DNA of 64,000 nucleotides from the NCBI GenBank assembly GCA_947491935.1, contig CANLLF010000001.1, positions 806,001 to 870,000 on the forward strand, read 5' to 3'. Source of the DNA: an uncultured Roseicyclus sp. Lineage in GTDB: Bacteria; Pseudomonadota; Alphaproteobacteria; Rhodobacterales; Rhodobacteraceae. Position numbers and translations under genes: made by a program. Of the stretch, positions 1 through 64,000 are shown in pieces. Below the pieces are notes generated by a model. It was given only the letters and a program-made list of their open reading frames with translations. It did no database searches and was not told where the DNA came from. Each line of letters begins with the position of its first letter. The first letter of the stretch is position 1.

Positions 1-155
1 GGTAAAGTCAGTGGGTATGAGAGCGGGCATTCCGGGCACCTCCAGATCCTGTCACCATCCATTCCAACAGCCCGCCGGGCAACCACGAAAAACGCCCCGC
101 GCATTCCTGTACAATCATGTTAGGCTGGCCCCGCAACATAACGGAGAGATCCCAA

Positions 156-446
156 ATGGCAGACAAAGCTGATTTCATGGCGCAGGCCAAGGCCCAGATG
201 GACAACTGGGCCGATGAGATGAAGAAGATGCAGGCCAAGATGATGGAAGCCGGCGCGGCTGGACAGGAACAGATGGTCAAGCAGATGGAGGCCCTCAACG
301 CACAGCGCAAAGAGGCCGAAGCGCATATGGAACAGCTTGGCAAAGCTAACATGGAGGCCGCCAAGGGTATGCAAGACAACATGCAAAAAGCGTGGGCCGA
401 GATGGAAAAATCCATGGAAGACGCCCGCAAAAAATTCTTGGGCTGA
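156..446 (+). CDS. small coiled-coil hypothetical protein
   Basis: A 96-residue protein that is almost entirely charged, Met- and Ala-rich helix (repeats of the type DEMKKMQAKMMEAG and NMQKAWAEMEKSMED), so a single long coiled coil is likely. There is no signal peptide or membrane segment and no cysteine. The start is the ATG at 156 because GGAGAG lies 8 bases upstream; an earlier in-frame ATG at 117 lacks such a site. A TACAAT at 110-115 could be a -10 box. The methyltransferase gene follows 69 bases later on the same strand. I do not recognise a family with a known function; a structural or chaperone-like role would only be a guess. Confidence 0.75.
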   Translation: MADKADFMAQAKAQMDNWADEMKKMQAKMMEAGAAGQEQMVKQMEALNAQRKEAEAHMEQLGKANMEAAKGMQDNMQKAWAEMEKSMEDARKKFLG

Positions 447-515
447 CACCACGTGGCGGGCTGATCGCGGCCCGCCCTCATCCGGCGACCACATCCCCGA
501 GCACAGGGCAGTCAA

Positions 516-1070
516 ATGGCGTTCTACAACCGCGTGGTCTACAAGCGCGAAGCAAAACGGCTGATCGACGGGTTGGACCCGGCCAGCAAGACCTGCGCCG
601 AAATCTCCGGCGGGATGGGTCAGGGGTTTGGCTTCAAATCCATTGAAGAATTTCACTACCCCGAATACGACATCTGCCATGGCCCGTTCCGCGATGCCAA
701 AGGCAAGCTGCGCAAATTCGATGTCATCATCGCTGATCAGGTTTGGGAGCATCTGGACCGGCCCTACGCCGCCACGCAAAACGTCCTGAAGATGCTCAAC
801 ACCGGCGGCCATTTCTACATCTGTGTGCCGTTCTATGTGCGCTATCACCTGTTCCCGGTAGATTGCAGCCGCTGGAGCGCGCGTGGGCTGACGAACCTGC
901 TGATCGAAAGCGGGTTCGAGGAAGACAAGATCGTGGCCGACCAATGGGGCAATCTGGAATGCGCGCGGGCGGATTGCGGGATGAAATTCTCCAAGTTCGA
1001 CCGCGAGAAGAACTCGTTGGAAAACGATCCGAAGTTTCCAATCATCGCCTGGGCGCTGGCCCGGAAATAG
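516..1070 (+). CDS. class I SAM-dependent methyltransferase
   Basis: A 184-residue protein resembling the Methyltransf_11/23 type. A loose motif I (EISGGMGQGFGF, residues 29-40) sits where AdoMet binds. The run DVIIADQVWEHLDRP (69-83) is the usual strand 4/post-II segment with the VxEHL signature, and MLNTGGHFYICVPF (93-106) matches motif III. The substrate is not deducible. The N-terminus lacks the usual first helices, so this is a compact member of the family. It runs convergently into ftsH with a terminator hairpin between them. Confidence 0.75.
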   Translation: MAFYNRVVYKREAKRLIDGLDPASKTCAEISGGMGQGFGFKSIEEFHYPEYDICHGPFRDAKGKLRKFDVIIADQVWEHLDRPYAATQNVLKMLNTGGHFYICVPFYVRYHLFPVDCSRWSARGLTNLLIESGFEEDKIVADQWGNLECARADCGMKFSKFDREKNSLENDPKFPIIAWALARK

Positions 1071-1074
1071 GCGC

Positions 1075-1104
1075 AAAGAAAAAGGGCGGCCCGCAGACCG
1101 CCCT
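1075..1104 (-). terminator. rho-independent terminator of ftsH
   Basis: Read on the minus strand, a 7-bp stem AGGGCGG/CCGCCCT (1083-1089 with 1098-1104, 8-base loop) is followed by a T-rich run TTTTTCTTT. It lies between the convergent methyltransferase and ftsH genes and may also act in the other direction. Confidence 0.7.
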
Positions 1105-1124
1105 GGTTCGTATCCGGAGAGGGT

Positions 1125-3038
1125 TCAAGCCGTGGGCTCGGGCTCCATATCACCTGACGGCTTTGCCTTGGGCTTCAGCTTCGGAATCGCCGTGATCGAC
1201 GGCGTGCCACCGGAGGACGGCGTCACATCATCGTCGTCGCCGCGGTTCAGCGGCTCCCCGGCGATGACCTTGCCGATCTCGGGCCCGGTCAGCGTCTCGT
1301 ATTCCAGAAGGCCCTGCGCCAGACGCTCCAGATCGTCACGCTTCTCGGTCAGGACGCGTTTGGCGGTGTTGTAGCCTTCGTCCACCAGTTCCTTAACCTT
1401 GTCATCAATGATCTTCTGGGTGGCCGCGGAGTGGGTCGTCCCGCCCCCGTAAGAGCCCAGATGCGATTGTTGCTCATTGGCGTAGTCGATATAGCCAAGC
1501 TCTTCGGCATATCCGAATTGCGTCACCATCGCGCGGGCGATCTTGGTGACCTGCTGGATATCCGATGCCGCGCCGGAGGTGATGTTTTCCTTGCCGAACA
1601 CCAGCTCCTCGGCCACACGCCCGCCCATCGCCATGGCGATCTTGGAAGTGTATTTGCGGTAACTAACGCTCAGCTGATCGCGCTCGGGCAGGGACAGAAC
1701 CAAACCAAGTGCGCGACCACGCGGGATGATCGTGGCTTTGTGGATCGGATCGTGATCCGGCACGTTCAGGCCCACGATGGCGTGGCCCGCCTCATGATAA
1801 GCCGTCAGCTTCTTCTCGTCCTCGGTCATCACCATGGAGCGTCGCTCGGCACCCATCATGACCTTGTCCTTGGCGTTCTCGAAATCCTCCATCGTGACGA
1901 ACCGGCGCGAGATCCGGGCCGCCGTCAGGGCCGCCTCGTTCACGAGGTTCGCCAGATCGGCGCCTGAGAAACCCGGCGTGCCCCGCGCGATGATGCGCAG
2001 ATCCACATCGGGACCAAGCGGCACCTTGCGGGAATGGACGCCCAGAATGCGCTCCCGGCCCTTGATGTCGGGGTTCGGCACCTGCACCTGGCGGTCGAAC
2101 CGGCCGGGGCGCAGCAGCGCGGGGTCCAGAACGTCGGGGCGGTTGGTGGCGGCAATGATGATGATGCCTTCGTTGGCCTCAAAGCCGTCCATCTCAACCA
2201 AAAGCTGGTTCAACGTCTGCTCACGCTCGTCGTTGCCGCCGCCATAACCCACACCACGGGACCGGCCCACGGCGTCGATCTCGTCGATGAAGACGATGCA
2301 AGGCGCGTTCTTTTTCGCCTGCTCAAACATGTCGCGCACGCGGGAAGCACCGACGCCCACGAACATTTCAACGAAGTCGGAGCCCGAAATGGTGAAGAAC
2401 GGCACGCCCGCCTCGCCCGCGATCGCGCGGGCCAGCAGCGTCTTACCGGTGCCCGGAGGGCCCACCAGAAGCGCGCCTTTTGGGATCTTGCCACCCAGGC
2501 GGCTGAACTTCTGCGGGTTGCGCAGGAATTCGACGATCTCTTCCAACTCGTCCTTGGCCTCGTCGATGCCCGCGACGTCGTCAAACGTCACCCGGCCATG
2601 CTTTTCCGTCAGCAGCTTTGCCTTGGATTTGCCGAAGCCCATTGCGCCGCCACGGCCCCCGCCCTGCATCCGGTTCATGAAGAAAATCCAGATACCGATC
2701 AGGACCAGCACCGGCAGCCACAGCGACAGAACGCTGAGGAAGCCCGATTGCTCCTGCGGCCGCGCTTCGATGCGGACGTCGTTTTCCAGAAGCGTCCGGG
2801 TCGGCTCGGCATCGCCGGGGGCGACCGTGGTGAACGATCCTTCGCCGGTGGTGAACTGGACGCTTTCACCGTCCAGCGTGGCCGACAGAACGCTGCCATT
2901 TTCAACCTGTTGCACGAAATCGGAATAGGCCACCGTGCGGCTGTTCACCTGGCTCTGGCCACCGGAAAACAGATTGAACAAGGCCAGGATCAGCAGGAAC
3001 AGGATGACCCAGAATGCGACATTTCTCGCGTTGCCCAA
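1125..3038 (-). CDS. ftsH: ATP-dependent zinc metalloprotease FtsH
   Basis: Membrane-anchored AAA+ protease that degrades misfolded and short-lived membrane and cytosolic proteins. About 637 residues: TM1 near 8-24, a periplasmic domain, TM2 near 102-122, Walker A GPPGTGKT (193-200), Walker [10 protein letters not shown] (247-255), the second region of homology [18 protein letters not shown] (299-316) and the zinc site HEAGH (415-419). The start is TTG at 3038 (MGNARN...), because AGGAG lies 7 bases upstream. Another in-frame TTG lies at 3053, but taking it would place the ribosome site inside the gene. The gene closes the tol-pal/tilS block, as in other Rhodobacterales. Confidence 0.97.
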
Positions 3039-3115
3039 GGGAGATCTCCTCAAACGGGATGAGCGCGAGGGGGTCCTCGCGCGTTTCTTCTAAGATAAGC
3101 CCAACTGATCCAAGT

Positions 3116-4402
3116 TCAACGCGATTCCAACGATTGGGCGAACGCGCCGCGGCTTGGCCGAAATTCGACCACGTGGGCGGGGCCAAATGATGTCGGGCGG
3201 AAGGCGATAAGGCGCTCGCCGTCAAAGACGGCCGGCAGGGTGATCGCGGTCTCGTGGGGCGGTGCATCCGCCGGTTTCTCGCCAAGCTGTTGCCAGCCAT
3301 CCGGCCCGAGGGCACGCACCATCAGGCCGGCGATCCTGTCGCCATGCACATACCACCGCCCGTCCCAGAGCGTGCCCACCGGCGCCGACACGCCTTTCAC
3401 CGCCGCAAATTCCCGCGCCACGCGGATCTGCTCCCGCCCCGCCACGGCCCGGCATCCGTGCAAGGTGCCACTGCCGCCCGCCAGCAGCCGGTCCAGCAGG
3501 TCGGTCAGCGCCGCTTCCCGGGGCCGGTAGGGGGCCGAGGCAACCCATTGCAGCGCGCCCGACAGCAGGCGCAGTTGTGTGTCGCGATCTTTGTCGGCCA
3601 GCACATCACGATCGATCAGCAGGGCACCGGAATAGAATCGCCCGACGCTCTCGGCACGGGTCGCATCCCGCGCCACATCAACCGCAAGCGCCTCCAAAGC
3701 CCGCCGCGCGCGGGCCATGCGGGCGGCGGTGTCGGCGAGGGCCCCGCGGTCAAGCCCCAACCTCTCGATGGCCTGCCGTATCCGCACCCGTTCAAAGGAA
3801 GGGTCGTCGTTGCTGGGATCATCCACATAAGGCACCCGCAAGGTATCGATGTAATGCCGCAAATCCGCGCGCGTCTCGAACAGAAGCGGCCGGATCACCT
3901 GCCATTGGCCGCTAGGTGCCCGTTGCCGATCGGCCATCGCCGACAAGCCCTCCACCCCCGAGCCACGGGCCAGACGCATCAACAGGGTCTCGGCCACATC
4001 GTCCCGGGTATGGGCAAACAGCACATGCCCGATCTTACCCCGCCAGCCGTCGATCAAAGACAACCGCCCGCGGCGCGCGGCGTCCTGAAGGTTGCCCTGC
4101 CCCTCCCAATGCCAATGCAACACATCATGGGGATGGCCGAGGGTCTCACATTCCCGCGCCACCATCTGGGCCTCTGCCGCGCTGCCCTCGCGCAACCCGT
4201 GGTCGATCGTGACGACATGCAGGCCGACGCCGAACACCCGCGCCCAATCGTGGCACAGGGCCAGCATCGCCATGCTGTCGCCCCCGCCGGAGACGGCCAG
4301 CCCGATTTGCGAAGGGAAATCAGGGCCGAGGAGACGCCCCATATGCCCGGCGAACCGCTCCGCCAGGCTATCGGTCACATCAACGCTGTCACTGGCAGCC
4401 AA
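3116..4402 (-). CDS. tilS: tRNA(Ile)-lysidine synthase TilS
   Basis: Converts the wobble cytidine of the CAU-anticodon isoleucine tRNA to lysidine, using ATP and lysine. The PP-loop SGGGDSMAM (residues 38-46) is intact, and THDD(x)AET (ARGSG nearby, around 130-150) matches the family. About 428 residues. Start uncertain: TTG at 4402 overlaps the 3' end of cpoB by 14 bases, while an in-frame GTG at 4378 would start after the cpoB stop; neither has a strong ribosome site. It lies between cpoB and ftsH in the usual Rhodobacterales order. Confidence 0.92.
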   Translation of the reverse strand: MAASDSVDVTDSLAERFAGHMGRLLGPDFPSQIGLAVSGGGDSMAMLALCHDWARVFGVGLHVVTIDHGLREGSAAEAQMVARECETLGHPHDVLHWHWEGQGNLQDAARRGRLSLIDGWRGKIGHVLFAHTRDDVAETLLMRLARGSGVEGLSAMADRQRAPSGQWQVIRPLLFETRADLRHYIDTLRVPYVDDPSNDDPSFERVRIRQAIERLGLDRGALADTAARMARARRALEALAVDVARDATRAESVGRFYSGALLIDRDVLADKDRDTQLRLLSGALQWVASAPYRPREAALTDLLDRLLAGGSGTLHGCRAVAGREQIRVAREFAAVKGVSAPVGTLWDGRWYVHGDRIAGLMVRALGPDGWQQLGEKPADAPPHETAITLPAVFDGERLIAFRPTSFGPAHVVEFRPSRGAFAQSLESR

Positions 4403-5234
4403 GGCGCCCGCGTTCGGCTTCCGCTTCGGCCACGGCGGGGTTGCCGGGGTAGCGCACGGCCACTTCGGCCAGCGTCAGACACGCCTCGTCGGCCTGGCCA
4501 AGCTGCGCCAGCGACACGCCAAGCGAGGTGAGCGCAGCGGGCGCGCGTTGCCCGTCCGGCTGCGCGGTGAAACTGTCAAGGAAGGCGCGCGCCGCCTGGC
4601 TCCAGCGGCCCAGATTCACCTCGGCCTCGCCGCGCAGGTAATGCGCTTCCGCCGATAGCGGCCCGCCGGGATAGCTCTCGGTGAAGGTCTCGAACAACAC
4701 CGACGCATCGGAGAAGTTGCCTGCCTCAAAGGCTTCCCGCGCGCGGTCGAAATCGCCCTGCTCGGCGACGGCGAGATTGCCGCTCCCGGTTTCGGGCAGT
4801 GGCGTGGTGGTGACGCCTCCATCGGTTGCCGGGGCAACGGGGGCAAGGCCGGTCGTCTCGGGTGTCACGCCGCCGAGCGACGGGGTTTCCCCAAGCGAGC
4901 CAACATCGCAATCCGGTTCCAGCTCACACAGGCGAAACTCCAGATCCCCGATCCGGTTGGTCCCGTCGCGCACAATGCTATCAACGGTCAATTGCAGGCG
5001 TTCGGTGGCCGAGGTCAGGCGCTGCACCTCCGCCTCGATGGTGTTCACCCGGTCCAGCGTCGTGCCCGACGCGCCCGATCCGGTCGCGCCACCCGTGGTG
5101 TTCAACTCGCCGCGCAGGCGCTGGATCTCCACGTAAAGCACCGACAATTCCTGGCGGATATCAGCCAGCGTCTGATCCTGCGCGAATGCAGGGCCAGCCG
5201 CCAGCGCCGCGCAAAGGGCAATCGCCAGCCGCAT
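4389..5234 (-). CDS. cpoB: Tol-Pal cell division coordinator CpoB (YbgF)
   Basis: Periplasmic protein that in E. coli couples Tol-Pal function with peptidoglycan synthesis during constriction. The 281 residues start with a clear signal peptide (MRLAIALCAALAAGPAFA). A coiled coil follows (about 25-115) with a Cys pair in LCELEPDCDVG. After a Gly/Thr-rich linker come C-terminal TPR repeats (about 160-281, e.g. AREAFEAGNFSDASVLFE, LRGEAEVNLGRWSQAA). It begins one base before the pal stop region, so the two are tightly linked. Confidence 0.93.
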   Translation of the reverse strand: MRLAIALCAALAAGPAFAQDQTLADIRQELSVLYVEIQRLRGELNTTGGATGSGASGTTLDRVNTIEAEVQRLTSATERLQLTVDSIVRDGTNRIGDLEFRLCELEPDCDVGSLGETPSLGGVTPETTGLAPVAPATDGGVTTTPLPETGSGNLAVAEQGDFDRAREAFEAGNFSDASVLFETFTESYPGGPLSAEAHYLRGEAEVNLGRWSQAARAFLDSFTAQPDGQRAPAALTSLGVSLAQLGQADEACLTLAEVAVRYPGNPAVAEAEAERGRLGCQ

Positions 5235-5235
5235 C

Positions 5236-5751
5236 TCAGGACGCCAGCCCGGCGGACAGAACCGTCACCGCGCGGCGGTTCTGGCTGTAGCACGCCTCAT
5301 CGGAACAGATCTGCAGCGGGCGTTCCTTGCCGTAGGAAATCGTGCGCAGGCGCGCATCCGGCACCCCGCGGCTGACCAGATATTCGCGCACAGCCGCCGC
5401 CCGGCGCGCCCCAAGCGCGAGGTTGTATTCCCGCGTGCCCTGCTCATCGGCATGGCCTTCGATCAGCGCGGTGAATTCGGGGTTGGCCAACAACCATTGC
5501 GCCTGCCCGGCAAGAACGTTCTGCGCCTCGGGCGACAGGGTCGATTGATCGACGGCAAAGAGCACACGGTCGCCCACGACTTCGTTGAAATAGACCGGGC
5601 TTGTCGGATCGCCGACACCGCCCGCCCCGGCGGCCCCTGCCACACCGGCGGCGCTATCGCCGTTGCCAAAGCCCCCTTGCGAACAGGCGGCCAGCGCCAG
5701 GGTGCCAATCAGAAGCGCCACGCGAACGGGGCGGAAGATGGATTTTGTCAT
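5236..5751 (-). CDS. pal: peptidoglycan-associated lipoprotein Pal
   Basis: Outer-membrane lipoprotein that binds peptidoglycan through an OmpA-like domain and interacts with TolB. Start ATG at 5751: the following 22 residues are a lipoprotein signal ending in LALAAC (lipid-bearing Cys23). Then comes a Gly/Ala-rich tether and the OmpA_C domain with IEGHADEQGTREYNLALG (diaminopimelate-binding loop region) and ARLRTISYGKERP. It is 171 residues, normal for Pal. The reading frame extends upstream to 5862, but only the 5751 start gives a lipobox at the right distance. Confidence 0.96.
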   Translation of the reverse strand: MTKSIFRPVRVALLIGTLALAACSQGGFGNGDSAAGVAGAAGAGGVGDPTSPVYFNEVVGDRVLFAVDQSTLSPEAQNVLAGQAQWLLANPEFTALIEGHADEQGTREYNLALGARRAAAVREYLVSRGVPDARLRTISYGKERPLQICSDEACYSQNRRAVTVLSAGLAS

Positions 5752-5840
5752 AAGCTCGGATCCTCGGATCTTGTTTTGCACTTGAATATCACGGGACGGG
5801 GCCATCCGCCAACTCCCGTTGGTCCCAGGCGCCGCAATTG

Positions 5841-7181
5841 TTAACTCTGCAGCGGCGACCACGCCGGGTCGGACGCCATGCCGGGCGTTGCCACCCGTTG
5901 CAGGTTCCGGCCCGAAATGTCGACGGAATAAACCGCGGGCGCGCCGTCATCGCCGGGCGTTTCGCGGGTGAACATGATCACGCGGCCATTGGGCGCCCAG
6001 GTCGGGCCTTCATCCAGGAACGAGGACGTCAAAAGACGTTCCTCCGATCCATCGGTGCGCATCACGCCGATATGGAAGCGCCCGTTTTCTTGCTTGGTGA
6101 ACGCGATGTAGTCGCCCCGCGGCGACCAGACGGGGGTGCCATAGCGCCCCGTTCCCGCGCTGATCCGGCGCGGATCGCCGCCATTTGCGGGCATGATGTA
6201 GATTTGCTGGCCGCCCGAGCGATCGCTTTCGAACACGATCTGATCGCCGTCCGGGCTGAAGGACGGCGCGGTTTCGATCGACGGCGTCTGCGTCAGGCGC
6301 ACGCGCGTGCCGGTGGCCAGATCCAGCGAATAGATGTCGGTATTGCCGCTTTCCTCAAGGCTGAACACCACGGTCTGGCCCGATGGCGAGAAGCGGGGGG
6401 AGAACGTCATGTTGCCGCCCGGAATGGCCTCCAGCGGGCGGCGCTGCACCGTGGCCACGTCCATCAGATAGACTTGCGGAAATCCGCTCTCGTAGCTGGT
6501 GTAGAGGATTTGGCCACCGCTGGGGCTGAACCGCGGGGCCAGAACAAGCGAGCGCGAGTCGGTCAGGAACTGCACATTCGCGCCGTCGTAATCCATGATG
6601 GCCAGCCGCTTGAGGCGCGCGTTTTTCGGCCCCTCCTCGGCAATGAACGCCACGCGGGTGTCAAAATACCCGCTCTCGCCGGTGATCCGGGAATAGACCT
6701 GATCGGCCACGTTATGGGCCATGCGCCGCCAGCTGTCGGCGGAGCCCACGAATTGCAGGCCCTCGCCCAGGGGGGCCTGGCTGAACACGTCGAACAGGCG
6801 GAACCGCACGACCAATTGGCCATCGGCGCGTTGTTCCACCGCGCCGGTGATCAGCGCCTGCGCATTGATCGCTTGCCAATCGGCGTAGTTCACCTGCGCG
6901 CCGAAGCTGGTGATTTGCGAGATATAGGCATCCGGCGGGATCTGCCGGAACAAGCCGGTGCCGCGCAGATCGGCGGCGATCACTCGGCTGATATCGGCCG
7001 CCGCATCCGTGGCGCCCGCATTTTCCGCGATGAAGCTCGGTAGCGCGAAGGGCAGCGGCTCGATCACACCCTCGGTGATCTCCAGCCGAAGGGGGCCGTT
7101 TTGCGCGAAGGCAAGGCTCGGAAGCGCCGTTGAGGCCGCAAGGAGTGATGTGGAGCGGATGAAATTCCGACGGGTCAACAT
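5841..7181 (-). CDS. tolB: Tol-Pal translocation protein TolB
   Basis: Periplasmic beta-propeller that links TolA and Pal. 446 residues: an N-terminal twin-arginine-like signal ([16 protein letters not shown], ending near ALPSLAFA), the TolB N-domain (about 30-160) and successive PD40 propeller repeats such as [36 protein letters not shown] and [18 protein letters not shown]. The RRNFIRS motif suggests Tat export, which is seen in some alphaproteobacterial TolB proteins. The next gene downstream is pal, 89 bases away; that gap holds a small hairpin (5809-5822). Confidence 0.96.
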
Positions 7182-7250
7182 ATCAAATACCTCCTGCCGC
7201 GTGGATCTGCGGCTTCGGTGAGAACAAGGGATGGGCGGGGGCGGATCCGG

Positions 7251-8585
7251 TCATCTCAGGCGCACCCCGTCACGGTCGAACACCAGCGTCGTGCCGGTGG
7301 TGGCGGGCTCTGCCGCCGTGGCGGCGGCACATCCCGTAAGCGCGCCCTCGGCGGCGCGAAAGGCATCTTCCGCCACACCCGACAGGACGCGGCCGAAACC
7401 CGTCAATCGTATCGAACGCGCGGAGGGCATATTGGTTTCGTCAAGGCTGACATCGACGGAGAGGACGGCCCACCGCGCCTCGGGCGACAGGCGCGCCATG
7501 GACCAGCAGATCTGTGCATCCTCGATCATCCGGGCAATGGCGAGCGGATCGGGCGCGGGCAGGACGACGGGCGCTTCGGGATCGGTCGGTGCCGGGTCGC
7601 GCGCGGGCAACGGCGGGGCGGGCAGTGGCGCGGGCCGGGCTGGTGCTGCCATGGGCGGCGACAGCAGGACGCTGGCCATCGGTTCAATCGTGGGCGGCAA
7701 CGGCTGCGTCGTGCGATCAAGGCTGTCGGGCCCTTCAGGGAGCGCGCCGGGCGGCAGGGCGGAGGACGGGAAGGGATCGTGGCGCGGCGCGGCGACGCGA
7801 TAGAGGCGCGGCTGCGGGATCGGCGCGGTCGCGCCGGGCAGCAGCACAGCCGAGCGGGCCGCCTGCGGGGCCGCATTCAGCGCGATCATCCTGTCCAGGG
7901 CCGCGGGCGCGGGCGGCAGGGGGCGCGACAGGACCGGCGCAAGATCATGGCGCGGGGTGGCCACGGAGGCCGGTTGCAAAAGTGGGCGGGGCGTGGTCGG
8001 TGTATCGGGCAACATGACCGCCGCCATCGCAGCGGGCCGCGCCGTCACCGGCATCGCCGACACCGCAACGCGCGCCAGCACCAGCGGCGGCTGAAGCTCG
8101 GCCCGGGCGACGGCAATCACAGGCGCGACCACATCGGCGATCTGCTCCGGCGCAAGCGCCGGTTCCACACCGCCCGTCAGATCACCGCCCGGACCCTCAG
8201 GAATCGCCGCTATCGGGCGGGGCACAGGGCGCGGCCCGGTGGGCGCAAGGCCCGCCTCCGGATCGGCGAGCGGGGCCAGCACAATCGCCGGGGCCAGAAC
8301 ATCAACCACCTCTAGCGCCACATCCGGCGCTTCGCTTGCGATCACATCGGCCACTGAAGCCGGGTTCCCCTCAGGTCCTATCACTTGCCCGATGGCAGGC
8401 TCCGTCGGCGCGATAACATTCCCGGACGCGCCTCCCGTCGGCGTCTCCGCCTCTGCTTGCGGGATGACAACGCGCGGCGCGGCGCTGACCCAGCGCCCGG
8501 GCCGCTCGCCAATCGCGGTCTGCGCGACGGCGGGGCCAAAAGAGGCCCCCAGCGTCAGGGCCAGGATCACGGACAGGCGGATCAT
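7251..8585 (-). CDS. secreted TolA-like protein (second TolA C-terminal domain)
   Basis: A 444-residue protein between tolA and tolB. It has a signal peptide (MIRLSVILALTLGASFGPAVA, cleavage after about 21) instead of TolA's retained anchor, then about 320 residues of Pro/Ala-rich linker. The last 100 residues resemble the TolA C-terminal domain encoded next door: QICWSMARLSPEA against QACWNVGALSTEA, a second shared Cys about 65 residues later, and endings TTLVFDRDGVRLR against VELVFNPEGMRLR. It starts in a 4-base ATGA overlap with the tolA stop, so translation is coupled. It may be a periplasmic competitor or partner of TolA; function unknown. Confidence 0.8.
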   Translation of the reverse strand: MIRLSVILALTLGASFGPAVAQTAIGERPGRWVSAAPRVVIPQAEAETPTGGASGNVIAPTEPAIGQVIGPEGNPASVADVIASEAPDVALEVVDVLAPAIVLAPLADPEAGLAPTGPRPVPRPIAAIPEGPGGDLTGGVEPALAPEQIADVVAPVIAVARAELQPPLVLARVAVSAMPVTARPAAMAAVMLPDTPTTPRPLLQPASVATPRHDLAPVLSRPLPPAPAALDRMIALNAAPQAARSAVLLPGATAPIPQPRLYRVAAPRHDPFPSSALPPGALPEGPDSLDRTTQPLPPTIEPMASVLLSPPMAAPARPAPLPAPPLPARDPAPTDPEAPVVLPAPDPLAIARMIEDAQICWSMARLSPEARWAVLSVDVSLDETNMPSARSIRLTGFGRVLSGVAEDAFRAAEGALTGCAAATAAEPATTGTTLVFDRDGVRLR

Positions 8586-9733
8586 CGCAGGCGCATCCCT
8601 TCGGGGTTGAACACCAGTTCCACCTGCTGCCAGCGGCCATAGCTTTCCTCGGGCAAGTTGAACCCGTTGGCGCCGCAGCGGATGATGGCCCGGCGCGCGG
8701 CCTCATAGGCCTGGTTGGCCGCGCCCTCGGACCCGCCGGAAAACTCGATCATCCGGATCGTGCCGGTATCGGGCCGCGCATCGCGACTCATGTCGAACGC
8801 CACCACCACCGTGGTGTTGAGCGCTTCGGTCGACAGCGCGCCCACATTCCAGCAGGCCTGAACCGCCACGCGAAACCCGTCGCGCACACCCTGGCTCAGC
8901 GGTGGACCCGACGGCGCGGCGGCGGGGGCCGCATCCGGCGCCTCGACAGCCTCGGCAACCGCGCCTGCAATGGCGGCGGCCAGCGGGTCTTCTTCCTCAG
9001 CCGGGGCCTCCGGCGCGACTTCTTCCGCAGGCGCCTCGGCCACGGCGTCCTCGGCGGGTTCGTCAACCGGTGCGGATCGCTCGGGCCGGGGTGTCGGACG
9101 CACGGAGGCGGTCGGCCCCAACGGCGCGGCCGCGGGCTCATCCGCCTCGGTCACGATCTCGGTTGTGGCCTCCTCGGGGGCGGTGTCGGGCGTTTCTTCC
9201 ACCGGGGCGTCGGGGGCCACCTCCGGCTCGGTTGTCTGCTCCAGCACATCCGGCGCGGTCTCCACATCCGGCTCAGGCAGCGGGGCCGCCACCGGGGCCA
9301 CGCGCGGCGCGTCATCGGGTGTGGGCGTTGGGGAGACATCCGCCTCGGGCGCGCCGGGCGGCGGGGCCAAAACGGCCACATCATCGGTCACCTGCGTGTC
9401 CGGCACCGGATCCACCGGCACCGGATCGCTTTCCGGCGGCGGCGCAGCGGTTTCCACCGGCACATCCTGCGCCGGCGGCGGCGTCTCGGCCGCAGGCGTG
9501 TCGGGCGCTTCGGTCACTTGCGGTAAAGCGGGTGCGGTGGGCTGTTCAACCTCCGCGGGCTCCGATATCGCGGCAGACCCCGTCAATGCCTCGAATTCTG
9601 CCGTCGTCATCAAGGTCACGCCGGTGACCTCGAACTCCGTATCCGGGCTGCGATCGAACAACGCGCCGCCAAAGGCCACCCACAGCAGGAGGCCCGCATG
9701 GATCGTGCCGGACGCGTAGAGGGATCGGCGCAT
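8582..9733 (-). CDS. tolA: Tol-Pal inner-membrane linker protein TolA
   Basis: TolA spans the periplasm from TolQR to TolB/Pal. Start ATG at 9733 (MRRSLYASG...), with GGGGAG 10 bases upstream and just past the tolR stop; a longer frame up to 9793 would overlap tolR. The 383 residues comprise one N-terminal anchor (about 8-27), a Pro/Ala/Glu-rich domain II (about 60-270) of very low complexity, and a C-terminal domain with CWNVGALSTEALN and a second Cys in IIRCGANGF. Domain II is Pro-rich rather than the Lys/Ala helix of E. coli, as in other alphaproteobacteria. Confidence 0.92.
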   Translation of the reverse strand: MRRSLYASGTIHAGLLLWVAFGGALFDRSPDTEFEVTGVTLMTTAEFEALTGSAAISEPAEVEQPTAPALPQVTEAPDTPAAETPPPAQDVPVETAAPPPESDPVPVDPVPDTQVTDDVAVLAPPPGAPEADVSPTPTPDDAPRVAPVAAPLPEPDVETAPDVLEQTTEPEVAPDAPVEETPDTAPEEATTEIVTEADEPAAAPLGPTASVRPTPRPERSAPVDEPAEDAVAEAPAEEVAPEAPAEEEDPLAAAIAGAVAEAVEAPDAAPAAAPSGPPLSQGVRDGFRVAVQACWNVGALSTEALNTTVVVAFDMSRDARPDTGTIRMIEFSGGSEGAANQAYEAARRAIIRCGANGFNLPEESYGRWQQVELVFNPEGMRLR

Positions 9734-9740
9734 CGCAAGG

Positions 9741-10229
9741 CTACTCCCCGGTTCCGTCGACAACAGTCCCGTCAAGGCGTGGCCCGCCGCCATCCGTCAC
9801 CAGGCCGATCTCCCGGAACCCACCCGCGTTGAGCGCGCCCATGACCTGCATCACCTGCGTATGGCTCAGCGCGCCATCGGCCCGCAGGAAGATCCGCGGG
9901 CTGTCGCGCTCGGCGGCAATCGCCTGCAGGCGGGGAATCAGCTCGCCCAACGCGACCTCGGTGTTTTGTAGCATAACCGTGCCATCGGCCGTGATCGTCA
10001 CGGCCAGCGGCTCTTCATCCTCGCTTGGCAAGGCCTCCGCCGCGGTATCGGGCAGGTCAATCGGCACACCCACTGTCATCAGCGGTGCGGACACCATGAA
10101 GATGATCAACAGGCACAACATCACGTCCACGAAGGGCGTGACGTTGATCTCGGACATCGGCTTGGACTTGCGGCTGCCCCGGCCCCGGCGACGCGTCCCG
10201 CCGCCTTTCTGTGCGACAGAGGCCCCCAT
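9741..10229 (-). CDS. tolR: biopolymer transport protein TolR (ExbD family)
   Basis: Inner-membrane partner of TolQ in the proton-driven Tol motor. 162 residues with a basic cytoplasmic N-terminus (GGGTRRRGRGSRKSK), then MSEINVTPFVDVMLCLLIIF, which holds the family's essential membrane Asp (FVDVML), and a periplasmic ExbD domain ending in GFREIGLVTDGG. Its ATG shares one base with the tolQ stop (TGATG). Confidence 0.95.
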   Translation of the reverse strand: MGASVAQKGGGTRRRGRGSRKSKPMSEINVTPFVDVMLCLLIIFMVSAPLMTVGVPIDLPDTAAEALPSEDEEPLAVTITADGTVMLQNTEVALGELIPRLQAIAAERDSPRIFLRADGALSHTQVMQVMGALNAGGFREIGLVTDGGGPRLDGTVVDGTGE

Positions 10230-10921
10230 CAGTCGAGTTGCCTGCTCAACAAGGTGGAAAATTCGTCGGCAAAGCTCTCATAGGTGCCGACGATCCCGTC
10301 GGCATCGTTGCTCAGCTTGTTGTAGAAGATCACCGCCGGGATGGCCGCCAACAGGCCAAGGCCGGTGGCCAACAGGGCCTCGGCAATGCCAGGTGCCACA
10401 ACAGCCAGGGACGTCTGGCCCGAAATCGCGATCTCCTGAAACGACCGCATGATGCCCCAGACCGTGCCGAACAGGCCCACAAACGGTGCAATCGCCCCGG
10501 TCGTGGCCAGGAAGTTCAGGCCATTGGTCAGCCGCGTGCTTTCCCGCGCAATCGCCACATCCATTGACCGGTCCACGCGCTGCTGCACGCCCGGGATCAA
10601 CGCGCCGTCGTCGCGCAGCGAGCGCCGCCATTCGGTCATGCCCGCCGCAAAGACGCGCTCGGAGGCGGAGCGGGGCGCATCGGCCACCTGATCGTAGAGC
10701 TCGTCCAGCGGCTCGCCCGACCAGAACGCCGTGTCGAACGCCGTCGCATTCGCGCGCGCCCGGCGGAACATGGCATATTTGGAGAACGTGATGGCCCAGA
10801 CCCATACAGAGGCGACGATCAAAGCGATCATCACCAATTGCACGATCAGGCTTGCACGAAAGAAAAGAGCGATGAGGGTAAAGTCCGCCTCAGTCGCCAA
10901 CGCGAGCGTTTCCGTTTCCAT
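10229..10921 (-). CDS. tolQ: Tol-Pal system protein TolQ (MotA/ExbB family)
   Basis: Proton-channel subunit of the Tol motor. 230 residues with three transmembrane segments (about 16-36, 135-157 and 170-192). The MotA_ExbB core includes LNFLATTGAIAPFVGLFGTV and GIAEALLATGLGLLAAIPAV. It is the first gene of tolQRA and is separated from ybgC by 122 bases, which may hold its own promoter (a GATAAA lies upstream on the minus strand). Confidence 0.95.
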   Translation of the reverse strand: METETLALATEADFTLIALFFRASLIVQLVMIALIVASVWVWAITFSKYAMFRRARANATAFDTAFWSGEPLDELYDQVADAPRSASERVFAAGMTEWRRSLRDDGALIPGVQQRVDRSMDVAIARESTRLTNGLNFLATTGAIAPFVGLFGTVWGIMRSFQEIAISGQTSLAVVAPGIAEALLATGLGLLAAIPAVIFYNKLSNDADGIVGTYESFADEFSTLLSRQLD

Positions 10922-11043
10922 GACGTCTTTGCTGTCCTCTGCCCGGCCTCAAAACCGTATCTACGATCAGGGCGCGCTTTTTGATGCGCCTCATTTGGAC
11001 GACAGTTTATCAGCATTAAAGGGTTAAGGCGAACACTTCTCTG

Positions 11044-11454
11044 TCACGGGCTGTCATCTGCCGTGAGCGCTGTGACTTTTGCGCGAATATCCGCCGGAAG
11101 ACGGGCCGCACGCCCTTGTGCGTTGAGAATAACGACCTTAACCCGCGCCTCCAGCAGGGTCGTGTCGCCCCGCAAAACGCGCTGCGGCATGTCGAAACTG
11201 GCGCCTTTCAGACGATCAAGCCGCGTCTCGACCACCAGTTCATCGTCGTATTGGGCGGGCAGCAGATAATCCGCCTCCACCCTGCGCACGGCGAAGACAA
11301 GGCCGGCCGCCTTCATGTCAAGCTGGCTGATCCCCGCCTCGCGCACCATCTCCGACCGGCCGCGCTCCAGGTATTTCAGGTAATTGGCGTAATAGACGAT
11401 GCCCGCCAGATCGACGTCTTCGTAATACACCCGCAGGGGCCAGTGATGGATCAT
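11044..11454 (-). CDS. ybgC: acyl-CoA thioesterase YbgC
   Basis: Hotdog-fold thioesterase of the Tol-Pal-associated family, acting on short-chain acyl-CoA or acyl-ACP. 136 residues. The family signature is present near the start: VYYEDVDLAGIVYYANYLKY (residues 9-28), with the catalytic Asp in YEDVD, followed by FERGRSE-like LERGRSEMV. It lies directly upstream of tolQ as in most Tol-Pal operons. Confidence 0.94.
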   Translation of the reverse strand: MIHHWPLRVYYEDVDLAGIVYYANYLKYLERGRSEMVREAGISQLDMKAAGLVFAVRRVEADYLLPAQYDDELVVETRLDRLKGASFDMPQRVLRGDTTLLEARVKVVILNAQGRAARLPADIRAKVTALTADDSP

Positions 11455-11583
11455 GGGCTAGTGGTCGGGGATTGGGGCGGAAGCGTCAAGGTCGGTTTGA
11501 CAGTGCACACCGGCGGGTAGCAGCGGCGAAACCACCTCGCATCGCCGGACCGCGTCCCGGCCCGTCGCCACGGTACTCAGCGC

Positions 11584-12219
11584 CTAATGGCCCTGCCCCG
11601 CCCCAATCCGCGCGCTTAACCGCAACGCAAACGATGCTTCCGTCGCCGCCACCGGCAGCACGGGATCGTAGGCCGCGCGGATCAGATCCGCGATGTCGGG
11701 CTTCAGCACCGCCGCGCCATTATCCAGAACCGCCAAAGGCGAGGTGCCCAGAAACGCGGTGTCGCTCCAGAGCAGGATCGTCTGCACGATCTGGCTGAGC
11801 GCGATGGTTTCCGCCGGAACATCCGCCATCGCGTCATCCATCTGGATGAACACAAACGCCGCCTTGATGCCGCCATCGGGATCGAACCGGAAGCTGCGGT
11901 ACTGATTGGCATCGGCCTGCGTCAGGCGGGCCACAAGCGCGCCCAGATCCGGGATCAAGCGGTCGAGGTTCGGCGTTTCGGTCAATTCCGCCCAGTCACG
12001 GATGAAGAAGACCATCAGGTTGGCCCCCAGTTCCGGGTCCGTCTCCGCCATCTTGTGATCGGCCAGCGCCACAACCGCCTCGATCGCGCCCTTAAGGATG
12101 GCGATCGTGGCGTCCTCCACCCCGAAGACAACCGGCACAATCGGGCGGCCCCAGCGAGCGAACAGGAATTGCCCGTCGGCCCGGGTGAACAGCGCCTCGA
12201 TATCCGCGGGCGCGGTCAT
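11584..12219 (-). CDS. conserved hypothetical cytosolic protein
   Basis: 211 residues starting [17 protein letters not shown]; the ATG at 12219 overlaps the upstream gene's stop (ATGA), so the two are coupled. No signal peptide and no membrane segment. The protein is acidic and mixed alpha/beta, with segments FLFARWGRPIVPVVFGVED, NLMVFFIRDWAEL and FRFDPDGGIKAAFVFIQMDD. I do not recognise the family. Its fixed place between ruvB and ybgC suggests a conserved Rhodobacterales gene, but not a function. Confidence 0.7.
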   Translation of the reverse strand: MTAPADIEALFTRADGQFLFARWGRPIVPVVFGVEDATIAILKGAIEAVVALADHKMAETDPELGANLMVFFIRDWAELTETPNLDRLIPDLGALVARLTQADANQYRSFRFDPDGGIKAAFVFIQMDDAMADVPAETIALSQIVQTILLWSDTAFLGTSPLAVLDNGAAVLKPDIADLIRAAYDPVLPVAATEASFALRLSARIGAGQGH

Positions 12220-13067
12220 CGCCTGATGTCGGCAATCGCTGCGGCAATGGTCGGGTCGGTGGTGAGGCCAAAGGTCTGGGCTCCGCCATCCGACGTCAGG
12301 ATCGTCGCAGCCACGGCGCCATCGGCGATCCGCATCCCCCACAACCCCTGTGCCGCATTGCAGGCGTGGCGCACGCAGCCGCGCCCGATGACCCATCCAT
12401 GGGTCTCGAACACGCCGTCACCCATGCTGACCACCTCAGACAGCGCCTGGATCTGATCGGGTGACATGACCGCACCGAACCGCGCGCGCTCACCGGCATC
12501 CTGAAACACCATATCGGGCGCATCGCCGATCCAACGGGTTACATCCGCCCCTGGCCCGGCGGGCGCCTCCGCGGCGGCAGGCACCACGACACTGGACAAG
12601 GTCACACCATCCCAGGTGAATGTCTCATGGCTGATCCCCACGTCGTAGTGGCTCAGATCCACCTCGACCTCGCCGGGCAAAACCCGCACGTCGCGGATGC
12701 CGAGACAGGCGTCCAGCGGCGGCGAGATCCGCGCGACCTCCGGGCCCACTTGCAGCAGGTAATAGGCGCTGTAGCCCCCACACATGTTGCCCATATGGTG
12801 CGAACTGACGATCACCCAATCATGGGCCTCGCCGTCCATGCCGAAGCCCGCGCGGATCCAGTAATTGTCATCATCGGGTCCGTCGAGAAAGTCGCCGGCA
12901 AACCACAGGCGCTGATCCACCTCGCCGCCGACCACCTGAACCTGCCCGAACCGCGTGTCGAACACGTGCTCCTGCACCATTGCCACATCGGCCGCCGCTG
13001 GCGCGGCGAAGGTGGCCAGAGCAAGACAGATGGCCCGGGACAGGCCGCTCCAATATCGCATCTTCAA
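12216..13067 (-). CDS. secreted hypothetical protein
   Basis: About 283 residues with an N-terminal signal peptide ([20 protein letters not shown]). The mature part has several cysteines ([25 protein letters not shown]) that could form disulfides. The start is either TTG at 13067, which overlaps the ruvB stop as TTGA and sits 8 bases after AGGAG, or the ATG two codons later at 13061. I favour the TTG on spacing. Function unknown. It is coupled to the next gene by an ATGA overlap. Confidence 0.72.
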
Positions 13068-14119
13068 AACAAACTCTCCTGATCATCCGGTTTTGACGGC
13101 GCGCTCTGCGGCACTGCCGCGGCGCTCGGCCCCTGCAACCCCAGATGCGTCCAGCCTTTATGGGCCAGCATCCGCCCCCTGGGCGTCCGGGCGATCAGGC
13201 CCTGTTGCAGCAGGAACGGCTCGATCACCTCCTCCAGCGCATCGCGGGGTTCGGCCAAAGCGGCGGAGATCGTCTCGATCCCCACCGGGCCGCCGTGGTA
13301 ATTCTCGGCAATCAGCGACAGGTACCGCCTGTCCGCACCATCCAGACCCAGCGCATCGACGCCCAATCGCGTCAGCGCGCTGTCGGCAATCTCCTGCGTC
13401 AGCCGCCCGTCGCCCTCGACCACCGCAAAATCGATCACCCGGCGCAGCAGGCGGCCCGCGATCCGCGGCGTGCCCCGCGCCCGTTTGGCGATCTCCGCGG
13501 TGCCTGCCGGGTCGGCATCGATCCGGGCCAGCCGGGCACCCCGGCCAACGATCCGATCCAATTCCTCGATCGTGTAGAAGTTCAGCCGCGTCGGAATGCC
13601 GAACCGGTCCCGCAGGGGCGTGGTCAACAGGCCCAGACGCGTCGTCGCGCCCACCAGCGTAAAGGGCTGCAACTCGATCCGCACCGTGCGCGCCGCCGGT
13701 CCGTCGCCAATCACCAGGTCCAGCTCGAAATCCTCCAGCGCGGGATACAGGATCTCTTCCACCGCCGGGTTCAGGCGGTGGATCTCGTCGATGAACAGAA
13801 CGTCCTGCGCCTCAAGGTTGGTCAGTATCGCCGCCAGATCGCCCGCCTTGGCCAGCACCGGGCCAGACGTCATCCGAAACCCGACGCCCAATTCCTTGGC
13901 CATGATCTGCGCCAGCGTGGTCTTTCCCAGGCCAGGGGGGCCGTGGAACAACACATGGTCCATCGCCTCGCCCCGGCGCTTGGCGCTTTCGATAAATACC
14001 CGCAGATTGGCGCGCGCCTCCTCCTGGCCGGTGAAATCGTCCAGCGATTGCGGCCGCATGGCGCGGTCATCCTCCGGCAGGGGATCGGGGCGCAGGGTGG
14101 GGTCAGAATCTGTCATCAT
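13064..14119 (-). CDS. ruvB: Holliday junction branch migration helicase RuvB
   Basis: AAA+ motor that drives RuvA-bound Holliday junction migration. 351 residues: the N-terminal [13 protein letters not shown] region, Walker A GPPGLGKT (60-67), Walker [11 protein letters not shown], sensor 1 [18 protein letters not shown], and the C-terminal winged-helix domain ([34 protein letters not shown]). It follows ruvA after a 39-base gap; the next gene downstream begins inside its stop codon. Confidence 0.97.
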
Positions 14120-14158
14120 ATCCGGTTATGGCCGAGCCACGTTTGTGGAACCACCCCT

Positions 14159-14821
14159 TTACTCCTTGGGGGCCAGCAGCCGCAGCGCGGCACGGATGAG
14201 ATCGGGTGTCTCCGTGGCACCGTCAGCCGCCTGTGCCACGGCCTGCGCCGCATCGGCAGGCGCGTAACCCAGATTTTGCAGCGCCGACAGCGCCTCCGCC
14301 TGCGCGCTGGAGGCCGCGGGCACGGGCATCACCACCGCCCGCGGCGCATCGTCGTCGATCACGGGCGTTGCCGCCTCGGTTCCCAAGCCCGCGCCGAGCG
14401 ATCCGCCCTGCGCCATGGCCGCCGGGGCCTTGTCTTTCAACTCCATCACCACCCTTTGCGCCAGCTTCGGGCCAACGCCGGGGGCCGCCTTGATCGCCGT
14501 CGCATCGCCCAGGGTCACGGCCCGCGCCGCGCCATCGGCGCCCAATGTGCCAAGGATCGCCATGGAGGCCTTCGCCCCCACGCCCTGCACGGAAATCAGC
14601 AACCGATGCCATTCGCGCTCATAAGGTGTCAGAAACCCGAACAACTGCAGCAGATCCTCGCGCACCAGAAGCTCGGTATAAAGCGAGATCACCGCGCCTG
14701 CACCGGGCAGCGCGGCCAACGTCCGCTCGGAGCAATGCACGACATACCCCACGCCACCGACATCGATCAGCGCATGGTCCGATGCGCGGTAATCCAGCCG
14801 CCCGGTCAGCTTGCCGATCAT
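14159..14821 (-). CDS. ruvA: Holliday junction DNA-binding protein RuvA
   Basis: Tetrameric Holliday-junction binder and partner of RuvB. 220 residues beginning [20 protein letters not shown] (OB-fold). Tandem helix-hairpin-helix motifs follow ([16 protein letters not shown] and [20 protein letters not shown]), then a linker and the C-terminal RuvB-interacting domain ([17 protein letters not shown]). Its ATG overlaps the ruvC stop by 4 bases. The frame stays open far upstream, but only this start gives the RuvA N-terminus. Confidence 0.97.
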
Positions 14822-15321
14822 TGCCCGGCCCCGATCGCGGCGGCAAGGCGGCTTGCACTGGCGGCATGGAAGGAATGGCAAATCGCGATGGCCAGCGCAT
14901 CGGCCGCATCCGGCCCGGCGGGCGCGCATCCCGGAAGCTGAAACCGAACCATATGGTCGATCTGGCGCTTGTCGGCATGGCCCACACCGACCACCGCCTT
15001 CTTCACGGCGTTCGGGGCGTATTCGCCCACCTGCAATCCCGCCTGCGCCGGGACCAGCATGGCAATGCCGCGGGCCTGCCCCAGTTTGAGCGTTCCGGCC
15101 CCGTCGCGGTTCACGAAGGTTTGCTCCACGGCGGCGGCCTCGGGCCGATACCGCACGAAGATCTCGCTCAGCTGTGTGTGTAGCGACAGCAACCGCGCCG
15201 CCAGATCGCCGCCCGCGCTTGTGCATTGGCCATTTGCGACGTGGCTCAGCCTGCCGCGATCGGCTTCGATGATTCCCCAACCAAGGCATCTGAGCCCCGG
15301 ATCGATTCCAATGATACGCAT
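14818..15321 (-). CDS. ruvC: Holliday junction resolvase RuvC
   Basis: RNase H-fold endonuclease that cuts Holliday junctions. 167 residues with the metal-binding acids visible: Asp7 in [15 protein letters not shown], Glu in AAVEQTFVN, and the C-terminal Asp pair in [14 protein letters not shown]. It is the first gene of the minus-strand block ending at ftsH. Confidence 0.97.
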
Positions 15322-15671
15322 CGCTGCCCGCCCTGCCCGTTTTTCGGCTTTCCCGAAGCGTTAGCACGAAACGCGAACATCGCCAAGGTGAAGTGCATTT
15401 TCGACATTTTGGAGGGGGTTTTCGACACACCCGTGCCGCTGCCGCCGTTTCGCGACATTCGCGGCAGCAAAAGCGACACCAGAAACGCCGGATTTCCCAT
15501 ATTTTACCGTATATTAACCGCGTCCTGAGCTATGCAGGCGCCGCATGTAACCTATGCAAAGAATGCGGCTTGTTCCGCGCGGATCGCATCACTAGTTGCC
15601 CTTTATTCGGGCAGTTTGAAAACAGCGTCTGCCCCGCCCTACGAAACACTAAACTGGAAAGGATGAGACCT
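15322..15671. other. intergenic region between ruvC and the DUF1127 gene
   Basis: A 350-base divergent region with no convincing gene. It is locally AT-richer than its surroundings (e.g. ATATTTTACCGTATATTAACC near 15500-15520), as expected for promoters facing both ways. Two small inverted repeats are visible: CCGCAT/ATGCGG (15541-15546 with 15563-15568) and TGCCC/GGGCA (15597-15601 with 15609-15613). Confidence 0.5.
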
Positions 15672-15872
15672 ATGGCCTCGATCACCAACCGCCACCTTGG
15701 CTCTGGCTTCAATGCAACCCGTGTCTTCTCCGATCTGGTTGCTCGCATCGCGATGTGGAACGACGCCCGCGTCACCCGCAAGTCGCTGGCCCGCCTGACG
15801 GATCGTGAACTTGACGATCTGGGCCTGTGCCGCGGCGATATCGACGACATCGCGGCAGGCCGCGTGCGCTAA
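15672..15872 (+). CDS. DUF1127 (YjiS-like) small protein
   Basis: 66 residues. The C-terminal half carries the DUF1127 signature: a Trp in IAMWNDARVTRKSLARL, then TDRELDDLGLCRGDID. Proteins of this size in alphaproteobacteria are often RNA-binding or stress-related regulators, but the role here is unknown. The start at 15672 has AGGA 8 bases upstream; an ATG three codons earlier (15663) overlaps that site. A strong terminator follows, so it is a monocistronic unit. Confidence 0.85.
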   Translation: MASITNRHLGSGFNATRVFSDLVARIAMWNDARVTRKSLARLTDRELDDLGLCRGDIDDIAAGRVR

Positions 15873-15897
15873 GCCCACGCAGCCTTCAGCGCAGCTC

Positions 15898-15932
15898 AAA
15901 AGCGGCCGGGAGAAATCCCGCGCCGCTTTTTT
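15898..15932 (+). terminator. rho-independent terminator after DUF1127 gene
   Basis: An AAAAGCGGC...GCCGCTTTTTT arm pair encloses a second small stem CGGG/CCCG (15907-15920), followed by a T run, 26 bases after the stop codon. Confidence 0.8.
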
Positions 15933-16037
15933 CGTGGGCGTGTTACTTCTGGCCTGTGCCCTCTCGCCAGAGCGTCAATCCCGTGTCAGCGCCGCGACGA
16001 TATGCAGACCATTCGCGGCGTGACCGGGATCGCGCCG

Positions 16038-16430
16038 TCAGGCGGCCGCCGGTTCGGCGGCCAGTCCGGCCTGGATGAACGCGTATATGGCGTCGTAGCG
16101 GTCAACAACCCAGACGGTCATCGCATCCGGCATCATCAGATGGCCGGCAACCCGCTCGAAATTGGACCCTTCCAGAAGGCTCGCCACCTCCAGCGTGTAG
16201 ACGTCGATCCCCAGCGCCCACATGACGTATCCCTTGACGAGAACGGCCAGGATGAAGGCAAGAAGCAGACCTTTGAGGGGGAAACCGAAGCGCAACCGGG
16301 AGGAGGGTTGGCCAAGCGCGGTGACGACGCCGTCGGAATGCACGACAAACCCCATCCCGCTCTGGCGCCCGTTGCGCTGAGCCTGGATACGGTTCACGCG
16401 ATCCGTAAAGTTATTCGAGTTACTTGTCAT
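16038..16430 (-). CDS. small membrane hypothetical protein
   Basis: 130 residues: a polar cytoplasmic-type N-terminus (MTSNSNNFTDRVNRIQAQRNG), one clear transmembrane segment (FPLKGLLLAFILAVLVKGYV, about 50-70) and a C-terminal helical part rich in hydrophobics (MPDAMTVWVVDRYDAIYAFI). I do not recognise the family. It lies downstream of prmA on the same strand with hairpin-rich DNA between them, so it may have its own transcript. Confidence 0.7.
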   Translation of the reverse strand: MTSNSNNFTDRVNRIQAQRNGRQSGMGFVVHSDGVVTALGQPSSRLRFGFPLKGLLLAFILAVLVKGYVMWALGIDVYTLEVASLLEGSNFERVAGHLMMPDAMTVWVVDRYDAIYAFIQAGLAAEPAAA

Positions 16431-16454
16431 TGGGCAGCCTAATAACTTACTGCC

Positions 16455-16550
16455 CCCACCAAGGAGTTAAATATCAACTCTTTGACCAAATTGCGACACA
16501 TTTTAGGCAAGTTTGTCGCAGGATTGTCGAAACGGTTAATTTCCGTTTCG
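16455..16550 (-). other. cluster of three hairpins at the 3' end of prmA
   Basis: Three inverted repeats lie within 95 bases: CGAAACGG/CCGTTTCG (16528-16535 with 16543-16550, spanning the prmA stop codon), TGCGACA/TGTCGCA (16492-16498 with 16514-16520) and AAGGAGTT/AACTCTTT (16461-16468 with 16476-16483, one G-T mismatch). They may terminate prmA transcription or stabilise its 3' end. None has a long T run. Confidence 0.4.
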
Positions 16551-17408
16551 GAGCGTCAGTGTCGTCCACTCGCCGATCTCGTCGCGGGCGACGGGATCAA
16601 GGCCATGGTCCGCATAGGCCGCGACCACGTCATCGGCTTGCTCGTTCAGGATCCCCGACAGGATGACATGGCCGCCAGGCGCGGTGTAGGCGGCCATGTC
16701 GGGCGCCAGATCCACCAGCGGCCCCTTCAGAATATTCGCGAAAACAAGATCATACGGCGCCGCGGCCCGGATATCGGGATGATCGAAGCCCGCCGCCTCC
16801 ACGCAGTGGATCAACCCCTCCACCCCGTTGGCCGCCGCGTTTGCCCGCGCCACCTCCACCGCAACCTCGTCGATGTCCGACGCGATCACGCGCTGGTCGA
16901 GGACCTTGGCGGCCGCAATCGCCAGCACCGCCGTGCCACAGCCGATATCGGCCACGGAGCCCGGCGTCACGCCCGCGCCGAACAGTCTGTCCACCGCTTC
17001 AAGACAACCCTTCGTGGTTCCGTGATGCCCGGTGCCGAAGGCCATCGCGGCCTCGATCAGCAGGGGAATCGCCCCTTCCGGCACCTTGTCGGCATCGTGA
17101 TCCCCGTAGAGAAAGAAGCGCCCGGCCTCCACCGGATGCAGCTCCCGGCGCACATGGGCCACCCAATCCTGATCCGGCACTTCGGACACCACGAAGGCCT
17201 TGGCGCCATGGGCCGCGGCGAGGATCGCGAGTGCGATATCGTCGGGCGCCTCCACGAAATAGCCCCCCACCTCCCACAGGCCCGACCCGTCTTCCATCTC
17301 GAACACGCCCACACCCGTCGGCGCCGGGTCCAGATCCTCCAGCGCTTCGCCGAGCGCATCGGCCAAGAGTTTTTCGGATGTGGTCGTCAACGCGGTCCAG
17401 GTGGGCAT
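16536..17408 (-). CDS. prmA: ribosomal protein L11 methyltransferase PrmA
   Basis: Trimethylates ribosomal protein L11 using AdoMet. 290 residues starting MPTWTALTTTSEK (ATG at 17408). Motif I is SVADIGCGTAVLAIAAAK, preceded by the typical AFGTGHHGTTKGCLEAVD. The NILKGPLVDLAP segment replaces the usual NILAxPLxxLAP catalytic-loop motif. The frame extends further upstream without a ribosome site, so the longer start is unlikely. A hairpin spans the stop codon. Confidence 0.93.
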   Translation of the reverse strand: MPTWTALTTTSEKLLADALGEALEDLDPAPTGVGVFEMEDGSGLWEVGGYFVEAPDDIALAILAAAHGAKAFVVSEVPDQDWVAHVRRELHPVEAGRFFLYGDHDADKVPEGAIPLLIEAAMAFGTGHHGTTKGCLEAVDRLFGAGVTPGSVADIGCGTAVLAIAAAKVLDQRVIASDIDEVAVEVARANAAANGVEGLIHCVEAAGFDHPDIRAAAPYDLVFANILKGPLVDLAPDMAAYTAPGGHVILSGILNEQADDVVAAYADHGLDPVARDEIGEWTTLTLRNGN

Positions 17409-17546
17409 GGCGGGTCCATCTCTTGCAATCGCCGGAGCGGTAGCGGCTTTGGCGGTCCTTGGCAAACAACCGGTGGAATTCCACAGATCGCGCACCCCGC
17501 AAAACCCGCTATGCTGGGGCGCAAATAACGACGGATTGGAGACATC

Positions 17547-17966
17547 ATGTTTCGGGGACCCCGCGGCCTTCTATTCACCCTTCTGACGGCAGCTGCGATC
17601 ATCGCAGGCGCGTTCATCTTCGGCTTTCAGGGGCAGAAGGACGATGCCGACACCTCTCGCGCGTTCCTGACCCACGCCGCGGCGGGCGAATTGGCACAGG
17701 CCCACGGCTTGCTCCACGCCACCATCACGGAACGAACCTCGGCCGAGGCGCTTGGCGCGCTTCTGGCGGGCATGGATGTCTATTCCGACATCCGCTTCCC
17801 CTCGATGAGCTTCTCCACCACCAACGGCGCGCGCCGCACGGAGCTGACGGGCACCGGCATCACCGATGGCGGCTGCGAAAGCGCGCTGCAGTTCGAGCTT
17901 CTGAACGGCGAAATCACGTTCTTCGACATTCAGCCCCTGTGCCGGACCGGCGCGTCCGACACATGA
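17547..17966 (+). CDS. membrane-anchored hypothetical protein, tandem family member 1
   Basis: 139 residues with one N-terminal transmembrane segment (LLFTLLTAAAIIAGAFIFGF) and an exported-side domain. It shares with its two downstream neighbours the order DD-x(4-6)-FLTH near the membrane, an ELTGTG-x(4)-GCES motif (around 99-112) and a final FFDIQPLC motif. The two Cys (GCES and PLC) are conserved in all three and could form a disulfide. The first of three tandem copies, 36 bases before the next. No known family recognised. Confidence 0.75.
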   Translation: MFRGPRGLLFTLLTAAAIIAGAFIFGFQGQKDDADTSRAFLTHAAAGELAQAHGLLHATITERTSAEALGALLAGMDVYSDIRFPSMSFSTTNGARRTELTGTGITDGGCESALQFELLNGEITFFDIQPLCRTGASDT

Positions 17967-18002
17967 CACCGTCATTGAACGTCCTGACCGACGGGGCCGC
18001 CA

Positions 18003-18425
18003 ATGCGCTCCGGTAGGCGCGGCAATATACTCGCGGTCGCCGCCCTCCTCCCGGCGCTGGTCGTCTCCTTCGTGCTTGTGTTTCGCGGATCGACGGATGA
18101 CGCAGCGATCGCGTCCGAATTCCTGACGCATCTCGAGGCCGGGAACCATGAGGCCGCCGGGCAGATGATGCGCCGCCGGGCCCGCGCCGCGCTAGAGGAC
18201 GCCGTGGCGGCGGGCCGCTTCGATCCGCTGGTCCCGTTCGAACAGGTCCTGTTCCAGAGCCGCAGGACATCCATGGGTATGGGCGGGCGGCAGAGCGAGC
18301 TGCGGGGCACCGGCGTCACCGCGTCGGGCTGCGAAAGCCGGCTGCAGTTTCTTCTCAGCAACGGCCGCATTGCCTTTTTCGATATTCGCCCCATCTGCGA
18401 TCAGTCCGGAGCCGCGTCGCCATGA
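18003..18425 (+). CDS. membrane-anchored hypothetical protein, tandem family member 2
   Basis: 140 residues, related to the genes on both sides: an N-terminal transmembrane segment (ILAVAALLPALVVSFVLVF), then DDAAIASEFLTHLEAG, ELRGTGVTASGCESRLQF and FFDIRPIC. It differs from its sisters in an Arg-rich middle (MMRRRARAAL). The ribosome site before ATG 18003 is weak. The last four bases overlap the start of member 3 (ATGA), so those two are translated together. Confidence 0.75.
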   Translation: MRSGRRGNILAVAALLPALVVSFVLVFRGSTDDAAIASEFLTHLEAGNHEAAGQMMRRRARAALEDAVAAGRFDPLVPFEQVLFQSRRTSMGMGGRQSELRGTGVTASGCESRLQFLLSNGRIAFFDIRPICDQSGAASP

Positions 18426-18844
18426 ACAAGACCAATCCATTCATTCCCATCACCCTCGCCGTTCTGGGGCTCGGGCCCTTTGTCGCGCTGGCCTGGTGGA
18501 TCTTCGCCAGTCAGCGCGACGATGTCGCCACAGCCCGTGCCTTTCTGACCCATATCGCCGAAGATGATCACGCCGCCGCCCGGGCCCTGATGTCTCCGCC
18601 GCTGGCCGTGCAAATGTCGACGACACGCCTGTCCCGCGAATTCGGCCAGATCGAGATGTGGGAAAGCCTGTCTTTCCCGAACCGCAGCTCCAACACCACC
18701 AATGGCACGCGGGAGACCGAAATCTACGGCACCGGCACGGCGATGTCAGGCTGCGAAAGTGATCTGATGATCCGCCTGATCGATGGCTTGGTCGATGCGT
18801 TCAACGTCACGCCCCTCTGCCCCCGAAGCGGCGTGGACGCCTGA
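18422..18844 (+). CDS. membrane-anchored hypothetical protein, tandem family member 3
   Basis: 140 residues with the same plan as members 1 and 2: a transmembrane segment (ITLAVLGLGPFVALAWWIF), RDDVATARAFLTHIAEDD, EIYGTGTAMSGCESDLMI and FNVTPLC. TTNG before the GTG motif is shared with member 1 (SFSTTNGARRTEL against SNTTNGTRETEI). It ends just before a convergent MFS gene. Function unknown; the family looks like local gene duplication followed by divergence. Confidence 0.75.
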   Translation: MNKTNPFIPITLAVLGLGPFVALAWWIFASQRDDVATARAFLTHIAEDDHAAARALMSPPLAVQMSTTRLSREFGQIEMWESLSFPNRSSNTTNGTRETEIYGTGTAMSGCESDLMIRLIDGLVDAFNVTPLCPRSGVDA

Positions 18845-18861
18845 TCGTCAGCCGGTCGCCG

Positions 18862-20109
18862 TCATTCGGCGGGCTGCGCCTCACCGGCGGCCAGCGTCGT
18901 TTCGCGCCCGGCCCGCGGATGGCGCGGCACAAGGAACGACAGAAGCAGGGAGACCAGCGCCATCGCCGCCGCCAGCACGAAGACGGATGTGGGTGAAGTC
19001 AGCCACAGATACCCCAAACCCGCCGGCAGGAAGACCGCCGCGATGTGGTTGATGGTAAAGGCCACGGCGGCCGTCGGCGCAATATCTTCGGGGGCCGCGA
19101 TCTTCTGGAAATAGGTTTTGATCGCCAGCGCCAGCGCAAAGAAGATGTGGTTGGCGATGTAAAGCGCCGCCGCCAGCCCAACACCCCAATCAAAGATGTA
19201 AAGCCCGGCATAAAGCACGAAGATCAGCCCAAGGCCCGCATATTCCACGATCAAGGCCGCCCGTTCCCCGAACCGCGCCACCGCTTTGCCCAGGAACGGC
19301 GCCACGACCATATTGGCCAGCAGCGTCACCATATAAAGCGCGGTGATCTGGTGCACCTCGAACCCGTAACGTTCGACCATCATGAACCCAGCAAAGACCA
19401 CAAAGATCTGCCGCCGCGCGCCCGACATGAATTGCAGTGCGTAATAGAGCCAGTAGCGCCGCCGCAGGACCATCTTCTTGGTCTGCGGGTCCGGGCTTTC
19501 GAATTGCGGATAGATCAGGAAACAGACCAGCGCGATCAGGGCCGTCACCCCGCCGGACACCCAGTAGACGAGGTCATAGCTCAAATCGTACGCCCGCCAC
19601 GTCACGACGATCAGTGCATAGGCCAGAAGCGTGGCCCCCGACCCGACGCTCAAGAGCCAGCCAAGGGTCTGCGGCGCGCGGTCTTTCCGGATCCATTGCA
19701 ATTGCAGGCTCTGGTTGACCGTCTCGTAATAATGGAAGCCGATGGAGCTCAGCAGCGTGATGAACAAAAGCCCACCCAGCGACGGGAATTGCGCCGTCAG
19801 CGCGGTGGCCACGCCCAGAAGCGCAAGCGAGATAAGGCCCAGAACCTGTTCGCGGATAAAGATGATCAGGAAGATCACCCCGATGGCGAAGAAGCCGGGG
19901 ATCTCGCGCACGGTGTGGAGCCACCCGATATCCGACCCGTCGAAACTGGCCACTTCCACCACGAAATTGTTCAGAAGCGCGGACCAGGTGGCGAAGGCCA
20001 CCGGCATGGCAAAGGCCATCACTGCCAGTAGCGCCACCGGGCTGCGCCAGACCGGCAATGCGCGGCCTTCTTCCAGCGTCAGGGTTCTGAGGGTATCGCC
20101 AAGTGCCAT
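18862..20109 (-). CDS. MFS transporter
   Basis: 415 residues with about twelve transmembrane segments and a short cytoplasmic N-terminus. A charged central loop (YPQFESPDPQTKKMVLRRRY, near 200) separates the two six-helix halves. The inner-membrane signature between TM2 and TM3 is poorly conserved, and no substrate can be inferred. It is convergent with the tandem membrane family and divergent from the methyltransferase at 20185. Confidence 0.85.
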   Translation of the reverse strand: MALGDTLRTLTLEEGRALPVWRSPVALLAVMAFAMPVAFATWSALLNNFVVEVASFDGSDIGWLHTVREIPGFFAIGVIFLIIFIREQVLGLISLALLGVATALTAQFPSLGGLLFITLLSSIGFHYYETVNQSLQLQWIRKDRAPQTLGWLLSVGSGATLLAYALIVVTWRAYDLSYDLVYWVSGGVTALIALVCFLIYPQFESPDPQTKKMVLRRRYWLYYALQFMSGARRQIFVVFAGFMMVERYGFEVHQITALYMVTLLANMVVAPFLGKAVARFGERAALIVEYAGLGLIFVLYAGLYIFDWGVGLAAALYIANHIFFALALAIKTYFQKIAAPEDIAPTAAVAFTINHIAAVFLPAGLGYLWLTSPTSVFVLAAAMALVSLLLSFLVPRHPRAGRETTLAAGEAQPAE

Positions 20110-20184
20110 GCCCCGCCCATACGCCTTTCGCTGGCCAAATGCGAGGGTTGGATCTTGCCGAATTATCTGCGATAGTCAGGGTCC

Positions 20185-20802
20185 ATGACCAATATTGAAC
20201 ACCTCACCACGCGATACGACAACGCCGCCGGGCGTTGGGGCGACAAGATGCGCACGCTTGGCTATGCCGACGCCTACCTGGGGTTTCTGGCGGCTGGTCC
20301 GCGGGCCGGGTCGCAAGATCGCGTATGCGATGTCGGCTGCGGATCGGGCGCGTTTGCCGGGGCGTGGCTGGGGATTTATGGGTCCGCATCGCGGATCACC
20401 TTGCTTGACCCGTCCCGCCCCATGCTGATGCGGGCCGAAGCGGCGCTTGCCCGGCGTGGCGGGCGGGCGCAGGTGGTGCAAGACGGGTTGGAGGGGTTTG
20501 AGCCAGAAGCGTGCTTCGATCACCTTCTGGCCGCCCATGTCCTCGAACACGTGCCAGACCCTGCGGCCGCCCTGCGCCGGATGCGGGGCTGGGTTCAGCC
20601 GGGCGCGCGGCTCTGGCTGGCAGCCTCCAAACCCCATTGGTGCAACGCGCTCATCTGGCTGCAGTGGCGCCACCGTGCCTTTCGGCAGGCGGAGGTGTCC
20701 GACTGTCTGGCCGGGGCCGGGTGGCGCCTGGATGACACCTACGCCTTCCCCTCCGGCCCGCCCTCCCGCACCAGCCGCGGCTACCGTGCAATGGCGGTCT
20801 GA
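20185..20802 (+). CDS. class I SAM-dependent methyltransferase (UbiE-like)
   Basis: 205 residues. Motif I is VCDVGCGSGAFAGAWLG (about 49-65), motif II is CFDHLLAAHVLEHVPDPAAA and motif III is MRGWVQPGARLWLAASKP. The C-terminus (WRLDDTYAFPSGPPSRTSRGY) is like that of UbiE-type enzymes acting on lipids or quinones, but the substrate is unknown. It stands alone, divergent from the MFS gene. Confidence 0.82.
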   Translation: MTNIEHLTTRYDNAAGRWGDKMRTLGYADAYLGFLAAGPRAGSQDRVCDVGCGSGAFAGAWLGIYGSASRITLLDPSRPMLMRAEAALARRGGRAQVVQDGLEGFEPEACFDHLLAAHVLEHVPDPAAALRRMRGWVQPGARLWLAASKPHWCNALIWLQWRHRAFRQAEVSDCLAGAGWRLDDTYAFPSGPPSRTSRGYRAMAV

Positions 20803-20896
20803 GCAGTCAACAACGGCAACCTATAAATATTCTATAAGCGGTTAAGCGTTAGTTTTCAGGGTCTTGAACGGTGTATCAACCTTGATAACCCCCGAC

Positions 20897-22318
20897 TCAG
20901 CTCGCCAAGACATTGCGAAACGCCCAGGGCTCCGACGGGTCGATATCCTCCGGGAACAGCTCCCACCGATCCTGGATCGGCGTCCAGTCGGTATAATGCG
21001 CCTCCACCGGGCCCAGATAGGGCCGCTGCACCTCCAAGCACCGCGCGTGGTCCATCTCATCGGCCTCCACGATCCCCGCGCCGGGGTTTTCCAACGCCCA
21101 GACCATGCCGGCCAACACAGCTGACGTCACCTGCAGCCCGGTCGCATTCTGATACGGAGCCAGCGTCCGGGTTTCCGCGTTCGACAGGCGGGATCCGAAC
21201 CACAGCGCGTTCTTTTCGTGCCCGTAAAGGAGCACCCCCAACTCGTCGATGCCCTCCACGATCTCGTCCTCGCCCAAGATGTGATGCTCACTCTGGGTCA
21301 CCCCACCCCCAAACATCTCGTGAAGCGACAGAACCGCATCGTCACAGGGATGGTAGGCGTAGTGGCAGGTCGGCCGGTACTCCGGCTCATGCCCCTCACC
21401 GACGGTGAAATAGTCGCTGATCGACACCGCCTCGTTATGGGTCACAAGGAACCCGAATTGCGGCCCGGGCGTTGGGCACCACGTGTGAACACGGGTGATC
21501 GCACCGGGCCGGTCCAGCCAGATCGCGGATTTGCAGCCCGTCTCCTGTCGGTGCCCGTTTTCGGGAAACCACGGCTCATGGGTGCCCCAGCCCAGCTCGG
21601 CCGGTTGGAACCCTTCCGAGATGAAGCCCTCCACCGACCACGTGTTCACGAACACATTGCGCGGTCGTGGGGTCCGCCGCGCCTGCGTGTCCCGCTCCGC
21701 GATGTGGATACCTTTCACGCCAAGGCTCTGCATCAGGCGTGCCCAGTCCGCGCGGTTTTGCGGCACCGGATCATCGCGGCCAAGATCCTGCGCCAGCGTC
21801 AGCAAGCCTTCCTTCACGAACCAACTGACCATGCCGGGATTGGCGCCGCAGCAGCTCACCGCCGTCGTCCCGCCGGGATTGGCCGCCTTTTCGTCGCGCA
21901 CCGCCTGACGTAGGGCGTAGTTCGTGCGCGCCGCGTTGTCGGTCGTCCCGAAATAGTATCCGGCCCACGGCTCAACGACCGTATCGATATATGGCACGTC
22001 GATCTCGCGGCAGAATTTCATCAGATCAAGCGAGGACGTATCGACGCTGAGGTTCACGCAGAACCCCTTGCCCGGCTCCAGAAGGCCGCCCAGAACCTCG
22101 CGGTAATTCTCGGGCGTCAGGGCCGTGTCGATGAAGGCCAGCCCATTGTCGCGCAGAAACCCGTGCTGGCGCGCATCCGGCTCAATCACGGTGAACCGCG
22201 TGCGGTCATAATCGAAATGCCGCTCGATCAAGGGCCACGTGCCTTTGCCGATGGACCCAAACCCGATCATGATAATCGGGCCGTCGATGCGAGCGTATAT
22301 CGGATGCGCTTCTGCCAT
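20897..22318 (-). CDS. hss: homospermidine synthase
   Basis: NAD-dependent enzyme making sym-homospermidine from putrescine (or spermidine plus putrescine), a typical alphaproteobacterial polyamine route. 473 residues with an N-terminal Rossmann motif (PIIMIGFGSIGKGTWPLI) and family segments VNLSVDTSSLDLMKFC, YIDTVVEPWAGYYFG and AVSCCGANPGMVSWFVKE. The start is ATG 22318 with GGAGGATCAC just before it, an excellent ribosome site. The frame continues upstream, but without support. Confidence 0.93.
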   Translation of the reverse strand: MAEAHPIYARIDGPIIMIGFGSIGKGTWPLIERHFDYDRTRFTVIEPDARQHGFLRDNGLAFIDTALTPENYREVLGGLLEPGKGFCVNLSVDTSSLDLMKFCREIDVPYIDTVVEPWAGYYFGTTDNAARTNYALRQAVRDEKAANPGGTTAVSCCGANPGMVSWFVKEGLLTLAQDLGRDDPVPQNRADWARLMQSLGVKGIHIAERDTQARRTPRPRNVFVNTWSVEGFISEGFQPAELGWGTHEPWFPENGHRQETGCKSAIWLDRPGAITRVHTWCPTPGPQFGFLVTHNEAVSISDYFTVGEGHEPEYRPTCHYAYHPCDDAVLSLHEMFGGGVTQSEHHILGEDEIVEGIDELGVLLYGHEKNALWFGSRLSNAETRTLAPYQNATGLQVTSAVLAGMVWALENPGAGIVEADEMDHARCLEVQRPYLGPVEAHYTDWTPIQDRWELFPEDIDPSEPWAFRNVLAS

Positions 22319-22380
22319 GTGATCCTCCATCCCTGATCGCGCGCCGAATACAGGCTGCGCGCCCGAAAGAAAACCGGATG

Positions 22381-23100
22381 TCACAATTGCGCGGCGACCC
22401 CCTCGGCCAGCGCCTCGATCCCACCCATGCCCTCGGCCCCGATCACCAGAACCCGCAGCCCGGCATCCGCGAAGGTCACCGTCGACAGCCCGTGGCGTTC
22501 AGCGTGCTCGAACCCGGTCGCGGGCCTGGCGTCACCCACGGCCATGAGGCACACGGCAACCGGGCGGCCCTGGGCGTCCAGATAGGCGAATTGCACCAGC
22601 GCCTGATCTTCCCATCCGAGGATCTGCGCGCGGCGGAAATCAAGCCCGTCAATCCGGGCCAGGGCCGACAGATCCCGGCCCAGAAGATCAGATACGCGGG
22701 CCACGCCGCCATCACCGGCAATCTCGTCGCTTGCCAAGGTCTCGGTGCGATAGAGCAGGTGGTAGGCCGCCGCAAAATCCCGCCAGTCGCCGGGGCGGTC
22801 GGCCGTGCGGGCCCCGATCAGAACCCCGCCCAACAGCAGCGCCAGCGCCATCACCGCGGCGGCAGCCAATTGCACGGCGGATCCGCGGGCCAGCACTGCG
22901 GGAAGCGGAGCGTCGGGCAACAGCGCGTCCATGTCCGAACGCAAACCTGACAGGTCAACGTCCAACGCAGAAAGCCGCGCCTGCAAGGCCGGATCCTCCG
23001 CGATCTCGGCCTGCACGGCGCGCGCCTGATCCTCCGGCAAGGCACCGTCCAGAAACGCGACGAGCCGAGCGTCCGGCGCCATATGATCGACGTTGCTCAT
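22381..23100 (-). CDS. anti-sigma factor, membrane-bound
   Basis: 239 residues. The N-terminal 60 residues have the look of an anti-sigma domain (LVAFLDGALPEDQARAVQAE; LSALDVDLSGL) but lack the HxxxCxxC zinc motif. One transmembrane segment follows (about 77-97), then a periplasmic domain (CLMAVGDARPATGFEHAERHG). Its ATG overlaps the stop of the ECF sigma gene by 4 bases, so the pair is cotranslated. It probably holds the sigma factor inactive at the membrane until a signal arrives. Confidence 0.82.
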   Translation of the reverse strand: MSNVDHMAPDARLVAFLDGALPEDQARAVQAEIAEDPALQARLSALDVDLSGLRSDMDALLPDAPLPAVLARGSAVQLAAAAVMALALLLGGVLIGARTADRPGDWRDFAAAYHLLYRTETLASDEIAGDGGVARVSDLLGRDLSALARIDGLDFRRAQILGWEDQALVQFAYLDAQGRPVAVCLMAVGDARPATGFEHAERHGLSTVTFADAGLRVLVIGAEGMGGIEALAEGVAAQL

Positions 23101-23561
23101 TCCCGGTCTCCCAACCGTTCCTTCAGGCGCGCACGGGCCGTGGCCAGCCGGCTCATGATCGTGCCGATGGGCACATCCAGCATCTCTGCCGCCTCCACGT
23201 AGGCAAAACCTTCGACATAGACGAGCATGACCGCGCTGCGCTGCGCGTCCGACAGGTCCATCACCGCAGATAACACCTCAGTTCCGAAAAAAGTCTGTTC
23301 CGGATCACCGGGCGCGGTCAGCCCGGCCTCTTCCACCGGCACAAAGCCCGCGCCGCGCCGGACCTTGGCGGCACGCAGCCGGTTCAGCCACAGCCGGTGC
23401 AGAATGCGGAACAGCCAGCGATCCACATGGGTGCCCGACGTGAACTGCGCGGCCTTCGCGAGGCCCTGCAGAACGGCCTCCTGCGCCAGATCTTCGGCCT
23501 CGGCCCGGTCTGTCGTCAGGCTCAACGCGTACCGCCAAAGGCGCGGATGGACCTCTGGCAC
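23097..23561 (-). CDS. ECF RNA polymerase sigma factor
   Basis: About 154 residues. Region 2 is VHPRLWRYALSLTTDRAEAE then DLAQEAVLQGL; region 4 has the helix-turn-helix VYVEGFAYVEAAEMLDVPIG then TIMSRLATARARL. The start is uncertain. I chose GTG at 23561, which has AGGAGA 11 bases upstream and begins directly before region 2. An ATG at 23672 would add 37 residues running into the divergent promoter, with no ribosome site. Coupled to the anti-sigma gene and divergent from the DUF4399 gene, its likely target. Confidence 0.85.
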   Translation of the reverse strand: MPEVHPRLWRYALSLTTDRAEAEDLAQEAVLQGLAKAAQFTSGTHVDRWLFRILHRLWLNRLRAAKVRRGAGFVPVEEAGLTAPGDPEQTFFGTEVLSAVMDLSDAQRSAVMLVYVEGFAYVEAAEMLDVPIGTIMSRLATARARLKERLGDRE

Positions 23562-23605
23562 GGCGCTGCGGATCTCCTGCTCGGCCCGGGATGGAAAGAT
23601 GCGGC

Positions 23606-23636
23606 GAATAATCTGCGTGCCCCGCGTGTTGTATGT
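23606..23636 (+). promoter_or_regulatory. candidate ECF promoter upstream of the DUF4399 gene
   Basis: GAATAA (23606-23611) followed 19 bases later by GTATGT (23631-23636), or by CGTGTT at 23625, lies 50 bases upstream of the start at 23686. AAT-type -35 elements are common for ECF factors, and the sigma gene lies divergently next to it. The match is weak and the assignment is inference. Confidence 0.25.
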
Positions 23637-23685
23637 CCAAGGCCAGGCAGACGGCCTGTCCAAGCGACACATTAGGGAGAAGACC

Positions 23686-24126
23686 ATGTCCATGAAATAT
23701 CTGATCGCGGCCGCGCTGATCACGGTGCCGGGAGCTATCCTGGCGCAAGACACCCCGGCCCCCGAAGGCGCCGAAGTGTATTTCGTGTCGCTGGAGGATG
23801 GGGATGTCGTGCAATCGCCCGTTACCGTGGTCTTCGGCCTGAGCGGTATGGGTGTGGCCCCTGCCGGGACCGAACGGGAACATACCGGCCATCACCACTT
23901 GTTCCTGAACCGCCCACCCCTGGGCGAGGGCGAAGAAGGCGCCGATGAGCTGCTGTACGGCATCCCGGCCGATAACAATCACATCCATTTCGGGGGCGGT
24001 CAGACCGAAGTGACGCTGGAACTTGAGCCCGGTGAGTACACGATGCAATTGGTCATGGGTGATCTCAACCACATCCCCCATGTGCCGCCGATCGCATCGG
24101 ACGTGATCACCGTCACCGTGGAGTAA
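23686..24126 (+). CDS. DUF4399 periplasmic protein
   Basis: 146 residues with a signal peptide (MKYLIAAALITVPGAILA). The mature domain is the DUF4399 type: VYFVSLEDGDVVQSPVTVVF, EHTGHHHLFLN and a second His-rich stretch NNHIHFGGGQTEVTLEL, ending in MGDLNHIPHVPPIASD. The His clusters suggest metal binding, not shown. ATG 23686 has AGGGAGA upstream. Divergent placement beside an ECF sigma/anti-sigma pair suggests it belongs to that stress regulon. Confidence 0.87.
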   Translation: MSMKYLIAAALITVPGAILAQDTPAPEGAEVYFVSLEDGDVVQSPVTVVFGLSGMGVAPAGTEREHTGHHHLFLNRPPLGEGEEGADELLYGIPADNNHIHFGGGQTEVTLELEPGEYTMQLVMGDLNHIPHVPPIASDVITVTVE

Positions 24127-24189
24127 CCGCACGACCCACCGCGCGTCGTGCCCCAGCTCAGAAACGGCGCGCGGTCGGGCCAACGGGTG

Positions 24190-24218
24190 TTTCGCAGGGG
24201 TGGCGTTGCCCCTAGACT
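24190..24218 (+). promoter_or_regulatory. candidate promoter of the winged-helix/TPR gene
   Basis: TTTCGC (24190-24195), a 17-base spacer and TAGACT (24213-24218). If real, transcription would start near 24225 and the first usable codon would be TTG at 24250, supporting the short start of that gene. Confidence 0.35.
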
Positions 24219-24249
24219 GCGCGGTGACACGAAACCACCGGGTACCCCT

Positions 24250-25770
24250 TTGGCCTATTCCCCCGAATTCGAGATCCGCACCGGTCAGCGCCAGGTACTG
24301 ATATCCGGTGCGCCGGTCCCGCTTGGGGCCCGCGCCTTCGATGTCTTGGCCTATCTCGATGCCCATCGCGGTCGCGTTGTGACCAAGCAGGAGCTTCTGG
24401 AACATGTCTGGGGCGGTCTGGCGGTTGAAGAGGGTAACCTGACGGTGCAGATCTCGACCCTGCGCAAGGTGCTTGGGGCACGCGCGATCAGCACCGTTCC
24501 CGGTGTGGGCTACCAACTGGCCGCACCGGACGAGGCACTGGCCCCGCTGGTGCATGCCGAAGCGCCACCGCCCCTGCCCGACAAGCCATCGCTGGCAGTG
24601 TTGCCGTTCGCCAACCTGACGGGGGATCCGCAAAACGAATACCTGGTGGACGGGATCGTGACCGACCTGATCAGCGGGCTCAGCCGCATTTCGGGTATCT
24701 TCGTGATCGCGGCGACGTCGAGCTTCGCCTTCAAGGGCAAGGTCGTTTGCCTAGAGGATGTCGGTACCGATCTGGGCGTGCGTTACGTGCTGGAAGGCTC
24801 GATCCAGAAGGCCGGTGGCGTCTTCCGTATTTCCGTCCAACTGGTCGAGGCCGAGACCAGCCATACGATCTGGAGCCAGCGGTTCACCGGCCCGGAGGCA
24901 GAGATTTTCGAGTTGCAGGATCGGATCACCGAGGAGGTGGCCGCCGCCGCCGAGCCGGAAGTGCTGCGCGCGGAATCGCGGCGATCCACAACGAAACCCA
25001 CCGATGATTTGCAGGCCTATGACCTGTGTATGCAGGCCTTTCCCTATGTCCAGCGGCTCACCACCTTCGAAGACTTCGAGGCGGCGAAGGCGCTTTTGAA
25101 CCGCGCGCTTGAGCGCGATCCCGGCTACGCGCAGGCCAAGGCGCTGATCTGCCGGATCACTTTGGTCGCCCGCAGTGCCCGTTGGATTTCGCTCGACGAG
25201 GCCCGCACCGTACTTCCACTGGCCGACACCGTGCTGGCCGACCCGCGGGGCGACGCACTGGCCTTGGCCTTTGCGGGCCATGCGATTGCGTTTCTGGGCC
25301 GGGATCCGGTGCGCGGGGTGCGTATCCTCGAACAGGCCTATGCGCAGAACCCCAATTCCAGCCAAGTGCTGAACGCCGCAGGCTGGGTGAACGTGTATTC
25401 CGACCGGAATGAGACGGCGATTGACCGGTTCAGCCGGTTCATCCGGATCAATCCGCTGGACCCGATCATCGGGCAGGCGCGCTGCGGCCTTGGCCTTGCG
25501 CTGATCCAGGCGGAGCGGGTGGAGGAGGCCGTGGTCGTGCTTGAGCAGGCCTATGCCGAGGCACCGGAATATCTATCGATCTACTTGGGGCTGCTCTGGG
25601 TCTACTGGCTGATCGGAGATCTCGACAAGGTCGACCATTTCGGACGCATGATCCTGGCGCGGGAACCCGATATGACGATCTCGAAACACTTCGCCAACAT
25701 TCCCTTCATCGTCACCCCGCGCCTGCGCACCATCGAAGGGGCGTTTCGGCATCTCGGTATTCCGGAGTAA
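24250..25770 (+). CDS. winged-helix regulator with TolB-like and TPR domains
   Basis: About 506 residues. An OmpR/CadC-type DNA-binding domain comes first (FEIRTGQRQVLISGAPVPLG through GNLTVQISTLRKVLG, PGVGYQL). Next is a FlgO/TolB-like domain (PSLAVLPFANLTGDPQNEYL; YVLEGSIQKAGGVFRISVQL), then TPR-type helices to the end. Annotations often call such proteins adenylate cyclases, but no cyclase catalytic domain is present and no membrane segment is seen. The start is uncertain: in-frame GTG at 24148 or 24187 are alternatives; TTG at 24250 fits the promoter and domain boundary. Confidence 0.8.
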   Translation: MAYSPEFEIRTGQRQVLISGAPVPLGARAFDVLAYLDAHRGRVVTKQELLEHVWGGLAVEEGNLTVQISTLRKVLGARAISTVPGVGYQLAAPDEALAPLVHAEAPPPLPDKPSLAVLPFANLTGDPQNEYLVDGIVTDLISGLSRISGIFVIAATSSFAFKGKVVCLEDVGTDLGVRYVLEGSIQKAGGVFRISVQLVEAETSHTIWSQRFTGPEAEIFELQDRITEEVAAAAEPEVLRAESRRSTTKPTDDLQAYDLCMQAFPYVQRLTTFEDFEAAKALLNRALERDPGYAQAKALICRITLVARSARWISLDEARTVLPLADTVLADPRGDALALAFAGHAIAFLGRDPVRGVRILEQAYAQNPNSSQVLNAAGWVNVYSDRNETAIDRFSRFIRINPLDPIIGQARCGLGLALIQAERVEEAVVVLEQAYAEAPEYLSIYLGLLWVYWLIGDLDKVDHFGRMILAREPDMTISKHFANIPFIVTPRLRTIEGAFRHLGIPE

Positions 25771-25776
25771 GACGAA

Positions 25777-25983
25777 CTAGCGGAGCAAATTATCAACCGC
25801 GCGGCGGGCGGCTTCGCGCCGCGCGGCCTTGGCGATTTCTTCGACGTGATCGATGTCATGGCGCGCGAACGGGGTGGGCAACCTTTCGAGCAGACGCCAC
25901 ACCTGATGTTCAGACGTTTCGCGCAGACGGGCCAGTCGTTGGCCGCGGGTGTTCAGGTCGGATTGAGGATCGTGGCAAGACAT
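25777..25983 (-). CDS. small hypothetical protein
   Basis: 68 residues starting MSCHDPQSDLNTRGQRLARL, with GGAG 9 bases before the ATG. Mostly charged helix rich in Arg and Ala; no membrane segment. It ends 6 bases from the stop of the winged-helix gene. Roseobacter genomes carry small proteins of this style, but I do not recognise a family, and it could be spurious. Confidence 0.5.
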   Translation of the reverse strand: MSCHDPQSDLNTRGQRLARLRETSEHQVWRLLERLPTPFARHDIDHVEEIAKAARREAARRAVDNLLR

Positions 25984-26158
25984 GGGGGGTGTCTCCGGTA
26001 GGCGGGGATCGATGCCCGCACCTTGCGCCTGCACCCACGAAAACGTCCTCAAACCCACCCTTAATCGTTCCAAAACGTTCCTAAGCGGTCGTCATTTTTT
26101 CAATGCATTGCAGCAAGTTTGGGTGTTTGATCCCATGACATAGCTAGCCGAGGCCGCC

Positions 26159-27139
26159 ATGACACAGACCCCGCTGAAAGGCTGGAACCACTCGCCGGAC
26201 GTGCCGCTGGAGGTCTCGCCGCTGTTTCGCTGGCCACCGCAACCGATGCAGATCCTCGGCTGGTTCTGGAATTCCTGGTTCCTCATCTCGGAACGGCTGA
26301 TCATCGTGGCCATCGCCTTGATATCCTGGACATGGTTCCAACCGCCACTGGAGGCGATGGCCCAAGTGTCAGCCGGGCCGGTGCTGGCGATGTTGGCCCG
26401 CAATCTGATGCTGATGACCGTGGTGGCAGGCGGCCTGCACCTGTGGTTCTACACCTTCACCAAGCAGGGCCAGCGCCTGAAATACGATCCCCGCCCGCTG
26501 ATGAAGAACGGACGCCAATTCACCCTCGGCGGCCAGATCCGCGACAACATGTTCTGGACGCTGGCCTCCGGCGTCACGATCTGGACGGCCTACGAGGTTC
26601 TGCTGCTATGGGCGATGGCCAACGGCTACGCGCCGATGCTCACCTGGGCCGCACATCCGGTCTGGTTCATCGCGCTCTTCTTCCTGATCCCGATCTGGGA
26701 GAGCTTCTATTTCTATTGGATCCACCGCCTGCTTCATGTCCCTTTCCTCTACAAACACGTGCACGCCCTGCACCACCGCAACATCAATGTCGGCCCATGG
26801 TCTGGCCTGTCGATGCATCCGGTCGAACATGTGATCTTTCTCGGCTCGGTGCTGATCCACTTCGTCGTGGCGGCACACCCGATCCACATCCTGTTCCACC
26901 TGCAGTATTACGCGCTGACGGCGGCCACGACCCATACGGGGTTCGAGGGCATGGTGGTGAAGGACAAGAACCGGCTTAAGCTCGGCACGTTCCACCACCA
27001 GATGCATCACCGCTATTTCGAGTGTAATTACGGCAGCCTCGAGATCCCGTGGGACAGGCTGTTCGGATCGTTCCATGACGGCACGCAAAATGCCGACGCA
27101 CGGATCAAGGCGCGTCGGCAGCGGATGCAGGGGCGCTAG
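26159..27139 (+). CDS. sterol desaturase / fatty acid hydroxylase family protein
   Basis: A 326-residue membrane di-iron enzyme of the fatty acid hydroxylase superfamily, acting on an unknown lipid. Four to five transmembrane helices surround the three His clusters: HRLLH (in WIHRLLHVPFLYK), HALHH (in KHVHALHHRN) and HHQMHH with the downstream YFECNYG. The last contains the family signature HHxxHH. Convergent with the next gene; between the two stop codons lies a perfect 10-base palindrome GGCGCGCGCC. Confidence 0.87.
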   Translation: MTQTPLKGWNHSPDVPLEVSPLFRWPPQPMQILGWFWNSWFLISERLIIVAIALISWTWFQPPLEAMAQVSAGPVLAMLARNLMLMTVVAGGLHLWFYTFTKQGQRLKYDPRPLMKNGRQFTLGGQIRDNMFWTLASGVTIWTAYEVLLLWAMANGYAPMLTWAAHPVWFIALFFLIPIWESFYFYWIHRLLHVPFLYKHVHALHHRNINVGPWSGLSMHPVEHVIFLGSVLIHFVVAAHPIHILFHLQYYALTAATTHTGFEGMVVKDKNRLKLGTFHHQMHHRYFECNYGSLEIPWDRLFGSFHDGTQNADARIKARRQRMQGR

Positions 27140-27149
27140 AGGCGCGCGC

Positions 27150-27629
27150 CTAGAATGTGATCGTGCCCTGCTCGCCGGCATCAGGCAACTCGCCCGTGAC
27201 GTGGGCTTTGGCAATTTCGTAGAGAAACTTCACGCCGTTTTCGGGGGTGATCGACACTTCGGCCGTGGCGGGCGTAAACTTCAACAAGACAACATCGAGG
27301 TCCTGCTTGCCGCCGTCGAACCATGCCTCCGCCATGAAGTTCCACACCTCTTCCAACGCCTGCGGGTTCTCGGACTGGGCCAACGTGCCATCCACATCCG
27401 CGTAAAGACCAGCGCCGTCACCGGCGACCACGAACTGGGCTGGTTTGGCGCCATCGGCGGTGGATGTCGCAAGGTCCGTGCCCTTGGCGGTGATGAACCA
27501 GATATGGCCCGGCACATCGTCATCCACCTGCGGTGACATTGCCACAAGGCGGCCCTGGCCCTTGATGCCAAGCATACCGGCCCGCACATCATCGAGGCGG
27601 TCCCAGAACTCATGTTTCAGATCGGACAC
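27150..27629 (-). CDS. pyridoxamine 5'-phosphate oxidase-fold (general stress 26-like) protein
   Basis: 159 residues of the split-barrel flavin-binding fold: FWDRLDDVRAGMLGIKGQGR, LVAMSPQVDDD, GHIWFITAKGTD and the C-terminal GVKFLYEIAKAHVTGELPD are typical of general stress protein 26 homologues in alphaproteobacteria. Probably binds FMN or F420-like cofactors; substrate unknown. Monocistronic by spacing. Confidence 0.82.
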   Translation of the reverse strand: MSDLKHEFWDRLDDVRAGMLGIKGQGRLVAMSPQVDDDVPGHIWFITAKGTDLATSTADGAKPAQFVVAGDGAGLYADVDGTLAQSENPQALEEVWNFMAEAWFDGGKQDLDVVLLKFTPATAEVSITPENGVKFLYEIAKAHVTGELPDAGEQGTITF

Positions 27630-27768
27630 TGGATATCTCCCGTTTCATTTTGTGTTGAAAGGTGAACGGGCAGTGCACGCGATGGTTCCGTCGTGGATGT
27701 TATGGAAGGGGGCGCAGTGGCTGGACGGCGACCAGGCGCCGCCTTCTGTTGCGCAGGGGGCGTGCCAC

Positions 27769-27804
27769 GAAAAACGCCGCCCCCGGATCGCGGGAACGGC
27801 GTTT
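27769..27804 (-). terminator. rho-independent terminator of rpsD
   Basis: Minus-strand stem ACGCCG/CGGCGT (27774-27779 with 27797-27802) followed by TTTTT, 23 bases beyond the rpsD stop. Confidence 0.7.
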
Positions 27805-27826
27805 GATCATTCGACAGGTCTGAAGA

Positions 27827-28447
27827 TCAGTTTTGTGCGTAGTATTCGATGACGAGGTTCGGTTCCATCAGCACCGGGTACGGCACGTCGCCAAGGCCCG
27901 GGGTCCGCACGAAGGTGGCGGACATCTTGGAATGATCTGCGTCGATGTAGTCGGGCACATCCCGCTCGGCCAGTTGGGCGGCTTCCAGCACGATGGCGAG
28001 TTGCTTGGAGCGATCGCGCACCTCGATCACGTCACCCTCTTTCACGCGGTAGGAGGGGATGTTGACCTTCTGGCCGTTCACACGGACATGGCCGTGGTTC
28101 ACGAACTGGCGCGCCGCGAACACGGTGGGCACGAATTTGGCGCGGTAGACGACGGCGTCGAGGCGACGCTCCAGCAGGCCGATCAGGTTTTCGCCGGTGT
28201 CGCCCTTAACACGGGCCGCTTCGGCGTAGATGCGCTTGAACTGTTTTTCCGTCAGGTCGCCGTAATAACCCTTGAGCTTTTGCTTGGCGCGCAGCTGCAG
28301 GCCGAAGTCGGACATCTTGCCCTTGCGGCGCTGGCCATGCTGGCCGGGGCCGTATTCGCGGCGGTTGACGGGGGATTTCGGACGGCCCCAGATGTTTTCG
28401 CCCATCCGGCGGTCGATTTTGTACTTGGCAGACGTGCGTTTCGTCAC
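27827..28447 (-). CDS. rpsD: 30S ribosomal protein S4
   Basis: Primary 16S rRNA-binding protein and assembly initiator. 206 residues, the normal length. The start is GTG at 28447 ([20 protein letters not shown]), with GGAGAACAGCC just before it. Features: [20 protein letters not shown] and the S4 RNA-binding domain ([19 protein letters not shown]). As in other alphaproteobacteria it stands alone rather than in the alpha operon. Confidence 0.97.
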
Positions 28448-28477
28448 GGCTGTTCTCCTTCGTTTTTGTTTTGCCGC

Positions 28478-28518
28478 CTCATCACGTCCGAAAACCGGTT
28501 CCCACTTTTCGGGATGAG
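28478..28518. repeat. RIME-like alphaproteobacterial palindromic repeat
   Basis: The core AACCGGTTCCCACTTTTCGG (28493-28512) lies inside a hairpin whose arms are CCGAAAA/TTTTCGG (28488-28494 with 28506-28512) and, outside them, CTCATC/GATGAG (28478-28483 with 28513-28518). The same core is repeated between genes in many alphaproteobacteria, notably rhizobia. It sits in the rpsD leader, so it could affect S4 expression. Confidence 0.6.
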
Positions 28519-28597
28519 ACGCGCGTCGAAGGGCGTTGTCCTCTTCCCGGATTTGGCCGGGATGACAGGGATCCTTTTGCAAGGGCCACCAACACCA

Positions 28598-28624
28598 ATA
28601 AAAGACCCGGCCTGACGACCGGGT
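28598..28624 (-). terminator. rho-independent terminator of the Hint-domain gene
   Basis: Minus-strand stem ACCCGG/CCGGGT (28605-28610 with 28619-28624, 8-base loop) followed by CTTTTATT, 35 bases past the stop. Confidence 0.6.
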
Positions 28625-28658
28625 ATGGGCGGGCTTCTAGGGGCGGATCAGGGGCCTG

Positions 28659-29753
28659 TCAATGCGCGCCGTACATGCCGCGCGCAAGGATCGGCTTGGT
28701 CGGCGCGCCATGGATCAGGATCGCGGCTTCGGCACGGCTGAGCATCCGGCGCACGGGCGCGCCGTAGGAATGCGGGTTTACCGCTAGGTCCGGGCGCATC
28801 TCCAACAGGCTGGAGCGTTGCAGGTTCGACAGATGCTCCAGCCCCATGAAGCCGGGATGGAAGGTTTCCACCTCAAGCCCATTGGCCCAGACAACTTCGT
28901 GCCGCTCCAACATCAGGTGAATATAGAACGTCTCCCGCAGGGAATGATCGATGGTGATCTGGCTGTCGCCCACAAGATCGGCGGCGCGCACCAGAACCTC
29001 GGTATCGCCCCACAAGTCCACGGCCGCGCGGCCGGTCACCAGAATGCGGTGTTCGGGGCTGACGATCAGGTCGTCATCGGGCCGATCGATGCCAAGGGCG
29101 CCCGCCCGCATCCGGATCGGGCGCTGATCGGGCATGGCAAAGAGACGCGCGCCCGACATGCGACGATGCCCCGACCACAAAACCTCCTGCGGACCGTTGT
29201 CCCGCGTCAGGATACGGTCTCCGGTGCCCAGATCCTCAATCGCGACATCACCGGCTTCGGTGCGAATGCGCGTGCCGGGTGTGAAGCAGATCACAGAGGG
29301 TTCGTCGGACGGAGTGGCCTTCAGGGTCTCTTCATTGCGATGCACGATCATCAACTCGCGCCCCGAGGGCGGGGGATTGCCCGCAAACAGCAGCAGGGGT
29401 GGCGTGCCGTCTTCCAGCAGGATCGGAACGATGGTGTAGAAGTTCGCGCCATCCGAGACGATGAACGCCCCGCGAAACAGAGGATCGGCATCGGCGGCGG
29501 CAAATTCGGCGGGGTTCGGCGCGGTGTGCTGCAACAACTTGCGCACGACCCGCGCCGCTCGGGCACGTAACTCATCTTGCTCCCGGCTGGCGGTCAGGAG
29601 GAGAGCCGATGGGTCCCCCTCCAATGGAAGAAGTGCCCCATGCCAGCTCCAGCTCATCCCTTCGGCCAGTTCTGATTGTGGTTCTGCCGGAAATCCCTCG
29701 ATGCAGGTCTGCGCCCATGCGATCACGAACGCGCCCCGAAAGCTCGTACCCAT
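28659..29753 (-). CDS. Hint-domain (hedgehog/intein-type) protein
   Basis: About 364 residues. The middle carries a Hint domain: it opens with ICFTPGTRIRTEAGDVAIED, with the nucleophilic Cys that begins such domains, continues with LGTGDRILTRDNGPQEVLW and DDLIVSPEHRILVTG (block with conserved His), and ends near HPGFMGLEHL. The N-terminal 160 residues are unlike anything I know. Many Roseobacter proteins join such a domain to secreted or surface parts. ATG 29753 has GAGG upstream; a GTG at 29786 is an alternative. No signal peptide seen. Confidence 0.8.
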   Translation of the reverse strand: MGTSFRGAFVIAWAQTCIEGFPAEPQSELAEGMSWSWHGALLPLEGDPSALLLTASREQDELRARAARVVRKLLQHTAPNPAEFAAADADPLFRGAFIVSDGANFYTIVPILLEDGTPPLLLFAGNPPPSGRELMIVHRNEETLKATPSDEPSVICFTPGTRIRTEAGDVAIEDLGTGDRILTRDNGPQEVLWSGHRRMSGARLFAMPDQRPIRMRAGALGIDRPDDDLIVSPEHRILVTGRAAVDLWGDTEVLVRAADLVGDSQITIDHSLRETFYIHLMLERHEVVWANGLEVETFHPGFMGLEHLSNLQRSSLLEMRPDLAVNPHSYGAPVRRMLSRAEAAILIHGAPTKPILARGMYGAH

Positions 29754-29884
29754 CTTGCCCCGCCTCGTCAGTTTTTGACGTGCCACCGGTGGTTGATCCC
29801 CGGCGTTCCGATGGACGCTAGCAGAGGTGATTCGCTCTGGGAAGGCCCTGATTCGTTTTTTGCGAATCGGGTGTGCGGGATGTG

Positions 29885-30868
29885 TCAGAAGCGCAGCATC
29901 AGGGACATGGTGCCAACAAGCTGCCCCTCGGGCTGCGTGACAAACTCCTCAGACATATACGTGACGCCGTAGAAGAAGTTTGACGGACCGAAGGCATAGT
30001 TGACGCCACCGCGCACCCGGTACCGCATGTCTTCCGCGTCGGGCCCGGCATCGGGCAGCAGAACCGAGTTGCCGACAAACGCCAGATCTCCGCCCGCGCT
30101 GAACGACCAGCCATCGCCGCCATCCCCCGGAAGCGCCAGCACACGCTGGCCCGTGATCGGGTCGCGGATCATCAGCGCCTCGTCATCATAGCCGCCAAAC
30201 CGGAAATCAACGCCCGCCCGCACGATGTTTTCAACACCGACCTGCACCTCCGCGAAAGGCCGAGCCGTGGCCGCGCCCAGATCGTAGCTCCGGCCGCCTT
30301 CCCCTGTCAGGTTCAGGTGGATGCCATCTTCGATCATGAAGTTGCTCAGATCCACATCCGAGCCACCGAAGATGCGGTGGATGGAATCGTGCAGATCCAT
30401 CAGGCGTGTCTGAGGGCCTGTGATGACCAGATCGCCGCCGAGGCTCACCTCGACCCCTTGATGTTCGAAATGCGTGGCGGCACCGAAATAGAGGGCCGGG
30501 GCATAAAGGCGGTCGGTCGCGGCCGGGACGGCGAGGTTGTCGGGGGCAATGATCTCACCCCGGAAATGGTATTCCATCAGCTCAAACGGCTGGCTCGGCA
30601 GGGTACCATTCCATTCATTGCCCCAGAACGCACTCGCCTGATAGGCGCCGGTGCGCCAGCGGTCGAAGCGGTCGCCGATCGGCATGCCGAACCAGTCATT
30701 GGTAAATATCCGTACCGTGCCAAGGCGCTCGCGCGTTTCCGGCTCATCCAGAGCCATGCCGGGAGCTGGTGCGAAATAGGGATCCACTCCGTCATCGGCC
30801 AAGGCCGCGCCAGAACACGCCATGACGCACAGGGCGTAGGCCCCCATTTTGGTTGCTGAAATTGCCAT
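29885..30868 (-). CDS. LpxR-like lipid A deacylase family protein (DUF2219)
   Basis: 327 residues with a signal peptide (MGAYALCVMACSGAALA) and an outer-membrane barrel ending in Phe (GTMSLMLRF). The start of the mature part, RIFTNDWFGMPIGDRFDRWR, matches the family's TND...DR segment, whose Asn and Asp are catalytic in Salmonella LpxR (3'-O-deacylation of lipid A). LMDLHDSIHRIF may hold the active-site His. Whether it is an active deacylase is not shown. A hairpin lies just downstream (about 29848-29872). Confidence 0.75.
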   Translation of the reverse strand: MAISATKMGAYALCVMACSGAALADDGVDPYFAPAPGMALDEPETRERLGTVRIFTNDWFGMPIGDRFDRWRTGAYQASAFWGNEWNGTLPSQPFELMEYHFRGEIIAPDNLAVPAATDRLYAPALYFGAATHFEHQGVEVSLGGDLVITGPQTRLMDLHDSIHRIFGGSDVDLSNFMIEDGIHLNLTGEGGRSYDLGAATARPFAEVQVGVENIVRAGVDFRFGGYDDEALMIRDPITGQRVLALPGDGGDGWSFSAGGDLAFVGNSVLLPDAGPDAEDMRYRVRGGVNYAFGPSNFFYGVTYMSEEFVTQPEGQLVGTMSLMLRF

Positions 30869-31097
30869 AATCACTGCCCGTTTTCGTTTTTGTTTCCCCG
30901 GTCGTGCCGAGGATTTGTGGCGAAAATAGCACCAATCGGCGACAAAGCTGCAGGAATTTACGTGTTGTTGGCGATCTGCTGTGGCGCTGCGGCCCAAAGG
31001 CGACACCTTTCGTCAGAGGCGCGCGTTTCGGCCACCTCTGTCGCAACACGCGCGCAACTTGCCATGAACGAACTGTCCGCGTGCCCGAGTCAAACGG
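30869..31097. other. gap between the LpxR-like gene and nrdJ
   Basis: 229 bases with no gene I can support. It should hold the promoter of the LpxR-like gene, but no clear boxes were identified. Confidence 0.3.
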
Positions 31098-33371
31098 CTA
31101 GCCGCATTTGGAATGGCCGCAATTTCCACATGTCAGGCAGCCTTCGATCATCCGCAGATCGTACTGCCCGCAGGACGGACAGGCCGGGCCGGGCCGGTGG
31201 CCGAGATTCACGACCTCTGCCTGCGGGTCTGATTTCAAGCCCATCCCCTCGCCCGCCAGAAACCCGGTATGGATCATGTGCTTTTCGATCACGCCACCAA
31301 TGGCCGCCAGGATCGAGGGGACGTATTTGCCCTGCATCCAGGCCCCGCCCCGCGGATCGAAGACCGCCTTCAATTCCTCCACCACGAACGACACATCGCC
31401 GCCACGCCGGAACACGGCGGAGATCATCCGCGTCAGCGCCACGGTCCAGGCAAAATGCTCCATGTTCTTGGAGTTGATGAACACCTCGAACGGACGGCGG
31501 TGGCCGCCATGCATGATGTCGTTGATCGTGATGTAGAGCGCATGTTCGCTGTCGGGCCATTTGACCTTGTAGGTGTTGCCTTCGAGCGTGTTTGGCCGGT
31601 CCAGCGGTTCGGACATGTAGACAACTTCACCGGTCGCAGCCTCCGCCGCCTCGACGGCTTGCGGCTTCTCTTCGGACTCGCTGACACTCAGGACGGATCC
31701 CGTCACGTCGTTCGGGCGATAGGTCGTACAGCCTTTGCAGCCGGTGGCATAGGCCTCGGCATAGACATCCTTGAACGCCTCGAAACTGATATCGGCGGGC
31801 ACGTTGATCGTCTTGGAGATCGACGAATCCACCCAAGGCTGCGCGGCGGCCTGCATGCGAACGTGATCGAGCGGTGCGAGCGTTTGAGCGTTGACGAAGT
31901 ACTCCGGCAGTTCCGTATCACCTTTCAACTCCCGCCATTTGGCAACTGCGAAATCGACCACCTCTTCCTCGGTCCGTGTGCCGTCGGGCTGCAACACTTT
32001 GCGTGTGTAGGCGTTGGCAAAGATCGGCTCGATGCCGGAGCTGACATTGCCGGCATAAAGCGAAATCGTGCCCGTCGGTGCGATCGACGTCAGGAGCGCA
32101 TTGCGCAGCCCATGCTCCGCAATCAGCGCCTGCACATCCGCATCCAACCGCCGGACCATCGGCGCCTTGGCATATTCGGCCGCATCGAAGAGCGGAAAGG
32201 GCCCTTTCTCCGCCGCCAGTTCCGCCGACGCGCGGTAGGAGGCATTGGCGATCAGGGCCATCCAGTCTTCGGTCTTGGCGGCCGCCTCAGGGGTGCCATA
32301 GCGCAGCCCGCACATGGCAAGCGCATCGGCCAACCCGGTGACGCCGAGGCCGATCCGACGCTTGGCCTTGGCCTCCTGGGCCTGCGCGTCGAGCGGGAAA
32401 CGGGAGGCATCGACCACGTTGTCCATCATGCGGATGGCGGTGGCCACAAGATCGCCCAGGGCCGTCTTGCACACATGGGCGCTCGGCTCGAACGGGTCGT
32501 ATACCAACTGCGCCAGGTTGACCGACCCAAGCAGGCATGCGCCATAGGGGGGAAGCGGTTGCTCCCCACAGGGATTGGTGGCGGCGATGGTTTCGGCATA
32601 GTTCAGATTGTTTTCGGCATTGATCCGATCAATGAAGATCACCCCCGGCTCCGCGTAGTCATAGGTCGCGCGCATGATCTTGTTCCACAGATCGCGGGCC
32701 TGAACCGTACGGTAGACGCGGTCGTTGAAGACGAGTTCCCACGGGCCGTCCGCCTCCACCGCCTCCATGAACGGATCGGTCGCCAGCACGGACATGTTGA
32801 ACATCCGCAAGCGCGCCGGATCCTGCTTGGCGGCGATGAAATCCTCGATATCGGGATGGTCGCAGCGCATCGTGGCCATCATCGCACCGCGCCGCGAGCC
32901 CGCCGACATGATCGTGCGGCACATGGCATCCCAGACATCCATGAAACTGAGCGGTCCGGACGCATCCGCCGCCACGCCGCTGACCGCCGCGCCCTTGGGC
33001 CGGATCGTGGAGAAATCGTAGCCGATCCCGCCACCCTGCTGCATCGTCAGTGCGGCTTCCTTGAGCATGTCGAAAATGCCGCCCATGCTGTCGGGCACGG
33101 TGCCCATGACGAAGCAGTTGAAGAGCGTCACCGACCGCCCGGTGCCGGCGCCCGCCACGATGCGCCCTGCGGGCAGGTATTTGAAATCCTCCAGAGCCTC
33201 GTAGAACCGATGTTCCCATGCCGGCGCGTCGGTTTCGACCTCCGACAGCGCTCGCGCGATCCGGCGCCACGTATCCTCCACCGACCCGTCAATCGGTGTG
33301 CCGTCGGCCTCTTTCAGACGGTACTTCATGTCCCAGATCTGCTCGGCAATTAGGGCGGCAAAGCGGGTCAC
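31098..33371 (-). CDS. nrdJ: adenosylcobalamin-dependent ribonucleoside-diphosphate reductase
   Basis: Class II ribonucleotide reductase, oxygen-independent and needing vitamin B12. 757 residues: an N-terminal YLPAGRIVAGAGTGRSVTLF segment, active-site Cys in LFNCFVMG, the NPCGEQPLPPYGACLLGSVN catalytic loop (Asn, Cys, Glu), the P-rich LTSIAPTGTISLYAGNVSSG loop and a Cys-rich tail (CPSCG, CLTCGNCGHSKCG) that re-reduces the site. Start GTG 33371 (MTRFAALIAEQIWDMKYR), chosen because AAGGAG lies 8 bases upstream; an ATG at 33395 would put that site inside the gene. Confidence 0.96.
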   Translation of the reverse strand: MTRFAALIAEQIWDMKYRLKEADGTPIDGSVEDTWRRIARALSEVETDAPAWEHRFYEALEDFKYLPAGRIVAGAGTGRSVTLFNCFVMGTVPDSMGGIFDMLKEAALTMQQGGGIGYDFSTIRPKGAAVSGVAADASGPLSFMDVWDAMCRTIMSAGSRRGAMMATMRCDHPDIEDFIAAKQDPARLRMFNMSVLATDPFMEAVEADGPWELVFNDRVYRTVQARDLWNKIMRATYDYAEPGVIFIDRINAENNLNYAETIAATNPCGEQPLPPYGACLLGSVNLAQLVYDPFEPSAHVCKTALGDLVATAIRMMDNVVDASRFPLDAQAQEAKAKRRIGLGVTGLADALAMCGLRYGTPEAAAKTEDWMALIANASYRASAELAAEKGPFPLFDAAEYAKAPMVRRLDADVQALIAEHGLRNALLTSIAPTGTISLYAGNVSSGIEPIFANAYTRKVLQPDGTRTEEEVVDFAVAKWRELKGDTELPEYFVNAQTLAPLDHVRMQAAAQPWVDSSISKTINVPADISFEAFKDVYAEAYATGCKGCTTYRPNDVTGSVLSVSESEEKPQAVEAAEAATGEVVYMSEPLDRPNTLEGNTYKVKWPDSEHALYITINDIMHGGHRRPFEVFINSKNMEHFAWTVALTRMISAVFRRGGDVSFVVEELKAVFDPRGGAWMQGKYVPSILAAIGGVIEKHMIHTGFLAGEGMGLKSDPQAEVVNLGHRPGPACPSCGQYDLRMIEGCLTCGNCGHSKCG

Positions 33372-33401
33372 GGGCACTACTCCTTGGTGGGGCATCGTGG
33401 G

Positions 33402-33429
33402 GTTCTACAAGGTAAGGTATATGACACAA
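33402..33429 (-). promoter_or_regulatory. candidate nrdJ promoter
   Basis: On the minus strand, TTGTGT (33424-33429), a 16-base spacer and TAGAAC (33402-33407), 31 bases upstream of the nrdJ start codon. A plausible sigma-70-type promoter; no clear NrdR box pair was identified. Confidence 0.35.
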
Positions 33430-33499
33430 ATGTCGCGCGCAGGCCAGAAGAAGCTAGCGAATCGTGGTGGACTCGGCCTGCACGCAAGGACATGAACCC

Positions 33500-34213
33500 A
33501 TGACACAACACACCGAATTCCTCAAACGCGGCTACGCCGTTCTGGCCGATCCCATCGGCGCCGACGATCTCGCCGCCCTGCGCTCCGCAGCGGATGCGCT
33601 CATGGCCGAGCCGACGGCATCCGATGGTGGCAACCATGACATCAACAGGGGCGCTGACCGGCTCTTCCTCCACAAACGTCACGCCGATTTTCCGGAGGTG
33701 GAGCGCTTTCTGTTCTCGGATCGGATGCGGCGCGTCACCTCCATTGCGCTCGAGGATCCGCACCTGTTCAACGAGCAGTTCGTGGTCAAGGGCCCACGCA
33801 CCGGGGCCAGCTTTGCTTGGCATCAGGACGGCGCCTATGTGCCGTTCGAGCATCGGCCTTACCTGTCAGTTTGGATCGCGCTGGATGACACGACACTGGA
33901 AAACGGCGCGCTGTCCTGCCTGCCGCGAGATCTCAACAGCCAAGCCCATATCGACCCACACAGCTGGGATGAGGTGGGCAAGGAGAAGGTCGGATATGAC
34001 GGCCCGGAGCCCGGCGAAGCGCTCCCCTGCCCGGCCGGGACAATGGTCATCTTCTCGTCGCTGACGCTGCATCGCTCCGGTGCAAATACGACCGACAAGC
34101 CCCGCCGCGCCTATCTCGCGCAATACTCCGATGGTCCGATCCTCGATCCATCCACAGGAAATCCGCGAAACTTCGCAAAGCCCCTTGGTCCAAGGCTTGC
34201 CGACAGACCCTGA
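33500..34213 (+). CDS. phytanoyl-CoA dioxygenase family protein
   Basis: 237 residues of the Fe(II)/2-oxoglutarate PhyH superfamily. The metal-binding His and Asp are in FAWHQDGAYVPF and the distal His in SSLTLHRSGANTTDKPRRA, with the Arg for 2-oxoglutarate following. The middle carries LSVWIALDDTTLENGALSCL, typical of the family. Substrate unknown. Start ATG 33500 rather than the frame opening at 33464, because AAGGA lies about 11 bases before 33500. Confidence 0.87.
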   Translation: MTQHTEFLKRGYAVLADPIGADDLAALRSAADALMAEPTASDGGNHDINRGADRLFLHKRHADFPEVERFLFSDRMRRVTSIALEDPHLFNEQFVVKGPRTGASFAWHQDGAYVPFEHRPYLSVWIALDDTTLENGALSCLPRDLNSQAHIDPHSWDEVGKEKVGYDGPEPGEALPCPAGTMVIFSSLTLHRSGANTTDKPRRAYLAQYSDGPILDPSTGNPRNFAKPLGPRLADRP

Positions 34214-34253
34214 CGTGTTACCCTTAGCGCCACATCATCTTGGGGGATGACGG

Positions 34254-34685
34254 GTGCCTGCCACTACACATATTCTGAAACTCTGCGTCGGGGCCGAGAA
34301 GGTCGAGGATCTTCTGGACTGGCAGGCCAGCGCGCGCGCCAAGGGCCCCGATGGCCTGCCGCGTCATGTCACCCGGATGTGGCCGAAGCGGGCCGACGAG
34401 GTTTTGAACGGCGGGTCGCTCTATTGGGTGTTCAAGGGCCTAATCCTGTGCCGCCAACCCATCGTCCGGTTCGACCCGGTGGATCGCGGTGACGGCATCA
34501 ACCGCTGCGGCATCGTGCTGGACCCGAATGTCATTCGCGTGGCCGCCACACCCAAGCGCCCGTTCCAGGGCTGGCGTTACCTTCAGCCCGGCGATGCGCC
34601 GCGGGATCTTCGAAAGGGCCGCGAAACGCAGGAGGTTTTGCCGCCACAACTGGAATCCGCCCTCGCCGAGATCGGCGTGCTCTAG
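34254..34685 (+). CDS. DUF1489 family protein
   Basis: 143 residues starting at GTG 34254 with GGGGGA 7 bases upstream. It carries the DUF1489 signatures HILKLCVGAEKVEDLLDWQA, HVTRMWPKRADEVLNGGSLY and WVFKGLILCRQPIVRFD. The family is conserved across alphaproteobacteria without a known function. It runs 40 bases after the dioxygenase stop, so the two may be cotranscribed, and is convergent with hisG. Confidence 0.9.
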   Translation: MPATTHILKLCVGAEKVEDLLDWQASARAKGPDGLPRHVTRMWPKRADEVLNGGSLYWVFKGLILCRQPIVRFDPVDRGDGINRCGIVLDPNVIRVAATPKRPFQGWRYLQPGDAPRDLRKGRETQEVLPPQLESALAEIGVL

Positions 34686-34692
34686 GCCGGGG

Positions 34693-35388
34693 CTAGCCCG
34701 CGACGGTTTCCAATTGCTTTTGCAGGAACGTCAGGCTCTCGCGCTCGGCGTCGCCCCAATCGGCATTGCGGGAGCGGAACAGTGTCGCCTCGGACCGGTG
34801 GATCAGCCCGTCGTCCAGAACGCGCAGATGGTTGGCGCGCAGGGTCTCACCCGTCGACGTGATGTCGGCAATCGCCTCGGCCGTGCCGTGGGCCACCGTG
34901 CCTTCGGTCGCGCCCTGGCTGTCGATCAGGCGATAGTCGGCAACACCTGCATCGCGCAGGAAATCCCGGACCAACCGATGATACTTGGTCGCGATCCGTA
35001 GCCGGTGGCCGTGGGCCGCGCGGAAATCGGCGGCCACGGCATCGAGATCGTCCAGCGTTCGGACATCGACCCACCAGGCCGGCACGGCGATCATCAGATC
35101 CGCGTGGCCAAAGCCCATATCGGCCATAACCTCAACCGTCTGATCCCAGGCCGGAATGCGTTCGCGCACCAGATCACTGCCGGTGACACCCAGATGGATG
35201 CGCCCCGTGGCAAGTTCGCGGGGGATCTCCCCGGCAGCCAGCAGGCGAAGCGCCACAGGTAGCCCCGCGATCTCCGCGCCGTAATCGCGGTCCGATCCGG
35301 TCCGCCGCATCTCGACGCCGCGCGCGGCGAACCAGTGGAAGGTTTTCTCCATCAACCGGCCCTTGGATGGCACGCCCAACGTGATCAT
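34693..35388 (-). CDS. hisG: ATP phosphoribosyltransferase HisG (short form)
   Basis: Catalyses the first step of histidine biosynthesis. 231 residues, the short form that needs HisZ as regulatory subunit. It begins [15 protein letters not shown] and holds the family segments ARGVEMRRTGSDRDYG and RIATKYHRLVRDFLRDAGV, plus STGETLRANHLRVLDDG near the phosphoribosyl-binding region. Its ATG overlaps the hisZ stop by 4 bases. Confidence 0.96.
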   Translation of the reverse strand: MITLGVPSKGRLMEKTFHWFAARGVEMRRTGSDRDYGAEIAGLPVALRLLAAGEIPRELATGRIHLGVTGSDLVRERIPAWDQTVEVMADMGFGHADLMIAVPAWWVDVRTLDDLDAVAADFRAAHGHRLRIATKYHRLVRDFLRDAGVADYRLIDSQGATEGTVAHGTAEAIADITSTGETLRANHLRVLDDGLIHRSEATLFRSRNADWGDAERESLTFLQKQLETVAG

Positions 35389-36488
35389 TCCGCGCCTCCC
35401 TTCAGCCGATGAACAAGCTCGGGCCGGATCACGCCCCCCACGGCGGGGATCTCGCGGCCACCGCCAAGCTGGCGGGTCAGTGCATCATACCGCCCGCCCG
35501 TGGCCAGTGGCGGCAGGCCCGGCTGACCGGCCAGAAGCCCGAAGACAAACCCGTCATAATACTCCATCTGGGTGCGGCCATATGAGGCCTCGAACGGCAG
35601 GGTTTCCGTATCCACACCCGCCGCAGCAAGCGCCTTAACCCGCACGGCAAACCGCTCGGCGGCCTGTCGCAGGCCGGGAAGATCCACGGCCATGTTACGC
35701 AGCGCATCGCAGGCATCGGGCAAAGGCGCCTTGAGGAGCAGCAGCTCGGACAGGACCTCGGCCTCGGTCGCGTCGATGGCGGGGGCCGCAGCCTCTGCCT
35801 TCAGCCGCTCCAATCGATCCGACAGCTCCTCGGTATTGCGCATCCCGATGGCCGGGCCCGCTTGAGAAATCAGGGCGGCCAAGCCCCTTTTGTCGGCAGC
35901 TGCAAGGTATTCGGCCCGGCCGTGGGGGGCGGGAGAGGCTCCGGTGAACCGATCCAGAAGCGCCCGAAACCGGCGCGGGCGCCAAACATGGCGGCGCAGC
36001 GCGGCCTTGCGCGCATCGGTCGTCGACAACGCCTCGATGGCGGCAAGGATGATCCCGATATCGCCGGTCACGGCACGGGTCGGCAAGCCGCTCAGTGCAC
36101 GTTGCATCAGGGCAAAGACCTCCGCATCGGCTTCCAACGGCGCGGACCGATCAAACACCTCGTAACCCAATTGCAGGTATTCCGTCGGCCGGTTCGATCC
36201 CGCCGCCTGCATCCGGAAGACCTCCCCCAGATAGGTATAGCGCGCGGGCTCCGCACCGTTCGTCATGTGCATTTCGACGACCGGCACCGTGAAGTCCGGG
36301 CGCAGCATCAACTCGCCCCGGTCCGGATCGTGGGTGGTAAAGGCTCGCCCCCGGATATCCTCGCCATAGAGGTCCAGGAGTGTGTCGGCGCGGACCAGCA
36401 TCGGCGCGTCGACGGGCACGGCGCCGGCGCCGGTGAACACGGCCTGAAGCGTCTCCGCCTCGGCCCGGATCGCCGATCCCGTGGTCAC
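35385..36488 (-). CDS. hisZ: ATP phosphoribosyltransferase regulatory subunit HisZ
   Basis: A HisRS-like protein without synthetase activity that completes short HisG and gives histidine feedback. 367 residues: [20 protein letters not shown] and [20 protein letters not shown] correspond to class II synthetase motif 2; [20 protein letters not shown] is the glycine-rich motif 3 region. Overlaps hisS by 4 bases. Confidence 0.95.
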
Positions 36489-38107
36489 TGGTGGCGCGCG
36501 ATCATGGCCTGGACCTCAGCGACCAGATCATCGAGGGCCACTTCGGTTTGTGCGGGCTGGGATTTCCATTCCTCCAAGGTCGCGTCCTCGGCCAGCTTGG
36601 CGCCCAGGATCAGGTCCTTGAGCTGCACCACGCCGCGCGCGGCCTCATCGGAGCCCTGGATCACGGCGACGGGGGACCGGCGCTTGTCTGCATATTTCAA
36701 CTGGTTGCCGAAGTTCTTCGGGTTGCCCAGATAAACCTCCGCCCGGATACCTGCCTTGCGCAGGGTCGACGCCATGGCCTGATACTCGGCCATCCGGTCC
36801 CGATCCATGATCGTCACGATCACCGGCCCCGCATCCTCACCCTTGAGTTGCCCCTTGGCGCGAAGCGCCGCCAGCAGCCGATCGACTCCGATGGAAATCC
36901 CCGTGGCCGGGACTTCCTGCCCGGTGAAGCGCTTGACTAGATCGTCATACCGCCCGCCGCCTGCCACGGAGCCGAACTGGCGTGGACGACCCTTCTCGTC
37001 CTTGATCTCGAAGGTCAGCTCCGCTTCATAGACCGGACCGGTATAGTAGCCGAGACCCCGGACGACGGAGGGGTCAATTACGATACGGTCGGGGCCATAG
37101 CCTTGCCGAAAACAGAGTTGGACAATGTCGAACAACTCCTGTGGGCCTGCCTGACCTTCTAGGCCAAGATCCACGTTAAAGAAGTCAATCCATGCCCCGT
37201 TCAACCTCTTTTGATCTAGGAGGTCGTCCACAACACATTCCACATCATCGAATTGCCCGATCAATGGCTCCCCTCGAAGAGCCCTCAGAGCGCCTGCAGC
37301 GTCCTGATCCGTATCAGAGCCATTTGTCGAAAGAGTTTGGAGTTTTAGTTCCAAAAACTCCCTAGCATTGGCAAATTTCATTATCGTTTCAGCTTGCTCG
37401 TCATCAAGGTCGGCACCCTGGGTGAAATCGCCACTCTCATCCTTGCGCCCTTCGCCCAGTAGCGCGCGCACACCGTCTGCGCCCAGCCGGTCCAGCTTAT
37501 CAATTGCCCGTAACACGATCCCGCGTTCGGCCTCCTTGTCGTCCCCCGCGAGCCCTGCGACTTCCATCACGCCATTCAGCACCTTACGGCTATTCACGCG
37601 CACCACGTAGTCGCCGCGCTCGATGCCAACGGCCTCAAGGCAGTCGGCCAGCATCGCGCAGATCTCGGCATCGGCGGCAACCGATGCGCTTCCAACCGTA
37701 TCGGCATCACATTGATAGAATTGCCGGAACCGCCCCGGCCCGGGCTTTTCGTTGCGCCAGACCGGCCCCATCGTGAAGCGGCGGTAGGGGGAGGGCAGAT
37801 CGTTGCGGTATTGCGCGGCAACGCGGGCCAGCGGCGCCGTCATGTCATAGCGCAGAGCGAGCCATTTATCGTCTTCCTCGAACGCAAACACGCCCTCGTT
37901 CGGGCGATCGACGTCCGGCAGGAACTTGCCCAGGGCCTCGACCGTTTCCACGCCGCTCGTCTCCAGCGGGTCGAAGCCATAGCGATGATAGACCTCGGCA
38001 ATCTTGCGCAGCATGTCCTCGCGCTCCGTCACCTCGGCGCCGAAGTAGTCGCGAAACCCCTTTGGCGTCTCGGCCTTGGGGCGGGGCTGTTTTTTCTGCT
38101 TGGCCAT
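36485..38107 (-). CDS. hisS: histidyl-tRNA synthetase
   Basis: Charges tRNA-His. 540 residues, longer than the roughly 420-500 usual for bacteria. Motif 1 region [20 protein letters not shown], motif 2 [20 protein letters not shown], HisA-type [18 protein letters not shown] and motif 3 [15 protein letters not shown] are intact, and a C-terminal anticodon-binding domain follows. Residues about 223-342, the insertion domain between motif 2 and RGLGYYTGP, are encoded by DNA near 51% GC (37081-37440, counted by hand) with odd codon choice, against about 70% in the next 60 bases. This suggests a recombined segment. First gene of hisS-hisZ-hisG. Confidence 0.95.
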
Positions 38108-38180
38108 GGCCGGTCACGCCTTAAATTCGGGTCGCGCTTCCTCTAACGGGTGGGGGAGGCCGGAGCAAGGAGGCGAGGCA

Positions 38181-38387
38181 ATGGCGAGCGACATGCGGCT
38201 GGAAGAACAGGTGGCGCATCTGACCAAGGCGGTGGATGAAATGTCCGAGGTTGTCGCGCGGCAGGATGCCGAGATCGCGGTACTGACCCGGCGAGTGGAG
38301 ATGCTGATGTCGCGCGAGGCGGAGCGCGAGATCGATGGCAGCAGCGGCAGCATTCCGTTGGCGGATCAGAAACCGCCGCACTGGTAG
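38181..38387 (+). CDS. slyX: SlyX family protein
   Basis: 68 residues: a coiled coil of the SlyX type (EEQVAHLTKAVDEMSEVVAR, VLTRRVEMLMSREAE) ending in the family's PPHW (usually PPHY). SlyX proteins are widespread but of unknown function. ATG 38181 has GGAGG/GAGG upstream. Divergent from hisS, convergent with the MFS gene. Confidence 0.8.
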   Translation: MASDMRLEEQVAHLTKAVDEMSEVVARQDAEIAVLTRRVEMLMSREAEREIDGSSGSIPLADQKPPHW

Positions 38388-38424
38388 GCGCGCTTACGGT
38401 GATCGTTCGAGTGCGGCCAACCTC

Positions 38425-38486
38425 CCGGCTCCGGGGCTCTGCCCCGTCCTTCGGACTCCCCGGAGTTTTTCGGCCAAGATGAAAGA
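38425..38486. repeat. Rhodobacterales intergenic palindromic repeat
   Basis: Contains the hairpin CGGGGC TCT GCCCCG (38432-38446) followed by TCCCCGGAGTTTTTCGGCCA, then AGATGAAAG. Elements of this kind (GGGGC...GCCCC near an AAATACTCC/GGCCAAGATGAA box) are scattered between genes in Rhodobacterales. It lies between convergent slyX and the MFS gene, so it may serve as a terminator. Related stretches occur inside xdhA and xdhB in this window. Confidence 0.7.
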
Positions 38487-38513
38487 GACGCGCGATTGGC
38501 CCTCGATGGGAGG

Positions 38514-39740
38514 TCAGGCGGGTGCGGGCATGGCTGGTGCGCGCGGGCGGGATCGCAGCAGGATGTAGACCATGAGTGCGACGTTGAGCGCGTTGAAGGC
38601 GATCCCGTTCAGGAATGCCCATTGGTAGGATCCCGTCAGGTCGTAGATCCACCCCGAGAGCCAGCCGCCAATCGCCATACCGATGATCGTAGACATCATC
38701 ACGAAGCCGACCCGCGCCCCGGCCTCGCGCGCCGGGAGGTATTCGCGAACAATCACGGCGTAGGAAGGGACGATGCCGCCCTGGCTCAGCCCGAAGATCA
38801 TCGACACCAGGTAGAGAGATGTGAGGCCCGTTGTTGGCAGGTACAGGAACAGCGCCAACATCTGCAGGGTCGATCCGATCAGCAGGGTCAGCACGCCGCC
38901 CAGTTTGTCGGCCATCAGGCCGGAGACAAGCCGCGAGGCCACACCGCCCAGGAGCATCAGGCTGAGCATTTCCGCGCCCACTGCGGGGCCGTAGCCCAGA
39001 TCCACGCAATAGGCGACAATGTGGACCTGCGGCATCGACATCGCCACGCAGCATCCGATCCCCGCAACGGCCAGCAGGGCCGTCAGCGCGCGCGGGCTGA
39101 GGCCGGTGGTCAGTGCCTTGGCCGCGGCGGCGGCGTCCGACGTCATCATCGCGGCCTCGGGCAATTTGCGGCGCAGGGTCAGCGTGAGGGGCAGCATGAC
39201 AAAGATACAGGCCAGGGCAAGGATCACGTAGGCCGCCCGCCAGCCATCGGCGGCCAGCGTGCCCGCCAAAAGAAGGGGCCAGATGGCACCCGACAGGTAA
39301 TTGCCGGATGCGGCAATCGCCACGGCCAACCCACGCCGCTTCAGGAACCATTGCGAGGTGTCAGCGATCAGCGGCCCGAAGCTGGCCGACGAGCCGAACC
39401 CGATGGCAAATTGCGCCACTGACAGAAGGGCGATGTTGGGGGCGAGAAAGGCCGCTCCATAGCCCGCGCCCATCAAGACGGCCGAGGCCGCCAGCGACAG
39501 GGCCAGGCCGAACCGGTCCACGGCCTTGCCGATCAGGAAATTGCCAAGCGCAAAGCCCACCATCGTGAGCGTGTAGGGGATGGACGCATCGGCCCGCGTC
39601 GCGCCGAATTCGGCCTGCACGTCTGGCAGGATCAGGATCGTCGCCCACATGCCCGCATTCCCAATCAGCGACAGGCCAAGCGCGAGGGCGAGGCGAGTCC
39701 ATGAGGCGCGGTTATCGAGAGGGGGGTGGGCCGGTGTCAT
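38514..39740 (-). CDS. MFS transporter
   Basis: 408 residues with about twelve transmembrane segments, of the monocarboxylate/OFA-like style: an N-terminal SLIGNAGMWATILILPDVQA segment and QWFLKRRGLAVAIAASGNYL between TM4 and TM5, then a central break (LRRKLPEAAMMTSDAAAAAK). Substrate unknown. No operon partners. Confidence 0.87.
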   Translation of the reverse strand: MTPAHPPLDNRASWTRLALALGLSLIGNAGMWATILILPDVQAEFGATRADASIPYTLTMVGFALGNFLIGKAVDRFGLALSLAASAVLMGAGYGAAFLAPNIALLSVAQFAIGFGSSASFGPLIADTSQWFLKRRGLAVAIAASGNYLSGAIWPLLLAGTLAADGWRAAYVILALACIFVMLPLTLTLRRKLPEAAMMTSDAAAAAKALTTGLSPRALTALLAVAGIGCCVAMSMPQVHIVAYCVDLGYGPAVGAEMLSLMLLGGVASRLVSGLMADKLGGVLTLLIGSTLQMLALFLYLPTTGLTSLYLVSMIFGLSQGGIVPSYAVIVREYLPAREAGARVGFVMMSTIIGMAIGGWLSGWIYDLTGSYQWAFLNGIAFNALNVALMVYILLRSRPRAPAMPAPA

Positions 39741-39878
39741 CAGGGCCGCAGCCTAGGCGCGCTCCGGCGCGTTGGAAAGGCCGCTCCCACACCGCGATAT
39801 GGCAAAAAACCGGCGCTATGCTGCACGACCGAAATGTTCAATTGACACGACCTGCCGGTCTGACTCTATCTACCGTCC

Positions 39879-40307
39879 ATGGATATCAAACTCATTGCCC
39901 CCGCCCTCGCCCTTCCCTTTTCCCTCCTGCTGGCCGCCCCTGCCATGGCCGAGCCCGTGTGCTCCGGCGGCGGCTATGCCGCCGATGCCCTGGTGGTGCC
40001 CGATCCCGCCATCGGCACAATTTCCGTGTCGACCCAATACGCATGGGACGGTGGCGGCCGCCTGCACGAGGTGTGCAACCTTCTGACCGAAGGCGGTGAC
40101 TTTTTCGCCACCTGGTCCCTGTTTTCCGGTGAGATAGATGCCAGCTATCCTGGTATCTGCGTTTCGCTGACCAACACCGATGGGGTGGAATGGTTCTCGT
40201 GCAAAACGCCCGATGCAGTCACCGCCGCTTATGATGCCGAAGTCGGCAGCGAAAGCGCGCTTCTGCGGTTCGATGCGTGGGAGCCGCAGGCACCGGTTCT
40301 GCAATAA
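39879..40307 (+). CDS. secreted hypothetical protein
   Basis: 142 residues with a signal peptide (MDIKLIAPALALPFSLLLAA, AMA cleavage). The mature part is beta-rich and has four Cys (PVCSGGGYA, HEVCNLLTEGG, PGICVSL, FSCKTP) that could form two disulfides. No family recognised. Followed by a strong hairpin. Confidence 0.7.
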   Translation: MDIKLIAPALALPFSLLLAAPAMAEPVCSGGGYAADALVVPDPAIGTISVSTQYAWDGGGRLHEVCNLLTEGGDFFATWSLFSGEIDASYPGICVSLTNTDGVEWFSCKTPDAVTAAYDAEVGSESALLRFDAWEPQAPVLQ

Positions 40308-40337
40308 GTCGCGCGATCCGCACGGCCGCGGAATAAG

Positions 40338-40368
40338 AAAGAGCCTTGGCGCGATGCCAAGGCTCTTT
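40338..40368 (+). terminator. rho-independent terminator
   Basis: A perfect 13-bp stem AAAGAGCCTTGGC/GCCAAGGCTCTTT (40338-40350 with 40356-40368) with a 5-base loop, 30 bases after the secreted protein's stop codon. The stem's own A and T ends make it able to work in both directions. Confidence 0.75.
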
Positions 40369-40379
40369 CGACCTAAATC

Positions 40380-40733
40380 AAAGGGTTCGGTCTGAAAATC
40401 CCTTAGTGAATGACCGAAACCGTGCAACGATGCATGGATCCGGTTCACCTATCTCCGCAACCGGACGCAACCATTGAGGGTTGCCGGTCAAACGGTACAA
40501 ACGTCTTGGTCATGGCGCTATTCGCCAGACGACTTTTCAAATGGGTAGTCCCAGTCGTGCCGCCCCCCTTAGAGCATCCGGATTACCGAAGTGTATCCTC
40601 GGCCGCCGGTCATATAGAAAGCAGACGCATCATCTCCTACCCGATTTGATCGTTTGGTCAACAGGCGGAACAGGTCGGAAACATCGCGTTTGGAATCTGC
40701 GAACAATAGCCTGTCTAAAAGGACAGGTTTTTT
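40380..40733 (+). ncRNA. candidate small RNA ending at an orphan terminator
   Basis: Inferred only from the orphan terminator at 40710-40733. A small hairpin TGGCG/CGCCA (near 40512-40526) lies within. The 5' end is unknown and no promoter is clear. None of the known RNAs I can recognise by core motifs (RNase P RNA, SRP RNA, tmRNA) was seen here. Confidence 0.25.
40710..40733 (+). terminator. orphan rho-independent terminator
   Basis: Stem CCTGTC/GACAGG (40710-40715 with 40722-40727), 6-base loop TAAAAG, then six T (40728-40733). A textbook terminator reading on the plus strand, with no plus-strand protein gene in the preceding 340 bases. Confidence 0.75.
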
Positions 40734-40890
40734 CCATTTTGATGACAATTTGTGTGAAGGGCGTAACGTATTGTGATCGTCACGCGCTCAGCTCCGCGCA
40801 ACACAACCGCAGAGTGATTCGGTCTTCCTGCGCGCAACCAGTGGCTTGACGTAAGGGCAACGTCGGGGTTCGTGCAGCAGGACACATGGC

Positions 40891-43800
40891 TCAGACTTCT
40901 TCCACCATCACCACACCCTCTAGGCTCCGTAACGCACCCTTGATCTGGGGGGAGACCGGGAAATCCTCCCCAAGGATCACCTCCACCTCACCGGGCAGAT
41001 CGGGCGCCATCAGGCACAGGTGGATGGGGCCCTTGGCGGCGCGGGACGCCTCGGCCACCGTCCGCTCCAACAGGCCTTCGACGGAAACCACGCCGGCTTC
41101 ATCCTCGACAAACACTCGCAGCCCGTTGGCCTCACCAGCGATGGCATTATCGACGGGTTGAATGCCCCGGGCGAGCAGTTTTAGCTGATCCGCCTCAAGG
41201 GTTGCTTCCGCCTGCACAATTACGTTGCTGCCGGTTTCAAGAAACTCGCGGGATGCCTCCAGCGTGTCGGAAAACACAGTCACCTCGTAAAGGCCGGTGG
41301 GATCCGACAGCGACACGAAGGCGAACCGGTTCCCCCGCTGGCTCTTCCGCTCCTGCTTGACGCTGACGGCACCCGCCATCTTGGCCACGAAGGGGCCTTG
41401 CTGAACCCGAATCTCGACCTCGTTCAGCGTCATGACACCGCGCCGTTTCAGGGCGGGTAAGTAATCATCCAGCGGGTGGCCGGAGAAATAGAAGCCCACC
41501 GCCTGATGCTCCGCCGCCAACCGTTCGTTGGGCAACCAATCGGGCGGATTGGCGAGCCTGGGTTCGGGCAGGTCATCTCCCGCATCCCCAAACAGCGACA
41601 CCTGATCGGAGGCCGCTTGATCATGGACCGCCGCGGAATACGCCGTCAGCCCATCCAGGCTGTCCATCACGCAGCGGCGGTTGCGATCCAGTTCGTCGAA
41701 GGCTCCGGCGCGGGCCAGCATCTCCAACGACCGCTTGCCAACCCGCTTCAGGTCCACCCGGCGCGCCAGATCGAAGAGCGTCGCGTAGGGTTTGGCCCCC
41801 TGCTCTGTATTGCGCCCGTCGACGATCATCTTCATCGCCTCGACGCCCACGTTTTTCAGCGCGCCAAGAGCGTAGAGGATCTTGCCATCTTGCACCGTGA
41901 AGGTCGCCGCCGACCGGTTCACGCAAGGAGGCAGCGTCTCGATCCCCATCCGGTCAACTTCCTGCTTATAGACGGCCAGCTTGTCGGTCAGATGGATGTC
42001 GCAATTCATGACGGCGGCCATGAATTCAACGGGATGGTTCGCCTTCAGCCATGCGGTCTGGTAGCTCACGACGGCATAGGCGGCAGCGTGGGATTTGTTG
42101 AAACCGTAGTTAGCGAACTTGTCGAGAAGGTTCCAAACCTCGATCGCCTTGGCCTCATCCACGCCGTTTTCCGCGGCGCCCTTCAGGAACTTCGGACGTT
42201 CTGCATCCATCGCTTCCTGAATCTTCTTACCCATGGCACGGCGCAGCAGGTCGGCGCCGCCAAGCGAATATCCCGCCATCTCCTGGGCGATCTGCATCAC
42301 CTGTTCCTGGTAGACGATGATGCCCTGCGTCTCGTCCAGAATGTGGTCGATGGTCGGATGCAGCTTTTCGCGGTCGCTGATCCCGTTCTTCACCTCGCAG
42401 AACTTCGGAATATTCTCCATCGGGCCGGGACGGTAGAGCGCGACCAGCGCGATGATATCCTCAATACAATCCGGTTTCATACGCCGCAACGCGTCCATCA
42501 TGCCTGAGCTTTCAACCTGGAACACGGCGACAGTCTTGGCTGAGGCGTAGAGATCATAACTGGCCTTGTCGTCCAGCGGGATCAGGTTGATCTGGTTCTC
42601 CGTCCCCGGCGCGGGATCGTAGAGCTGCGCGCCATCCGGCCCCTCGTGCAATTGCCGCCCCGATTTATGGATCAGCTCAATCGCGTTCTGCACAACGGTC
42701 AGCGTCTTCAGGCCCAGAAAGTCAAACTTCACCAGCCCCGCCGGCTCTACCCACTTCATATTGAACTGCGTGGCGGGCATGTCGGATCGCGGGTCGCGAT
42801 AGAGCGGCACCAACTCGTCCAGCGGACGATCCCCGATCACCACGCCGGCGGCATGGGTGGAGGCATTTCGAAGCAAGCCTTCGATCTTCTCGGCGTAATC
42901 CATGAGACGGCGGGTCGGATTCACACGGCCATCGCGCTTGTCCTGTTCGCTCTCGCGCATTTCCTCGCGGATGCGTTCTTCTTGCGCCACCGCCTGAGCG
43001 ATGGAGACGGGTTTCACCCCCTCCACGGGGATCATCTTGGACAAGCGATCAACCTGCCCGAACGGCATCTGCAACACCCGACCCACGTCACGGACAGCGG
43101 CTTTGGACAAGAGCGCGCCGAAGGTGATGATCTGCCCCACCCGGTCGCGGCCGTATTTCTCCTGCACATAGCGGATCACTTCTTCCCGGCGATCCATGCA
43201 GAAGTCGATATCGAAATCCGGCATCGAGACGCGTTCCGGATTCAGGAAGCGTTCGAACAGCAAGGAATATCGCAGCGGATCAAGGTCCGTGATCGTCAAG
43301 GCATAGGCCACCAGCGAGCCAGCACCGGACCCGCGCCCCGGCCCCACGGGGATCTCTTGATCCTTGGACCACTTGATGAAATCCGCAACGATCAGGAAGT
43401 AGCCGGGGAACCCCATCCGTTCGATGATCCCAAGCTCGAAATCGAGCCGTTCCTGATACTCCTCAACCGATGCTGCGTGCGGGATCACTGCCAAGCGCTC
43501 TTTCAGGCCATCATTGGCCTGGCGGCGCAGTTCCTCCACCTCGTTATCGGCGAATTTAGGCAAGATCGGGTCGTGCATTTCTGCCCGGAACGCGCACCGC
43601 CGGGCAATCTCGACAGAGTTTTCCAGCGCCTCCGGCAAGTCCGCGAACAGGGCCGCCATCTCTTCCGGCGACTTGAACGAATGCTGCGGGGTCAAGCGGC
43701 GGCGCGGCTCGGATTGGTCCACATAGGCCCCCTGCGCGATGCAAATCATCGCGTCATGGGCCTCGTAAATCTCGGGCTTGGGGAAGTAGACATCGTTTGT

Positions 43801-44421
43801 GGCCACAAGCGGCAAGCCCAACTGGTAGGCCAATTCCACATGGCCCCGCTCGGTTGTCTTCTCTGCCTCCGGCAAGCCGCCTTCGCCGGGGTGGCGCTGC
43901 AATTCCACGTACAGCCGGTCGGGATAGATCGCCGACAAGGTTTTCAACAATGCCTCAGCCTTGGGCAATTGCGCAGCCTGCAGATGCCGCCCGACCGGCC
44001 CATCAGGGCCACCGGACAGGCAAATCAAACCCTCCGAATGCCCCTCAAGCTCCGCCAACGTCACATGGGGAAGTGACCCGTCCCCGCGCAGATAGAGCGC
44101 GGAATTCAGCTTCATCAGGTTCTCGTATCCCGTCCGGTTCTGCGCCAGCAAAACCACCGCCGCCGGTGCGCGTGGCCTCTCCCCCGGCGCGGCAACCTCG
44201 TATTCCACATCGATCTGGCAGCCGATGATCGGCTGCACCCCCGCTTTCTTCGCCATTTCGGAGAATTCGAGCGCGCAGAACATGTTGTTCGTGTCGGTCA
44301 CGGCGACGGCTGGCATACCTGCATCGGCGACGAGACCGGGCAGTTTCTTCACCTTCATCGCCCCTTCCAGCAGGGAGTATTCGGTGTGAAGGCGCAGGTG
44401 GATGAATCGGGGCTGGGTCAT
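40891..44421 (-). CDS. dnaE: DNA polymerase III subunit alpha
   Basis: Catalytic subunit of the replicative polymerase. 1176 residues: PHP domain first (HLRLHTEYSLLEGAMKV), then the polymerase core with GPGRGSGAGSLVAYALTITD and MPDFDIDFCMDRREEVIRYV (catalytic aspartates). Next are the finger region (KSHAAAYAVVSYQTAWLKAN), a helix-hairpin-helix and an OB domain near KMAGAVSVKQERKSQRGNRF. Length is normal for DnaE1. The gene stands alone. Confidence 0.97.
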   Translation of the reverse strand: MTQPRFIHLRLHTEYSLLEGAMKVKKLPGLVADAGMPAVAVTDTNNMFCALEFSEMAKKAGVQPIIGCQIDVEYEVAAPGERPRAPAAVVLLAQNRTGYENLMKLNSALYLRGDGSLPHVTLAELEGHSEGLICLSGGPDGPVGRHLQAAQLPKAEALLKTLSAIYPDRLYVELQRHPGEGGLPEAEKTTERGHVELAYQLGLPLVATNDVYFPKPEIYEAHDAMICIAQGAYVDQSEPRRRLTPQHSFKSPEEMAALFADLPEALENSVEIARRCAFRAEMHDPILPKFADNEVEELRRQANDGLKERLAVIPHAASVEEYQERLDFELGIIERMGFPGYFLIVADFIKWSKDQEIPVGPGRGSGAGSLVAYALTITDLDPLRYSLLFERFLNPERVSMPDFDIDFCMDRREEVIRYVQEKYGRDRVGQIITFGALLSKAAVRDVGRVLQMPFGQVDRLSKMIPVEGVKPVSIAQAVAQEERIREEMRESEQDKRDGRVNPTRRLMDYAEKIEGLLRNASTHAAGVVIGDRPLDELVPLYRDPRSDMPATQFNMKWVEPAGLVKFDFLGLKTLTVVQNAIELIHKSGRQLHEGPDGAQLYDPAPGTENQINLIPLDDKASYDLYASAKTVAVFQVESSGMMDALRRMKPDCIEDIIALVALYRPGPMENIPKFCEVKNGISDREKLHPTIDHILDETQGIIVYQEQVMQIAQEMAGYSLGGADLLRRAMGKKIQEAMDAERPKFLKGAAENGVDEAKAIEVWNLLDKFANYGFNKSHAAAYAVVSYQTAWLKANHPVEFMAAVMNCDIHLTDKLAVYKQEVDRMGIETLPPCVNRSAATFTVQDGKILYALGALKNVGVEAMKMIVDGRNTEQGAKPYATLFDLARRVDLKRVGKRSLEMLARAGAFDELDRNRRCVMDSLDGLTAYSAAVHDQAASDQVSLFGDAGDDLPEPRLANPPDWLPNERLAAEHQAVGFYFSGHPLDDYLPALKRRGVMTLNEVEIRVQQGPFVAKMAGAVSVKQERKSQRGNRFAFVSLSDPTGLYEVTVFSDTLEASREFLETGSNVIVQAEATLEADQLKLLARGIQPVDNAIAGEANGLRVFVEDEAGVVSVEGLLERTVAEASRAAKGPIHLCLMAPDLPGEVEVILGEDFPVSPQIKGALRSLEGVVMVEEV

Positions 44422-44509
44422 GGCCCAAAGCTATCCGACGCCGCGGGGATGCGGAACCGTAATCCCATCATCTGGTGGGTTTTTCCTCGCGCGCCCCTGC
44501 AACTGGTGG

Positions 44510-45340
44510 TCAGGGCAGGAGTTGATAGGCGGTGATCCGGCCGCGCCAATAGGGATCGTATCCCGCGAAATCATCGACATAGCCGACCTCGCCGCCCGTC
44601 GGGATGCGCCGCCCGCCGATGCGTTGGTAATCTTTGTAGAGCCCGCGCCATTCGCGGGACACGATCGTGCCATCCGGGCCTTCCTCCGGCCGATCTTCGG
44701 CGTGCATTTCCAGAATATCACCGTGGTCCCCGAACCGAAACGACACCCGCGCCGGGTTGGGGCTGAGCGGTAGTACGGCCTCGACCATGTTGTCCCCGAC
44801 GACCCGCCATTCGATCTCGGGGTTGCCGAGGATGGCGTCGGGCGCCCATGGGAGCTCTGCCAGATACCGCATCGCCTCTGCCCGATCCGCAACCGGACCT
44901 TCGGCATGGGCAACACGAAACGCGCCGAGGACAGCCGCCTGGAGCAACCCACGCCCGCCCACGAAACTGTCGATCACGGTGACCTTGGGAACGACCTCGC
45001 CCCCCTGACGCGCCGACCAGACGAACGCGCTGGTGCCCAACCCGATATGCTGCATCGCGGGCGTCACAACCCACGGCTTGTCGCGGCCCAGTTTCAGCTC
45101 GGCGGCTTGCGTCACGACCAGCGCACGCAAGGCCACGTTCGCGCCGCCACCATTCTTTTCCGCGAAGGCACGCACGATCTGTGGCAGGTCGACATGGCGC
45201 GTCGCAGGCCCCTCGCGCACTCGCCGCGCCAGATCCTCGGCCAATGCCGAAAACGAGCGTCGTCGACGAGCCCAGACTATCGTCAAGCCCCCAAACGCAA
45301 TAAGGAAAACCGCTACCAATATGCCGACCAGAACGCCCAT
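44510..45340 (-). CDS. membrane-anchored DUF6544-like protein
   Basis: 276 residues: an N-terminal transmembrane helix (MGVLVGILVAVFLIAFGGLT) and a soluble domain with HIGLGTSAFVWSARQGG, VIDSFVGGRGLLQAAVLGAF, RYLAELPWAPDAIL and GGRRIPTGGEVGYV, which fit the DUF6544 pattern. Function unknown. Divergent from the ArsR gene 105 bases away; they share an intergenic region with an inverted repeat. Confidence 0.72.
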   Translation of the reverse strand: MGVLVGILVAVFLIAFGGLTIVWARRRRSFSALAEDLARRVREGPATRHVDLPQIVRAFAEKNGGGANVALRALVVTQAAELKLGRDKPWVVTPAMQHIGLGTSAFVWSARQGGEVVPKVTVIDSFVGGRGLLQAAVLGAFRVAHAEGPVADRAEAMRYLAELPWAPDAILGNPEIEWRVVGDNMVEAVLPLSPNPARVSFRFGDHGDILEMHAEDRPEEGPDGTIVSREWRGLYKDYQRIGGRRIPTGGEVGYVDDFAGYDPYWRGRITAYQLLP

Positions 45341-45396
45341 AGTGGCATCCTAACATGGCCCAAAACAGGGGCGGCATGATCCTGCTCAAACTCAAA

Positions 45397-45416
45397 AGTT
45401 AGCCAAAGGGCTATCT
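45397..45416. promoter_or_regulatory. candidate ArsR operator
   Basis: Imperfect inverted repeat AGTTAGCC AAAG GGCTATCT (one mismatch) 30 bases upstream of the ArsR start, in the divergent region. ArsR-family repressors commonly bind such repeats near their own promoter; assignment is inference. Confidence 0.35.
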
Positions 45417-45445
45417 TTTTGCAATGATCCGCATTACTAAGCCCT

Positions 45446-45772
45446 ATGGCTAACCATTTGGACCACATTTTCACTGCCCTTGCCGATCCCACCCGCCGCG
45501 CCGTCATTGCCCGGCTGGGTCAGGGCGAGGCGCCGGTTTCAACCCTTGCCAGCCCCCATGACATGGCGCTGCCGAGTTTTCTGAAACACATCCATCAGCT
45601 TGAACGTGCCGGCCTTGTCAGCACCCGGAAGGTGGGGCGCACGCGCATCTGCACACTCCATCCCGAAGCTCTGGGCACGGTCAACACCTGGTTGGATCAG
45701 CAACGCCACATCTGGGAAGGCCGCCTTGACCGGCTTGACGCTTTTCTTTCCCGCACGGAGGACGATACATGA
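45446..45772 (+). CDS. ArsR family transcriptional regulator
   Basis: 108 residues: the winged helix is FTALADPTRRAVIARLGQGE, then LPSFLKHIHQLERAGLVSTR and KVGRTRICTLHPEALGTVNTWL. No metal-binding Cys is present, so it is of the non-metal group usually paired with SRPBCC genes. ATGA overlap with the next gene: a coupled regulator-SRPBCC-SRPBCC operon. Confidence 0.9.
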   Translation: MANHLDHIFTALADPTRRAVIARLGQGEAPVSTLASPHDMALPSFLKHIHQLERAGLVSTRKVGRTRICTLHPEALGTVNTWLDQQRHIWEGRLDRLDAFLSRTEDDT

Positions 45773-46221
45773 CCGATACCGAAACCCTCACCTTCTCGCG
45801 CAGCCTGTCCGCCGCGCCCGATCGCGTCCTCAAGGCGTTGACAGAAGCCGATGCGCGGATGGCGTGGGGCCCTCCCGATGCCGATACAGTTGTCTTGATC
45901 GAGGATCAGCCCGAGCCCGCGCCGGGCGTGCGCGAAACCTCTCGCTGCGGCCCGGCAGAGAACCCCTACGTGACCGTCCAGACCGACTGGATCCTGCTTG
46001 GGCCTGACCGCGTCAGCTATGCCGAAACCCTGTCGGCGGAGGGCGACGCCTTTGCCACCAGCCTTGCCATCTTCGATTTGGAGGAAACTCCGAATGGCAC
46101 CGAGATGTCTGCAACGATCCTGGTCGCCAGCTTCGCCGGGCCGGACGTGATACCCGAAGTGCAATCCGGATGGACCCACTCAGTGGAAAGCCTTGCCCGG
46201 TACATCGAAGGTGCAGCCTGA
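45769..46221 (+). CDS. SRPBCC (AHSA1-like) domain protein
   Basis: 150 residues of the START/Bet v1-like fold: an opening TFSRSLSAAPDRVLKALTEA is the AHSA1 N-terminal pattern, and GWTHSVESLARYIE closes it. It lacks the common W after the second strand (AHSA1 proteins often have WxxP; here MAWGPPDADT). Coupled at both ends (ATGA with arsR, TGATG with the next SRPBCC gene). Ligand unknown. Confidence 0.82.
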   Translation: MTDTETLTFSRSLSAAPDRVLKALTEADARMAWGPPDADTVVLIEDQPEPAPGVRETSRCGPAENPYVTVQTDWILLGPDRVSYAETLSAEGDAFATSLAIFDLEETPNGTEMSATILVASFAGPDVIPEVQSGWTHSVESLARYIEGAA

Positions 46222-46700
46222 TGGCAGGGCCGTCGGACAAATTCGACCCTGCGCGCGACCTTCTTCTTGAACGCGCATTGGCGGCCCCGCCCGAAAAGGT
46301 CTGGCGCTGCTGGACTGAGGCCGACCTGCTATGCCAATGGTTCACCCCGCCGCCCTGGCGCTGCGCGGAAGCCGTGGTAGATCCACGTCCCGGCGGGCGG
46401 TTCTTCACCCGCATGGCCGGCCCGGATGGAGAAGACATGCCGTCGGAGGGCTGTTTCCTGATCGTGGACGAGGGCCGGACGCTCGCCTTCACCGATGCCC
46501 TCTCGGCAGGGTTCCGGCCAACCGGCGGCGGCTTCATGACAGCGACGGTGACATTCATGCCCGACGGCACCGGCACCGCCTACAAGGTGATCGTCCGACA
46601 CGCCACGCCGGATGCGCGCGATCAACATGACGCCATGGGTTTTCAGGACGGATGGGGCACGGCCGCCGCGCAATTGGACGCTCTGGCGCGGGGCCTCTGA
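46221..46700 (+). CDS. SRPBCC (AHSA1-like) domain protein
   Basis: 159 residues. LLERALAAPPEKVWRCWTEA, LLCQWFTPPPWRCAEAVVD, RPGGRFFTRMAGPDGE and GFQDGWGTAAAQLDAL are all standard for AHSA1-type proteins. The ATG shares one base with the previous stop. Second SRPBCC protein in the ArsR-led operon. Confidence 0.85.
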   Translation: MAGPSDKFDPARDLLLERALAAPPEKVWRCWTEADLLCQWFTPPPWRCAEAVVDPRPGGRFFTRMAGPDGEDMPSEGCFLIVDEGRTLAFTDALSAGFRPTGGGFMTATVTFMPDGTGTAYKVIVRHATPDARDQHDAMGFQDGWGTAAAQLDALARGL

Positions 46701-46743
46701 TAAACCGCTTCTCGACGCCCGACAGGCGTGTCAGCTTGTCACC

Positions 46744-47700
46744 ATGTTGAGACCGACCGCCCTCGCCCTGCTCCTCTCTGGCCAACCCGCCTTTGCCTTC
46801 CCCGTTGAGAGGTGCATCAACCTCGGCGCCGCGATGGAAGCGCCGGTTGAGGGCGATTGGGGCTACGTCATCCAGCGCCGCCATATCCATGAGATCGCGA
46901 CGGCGGGCTTTGACACGATCCGCCTGCCCGTCCGCTTCCCCGCCCATTGGGATGGCCAGCGTCTGGAGCCGCAGATCCTGGCCCGCACCGATCAGATCAT
47001 CGCATGGGCCGATGCGGCAGGCCTGAACGTGATCCTCGATCTACACCATTTCACCGAGTTGAATGCGAACCCGGATGCTCATATCCCGACGCTCCACCAA
47101 ATCTGGGATGCGCTGGCCATCCACTACACCGGCGCGCCGGACAGCCTGATCTTCGAGCTGTTCAACGAGCCCGAGGGCGCTTTCACGACCGCCCGCGCGC
47201 TGCCGGTATTCGCGCAGATCACTGCGCGGCTCCGTCAGACCCACCCGGACCGCTGGATCATAACCGGTGGCGGCAACTGGAACGACCTTGATGAAATGCT
47301 GCAGATGCCTCCGCCCGATCACCGCGAGGTGCGCACGTTCCACTACTACCGGCCCTGGGCGTTCACCCACCAGCAGGCCGCATATATGGAGGATCCGCCG
47401 CCACCCACGCCCTGGGGCAGTCCGGAGGATCGCGCCACCCTCGCCGCCGACATGGGGCGGGCGGGATCGGCGGAAGGCCCGGTATTTCTGGGGGAGTTCG
47501 GCGTCTACGCCGCCACCGATCCGGACGACCGGCTGAGCTGGATTACGGCGGTGCGTGAAGCGGCCGACGCCAACGATCTGCCGTGGTGCTACTGGGGCTT
47601 CACCCAAGGGGCCGTCACCGGGTTTTCCGCCTATGACACAGCCGCGGAGCAGTGGGAGCCCGGGATGCGCGACGCGCTCCTGCCCGAACCACCGTCTTGA
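46744..47700 (+). CDS. secreted glycoside hydrolase family 5 protein
   Basis: 318 residues with a signal peptide (MLRPTALALLLSGQPAFA). A (beta/alpha)8 hydrolase of family 5 (cellulase-like): FDTIRLPVRFPAHWDG, VILDLHHFTELN, acid/base Glu142 in IFELFNEPEGAF, FHYYRPWAFTHQ and nucleophile Glu251 in VFLGEFGVYAA. Substrate (beta-glucan, mannan or other) cannot be told. It starts 43 bases after the SRPBCC gene. An inverted repeat CCGGCGCA/TGCGCCGG (47705-47734) follows its stop. Confidence 0.88.
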   Translation: MLRPTALALLLSGQPAFAFPVERCINLGAAMEAPVEGDWGYVIQRRHIHEIATAGFDTIRLPVRFPAHWDGQRLEPQILARTDQIIAWADAAGLNVILDLHHFTELNANPDAHIPTLHQIWDALAIHYTGAPDSLIFELFNEPEGAFTTARALPVFAQITARLRQTHPDRWIITGGGNWNDLDEMLQMPPPDHREVRTFHYYRPWAFTHQQAAYMEDPPPPTPWGSPEDRATLAADMGRAGSAEGPVFLGEFGVYAATDPDDRLSWITAVREAADANDLPWCYWGFTQGAVTGFSAYDTAAEQWEPGMRDALLPEPPS

Positions 47701-47826
47701 TATTCCGGCGCAGTCGCGCTTTGCTGTGCGCCGGTCATACGACGTTCCGGGGCCGCCCTCTACGCCGCATCGAGGGCCGGATGACCACCCCATTTGCGAA
47801 AAGGTAACGCGGCGGGCAATGCGCAT

Positions 47827-49236
47827 ATGACAACCCGGTTTCTTCTGAACGGAGAACCGCAAGAGGTCGAAGCCGCGCCCACGCGCACGCTTCTCGACTG
47901 GTTGCGGGACGAGGCGCGCCTGACCGGCACCAAGGAGGGTTGCAACGAGGGCGATTGCGGAGCCTGCACCGTGATGGTGACCGATCCCGACGGCAGCGCC
48001 CGTGCGCTGAACGCCTGCATCTTGTTCCTGCCCCAGTTGGACGGGCGCGCCGTGCGCACCGTGGAAGGTATCGCCGCGCCCGATGGCACCCTGCACCCGG
48101 TTCAGCAGGCCATGGTCGATCATCACGGATCGCAATGCGGCTTCTGTACCCCGGGGTTTATCGCCACCATGGCAACGGCTCATCTGAACGGGGCCACCGA
48201 CCACGAGGATCAGATCGCGGGCAATCTTTGCCGCTGCACCGGCTATGCGCCAATCCTGCGCGCTGCCCGCGCGGCGGAAACCGCCCCCGTTCCCGCCCAT
48301 ATGCGGGCGGATGCCGAAACGCTCCGCGCCGACCCCTTCCATTGGTCCGAAATACCCTCGGGGGGTGCGGGGGGCAGACAGCCCCCCGCCGCACCGACCT
48401 CGGCCGATGAGCTCGCCGATTGGTATATGGCACATCCGGACGGGACCCTGATCGCCGGCGCGACGGATGTCGGCTTGTGGGTCACCAAACAACATCGCGA
48501 TCTCGGCGAGGTTGCCTTCCTGAACCAGTGCTCTGATTTGCGGGAGATTGTCGTAGATGCGGAAACAATACGCTTCGGCGCCATGGCAAACCTCAACGAC
48601 GTTCAGGCGGAACTCGCGTCCCGCCATCCGAGCTTTGCGGAAATGATCCGCCGCTATGGGTCGGTTCAGGTGCGCAATGCAGCGACAATCGGAGGCAATA
48701 TCGCCAACGGCTCGCCCATCGGCGACACTCCACCCGCCCTGATCGCGCTCGGCGCGACGCTGCATCTGCGCAGAGGCGAGGCGCGCCGTGATCTTCCGCT
48801 GGAGGATTTCTTCCTAGATTATGGCCAACAAGACCGCGCGCCGGGCGAATTTGTCGAAGGCGTTTCGATCCCGGTTCAACCCGACCACCTGCGCGTCTAC
48901 AAGCTGTCGAAGCGGTTCGATCAGGACATCTCGGCGGTCTGCGGCGCGTTTAACCTCGCGGTCGAAGACGGCACGATCCGCACCGCCCGCATCGCCTTCG
49001 GCGGCATGGCCGGCATTCCAAAACGCGCCGCCGCCATTGAAGCCGCGCTGATCGGCCTGCCCTTCACGGACGCCACCGCACGCGCCGCTGCTCAAGCCTT
49101 CACGGAGGACTTCGCCCCGCTCACCGATATGCGCGCCTCGGCGGCGTACCGCCTGCAATCCGCGCAAAACATGCTGATCCGCTATGTCGCCGAGATGAGC
49201 GGGCAAGCAACATCGGTGCTGGAGGTACGGCTATGA
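47827..49236 (+). CDS. xdhA: xanthine dehydrogenase small (FeS/FAD) subunit
   Basis: 469 residues. An N-terminal [2Fe-2S] ferredoxin domain (C39, C44, C47, C64) and a second cluster domain (C104, C107, C135, C137 in QCGFCTPG and CRCTGYAPI) are followed by an FAD domain ([33 protein letters not shown]) and the CO_deh_flav_C tail. It passes electrons from the Mo centre to FAD/NAD. The linker (about 170-190, [17 protein letters not shown]) is encoded by a palindromic repeat-like sequence. ATGA overlap with xdhB. Confidence 0.95.
48335..48392. repeat. Rhodobacterales palindromic repeat inside xdhA
   Basis: CCTTCCATTGGTCCGAAATA (48335 on) then CCCTCGGGGGGTGCGGGGGG and CAGACAGCCCCCCGC. It reads like the reverse complement of the intergenic element at 38425-38486 (TTGGCCGAAAAACTCCGGGG...GGGGCAGAGCCCCG). 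It contains a perfect 9-bp stem GCGGGGGGC/GCCCCCCGC (48367-48375 with 48381-48389). It is in frame and encodes the Gly/Pro-rich linker at about residues 170-188. Confidence 0.55.
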
Positions 49237-51677
49237 GCGTCCACAAGCCCCTGCCCCATGACGCCGCGCAGCTACATGTTACCGGGCGTGCCCGATATGT
49301 GGACGACATCCCCGTTTCCGCCGATTGCCTGCATCTGGCCTTTGGCCTCTCCACCGCCGCCAAGGGCCGCCTGACGGCCCTGGACCTCGACGCCGTGCGC
49401 GCGGCGCCGGGAGTGGTGGGCGTGTGGGCCGGTAATGATCTTGATCCGATCCCCGATTGCTCCCCCTCCAATCACGACGAACCGCTCCTGAGCGATGGTG
49501 CGATCCACTATGCGGGCCAACCGCTTTTCATGGTGGCCGCAACCAGCCACCTGGCGGCCCGCAAGGCCGCGACGCTTGCAAGGATGGACGTGGTCGAAGA
49601 GCCGCCGATCCTGAGCATCGATCAGGCCCGCGCGGCCGATAGTCGGTTCGAGGACGGCCCACGCATCTACACCAAGGGCGATATCGATGCGGCGCTGGAT
49701 CGAGCGGATCACGTCGTTGAGGGCACCATCGAGATCGGCGGTCAGGAGCATTTCTACCTGGAAGGCCAGGCCGCCCTCGCCCTGCCCCAGGAAGATGGCG
49801 ACATGATCGTGCACTCGTCCTCGCAGCACCCGACCGAGATCCAGCACAAGGTCGCCGATGCGTTGGGCCGCCCGATGCACACGGTCCGCGTCGAAGTGCG
49901 CCGCATGGGCGGCGGGTTCGGCGGCAAGGAAAGCCAGAGCAATCACCTGGCCATTGCCTGCGCCGTGGTTGCCGAACGAACCGGTCGACCGGTGAAGATG
50001 CGGTACGACCGCGATGATGATTTCATCGTGACCGGCAAGCGCCACGATGCGCGTATTTCCTACCGCGCCGGGTTTGACGCAGACGGGCGCTGCCTGGGCG
50101 TCGATTTCGTGCAAGACATCCGGTGTGGGTGGGCGATGGACCTGTCCCTCCCCGTGGCCGATCGCGCGATGCTGCATGCCGACAATGCCTATCTTCTGCC
50201 CGCGGCGCGGATCACCTCACACCGATGGAAGACCAACACCCAATCCGCAACGGCATTTCGTGGCTTTGGCGGGCCGCAGGGCATGGTGGGGATCGAGCGC
50301 GTTATGGATCATGCCGCCCATGCGCTCGACATGGATCCTTTGGAGCTGCGGCGCGTGAATTACTATCGGGAGGCCCCTGTCGCCGATGCCGGACCCTCCG
50401 GGGCGAGTTTTTCGGCCAAGCTGAAACAGGGTGCGCGCCTGGATACCGCCGACCTGAAGGGGCGCGGTGCGGTGCGGGTGGCCCCGGGCGCTGGCACAGC
50501 AAAGCGGTTCGGCGGCGAGCATTCGCCGGTCGCGGGAGGCGACGCACCGAACACGACACCCTACGGGATGGACGTCGAAGATTTCATCCTGAACGACATG
50601 ACCGATCGGCTTGCGGCGGACTGTGACTACGAAAACCGCAGGGCGGATATTGCAACGTGGAATGCGCGCGAGCCTGTCCTCAAGCGCGGGATCGCGCTCA
50701 CGCCCGTGAAGTTCGGGATTTCCTTCACGCTGACTCATCTGAACCAGGCAGGCGCGTTGGTGCATGTGTATCAGGACGGCTCCATCCACATTAACCATGG
50801 CGGCACCGAGATGGGGCAGGGCCTGTTTCAGAAGGTGGCGCAGGTGGCGGCCGCCCGGTTCGGCGTGCCGCTGACGCAGGTGAAGATTACCGCGACCGAT
50901 ACTGGCAAGGTGCCCAACACCTCGGCCACGGCGGCCAGTTCCGGCAGCGACCTCAACGGGATGGCGGTGAAGGCCGCCTGTGACACGCTGTGCGGGCGGA
51001 TCGCAGAGGTGGTGGCCCCCGAGTTGCAGGCCGAAGCTGCCGACGTGGTGTTCGAGGATAGGATGGTCCGTGCAGGCAGCGCGGAGATGACGTTCGAGGA
51101 AGCCGTCTCGCGCACTTATCTGGCGCGCGTTTCGCTGTCGGCCACGGGTTTCTACAAGACGCCCAGGATCGCCTGGGACCGCATCGCCGGGCAAGGCCGC
51201 CCGTTTTTTTATTTCGCCTATGGCGCGGCCTGTTCCGAAGTGGTGATCGACACGCTGACCGGCGAAAACCGCATTCTTCGCACCGATATCCTGCATGACG
51301 TGGGCCAATCCCTGAACCCGGCGCTGGATGTGGGCCAGATCCAGGGCGGCTTCGTGCAGGGCGCGGGCTGGCTGACGATGGAGGAATTGGTCTGGGACGA
51401 TAAAGGCCGCCTGCGCACCCACGCACCCTCGACCTACAAGATCCCCTGCGCCTCGGACGCGCCGGATATCTTCAACGTGGCGCTTTGGGATGGGGTCAAC
51501 CGGGAAGACACGATCTATCGCTCCAAAGCAGTGGGGGAGCCGCCCTTCATGTTGGGTATCAGCGTGTTGTCCGCCCTCGGTCAGGCCTGCGCGGCATGTG
51601 GGCCGCATTTCCCGGATTTGCAGGCACCGGCCACCGCCGAGGCGGTGCTGGCCGCCGTGTCACGCGCCCGCGGATGA
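49233..51677 (+). CDS. xdhB: xanthine dehydrogenase large (molybdopterin) subunit
   Basis: 814 residues. Substrate oxidation at a Mo-pterin centre: [35 protein letters not shown] (Mo ligand environment), [40 protein letters not shown] and the general-base Glu in [20 protein letters not shown]. Residues about 383-442, between NYYRE and [11 protein letters not shown], seem to be an extra segment compared with what I know of the family. Part of it (386-399, ASFSAKLKQ) is encoded by a copy of the Rhodobacterales repeat. Overlaps xdhA and xdhC by 4 bases each. Confidence 0.95.
50389..50430. repeat. Rhodobacterales palindromic repeat fragment inside xdhB
   Basis: GGACCCTCCGGGGCGAGTTT then TTCGGCCAAGCTGAAACAGG. 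The 16 bases GAGTTTTTCGGCCAAG (50405-50420) are identical to 38463-38478 in the intergenic element, and the flanks (CTCCGGGG before, TGAAA after) also correspond. It is in frame and part of a segment absent from the usual family alignment. The GGGGC...GCCCC hairpin half is not present. Confidence 0.6.
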
Positions 51678-52435
51678 GCGCCGTGCGCGTCACCATCGTG
51701 GCGGCCCGGGGCTCTGCCCCGCGGGACGCCGGCACCGCGATGCTGGTCCATCCCGACCGCATCGACGGCACGATCGGTGGCGGCGCGCTGGAATGGGAGG
51801 CGATGCGGATCGCCCGAGAGATGCTGAACGGGGATACCGCCCAAACCACCCGCACGATCGCGCTTGGCCCGGCCCTCGGCCAATGTTGCGGCGGGGCGGT
51901 AACGCTACACTTTGAGCCAGCCGAGACCCTGCCCGAGCCATTGGGCATGCCGGTTTGGATCTGGGGCGCGGGCCATGTGGGCCGTGCGCTTATCCACAGC
52001 TTATCCGCACTGCCCGATATCTCGCTCACATGGGTCGATGTCGCGGCAGAGCGGTTTCCACAGGCTGTCCCCACTAATGTCCACAGCATCGTTGCTACCG
52101 GCCCGCCTGCACTGGTGCCGCACGCACCGCCGGACGCGCATCACCTGATCCTGACATATTCCCATGACATCGACTTGGCCCTCTGCCACGCCGCTCTGAA
52201 CCACCAGTTTGCCAGCGTCGGTCTAATCGGATCAGCCACCAAATGGGCCCGCTTCCGCAAACGGCTCGGCCAGTTGGGCCACGATGATGCACAAATATCG
52301 CGCATTGATTGCCCAATTGGGGATCCATCGCTTGGCAAACAACCGCAAGCCATTGCGATTGGCGTCGCGGCACGGCTACTTGATAGGCAAATGCTGCAAG
52401 AATCGGCACTCGCGACAAGGTCTGGGGGGACATGA
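51674..52435 (+). CDS. xdhC: xanthine dehydrogenase accessory protein XdhC
   Basis: Binds and inserts the sulfurated molybdenum cofactor into XdhB. 253 residues: the N-terminal XdhC motif VAARGSAPRDAGTAMLVHPD followed by GTIGGGALEWEAMRIAREML, then a C-terminal Rossmann domain (PVWIWGAGHVGRALIHSLSA; ASVGLIGSATKWARFRKRLG). The ATG overlaps the xdhB stop. ATGA overlap with the ABC ATPase that follows. Confidence 0.94.
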   Translation: MSAVRVTIVAARGSAPRDAGTAMLVHPDRIDGTIGGGALEWEAMRIAREMLNGDTAQTTRTIALGPALGQCCGGAVTLHFEPAETLPEPLGMPVWIWGAGHVGRALIHSLSALPDISLTWVDVAAERFPQAVPTNVHSIVATGPPALVPHAPPDAHHLILTYSHDIDLALCHAALNHQFASVGLIGSATKWARFRKRLGQLGHDDAQISRIDCPIGDPSLGKQPQAIAIGVAARLLDRQMLQESALATRSGGT

Positions 52436-53976
52436 CCGCGCCACTGCTCGACATTCGCGGGCTGACCAAGGCCTATCCCGGCGTCATCGCAAATGATGAC
52501 GTTTCCTTTGCGTTGCAACGGGGCGAGGTTCACGCGCTCCTTGGGGAAAACGGTGCCGGTAAGTCGACCCTCGTCAAGATGATCTACGGCCTGGTGAAGC
52601 CCGATAGTGGCGCGATGGTTCTCAACAGCGCCCCCTACACGCCAGCCGAGCCGCGGGCCGCACGGCAATCGGGCGTGGCCATGGTGTTCCAGCATTTCAG
52701 CCTGTTTGAAGCACTTTCAGTCGCCGAGAACATCGCGCTCGGGATGGAAAATCCGCCGAAGCCGCGCGACCTCAGCGCGCGGATTCGTGAGGTGAGCCAC
52801 GCCTACGGCCTGCCGCTCGACCCCGAAAGCCTTGTGGGCGATCTGTCGGCGGGCGAACGCCAGCGGGTAGAGATCATCCGGTGCCTGCTGCAGGATCCGC
52901 AGCTTCTGATCATGGACGAACCGACCTCCGTTCTGACGCCGCAAGAGGTGGAGATCCTGTTCCACACCCTGCGCAAGCTGAGCGCGGAGGGCACCGCGAT
53001 CCTTTACATTTCTCACAAGCTTGAGGAAATCCGCGCCCTCTGCGATGCCGCCACGATCCTGCGCCTGGGCAAGGTGGTGGGGGAATGCACGCCCGCGGAC
53101 GTATCTGCCGCCGAGATGGCCGAAATGATGGTGGGCAAATCCCTTGCCGTCCCGGCCCGGGATGCAACCGAGCCGGGGGATACGCTCTTGGCCGTTGAAA
53201 ACCTCTCGCTGCCAGCCGTGAACGCGTTCGGAACCTCGCTGAAGGAGATCAAGCTGAACCTCAGGGCGGGGGAAGTGTTGGGGATCGGCGGTGTCGCTGG
53301 AAACGGGCAGGATGAGCTCCTCGCGGTTTTGTCGGGCGAACGCAGAACACCCCCCGGCACCGTCCAGTTTCAGGGCCGCGATGTGGGCACTGAAGGGCCG
53401 AACACCCGCCGGGCTGGCGGATTGTTGTCCGCCCCCGAGGAACGCCTCGGCCACGCTGCGGCGCCCGACATGAGCCTGACCGAAAACGCCGTTCTCACCG
53501 GCCAATCCCGTAAAGGCCTTGCCAAGGGGGGCTTTATCGGGTGGTCCCGCGCGCGCAGCTTTGCCGATGATATCATTGCGCAATTCGATGTCCGTACACC
53601 GGGAAATGCCACGGCCGCCCGTGCGCTGTCGGGTGGCAATCTGCAGAAGTTCGTCATCGGGCGAGAGATCTTGCAAGATCCGGTTGTGCTGGTCGTCAAC
53701 CAACCCACTTGGGGGGTCGATGCCTCCGCCGCCGCGGACATTCGGCAGGCGCTCCTGAACCTCGCCCAGAACGGGGCGGGTGTGATCGTGATCAGCCAGG
53801 ATCTCGATGAGCTTCTGGAAATCTCGGACCGGTTCTGCGCCCTGAACGAAGGCCGCCTGTCCGAACCGCGCCCGGCCCGCGGCCTGTCGATGGAAGAGAT
53901 CGGCCTGATGCTTGGCGGCGCCCACGGCATGGCAGAGGCGCATCTTGAAGAACTGCATCCCGAGGCCAATTCATGA
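52432..53976 (+). CDS. ABC transporter ATP-binding protein (BMP/nucleoside-type importer)
   Basis: A 514-residue fused double ATPase. First half: Walker A LLGENGAGKSTLVKMIYGLV, signature VGDLSAGERQRVEIIRCLLQ, Walker B LLIMDEPTSVLTPQEVEILF. Second half: degenerate Walker A GGVAGNGQDELLAVLSGE, signature ALSGGNLQKFVIGREILQDP, Walker B VLVVNQPTWGVDASAAADIR. This layout is typical of sugar/nucleoside ABC importers such as YufO/NupO. Overlaps xdhC and the permease by 4 bases each, so it belongs to the purine module. Confidence 0.93.
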   Translation: MTAPLLDIRGLTKAYPGVIANDDVSFALQRGEVHALLGENGAGKSTLVKMIYGLVKPDSGAMVLNSAPYTPAEPRAARQSGVAMVFQHFSLFEALSVAENIALGMENPPKPRDLSARIREVSHAYGLPLDPESLVGDLSAGERQRVEIIRCLLQDPQLLIMDEPTSVLTPQEVEILFHTLRKLSAEGTAILYISHKLEEIRALCDAATILRLGKVVGECTPADVSAAEMAEMMVGKSLAVPARDATEPGDTLLAVENLSLPAVNAFGTSLKEIKLNLRAGEVLGIGGVAGNGQDELLAVLSGERRTPPGTVQFQGRDVGTEGPNTRRAGGLLSAPEERLGHAAAPDMSLTENAVLTGQSRKGLAKGGFIGWSRARSFADDIIAQFDVRTPGNATAARALSGGNLQKFVIGREILQDPVVLVVNQPTWGVDASAAADIRQALLNLAQNGAGVIVISQDLDELLEISDRFCALNEGRLSEPRPARGLSMEEIGLMLGGAHGMAEAHLEELHPEANS

Positions 53977-55058
53977 TCCGCCTCGAAAAACGCCCCACGC
54001 CGTCCCGCATCTGGGCGCTGAGCACACCGATCATCGCGGTGGTCCTGACGATGATTGCGGGCGGCGCAATGTTCGCGGCTCTGGGCCAGGACCCGTTCGA
54101 GACCATCAGGATCATCTTCTGGGATCCGCTCTTTCACGAACGCTTCGCATCGTTCTCGCGCCCGCAACTGCTTGTCAAAGCGGGCCCTCTGATCCTTATC
54201 GCAATCGGCCTCAGCCTCGGGTTCCGGGCCGGGATCTGGAACATCGGAGCCGAGGGGCAATACATTGTGGGCGCCATCGCCGGGGCGGCGTTCGGGCTCG
54301 CCTTCTACCCGTCGGAGTCACCGCTCATTTTCCCGGGCATGGTCATTGCGGGCCTGATAGGAGGGACGCTTTGGGCGATGATTCCGGCGCTCCTGAAGGT
54401 CTTCGCCAATACCAACGAGATCCTCGTGTCCCTCCTTCTGGTCTACGTGGCCGAGGCCATGCTGGCCTCTGCCGCGACGGGCTGGCTCAGGAACCCCGAC
54501 GGTCAGGGCTTTCCCGGGTCCCGCAACCTCGCGCGGCATGCGGGTACGGACAATCCGGAGCTTTTTGCGGGCACCGGCATGCATTGGGGCGTTCTGGCGG
54601 CCTTCGTAGCCGTGATCGCGGCCTATGTCCTGTTCCAGCGCCACGTGCTCGGCTACCAGATCAAGCTGGCCGGTCAGGCACCCCGCGCGGCGCGTTTTTC
54701 GGGCGTGAACCCCGGTCGGCTGATCATCCTGTGCCTCGGCGTATCCGGCGCGCTTGCGGGTGCGGCAGGCCTCTTTGAGGTGTCCGGACCCGCCGGCCAG
54801 ATCACGATCGATTTCAATTCCGGCTACGGCTTCACCGCAATCATCGTGGCATTTCTGGGCCGCCTGAACCCGATCGGCATCCTCTTTGCAGGTCTCCTGA
54901 TGGCGCTGACCTATATCGGCGGAGAGTTGGCGCAGCTTCTGCTGCAGGTCCCGGCCCCGGCGATCCAGGCGTTCCAGGGCATGCTTCTGTTCTTCCTTCT
55001 CGCGCTTGATGTGCTGTCGAATTATCGGCTGCGTTGGGCAAAGGAGGGGGTCGCATGA
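53973..55058 (+). CDS. ABC transporter permease (BMP/nucleoside-type)
   Basis: 361 residues, about ten transmembrane segments, BPD_transp_2 family: GPLILIAIGLSLGFRAGIWN and IGAEGQYIVGAIAGAAFGLA are the family's N-terminal pattern, and FTAIIVAFLGRLNPIGILFA its C-terminal one. It forms the membrane channel with the second permease at 55458. ATGA overlaps on both sides. Confidence 0.92.
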   Translation: MIRLEKRPTPSRIWALSTPIIAVVLTMIAGGAMFAALGQDPFETIRIIFWDPLFHERFASFSRPQLLVKAGPLILIAIGLSLGFRAGIWNIGAEGQYIVGAIAGAAFGLAFYPSESPLIFPGMVIAGLIGGTLWAMIPALLKVFANTNEILVSLLLVYVAEAMLASAATGWLRNPDGQGFPGSRNLARHAGTDNPELFAGTGMHWGVLAAFVAVIAAYVLFQRHVLGYQIKLAGQAPRAARFSGVNPGRLIILCLGVSGALAGAAGLFEVSGPAGQITIDFNSGYGFTAIIVAFLGRLNPIGILFAGLLMALTYIGGELAQLLLQVPAPAIQAFQGMLLFFLLALDVLSNYRLRWAKEGVA

Positions 55059-55399
55059 CACTCGCTTACCTCGACCGTCATATCACCTCCATCTGTATCG
55101 GTGCGGTCGCGGCCATTGCCCTCCTGCTGGCCGTCGAAGTTGCGCTGGCTGGCGGCTGGATACTCTTGCCCATCGGCATTGCTGTCCTTGTATGGTTGGT
55201 CTTCCGGCCGTTGATCGTCGCCAAGATCATCGCGACACTGCGTGGGCATGGCGCTGCAAGCGTCACCATGAAATGGCCTCGCTTCAACTGGCTCGCTATT
55301 GGCCTGACGATGATCGCATCACTCGCTCTCGCGGTCATGCTGGGATGGACGGACAGTGCGGCGCAACTGCGCAACACTCTTTTCGGGGGTGCGCCATGA
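55055..55399 (+). CDS. small membrane protein between two ABC permeases
   Basis: 114 residues starting MTLAYLDRHITSICIGAVAA in an ATGA overlap with the upstream permease stop. Three transmembrane helices (about 11-31, 35-55 and 77-97) joined by short basic loops (KIIATLRGHGAASVTMKWPR). No family recognised. Its position inside the importer operon suggests an accessory or assembly role, but that is inference. A 58-base gap separates it from the second permease. Confidence 0.72.
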   Translation: MTLAYLDRHITSICIGAVAAIALLLAVEVALAGGWILLPIGIAVLVWLVFRPLIVAKIIATLRGHGAASVTMKWPRFNWLAIGLTMIASLALAVMLGWTDSAAQLRNTLFGGAP

Positions 55400-55457
55400 C
55401 CCACCCCACAAAACGCTGTCTGTCCGGCCCGCTCCACCCCCGGCAGGGAAAGGCTCA

Positions 55458-56381
55458 ATGATCATCGATCCCGTCACCCTGATCGTGGCCCTCGTCACGA
55501 TCTCAACGCCAGTCTTGCTGGCGGCCTTGGGCGAGTTGGTCGTCGAGAAAGCAGGCGTTCTGAACCTGGGCGTCGAAGGCATGATGATCATGGGCGCGGT
55601 CTGCGGGTTCATCGTGGCCAATCTGACCGGATCGCCGACGCTGGCCTTCCTGGCGGGGATGGCGGGCGCTGCGGCGCTGAGCGCGATTTTCGCTGTCCTC
55701 ACCCAGTTTCTGATGTCCAACCAGGTGGCAACCGGCCTGGCGCTCACGCTGTTCGGCCTGGGCCTCGCGGCGCTTCTGGGCGTGGGATACGAGGGCCAGC
55801 CCATCCCGGACGTGGCGAAACCCTTGCCGGAGATGCTCCGCACGATCCCCGTGATCGGTCCGATATTCCTGGGCCATGACCTCGTCACCTATATCGCGAT
55901 CTTTGCGGTCTTTGCCATTTGGTACGTCCTCAAGCATACGCGCCTGGGCCTGATTATCCGCGCCGTGGGCGAAAGCCATGATGCCGCCCATGCACTCGGT
56001 TACAAGGTGATCCGCATCCGCTTTGCCGCGATCCTGTTTGGCGGTGCGATGGCGGGGCTTGGTGGTGCCTTCCTGAGCGTTGTCTATGTCGAAAACTGGG
56101 TGCAGGGCATGACGGCGGGCGCGGGCTGGATCGCTTTGGCGCTGGTGGTGTTCGCGGCCTGGAAGCCGGGCCGCGTCCTCTTCGGCGCGTGGCTCTTCGG
56201 GGGCATCGCGGCCCTGCAATTGCGCCTGCAGGCCGCCGAGATCGGGGTGCCCGTAGCGCTTCTGGATGCGTCGCCCTACCTCGTGACGATCATCGTTCTG
56301 GTCATCATGTCCTCGGACCGCGCCCGAACCGCTCTCAATGCACCCGCGGCCCTTGGCAAAACCTTCCACGCGACGGGGTAG
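55458..56381 (+). CDS. ABC transporter permease (BMP/nucleoside-type), second subunit
   Basis: 307 residues, BPD_transp_2 family, about eight to nine transmembrane segments. The start MIIDPVTLIVALVTISTPVL and ALGELVVEKAGVLNLGVEGM (the usual N-terminal motif of the second permease) support ATG 55458, not the frame opening at 55356. The loop RLGLIIRAVGESHDAAHALG is the cytoplasmic EAA-like contact with the ATPase. Confidence 0.93.
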   Translation: MIIDPVTLIVALVTISTPVLLAALGELVVEKAGVLNLGVEGMMIMGAVCGFIVANLTGSPTLAFLAGMAGAAALSAIFAVLTQFLMSNQVATGLALTLFGLGLAALLGVGYEGQPIPDVAKPLPEMLRTIPVIGPIFLGHDLVTYIAIFAVFAIWYVLKHTRLGLIIRAVGESHDAAHALGYKVIRIRFAAILFGGAMAGLGGAFLSVVYVENWVQGMTAGAGWIALALVVFAAWKPGRVLFGAWLFGGIAALQLRLQAAEIGVPVALLDASPYLVTIIVLVIMSSDRARTALNAPAALGKTFHATG

Positions 56382-56386
56382 GCCGA

Positions 56387-57145
56387 ATGACCCGCGCCAA
56401 TATCATCGCGATCCTGGACGGCACCAGCCCCACCTTCGGGCGCGGCGTGGCGCTGGCGATATACGCCCTGATCTGCGCGTCGGCCATCATCATCGCGCTG
56501 GAGACTCTGCCGGATCTGACACCAAGGATGAACACGATCCTCGTCACCGCCGAACTGGTGATCCTTGGCATCTTTGTCGTGGAATACACCCTACGCCTGA
56601 CATGTTCGGAAAGGCCGCTGAAATACGCGTTGAGCTTCTGGGGCATCATTGATTTCATCGCCATCGTTCCGGCGGTTCTGTTCCTGTTCCCGGACCTCAC
56701 CACAGTGCGCGCGCTGCGTTTGCTGCGAATTCTGCGGCTGCTGAAGCTCTTCAAGGCCAACCGGGCGCTGGACCGGATCGGGGCCGCGATCGACAAGGCC
56801 AAGGCCGAGTTTGGGATCTTCTTCTTCATCGCTGTGGTGGCCCTTTATCTGGCCGCCGTGGGCATCTACCACTTCGAACATGAGGCACAGCCCAATGGCT
56901 TCTCGTCCATCCCGGAAAGCCTTTGGTGGGCCATCGCCACGCTAACCACTGTTGGGTATGGCGATGTCTATCCGATCACCACGGGCGGACGCATCTTTAC
57001 CGGTCTTGTCCTGCTGATCGGCATTGGTATCGTCGCCGTGCCCGCAGGCCTGATCACAGCTGCATTGACCGAATCCAGTTCATCGGACAGCGATGCGGAC
57101 CAAGAACCACAAGAACCCAAATCCAACAGAGGGGATACTTCATGA
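56387..57145 (+). CDS. voltage-gated potassium-channel-type ion channel
   Basis: 252 residues, six transmembrane helices. S4 carries regularly spaced Arg (TTVRALRLLRILRLLKLFKA, about 105-124), and the pore loop has the K+ selectivity filter TTVGYGD (187-193). An acidic tail follows (ESSSSDSDADQEPQEP). It starts 5 bases after the permease stop and its own stop overlaps the binding-protein start (ATGA), so it is embedded in the importer operon. K+ selectivity is inferred from the filter. Confidence 0.88.
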   Translation: MTRANIIAILDGTSPTFGRGVALAIYALICASAIIIALETLPDLTPRMNTILVTAELVILGIFVVEYTLRLTCSERPLKYALSFWGIIDFIAIVPAVLFLFPDLTTVRALRLLRILRLLKLFKANRALDRIGAAIDKAKAEFGIFFFIAVVALYLAAVGIYHFEHEAQPNGFSSIPESLWWAIATLTTVGYGDVYPITTGGRIFTGLVLLIGIGIVAVPAGLITAALTESSSSDSDADQEPQEPKSNRGDTS

Positions 57146-58221
57146 AACGCACCACCAAACTGCTGACCGGCGTGGCGCTCGCCACCGGCATCGCCGGCGC
57201 CGCGATCGCCCAGGACGATCCATTCCAGGTCGGCTTCATCTACGTCGGGCCCACCGGCGATTTCGGCTGGACCTATGAGCACGACCAGGGCCGTTTGGCC
57301 GTGGAAGAGGCCTATGGCGATCAGGTCGAGACCGTCTATCTTGAAAACGTGCCCGAGGGGGCCGATGCCGAACGTGCGATTACCACGATGATCCTGGGCG
57401 GGGCGGACATGATCTTCACCACCTCCTTCGGCTACATGGAGGCCACCAACGCGGTGGCTGCGCAATTCCCGGATGTGCTCTTCGAGCATGCAACCGGCTA
57501 CCTGCGCGAGCATCCGAACGTCTCCACCTATTCCGCCCGCTTCTATGAGGGCCGCGCGGTTCTGGGCCACATTGCGGGCCACATGACTGAGAGCAACACG
57601 ATCGGCTACATCGCCTCCTTCCCGATCCCCGAAGTGATCCGCGGCATCAACTCCGCCTACCTGCATGCCCGCGCCGTGAACCCGGATGTGGAGATGCGCG
57701 TGGTGTGGGTCTACACGTGGTTTGACCCGGCGGTGGAAGCCGACGCAGCCCAGGCCCTGATCGATGCCGGCGTCGACGTGCTGATGCAGCACACCGATTC
57801 CACCGCGCCGCAGGCCGTGGCGCAGGAAGCGGGCATCATCTCCTTCGGGCAAGCCTCCGACATGGCGCAGTTTGCCCCCGCCCCCCGCGTGGCCTCCATC
57901 ATCGATAATTGGGCGCCCTACTATATCGAGCGAGTGGGCCAGGCCATTGAAGGCACCTGGGAGCAGGCCGACACTTGGGACGGTATTGGCCCGGGCATGG
58001 TCGAGATCGGTGAGATGACCGAGACCATCCCCGCCGAGGTTCGCGAAAGCGCGCAGGCCATGATCGATGCCATCGCGGCGGGCGAGTACCACCCGTTCAC
58101 CGGCCCGATCAACCGGCAGGACGGCACCGCGTGGCTGGCCGAAGGTGAAGTCGCCGATGACGGCACGCTGGCCGGTATGGATTTCTACGTGGAAGGCATC
58201 ACAGGTGAGATTCCCAACTGA
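57142..58221 (+). CDS. BMP family periplasmic substrate-binding protein
   Basis: 359 residues with a signal peptide (KLLTGVALATGIAGAAIA) and no lipobox Cys, so soluble rather than a lipoprotein. The BMP (PnrA-like) fold is shown by VGFIYVGPTGDFGWTYEHDQ, GADMIFTTSFGYMEATNAVA, FYEGRAVLGHIAGHMTESNT and VLMQHTDSTAPQAVAQEAGI. BMP proteins bind nucleosides or related purines; together with xdhABC this points to purine uptake. Separated from its ABC partners only by the ion channel gene. A terminator follows. Confidence 0.94.
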   Translation: MKRTTKLLTGVALATGIAGAAIAQDDPFQVGFIYVGPTGDFGWTYEHDQGRLAVEEAYGDQVETVYLENVPEGADAERAITTMILGGADMIFTTSFGYMEATNAVAAQFPDVLFEHATGYLREHPNVSTYSARFYEGRAVLGHIAGHMTESNTIGYIASFPIPEVIRGINSAYLHARAVNPDVEMRVVWVYTWFDPAVEADAAQALIDAGVDVLMQHTDSTAPQAVAQEAGIISFGQASDMAQFAPAPRVASIIDNWAPYYIERVGQAIEGTWEQADTWDGIGPGMVEIGEMTETIPAEVRESAQAMIDAIAAGEYHPFTGPINRQDGTAWLAEGEVADDGTLAGMDFYVEGITGEIPN

Positions 58222-58249
58222 TCCGGGCACCACGTCCTGACATCAGAAA

Positions 58250-58275
58250 GGCCCGCATTCGTTGCGGGCCTTTTT
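58250..58275 (+). terminator. rho-independent terminator of the xdh/BMP operon
   Basis: Stem GGCCCGCA/TGCGGGCC (58250-58257 with 58263-58270), 5-base loop, five T. It lies 29 bases after the binding-protein stop. Confidence 0.88.
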
Positions 58276-58724
58276 GTTTCCTCCGGGGGGGCAGCCGGTC
58301 GGTTGACGTGTTCCATGGCGGGGGACGGGGCTGAGACCGCCCAACGCGGGGAGCATCGGAATGACTCCACTAGGCAGCGGTACGGCAGCGAGGTTGGCCG
58401 ACTGGTTTCCTGACCTGTTCCGCCGGGCGTGAGACGCCCACCACCGGGTCGATGACAAACATCTCCCGTCCCGTCAGCCCCGTAAAGCGCCGGCTGCCCT
58501 GCTTGGCAAGTGCGGTTGCTGCGCCATTCACGCGAAACTTGTTTGCATTGTCTCCGCCAGGATTTGCAGATCGGGGCCGCATCTTCGGACACGGCCAGCC
58601 ATGTGGGGCTCTCCCCGTTATCGACCGAAATCGCGGCAGATTTGCCGTTCCTTTGCGGAGTCCTTGCACTCGAGGCCGGTGAATCGCGGCCCACACCGCG
58701 GACGTCGCGGCGTGATCCGCAATG
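58276..58724. other. gene-free region
   Basis: About 450 bases after the operon terminator with no supported gene. Short open frames on both strands have no ribosome site, signal peptide or family resemblance. No tRNA or repeat recognised; a CTCCGGGGGGGCAGCC stretch near 58280-58296 loosely resembles the Rhodobacterales repeat. Confidence 0.45.
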
Positions 58725-58751
58725 AAAAAGCCCCCGCGTTTCCGCAGGGGC
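58725..58751 (-). terminator. rho-independent terminator of the VPLPA-CTERM gene
   Basis: Minus strand: a 9-bp stem GCCCCTGCG/CGCGGGGGC (one G-T pair) closed by a GAAA tetraloop (58739-58742), then five T (58729-58725). It lies 27 bases beyond the stop. Confidence 0.85.
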
Positions 58752-58777
58752 CATTCTGACTTGTCAGGTCCGTCGGA

Positions 58778-59398
58778 TCAGGCCGTCTTGCGGCGACGCA
58801 TCGCGACGAGACCGCCAAAGGCACCGAGCAGAAGCAGTGCGCTGGCCGGAAGCGGTACCGGTGCCACCTGTGTCGCACTCAACTGCCAGCGAATGGTCTC
58901 CACCGGTTCGGTCTGACCCCAGCGGGGATCCAGAAGGAAGGTCCATCGACCGGTAAACGTATTCCCAAAAAAGTTATCGCTGGCGGTGCCGTTACCGCCT
59001 GCAGACGGGTAATTGGCAAAACCGGAGAACGGAAATCCTGCCGAACCACCGTCAGATGCAAACCGGAGGAGTGCATCAAATGGCGTACCCAGCACGTTCT
59101 GAATGTCGAGATTCAGGGAGTAGTAATCCGACCCGAAATCGATGGTGAACCCGTCCGCGTATTGCGTCGGGGAGATATGTGTGACGGACCCGTAGAAGGT
59201 GGTATCCCCCTGCAACTCCATCAGTGGTGCACCGGTTGCGCTGCTGAAATCTCTGAACCTGTGATCCGCAGTGCCTGCGAAGTAATACCCTTCTGGCCCA
59301 CCTTCTTCGACGATGCCCGAAACCGGTGTCGCGCTCGCCATGGCCGCCAGAGCCAGCAGTGCGGCCGCGGTTGCGGCAGCTCTCTCTAATAGTCTCAC
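58778..59398 (-). CDS. VPLPA-CTERM sorting-domain protein
   Basis: 206 residues from GTG 59398, with AAGGGG 8 bases upstream. N-terminal signal (ATAAALLALAAMASA) and a C-terminal tripartite sorting signal: VPLPASALLLLGAFGG, a hydrophobic helix, then MRRRKTA. The mature part is beta-rich and unrecognised. VPLPA-CTERM proteins are processed by an exosortase (XrtD-type) and often become surface or extracellular-matrix proteins. No exosortase gene lies in this window. Confidence 0.88.
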   Translation of the reverse strand: MRLLERAAATAAALLALAAMASATPVSGIVEEGGPEGYYFAGTADHRFRDFSSATGAPLMELQGDTTFYGSVTHISPTQYADGFTIDFGSDYYSLNLDIQNVLGTPFDALLRFASDGGSAGFPFSGFANYPSAGGNGTASDNFFGNTFTGRWTFLLDPRWGQTEPVETIRWQLSATQVAPVPLPASALLLLGAFGGLVAMRRRKTA

Positions 59399-59613
59399 TA
59401 GTAAATCCCCTTATCAACTTAATGTTGTACCCGCCAATTCAGACTAGCTTAACGTCGGGTTAATAACAAAAAGGTCCGCCTACCCCTAGACCCTGGCTTG
59501 GCCACAGATTGCCCACTTTTTTCGACCAATTTGGAAACGGACTGTTTCGGGGCGCCGCCACGCGGCTGCGATGGCACTTGCCCAGTACCACGCGCCGCCC
59601 TAGTGCTGCGGCC

Positions 59614-60693
59614 ATGATTTGCGATTTCCTCATCATCGGCGGCGGCATTGCCGGAGCCTCCGCAGGTGCGCGCCTTGCGAACCTCGGACGCGTCTGTTTG
59701 TTGGAGGCTGAGCCTGCGCTCGCCTACCACGCCTCGGGTCGATCCGCCGCGCTGTTCGAGGCGAATTACGGCCACCCCGTCACCGTTGCGTTGAACGTGG
59801 CCTCCAAGGACGATCACGAACGCCTTGATGGTGGCCTCCTCTCTCCGCGCGGCCTGATGATGCTGGCTGGACCCGGTGAGGAAACGGCACTTGGCCAGGA
59901 TATCGCCCATATGGGCCTGGAGGAGATCGCGCCAACCGAGGCGCGTGCCATGGTTCCTATCCTCGACACCGCCTACGTCATGCGGGCGGCCTATCACGCC
60001 GAGGCATGGGACCTTGATACCGACCGAATGGTGCAGCATTTCGCCAAGGCCATCCGCGCGAACGGATCTGTGGTAACGGGCGCCGCGGTCTCGGCAATCA
60101 GCCGCACGGAGACCGGCTGGCAGGTGACGGCCGGCGGGGAAACCTACTCTGCGCGCATCTTGGTCAACGCGGCGGGGGCCTGGGCCGATCCCGTCGCCGC
60201 CTTGGCCGGACTTCCGCCTCTCGGCCTCCGCCCGCTGCGCCGGTCCATGGCGCGGATGCCCGCCCCCGGCGGCCACGATGTCAGCGGCTGGCCGATGCTG
60301 ATCGGCGCGGGGGAAAGCTGGTACGCCAAGCCCGATGCGGGCGCGTGGCTTGTCTCGCCCGCCGAAGAGGACCCCGTGGCCGAACCCCACGATGCCTATG
60401 CCGATGATATGGTGCTGGCCGAAGGCATCGCCCGCTATCAGCCCTTCGTCACCGAGGAGGTAACCCGTGTCACCTCCACCTGGGCCGGGTTACGAACGTT
60501 TTCGCCGGATCGGTGCCTCGTCATCGGACCGGAGCCGTCCGATCCGTCCTTCATCTGGTGTGCCGGCCAGGGCGGCTATGGATTTCAGACCGCGCCCGCC
60601 GCAAGCCAGCTTCTGGCGGATCTGGTGGGCGGGCAGCCGCCAGTTCTCGAGCCAGCGACGATTGCCGCCCTGTCGCCGTCACGGTTTCGCTAG
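59614..60693 (+). CDS. FAD-dependent oxidoreductase (DadA-like)
   Basis: 359 residues of the DAO family: dinucleotide-binding FLIIGGGIAGASAGARL (5-21), TGAAVSAISRTETGWQVTAG, ARILVNAAGAWADPVAALAG and the C-terminal FIWCAGQGGYGFQTAPAASQ. Likely oxidises an amino acid or sarcosine-like amine; substrate unknown. Candidate promoter TTGCCC (59578-59583)-17 bases-TAGTGC (59601-59606) would give a nearly leaderless message. Confidence 0.87.
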   Translation: MICDFLIIGGGIAGASAGARLANLGRVCLLEAEPALAYHASGRSAALFEANYGHPVTVALNVASKDDHERLDGGLLSPRGLMMLAGPGEETALGQDIAHMGLEEIAPTEARAMVPILDTAYVMRAAYHAEAWDLDTDRMVQHFAKAIRANGSVVTGAAVSAISRTETGWQVTAGGETYSARILVNAAGAWADPVAALAGLPPLGLRPLRRSMARMPAPGGHDVSGWPMLIGAGESWYAKPDAGAWLVSPAEEDPVAEPHDAYADDMVLAEGIARYQPFVTEEVTRVTSTWAGLRTFSPDRCLVIGPEPSDPSFIWCAGQGGYGFQTAPAASQLLADLVGGQPPVLEPATIAALSPSRFR

Positions 60694-60765
60694 GAGGGGC
60701 AAGCGGAACTTGCACCCCCGGCGTTCCCGCTTATGTTGCAGCCAAACCGAAATCTGGAGCGCCCC

Positions 60766-61221
60766 ATGACCTCATTTGCCATCCGTGCAGGCCTTGTCGC
60801 CGCGCTGATCACCCTGCCCTTGCCCGCGTCGGCCCAATCGCAACTCGACCGGTTCGAGGCCCTGAGCGAACGGATGACCCAACTGACCTATCAGGGCCTG
60901 GCGGAGCAATTCCCGCAGATCAACGGGTTGTTGCCCTCTGCGGAATGGGACCGTCCGATGCGCCGTGCAGGCCGCTGTGCGCTGCGCGCCTATGAGGATG
61001 AAGTGGGCGAAGCCGGGGTGATCGCGATGCTGAACGAACTGGAGACGGCCATCGCCTCGGCGCGCCCGTCGGATATGTTTGACGGCAGCTTCTCGGCGGG
61101 CGTGCCCGACGGGCTCAGCGCACAAGACGTGCAGCGGATCAACACGGAATGCGGCGGTACCGAACTGCAGATGCAGCGCCTGGCCGAATCCGGCGTGATG
61201 CAAGCCCTGCAGTCTGAATAA
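60766..61221 (+). CDS. secreted hypothetical protein, tandem pair member 1
   Basis: 151 residues. Signal peptide (AGLVAALITLPLPASA), then a helical domain with PSAEWDRPMRRAGRCALRAY and a second Cys in INTECGGTE. GGAG precedes ATG 60766. Resembles its neighbour throughout: RFEALSERMTQLTYQGLAEQ against RLETVAVAMNGMMNEALIAE. Function unknown. Confidence 0.75.
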   Translation: MTSFAIRAGLVAALITLPLPASAQSQLDRFEALSERMTQLTYQGLAEQFPQINGLLPSAEWDRPMRRAGRCALRAYEDEVGEAGVIAMLNELETAIASARPSDMFDGSFSAGVPDGLSAQDVQRINTECGGTELQMQRLAESGVMQALQSE

Positions 61222-61225
61222 TCCG

Positions 61226-61675
61226 ATGCGCGCCTGTCTTGCCCCGCTGATCGTCCTTGCGCTGGCCACGCCAGTCGCTGCCCAGTCCACCATGGAGCGG
61301 CTGGAAACCGTCGCCGTTGCGATGAACGGCATGATGAACGAGGCCCTGATCGCAGAGATCCCGGCATTGGAGGGTCGAATGCCGGCCCCGGAATGGGATG
61401 CGCCCATGCGCGCGGCCTATACCTGCATGTATGATGCTTATGTGGCCGAGGTCGGCCCCGGCCCGGTTGCCGATATGGTGACCCGAATGGAGCAGGAGCT
61501 CGCGACCCTCACCCCGGAGGATCTTCTGAATGGTGGTGCGGCGGTCGAGAACCCCGAGGGCATCAGCGACGATCAGGCACTGGAGATCGTTGGCACCTGC
61601 CAGTTGATGGAAGTCTTCATGGAGCGGATGGCGGCCAGCGGGGCCATCGAGATGATGATGCAGCAACAACAGTGA
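61226..61675 (+). CDS. secreted hypothetical protein, tandem pair member 2
   Basis: 149 residues, signal peptide (MRACLAPLIVLALATPVAA). PAPEWDAPMRAAYTCMYDAY and IVGTCQLMEVFMERM align with member 1, including the two Cys positions. It starts 4 bases after the member 1 stop and its stop overlaps the methyltransferase start (GTGA), giving a three-gene operon. The C-terminus is Met/Gln-rich (EMMMQQQQ). Confidence 0.75.
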   Translation: MRACLAPLIVLALATPVAAQSTMERLETVAVAMNGMMNEALIAEIPALEGRMPAPEWDAPMRAAYTCMYDAYVAEVGPGPVADMVTRMEQELATLTPEDLLNGGAAVENPEGISDDQALEIVGTCQLMEVFMERMAASGAIEMMMQQQQ

Positions 61676-62346
61676 GCGATGGTGCGAAACGCGGCCCGGA
61701 TAAGGGTTATGCCGAAACCTACGATGACGGTCGCCTCAGCGCGCCCGCCGCGCGCCGCAATCGCGACGCCATCGTCCGAACCCTTGCAGATATCGCGCCA
61801 TCCAACGGCCGCGCGTTGGAGATCGCCTCGGGCACCGGCGAACACGTGATCCGCTTTGCCCGCGCCATGCCCGGCCTGACATGGCAGCCGACCGATCCTG
61901 CCGCCGACAGGCGCGCGTCGATCCAAGCGTGGGCCGCGGCGGAGCCCGCCGACAACCTTCTACCGCCGCTCGATTTGAATGCCTGCGGGGCGGGCTGGTC
62001 GGCAGACCATCACAGCTTTGACCTGATCTTTGTGGCCAACCTGCTGCATCTGGTGACGGAACCGGAGGCGCGAACCTGCCTGACCGAGATGGCGCTGGCG
62101 CTGGCCACCGGAGGCCGCGCCGCCGTCTACGGCCCGTTCCTGCGCGACGGTCAGACCACAAGCGCCGGGGATGCCGCCTTCGATACCCGCCTGCGCGCCG
62201 AAATCCCGGGCGCCGGATACAAGGATCTGACCTGGGTCACGGGGGTTTGGCAAGGCGTCGGGCTTACGCCCGCCGTGCCGCACCAGATGCCTGCGAATAA
62301 CCTGCTTTTGCTGGTCCGAAAGCCCGCCGATACTGCCGTAACGTAA
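61672..62346 (+). CDS. DUF938 SAM-dependent methyltransferase-like protein
   Basis: 224 residues from GTG 61672. The family signatures are RNRDAIVRTLADIAPSNGRA, LEIASGTGEHVIRFARAMPG (motif I), LTWQPTDPAADRRASIQAWA and DLIFVANLLHLVTEPEARTC. Conserved in proteobacteria; substrate unknown. Third gene of the coupled trio with the secreted pair. Confidence 0.88.
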   Translation: MSDGAKRGPDKGYAETYDDGRLSAPAARRNRDAIVRTLADIAPSNGRALEIASGTGEHVIRFARAMPGLTWQPTDPAADRRASIQAWAAAEPADNLLPPLDLNACGAGWSADHHSFDLIFVANLLHLVTEPEARTCLTEMALALATGGRAAVYGPFLRDGQTTSAGDAAFDTRLRAEIPGAGYKDLTWVTGVWQGVGLTPAVPHQMPANNLLLLVRKPADTAVT

Positions 62347-62444
62347 GGAAACACTTCGCTTTTCCCGATGCCACGGTTTATGGTCTCGCAATGCATACGC
62401 GGCCCGGTCCGGGGCCCGTTTTACGACAAGGATCCCGACGGCCC

Positions 62445-64000
62445 ATGACTGCCGAATTCGCGCCAGAAGGTTTGTTCGCGCTTCTTGAAGGGCCCGCTTT
62501 GGCGCGCCTGACGCAAACCTCGGTTGAACGTGGCAGCACGCTGATCGCCGCGGGAACCGGCGCTGACGCGATGTATCTGGTGGAAACCGGGCGCTTCCGG
62601 GTGGAGCGGGACGGGGTCGAACTGGCAGAAATCGGCGCAGGCGCTGTTATCGGCGAAATGGCGTTCCTGACGGGGTCGTCGCGCACGGCGGATGTCGTGG
62701 CCGCACGCGACAGTTGCGTCTACCGCATCGACCGTGCCGCCTATGACCTGCTCTGCACCGAGGTCGATGGCCTGCCTCAGGCGATTGCCGCGGAACTGGC
62801 CGACAGGCTGGCGAAAACCTCGGCCCGCGTGGCACCTGATCCGGGCCGCCCGCCCGCGCGCACCTTCTGCATCCTGCCCGCCGCCGGTGCCCCCCTGCCG
62901 GAGCGGTTCGTGCCCGATCTGGCCGCCGCGATCCGCGCCCACCATCCCGTGGCGTTGGTGACCGAGGCGACTTTCCGCGAGGCGTTGGGCGACCGCGCCG
63001 ATCCCACCTCATCGGAGGCGATCGCCTGGCTGAATACGCAGGAACGCACCGCGCGCATCGTCCTGTTCGTGGCCAGTCCCGGGGCAAGCGATTGGTCTCG
63101 CGCCGCCCTGAAACAGGCCGATCAGGCGATCTTCGTGGCGCAAGCCGTGAACTATCAGGAGCCCTCGGAGCTTGAGGAGTTTGCCCTTTCGATCCTGCCC
63201 GAAAGCCAGCGTCGGCTTGTCATCCTGCATCCACACCGCACGCAGCGGGCCAGCGGCACCGGGCGGTGGCTCGACACCCGCCCGGTCTTCATGCACCACC
63301 ACGTCGCCCTGACCGGCGGGGATGGGGATATCTCGCGGCTTGGCCGGTTTCTCTCAGGCCGGGCCATTGGCATGGTCCTGTCCGGCGGCGGCGCCTTTGG
63401 CGTGGCCCATGTGGGCGTCTACCGCGCCATGTCGGAACAGGGCTGGCCGCTCGATATCGTTGGCGGCACCTCCGTGGGATCCGCCATGGGTGGGGCAATT
63501 GCGCTTGGCGTCCCCGCCGAGGAGATCGGCCCGCGGGTGGAGCAGATCTTCGTGCGGTCCGGTGCAATGCGCCGGGTGACCGTCCCGAAATTCGCATTTC
63601 TCGATCACAAGGTCCTCGACGCCGCCCTGATGGAGCATTTCGGAACCGATCCGATCGAAGATCTGTGGATGCCGTTCTATGCGGTCGCTGCGGACCTCTC
63701 GAACATGGAAAAGACTGTGATCCGCCGGGGTCCGCTTTGGGAGGCGGTGCGCGCGTCGTCGGCCATTCCGGGCGTCCTGCCGCCATTCTTCACCGCCGAA
63801 GGCCGCATGCTGGTGGATGGCGGATGCATCGACAACATGCCCTTCCGCACCATGCACGGGCTAAAAACCGGGCCGAATGTCGTGGTGAATGTGCAAAAGG
63901 CCACCAACCAGGTCGTCCACGTGGATTACGCCAGCCTGCCGGGCCGCGCCGAACTGGTGCGCCAGACGGTGAACCCGTTTGGCAAGAAGGCCCCACGCGT
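62445..64000 (+). CDS. cyclic-nucleotide-domain patatin-like phospholipase (NTE type), 3' end missing
   Basis: 518 codons and two bases to the window edge; no stop reached. A cNMP-binding domain comes first (DAMYLVETGRFRVERDGVEL, GAVIGEMAFLTGSSRTADVV). The patatin domain follows with the oxyanion hole GGGAFG (314-319), nucleophile Ser343 in GGTSVGSAMGGAIALG and catalytic Asp458 in MLVDGGCIDNMPF. The catalytic Ser-Asp pair is complete. It fits bacterial NTE-type phospholipases or lysophospholipases. Start ATG 62445; 98 bases after the DUF938 gene. Confidence 0.9.
   Translation, partial: MTAEFAPEGLFALLEGPALARLTQTSVERGSTLIAAGTGADAMYLVETGRFRVERDGVELAEIGAGAVIGEMAFLTGSSRTADVVAARDSCVYRIDRAAYDLLCTEVDGLPQAIAAELADRLAKTSARVAPDPGRPPARTFCILPAAGAPLPERFVPDLAAAIRAHHPVALVTEATFREALGDRADPTSSEAIAWLNTQERTARIVLFVASPGASDWSRAALKQADQAIFVAQAVNYQEPSELEEFALSILPESQRRLVILHPHRTQRASGTGRWLDTRPVFMHHHVALTGGDGDISRLGRFLSGRAIGMVLSGGGAFGVAHVGVYRAMSEQGWPLDIVGGTSVGSAMGGAIALGVPAEEIGPRVEQIFVRSGAMRRVTVPKFAFLDHKVLDAALMEHFGTDPIEDLWMPFYAVAADLSNMEKTVIRRGPLWEAVRASSAIPGVLPPFFTAEGRMLVDGGCIDNMPFRTMHGLKTGPNVVVNVQKATNQVVHVDYASLPGRAELVRQTVNPFGKKAPR

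What the first reader, a model, noticed from the sequence alone, without database searches (positions are those of the whole stretch)
48335..50430. Palindromic intergenic repeats apparently inserted in frame in both xdhA and xdhB
The intergenic element at 38425-38486 shares 16 identical bases (GAGTTTTTCGGCCAAG) with the middle of xdhB (50405-50420), and both flanks correspond. xdhA carries at 48335-48392 a stretch that reads like the same element in reverse, with a perfect 9-bp GC stem. In xdhA it encodes a Gly/Pro linker between the FeS and FAD domains. In xdhB it lies in a segment of about 60 residues (383-442) that I do not recall from related enzymes. Repeats entering coding genes in frame recall the Rickettsia palindromic elements; two in the two subunits of one enzyme would be striking.
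Basis: partly seen in the sequence, partly recalled or inferred. Interest (0 to 1): 0.75.

Follow-up and report, generated by a model that had tools for sequence, protein, structure and literature searches.

The report
DNA repeats colonising enzyme linkers
A short hairpin-forming repeat that normally sits between genes in Rhodobacteraceae bacteria has been built in frame into flexible joints of both subunits of xanthine dehydrogenase (and of a chlorophyll-making enzyme), and different genera carry their own local version of it there, so a selfish-looking repeat keeps rewriting part of working enzymes.

Summary
The finding holds and is wider than stated. The genome carries a palindromic repeat (GC hairpin plus tail). 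A model built from 23 non-genic copies lists 99 matches (150 of 3558 candidates scored); xdhA ranks 19th, E 8.6e-12. Of 75 matches examined with flanks, three are called in-gene: xdhA (antisense), xdhB (sense) and bchB. All three sit between domains. Synonymous-codon shuffles never reach the observed score (0 of 500 each for xdhA and xdhB). Models trained on non-xdh copies of two genera, run over 80 xdh loci and the window, put 25 of 31 and 21 of 24 hits in these two linkers. In-gene copies carry lineage-specific tails: C. ovatus has 97 copies of its xdh tail, 15 other genomes 2 in all; three further tests agree, one is less clean. So the linkers were re-colonised or re-converted repeatedly. 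Only about 13 residues of the 60-residue XdhB segment are repeat-derived. It works like Rickettsia palindromic elements but is not shown to be one. The mover is unknown; no RAYT transposase match in this genome.

The parts
48333..48389 (-). In-frame repeat copy inside xdhA (read antisense by xdhA); encodes about residues 169-188, [19 protein letters not shown]...
   Evidence: CM R1 match C1:854333-854385, E 8.6e-12 (not in the training set); nhmmer 35.3 bits; 17 sister copies; called in-gene
48367..48389 (+). 9-bp GC hairpin of the xdhA copy (stem 48367-48375 with 48381-48389)
   Evidence: strand folding
50391..50427 (+). In-frame repeat copy (short type) inside xdhB, residues 387-399, [13 protein letters not shown]
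   Evidence: nhmmer 17.8 bits, E 0.0013 over 821 kb; CM only E 0.36; 0 of 500 shuffles; the copy in L001 scores E 1.4e-6
50428..50545 (+). Rest of the extra XdhB linker; no second copy found, not part of the repeat
   Evidence: DNA search of own genome: one match, itself (40 of 48 candidates scored)
38430..38487 (+). Intergenic copy of the repeat (hairpin, spacer, tail)
   Evidence: Seen directly; a training member of model R1, so its CM score (E 1.9e-12) is by construction
47827..49236 (+). xdhA, xanthine dehydrogenase small subunit; the element lies between Fer2_2 (to residue 147) and FAD_binding_5 (from 189)
   Evidence: Pfam, NCBIfam TIGR02963 over its cut-off
49233..51677 (+). xdhB, molybdopterin-binding subunit; the element lies between MoCoBD_1 (to residue 377) and MoCoBD_2 (from 460)
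   Evidence: Pfam, NCBIfam TIGR02965 over its cut-off

Best explanation
The two stretches are in-frame copies of a family of short palindromic repeats (GC hairpin, spacer, tail such as GAGTTTTTnGGCCAAGATGAA or a lineage variant) that the Rhodobacteraceae genomes counted here carry at tens to about a hundred copies, nearly all outside genes. SHOWN: both copies belong to the genome's repeat population; they keep the frame open; they fall at domain junctions; the same junctions (and the one in BchB) carry the repeat in other genera; and in several genera the in-gene copy has that genome's own tail, absent or nearly absent from the other genomes searched. INFERRED: copies enter, or overwrite older copies, again and again from the local pool by an unknown copying or conversion process; most in-gene landings are lost, but interdomain linkers tolerate a Gly/Pro-rich or Lys-rich disordered peptide; protein-level filtering keeps tolerable frames (sense copies nearly always read xIS[GA]KMK or similar, the hydrophilic frame); old copies then decay by point mutation and deletion.
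For: Family membership and census. Other loci: models trained without xdh copies give 31 (G000) and 24 (C. ovatus) hits at E up to 1 over 821 kb. By label, 25 of 31 and 21 of 24 are in the xdhA or xdhB linker zones, 3.5% of the bases; 2 of the 3 others for the second model (L041, L051) lie in xdhB linkers of partial loci by my reading of the coordinates. Reversed-sequence control: 0 at E up to 1 for both. Lineage match (patterns were written from in-gene tails, so the in-gene copies match by construction; the other copies are the evidence): 97 in own genome vs 2 in 15; 26 vs 0 in 15; 41 and 53 in two Pseudorhodobacter vs 0 in 14; 56 vs 3 in 12. xdhA and xdhB tails of one genome agree more than when permuted: mean 8.75 of 12 vs 6.91, 216 of 40320. 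Frame: the xdhA tail is read in three different frames in different genera. Sisters L040 and L045 have different tails, hairpins and frames at the same xdhB site. XdhA residues 171-183 have pLDDT under 50, the longest such stretch.
Against: In the window's own genome xdhA and xdhB carry different subfamilies (tail identity 6 of 12); L044 (3 of 12) and L040 (6 of 12) also disagree within a genome. The P. wandonensis xdhB tail is not private: 39 copies in its own genome but 42, 18 and 15 in three others, 0 in six. Orientation is constant in the hits called (14 of 14 antisense in xdhA; 17 of 17 sense in xdhB, 19 of 19 with L041 and L051), which random insertion does not predict and which fits one old insertion per gene plus conversion. 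The codon model found only 141 of 174 test sites in genes it was trained on; 24 of 99 genomic matches were not examined, and only 150 of 3558 candidates were scored, so in-gene copies may be missed. The xdhB copy alone is weak in the CM search (E 0.36). bchB in this genome is weak by the HMM (2 of 500 synonymous and 3 of 500 codon-order shuffles reach it), and only 5 of 16 bchB linkers printed show an element by eye. The XdhB structure could not be run.
Confidence: 0.8

Rival explanations
1. A narrower case of the above: one old insertion in each gene (xdhA antisense, xdhB sense) in an ancestor of the family, since kept up to date only by ectopic gene conversion with the genome's repeat pool, plus losses; no new insertions.
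For: Constant orientation per gene, nearly constant frame in xdhB (21 of 22 tails picked by eye), same sites throughout; decayed copies visible by eye, e.g. L002 xdhA.
Against: The xdhA tail is read in three frames and the CTGTCTG hairpin in three frames, which needs frame-changing exchanges; presence is scattered on the tree (at least 6 changes for xdhB, 8 for xdhA on 55 rows; backbone weak, gain and loss not told apart, HMM misses count as absence); bchB copies use the same sense frame in an unrelated gene, so constant frame can be explained by protein filtering.
Confidence: 0.35
2. The in-gene copies are kept for a nucleic-acid function: a GC hairpin at a domain junction slows ribosomes or tunes mRNA stability in cofactor-loaded, multidomain enzymes.
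For: All three host genes encode cofactor enzymes and the copy sits at a domain junction; the hairpin is kept while its reading frame differs between genera; the xdhA element is 59 of 59 identical to L001, 19 of 19 third positions versus 85% gene-wide.
Against: The xdhB copies of the window, L002, L011, L015 and L055 lack the hairpin; RNA fold z is only -1.96 for xdhA, 0.16 for xdhB and -0.95 for bchB; many relatives have no element called; the xdhB element is 35 of 37 identical to L001, like the gene; 19 of 19 has a chance of about 0.04.
Confidence: 0.1
3. The peptides are functional and ancient in XDH and BchB; the intergenic copies derive from the genes.
For: In the genome of L003, xdhB and bchB share the identical peptide APEERISGKMK.
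Against: Peptides differ between genera and come in several frames; the non-Rhodobacteraceae loci and many Rhodobacteraceae lack them.
Confidence: 0.03
4. Chance likeness of GC-rich linker codons to a GC-rich repeat.
For: Gly/Pro-rich coding DNA is compositionally similar; synonymous shuffles of xdhA reach up to 25.6 bits and of xdhB 15.4; the 16-mer within the window alone is weak.
Against: 0 of 500 shuffles reach the observed score for xdhA or xdhB; lineage-specific tails; reversed controls 0.
Confidence: 0.01

Closest known systems
Rickettsia palindromic elements (RPE)
   Same: Palindromic repeats found both between genes and fused in frame inside conserved protein genes, apparently tolerated.
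   Different: RPE are 105-146 bp and were seen in 19 reading frames (PMC2229807, passages read). Here the unit is about 30-90 bp, hosts are Rhodobacteraceae, and the in-gene copies found are in three genes but carry local sequence in different genera.
Protein-coding palindromic repeats of Wolbachia and of Methanocaldococcus jannaschii
   Same: Palindromic repeats with coding potential.
   Different: Known here only from titles in the reference list of PMC2229807; no sequence comparison made.
REP elements with RAYT transposase
   Same: Short, hairpin-forming, many copies, mostly extragenic.
   Different: REPs seldom overlap coding regions (PMC12306157, passages read); no RAYT (PF01797) match in this genome.

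Membership tests
Rickettsia palindromic element | Copies both intergenic and fused in frame inside conserved protein genes | tested here: met
   xdhA, xdhB, bchB in frame; the other 72 of 75 examined matches not called in-gene
Rickettsia palindromic element | Unit of 105-146 bp with terminal inverted repeats | tested here: not met
   48-87 bp in matches with E below 1e-5, under 31 bp for the short type; the hairpin lies at one end only
Rickettsia palindromic element | Inserted in many unrelated genes (19 frames reported) | tested here: not met
   3 genes among 75 examined of 99 listed matches in the own genome; 2 of 97 in Cereibacter ovatus, 1 of 52 in P. wandonensis, 3 of 26 in T. stenotrophicus
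Rickettsia palindromic element | Sequence homology to RPE | not tested
   No RPE sequence fetched; Rfam scan of 38300-51800 gave only two hits below gathering score, away from the elements
REP/RAYT | RAYT transposase (PF01797) in the genome | tested here: not met
   0 matches in G000 and in 12 others of 16; strong in G013, one just over and one under cut-off in G008, one under in G014
REP/RAYT | GTAG or CGTC tag at one end | not tested
   Not scanned
Xanthine dehydrogenase XdhA/XdhB | Curated NCBIfam equivalogs over cut-off | tested here: met
   TIGR02963 586.6 bits (cut-off 467), TIGR02965 1179.1 bits (849.5)
BchB (third host gene) | Oxidored_nitro plus PCP_red domains | tested here: met
   Both Pfam domains over cut-off in L313, L330, L326; NCBIfam BchB models are the best hits but below cut-off, only 416-427 residues having been given to models of 512-535

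The most novel reading that the evidence does not exclude
Certain interdomain linkers of cofactor enzymes are preferred, repeatedly reused homes for a family-wide palindromic repeat: the repeat pool of each genus keeps overwriting the same linkers, so the linkers evolve in concert with intergenic DNA, and the hairpins placed at the domain junction may pace translation or folding.
Probability: 0.15. Interest if true: 0.9.

Novelty: new variant of a known kind. Interest (0 to 1): 0.72.

Why it matters
In what I saw, protein-coding palindromic repeats are described from Rickettsia, Wolbachia and an archaeon (PMC2229807, passages and reference titles). Here a family with cultivable, genetically workable members (recalled, from no call) shows them recurrently at fixed junctions, with a signature that the local repeat pool keeps rewriting working enzymes. 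That makes the open questions (insertion or conversion, tolerated or useful) testable. It also suggests that the linker of the crystallised Rhodobacter capsulatus XDH (FTLAQLSSGVRGQTAPAF in 2w3r/1jro) is an old copy; this is inference from protein likeness only.

Tried and rejected
XDH-only explanation: rejected when an in-frame copy turned up in bchB. The first coding-potential model for C. ovatus was trained on long ORFs that included antisense ones; the gene-orientation counts are discarded and one search is superseded by a model trained on xdhA/xdhB of relatives and seven window ORFs. Six of the eight C. ovatus candidates and L088 look like antisense ORFs and have no Pfam match. L212 and L177, called at lower thresholds, lie upstream of likely start codons of genes on the same strand (gene identities not tested). 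A CTGTCTG-hairpin enrichment in xdh copies was considered and dropped because 27 of 95 pool copies in C. ovatus have it (3 of 44 in G000). RAYT as mover: no match. Rfam: nothing at the elements. The XdhB structure job was never accepted. One search missed subfamily A through a faulty pattern, corrected; one search failed on a script error, rerun. The permutation test was run with three choices of Pseudorhodobacter representative: 216, 21 and 156 of 40320; I quote the first. In one search the frame of L017 was ambiguous and the tail of L033 was not placed.

Literature: no report of this repeat inside xdh or bchB was seen in the listings of searches (open-licence PMC only; none of these searches named bchB). 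Passages read: PMC2229807, PMC12306157, PMC4149021 (only a CRISPR reference). Ogata 2000, 2002, 2005 and Suyama 2005 were seen only as references; PMC186582 is not held.
Full report
What was claimed.

Is it in the sequence? Yes. The 16-mer occurs at 38463 and 50405; in the window alone this is weak (5 of 100 shuffles give 2 or more matches with up to 3 mismatches). In the whole genome it has 3 exact copies and 28 within 2 mismatches, against 2 for the backwards control. Contexts show a repeat with a G-run/C-run hairpin, a variable spacer often holding a second small hairpin, and a tail. There are at least two hairpin-bearing tail subfamilies and a short type (...CCTCCGGCGGGAGTTTTT...). The xdhA stretch on the minus strand matches the second subfamily over its length: 17 further copies, control 0, all 17 with the hairpin. 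Its 9-bp stem is predicted. The xdhB stretch is of the short type.

Is it more than chance? An HMM from 44 G000 copies, xdh excluded, scores xdhA 35.3 and xdhB 17.8 bits; none of 500 synonymous-codon and none of 500 codon-order shuffles of either gene reach this; for the bchB part, 5.2 bits, 2 and 3 of 500 do. A covariance model from 23 copies not called in-gene (rough E-values) lists 99 matches at E up to 1 in the genome, 150 of 3558 candidates having been scored: xdhA E 8.6e-12 (rank 19, several higher ranks being training copies), bchB 0.0019, xdhB only 0.36.

How often is it in genes? With a codon model trained on xdhA/xdhB of relatives and seven window ORFs, 75 of the 99 matches could be examined with flanks. 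At the most lenient threshold three are called in-gene: xdhA, xdhB and bchB; 24 were not held. In Cereibacter ovatus, 97 copies of its tail gave two in-gene, xdhA and xdhB; two more at lower thresholds lie upstream of likely start codons. In Pseudorhodobacter wandonensis 52 of 53 copies were examined; one, xdhA, is called at 0.08 and none at 0.15 (its xdhB copy has another tail). In Thalassobacter stenotrophicus 26 copies gave none at 0.15, xdhA and bchB at 0.08, and xdhB too at 0. The model finds 141 of 174 random sites in xdhB genes of its own training set at 0.15, so some in-gene copies may be missed.

Relatives. 80 xdhB loci were fetched. In the 64 sources aligned, XdhB linkers are about 7-8 residues in three cyanobacteria and about 6 to 62 in Rhodobacteraceae. 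XdhA linkers repeatedly show FxxxEISSGG...PP peptides, and the DNA shows full antisense elements. Two models trained without xdh copies, from G000 and from C. ovatus, were run over all 80 loci and the window (821,149 bases): 31 and 24 hits at E up to 1; 25 and 21 are labelled as xdhA or xdhB linkers; reversed sequences give 0. Merged, 14 sources have it in xdhA, all antisense, and 17 in xdhB, all sense; with L041 and L051, partial loci assigned by coordinate, 19. No locus from outside the Rhodobacteraceae had a hit.

Lineage-specific tails. Patterns were written from in-gene tails, so the in-gene copies match by construction; the rest is the test. The tail shared by xdhA and xdhB of C. ovatus occurs 97 times in that genome, once each in two others and never in 13. 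The tail of T. stenotrophicus: 26 against 0 in 15. Two Pseudorhodobacter: 41 and 53 against 0 in 14. The tail shared by xdhB and bchB in the genome of L003: 56 own, 3 in two others, 0 in ten. Less clean: the P. wandonensis xdhB tail has 39 copies in its own genome, 18, 42 and 15 in three others, 0 in six. Across eight genus representatives the xdhA and xdhB tails of one genome agree at 8.75 of 12 positions against 6.91 when permuted (216 of 40320; other representatives 21 and 156). The agreement is perfect in C. ovatus, T. stenotrophicus, Shimia ponticola and L043, and no better than chance in the window's genome, L040 and L044.

Frames. In xdhA 17 tails were placed: 13 in frame 1 (L017 ambiguous), 2 in frame 0 (L010, L055) and 2 in frame 2 (L036, L044); the CTGTCTG hairpin is read as RQPP, QTAP or ADSPP in different genera. 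In xdhB 21 of 22 tails picked by eye are in frame 0, the exception being L045, whose sister L040 has another hairpin, tail and frame. bchB was found in 18 of 25 genomes; 16 linkers were printed and 5 show an element by eye, all sense and in the same frame. I infer that protein filtering can set the sense frame: the others run into TGA or give aromatic residues.

Structure. In XdhA the element-encoded residues 169-188 fall between Fer2_2 and FAD_binding_5; the longest stretch with pLDDT under 50 is 171-183. In XdhB the element lies between MoCoBD_1 and MoCoBD_2; no model could be made. In BchB it lies between Oxidored_nitro and PCP_red. The R. capsulatus crystal structures have an XdhA linker of similar wording; I take it for an old copy, untested at DNA level.

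Tree. On 55 rows (quick tree, weak backbone, linkers left out; nine loci with alignments and all partial or distant ones dropped, three rows without the XdhA part) presence by HMM needs at least 6 changes for xdhB and 8 for xdhA. Counts cannot tell gain from loss and HMM misses count as absence. L002, sister to the window pair, has a decayed xdhA copy (my alignment by eye). The xdhA element is 59 of 59 identical between the window and L001, the xdhB element 35 of 37, the genes being 93% identical.

Conclusion. A Rhodobacteraceae repeat is built in frame into a few interdomain linkers and renewed from the local pool. New insertion and conversion of old insertions cannot yet be separated; constant orientation favours conversion, the different frames and bchB favour insertion. 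Function, if any, is untested. No RAYT match was found in this genome, so the mover is unknown.

Noticed in passing
L003 about 5165-5200 and L326 (bchB of the same genome, G017:C56:75337): xdhB and bchB encode the identical peptide APEERISGKMK from nearly identical DNA. They are the only 2 of 56 pool members without mismatch, but the pattern was written from them. Possible gene-to-gene copying of an in-frame element.
   Followed up: partly
window 50440-50545 and XdhB linkers of L017, L021, L023, L024, L027, L034, L048, L050, L059: Recurrent peptide motifs like GPGTxxRFGGxHSP and DLASRGAxxN in XdhB linkers (by eye; the second also in XdhA of L014 and L049); the window DNA finds only itself in the genome, origin unknown.
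   Followed up: partly
L023:6655-6718 and L027:6656-6718: Repeat copies just downstream of xdhB in two Lutimaribacter.
   Followed up: no
G013 (genome of L010, Marinovum algicola): Nine RAYT/Y1 transposase matches in this genome, while 13 of the 16 genomes searched have none.
   Followed up: no
window 40324-40421: Rfam hits below gathering score (rli61, cyano_het_sRNA) on both strands just after the ORF at 39879-40307; probably just a strong hairpin.
   Followed up: no
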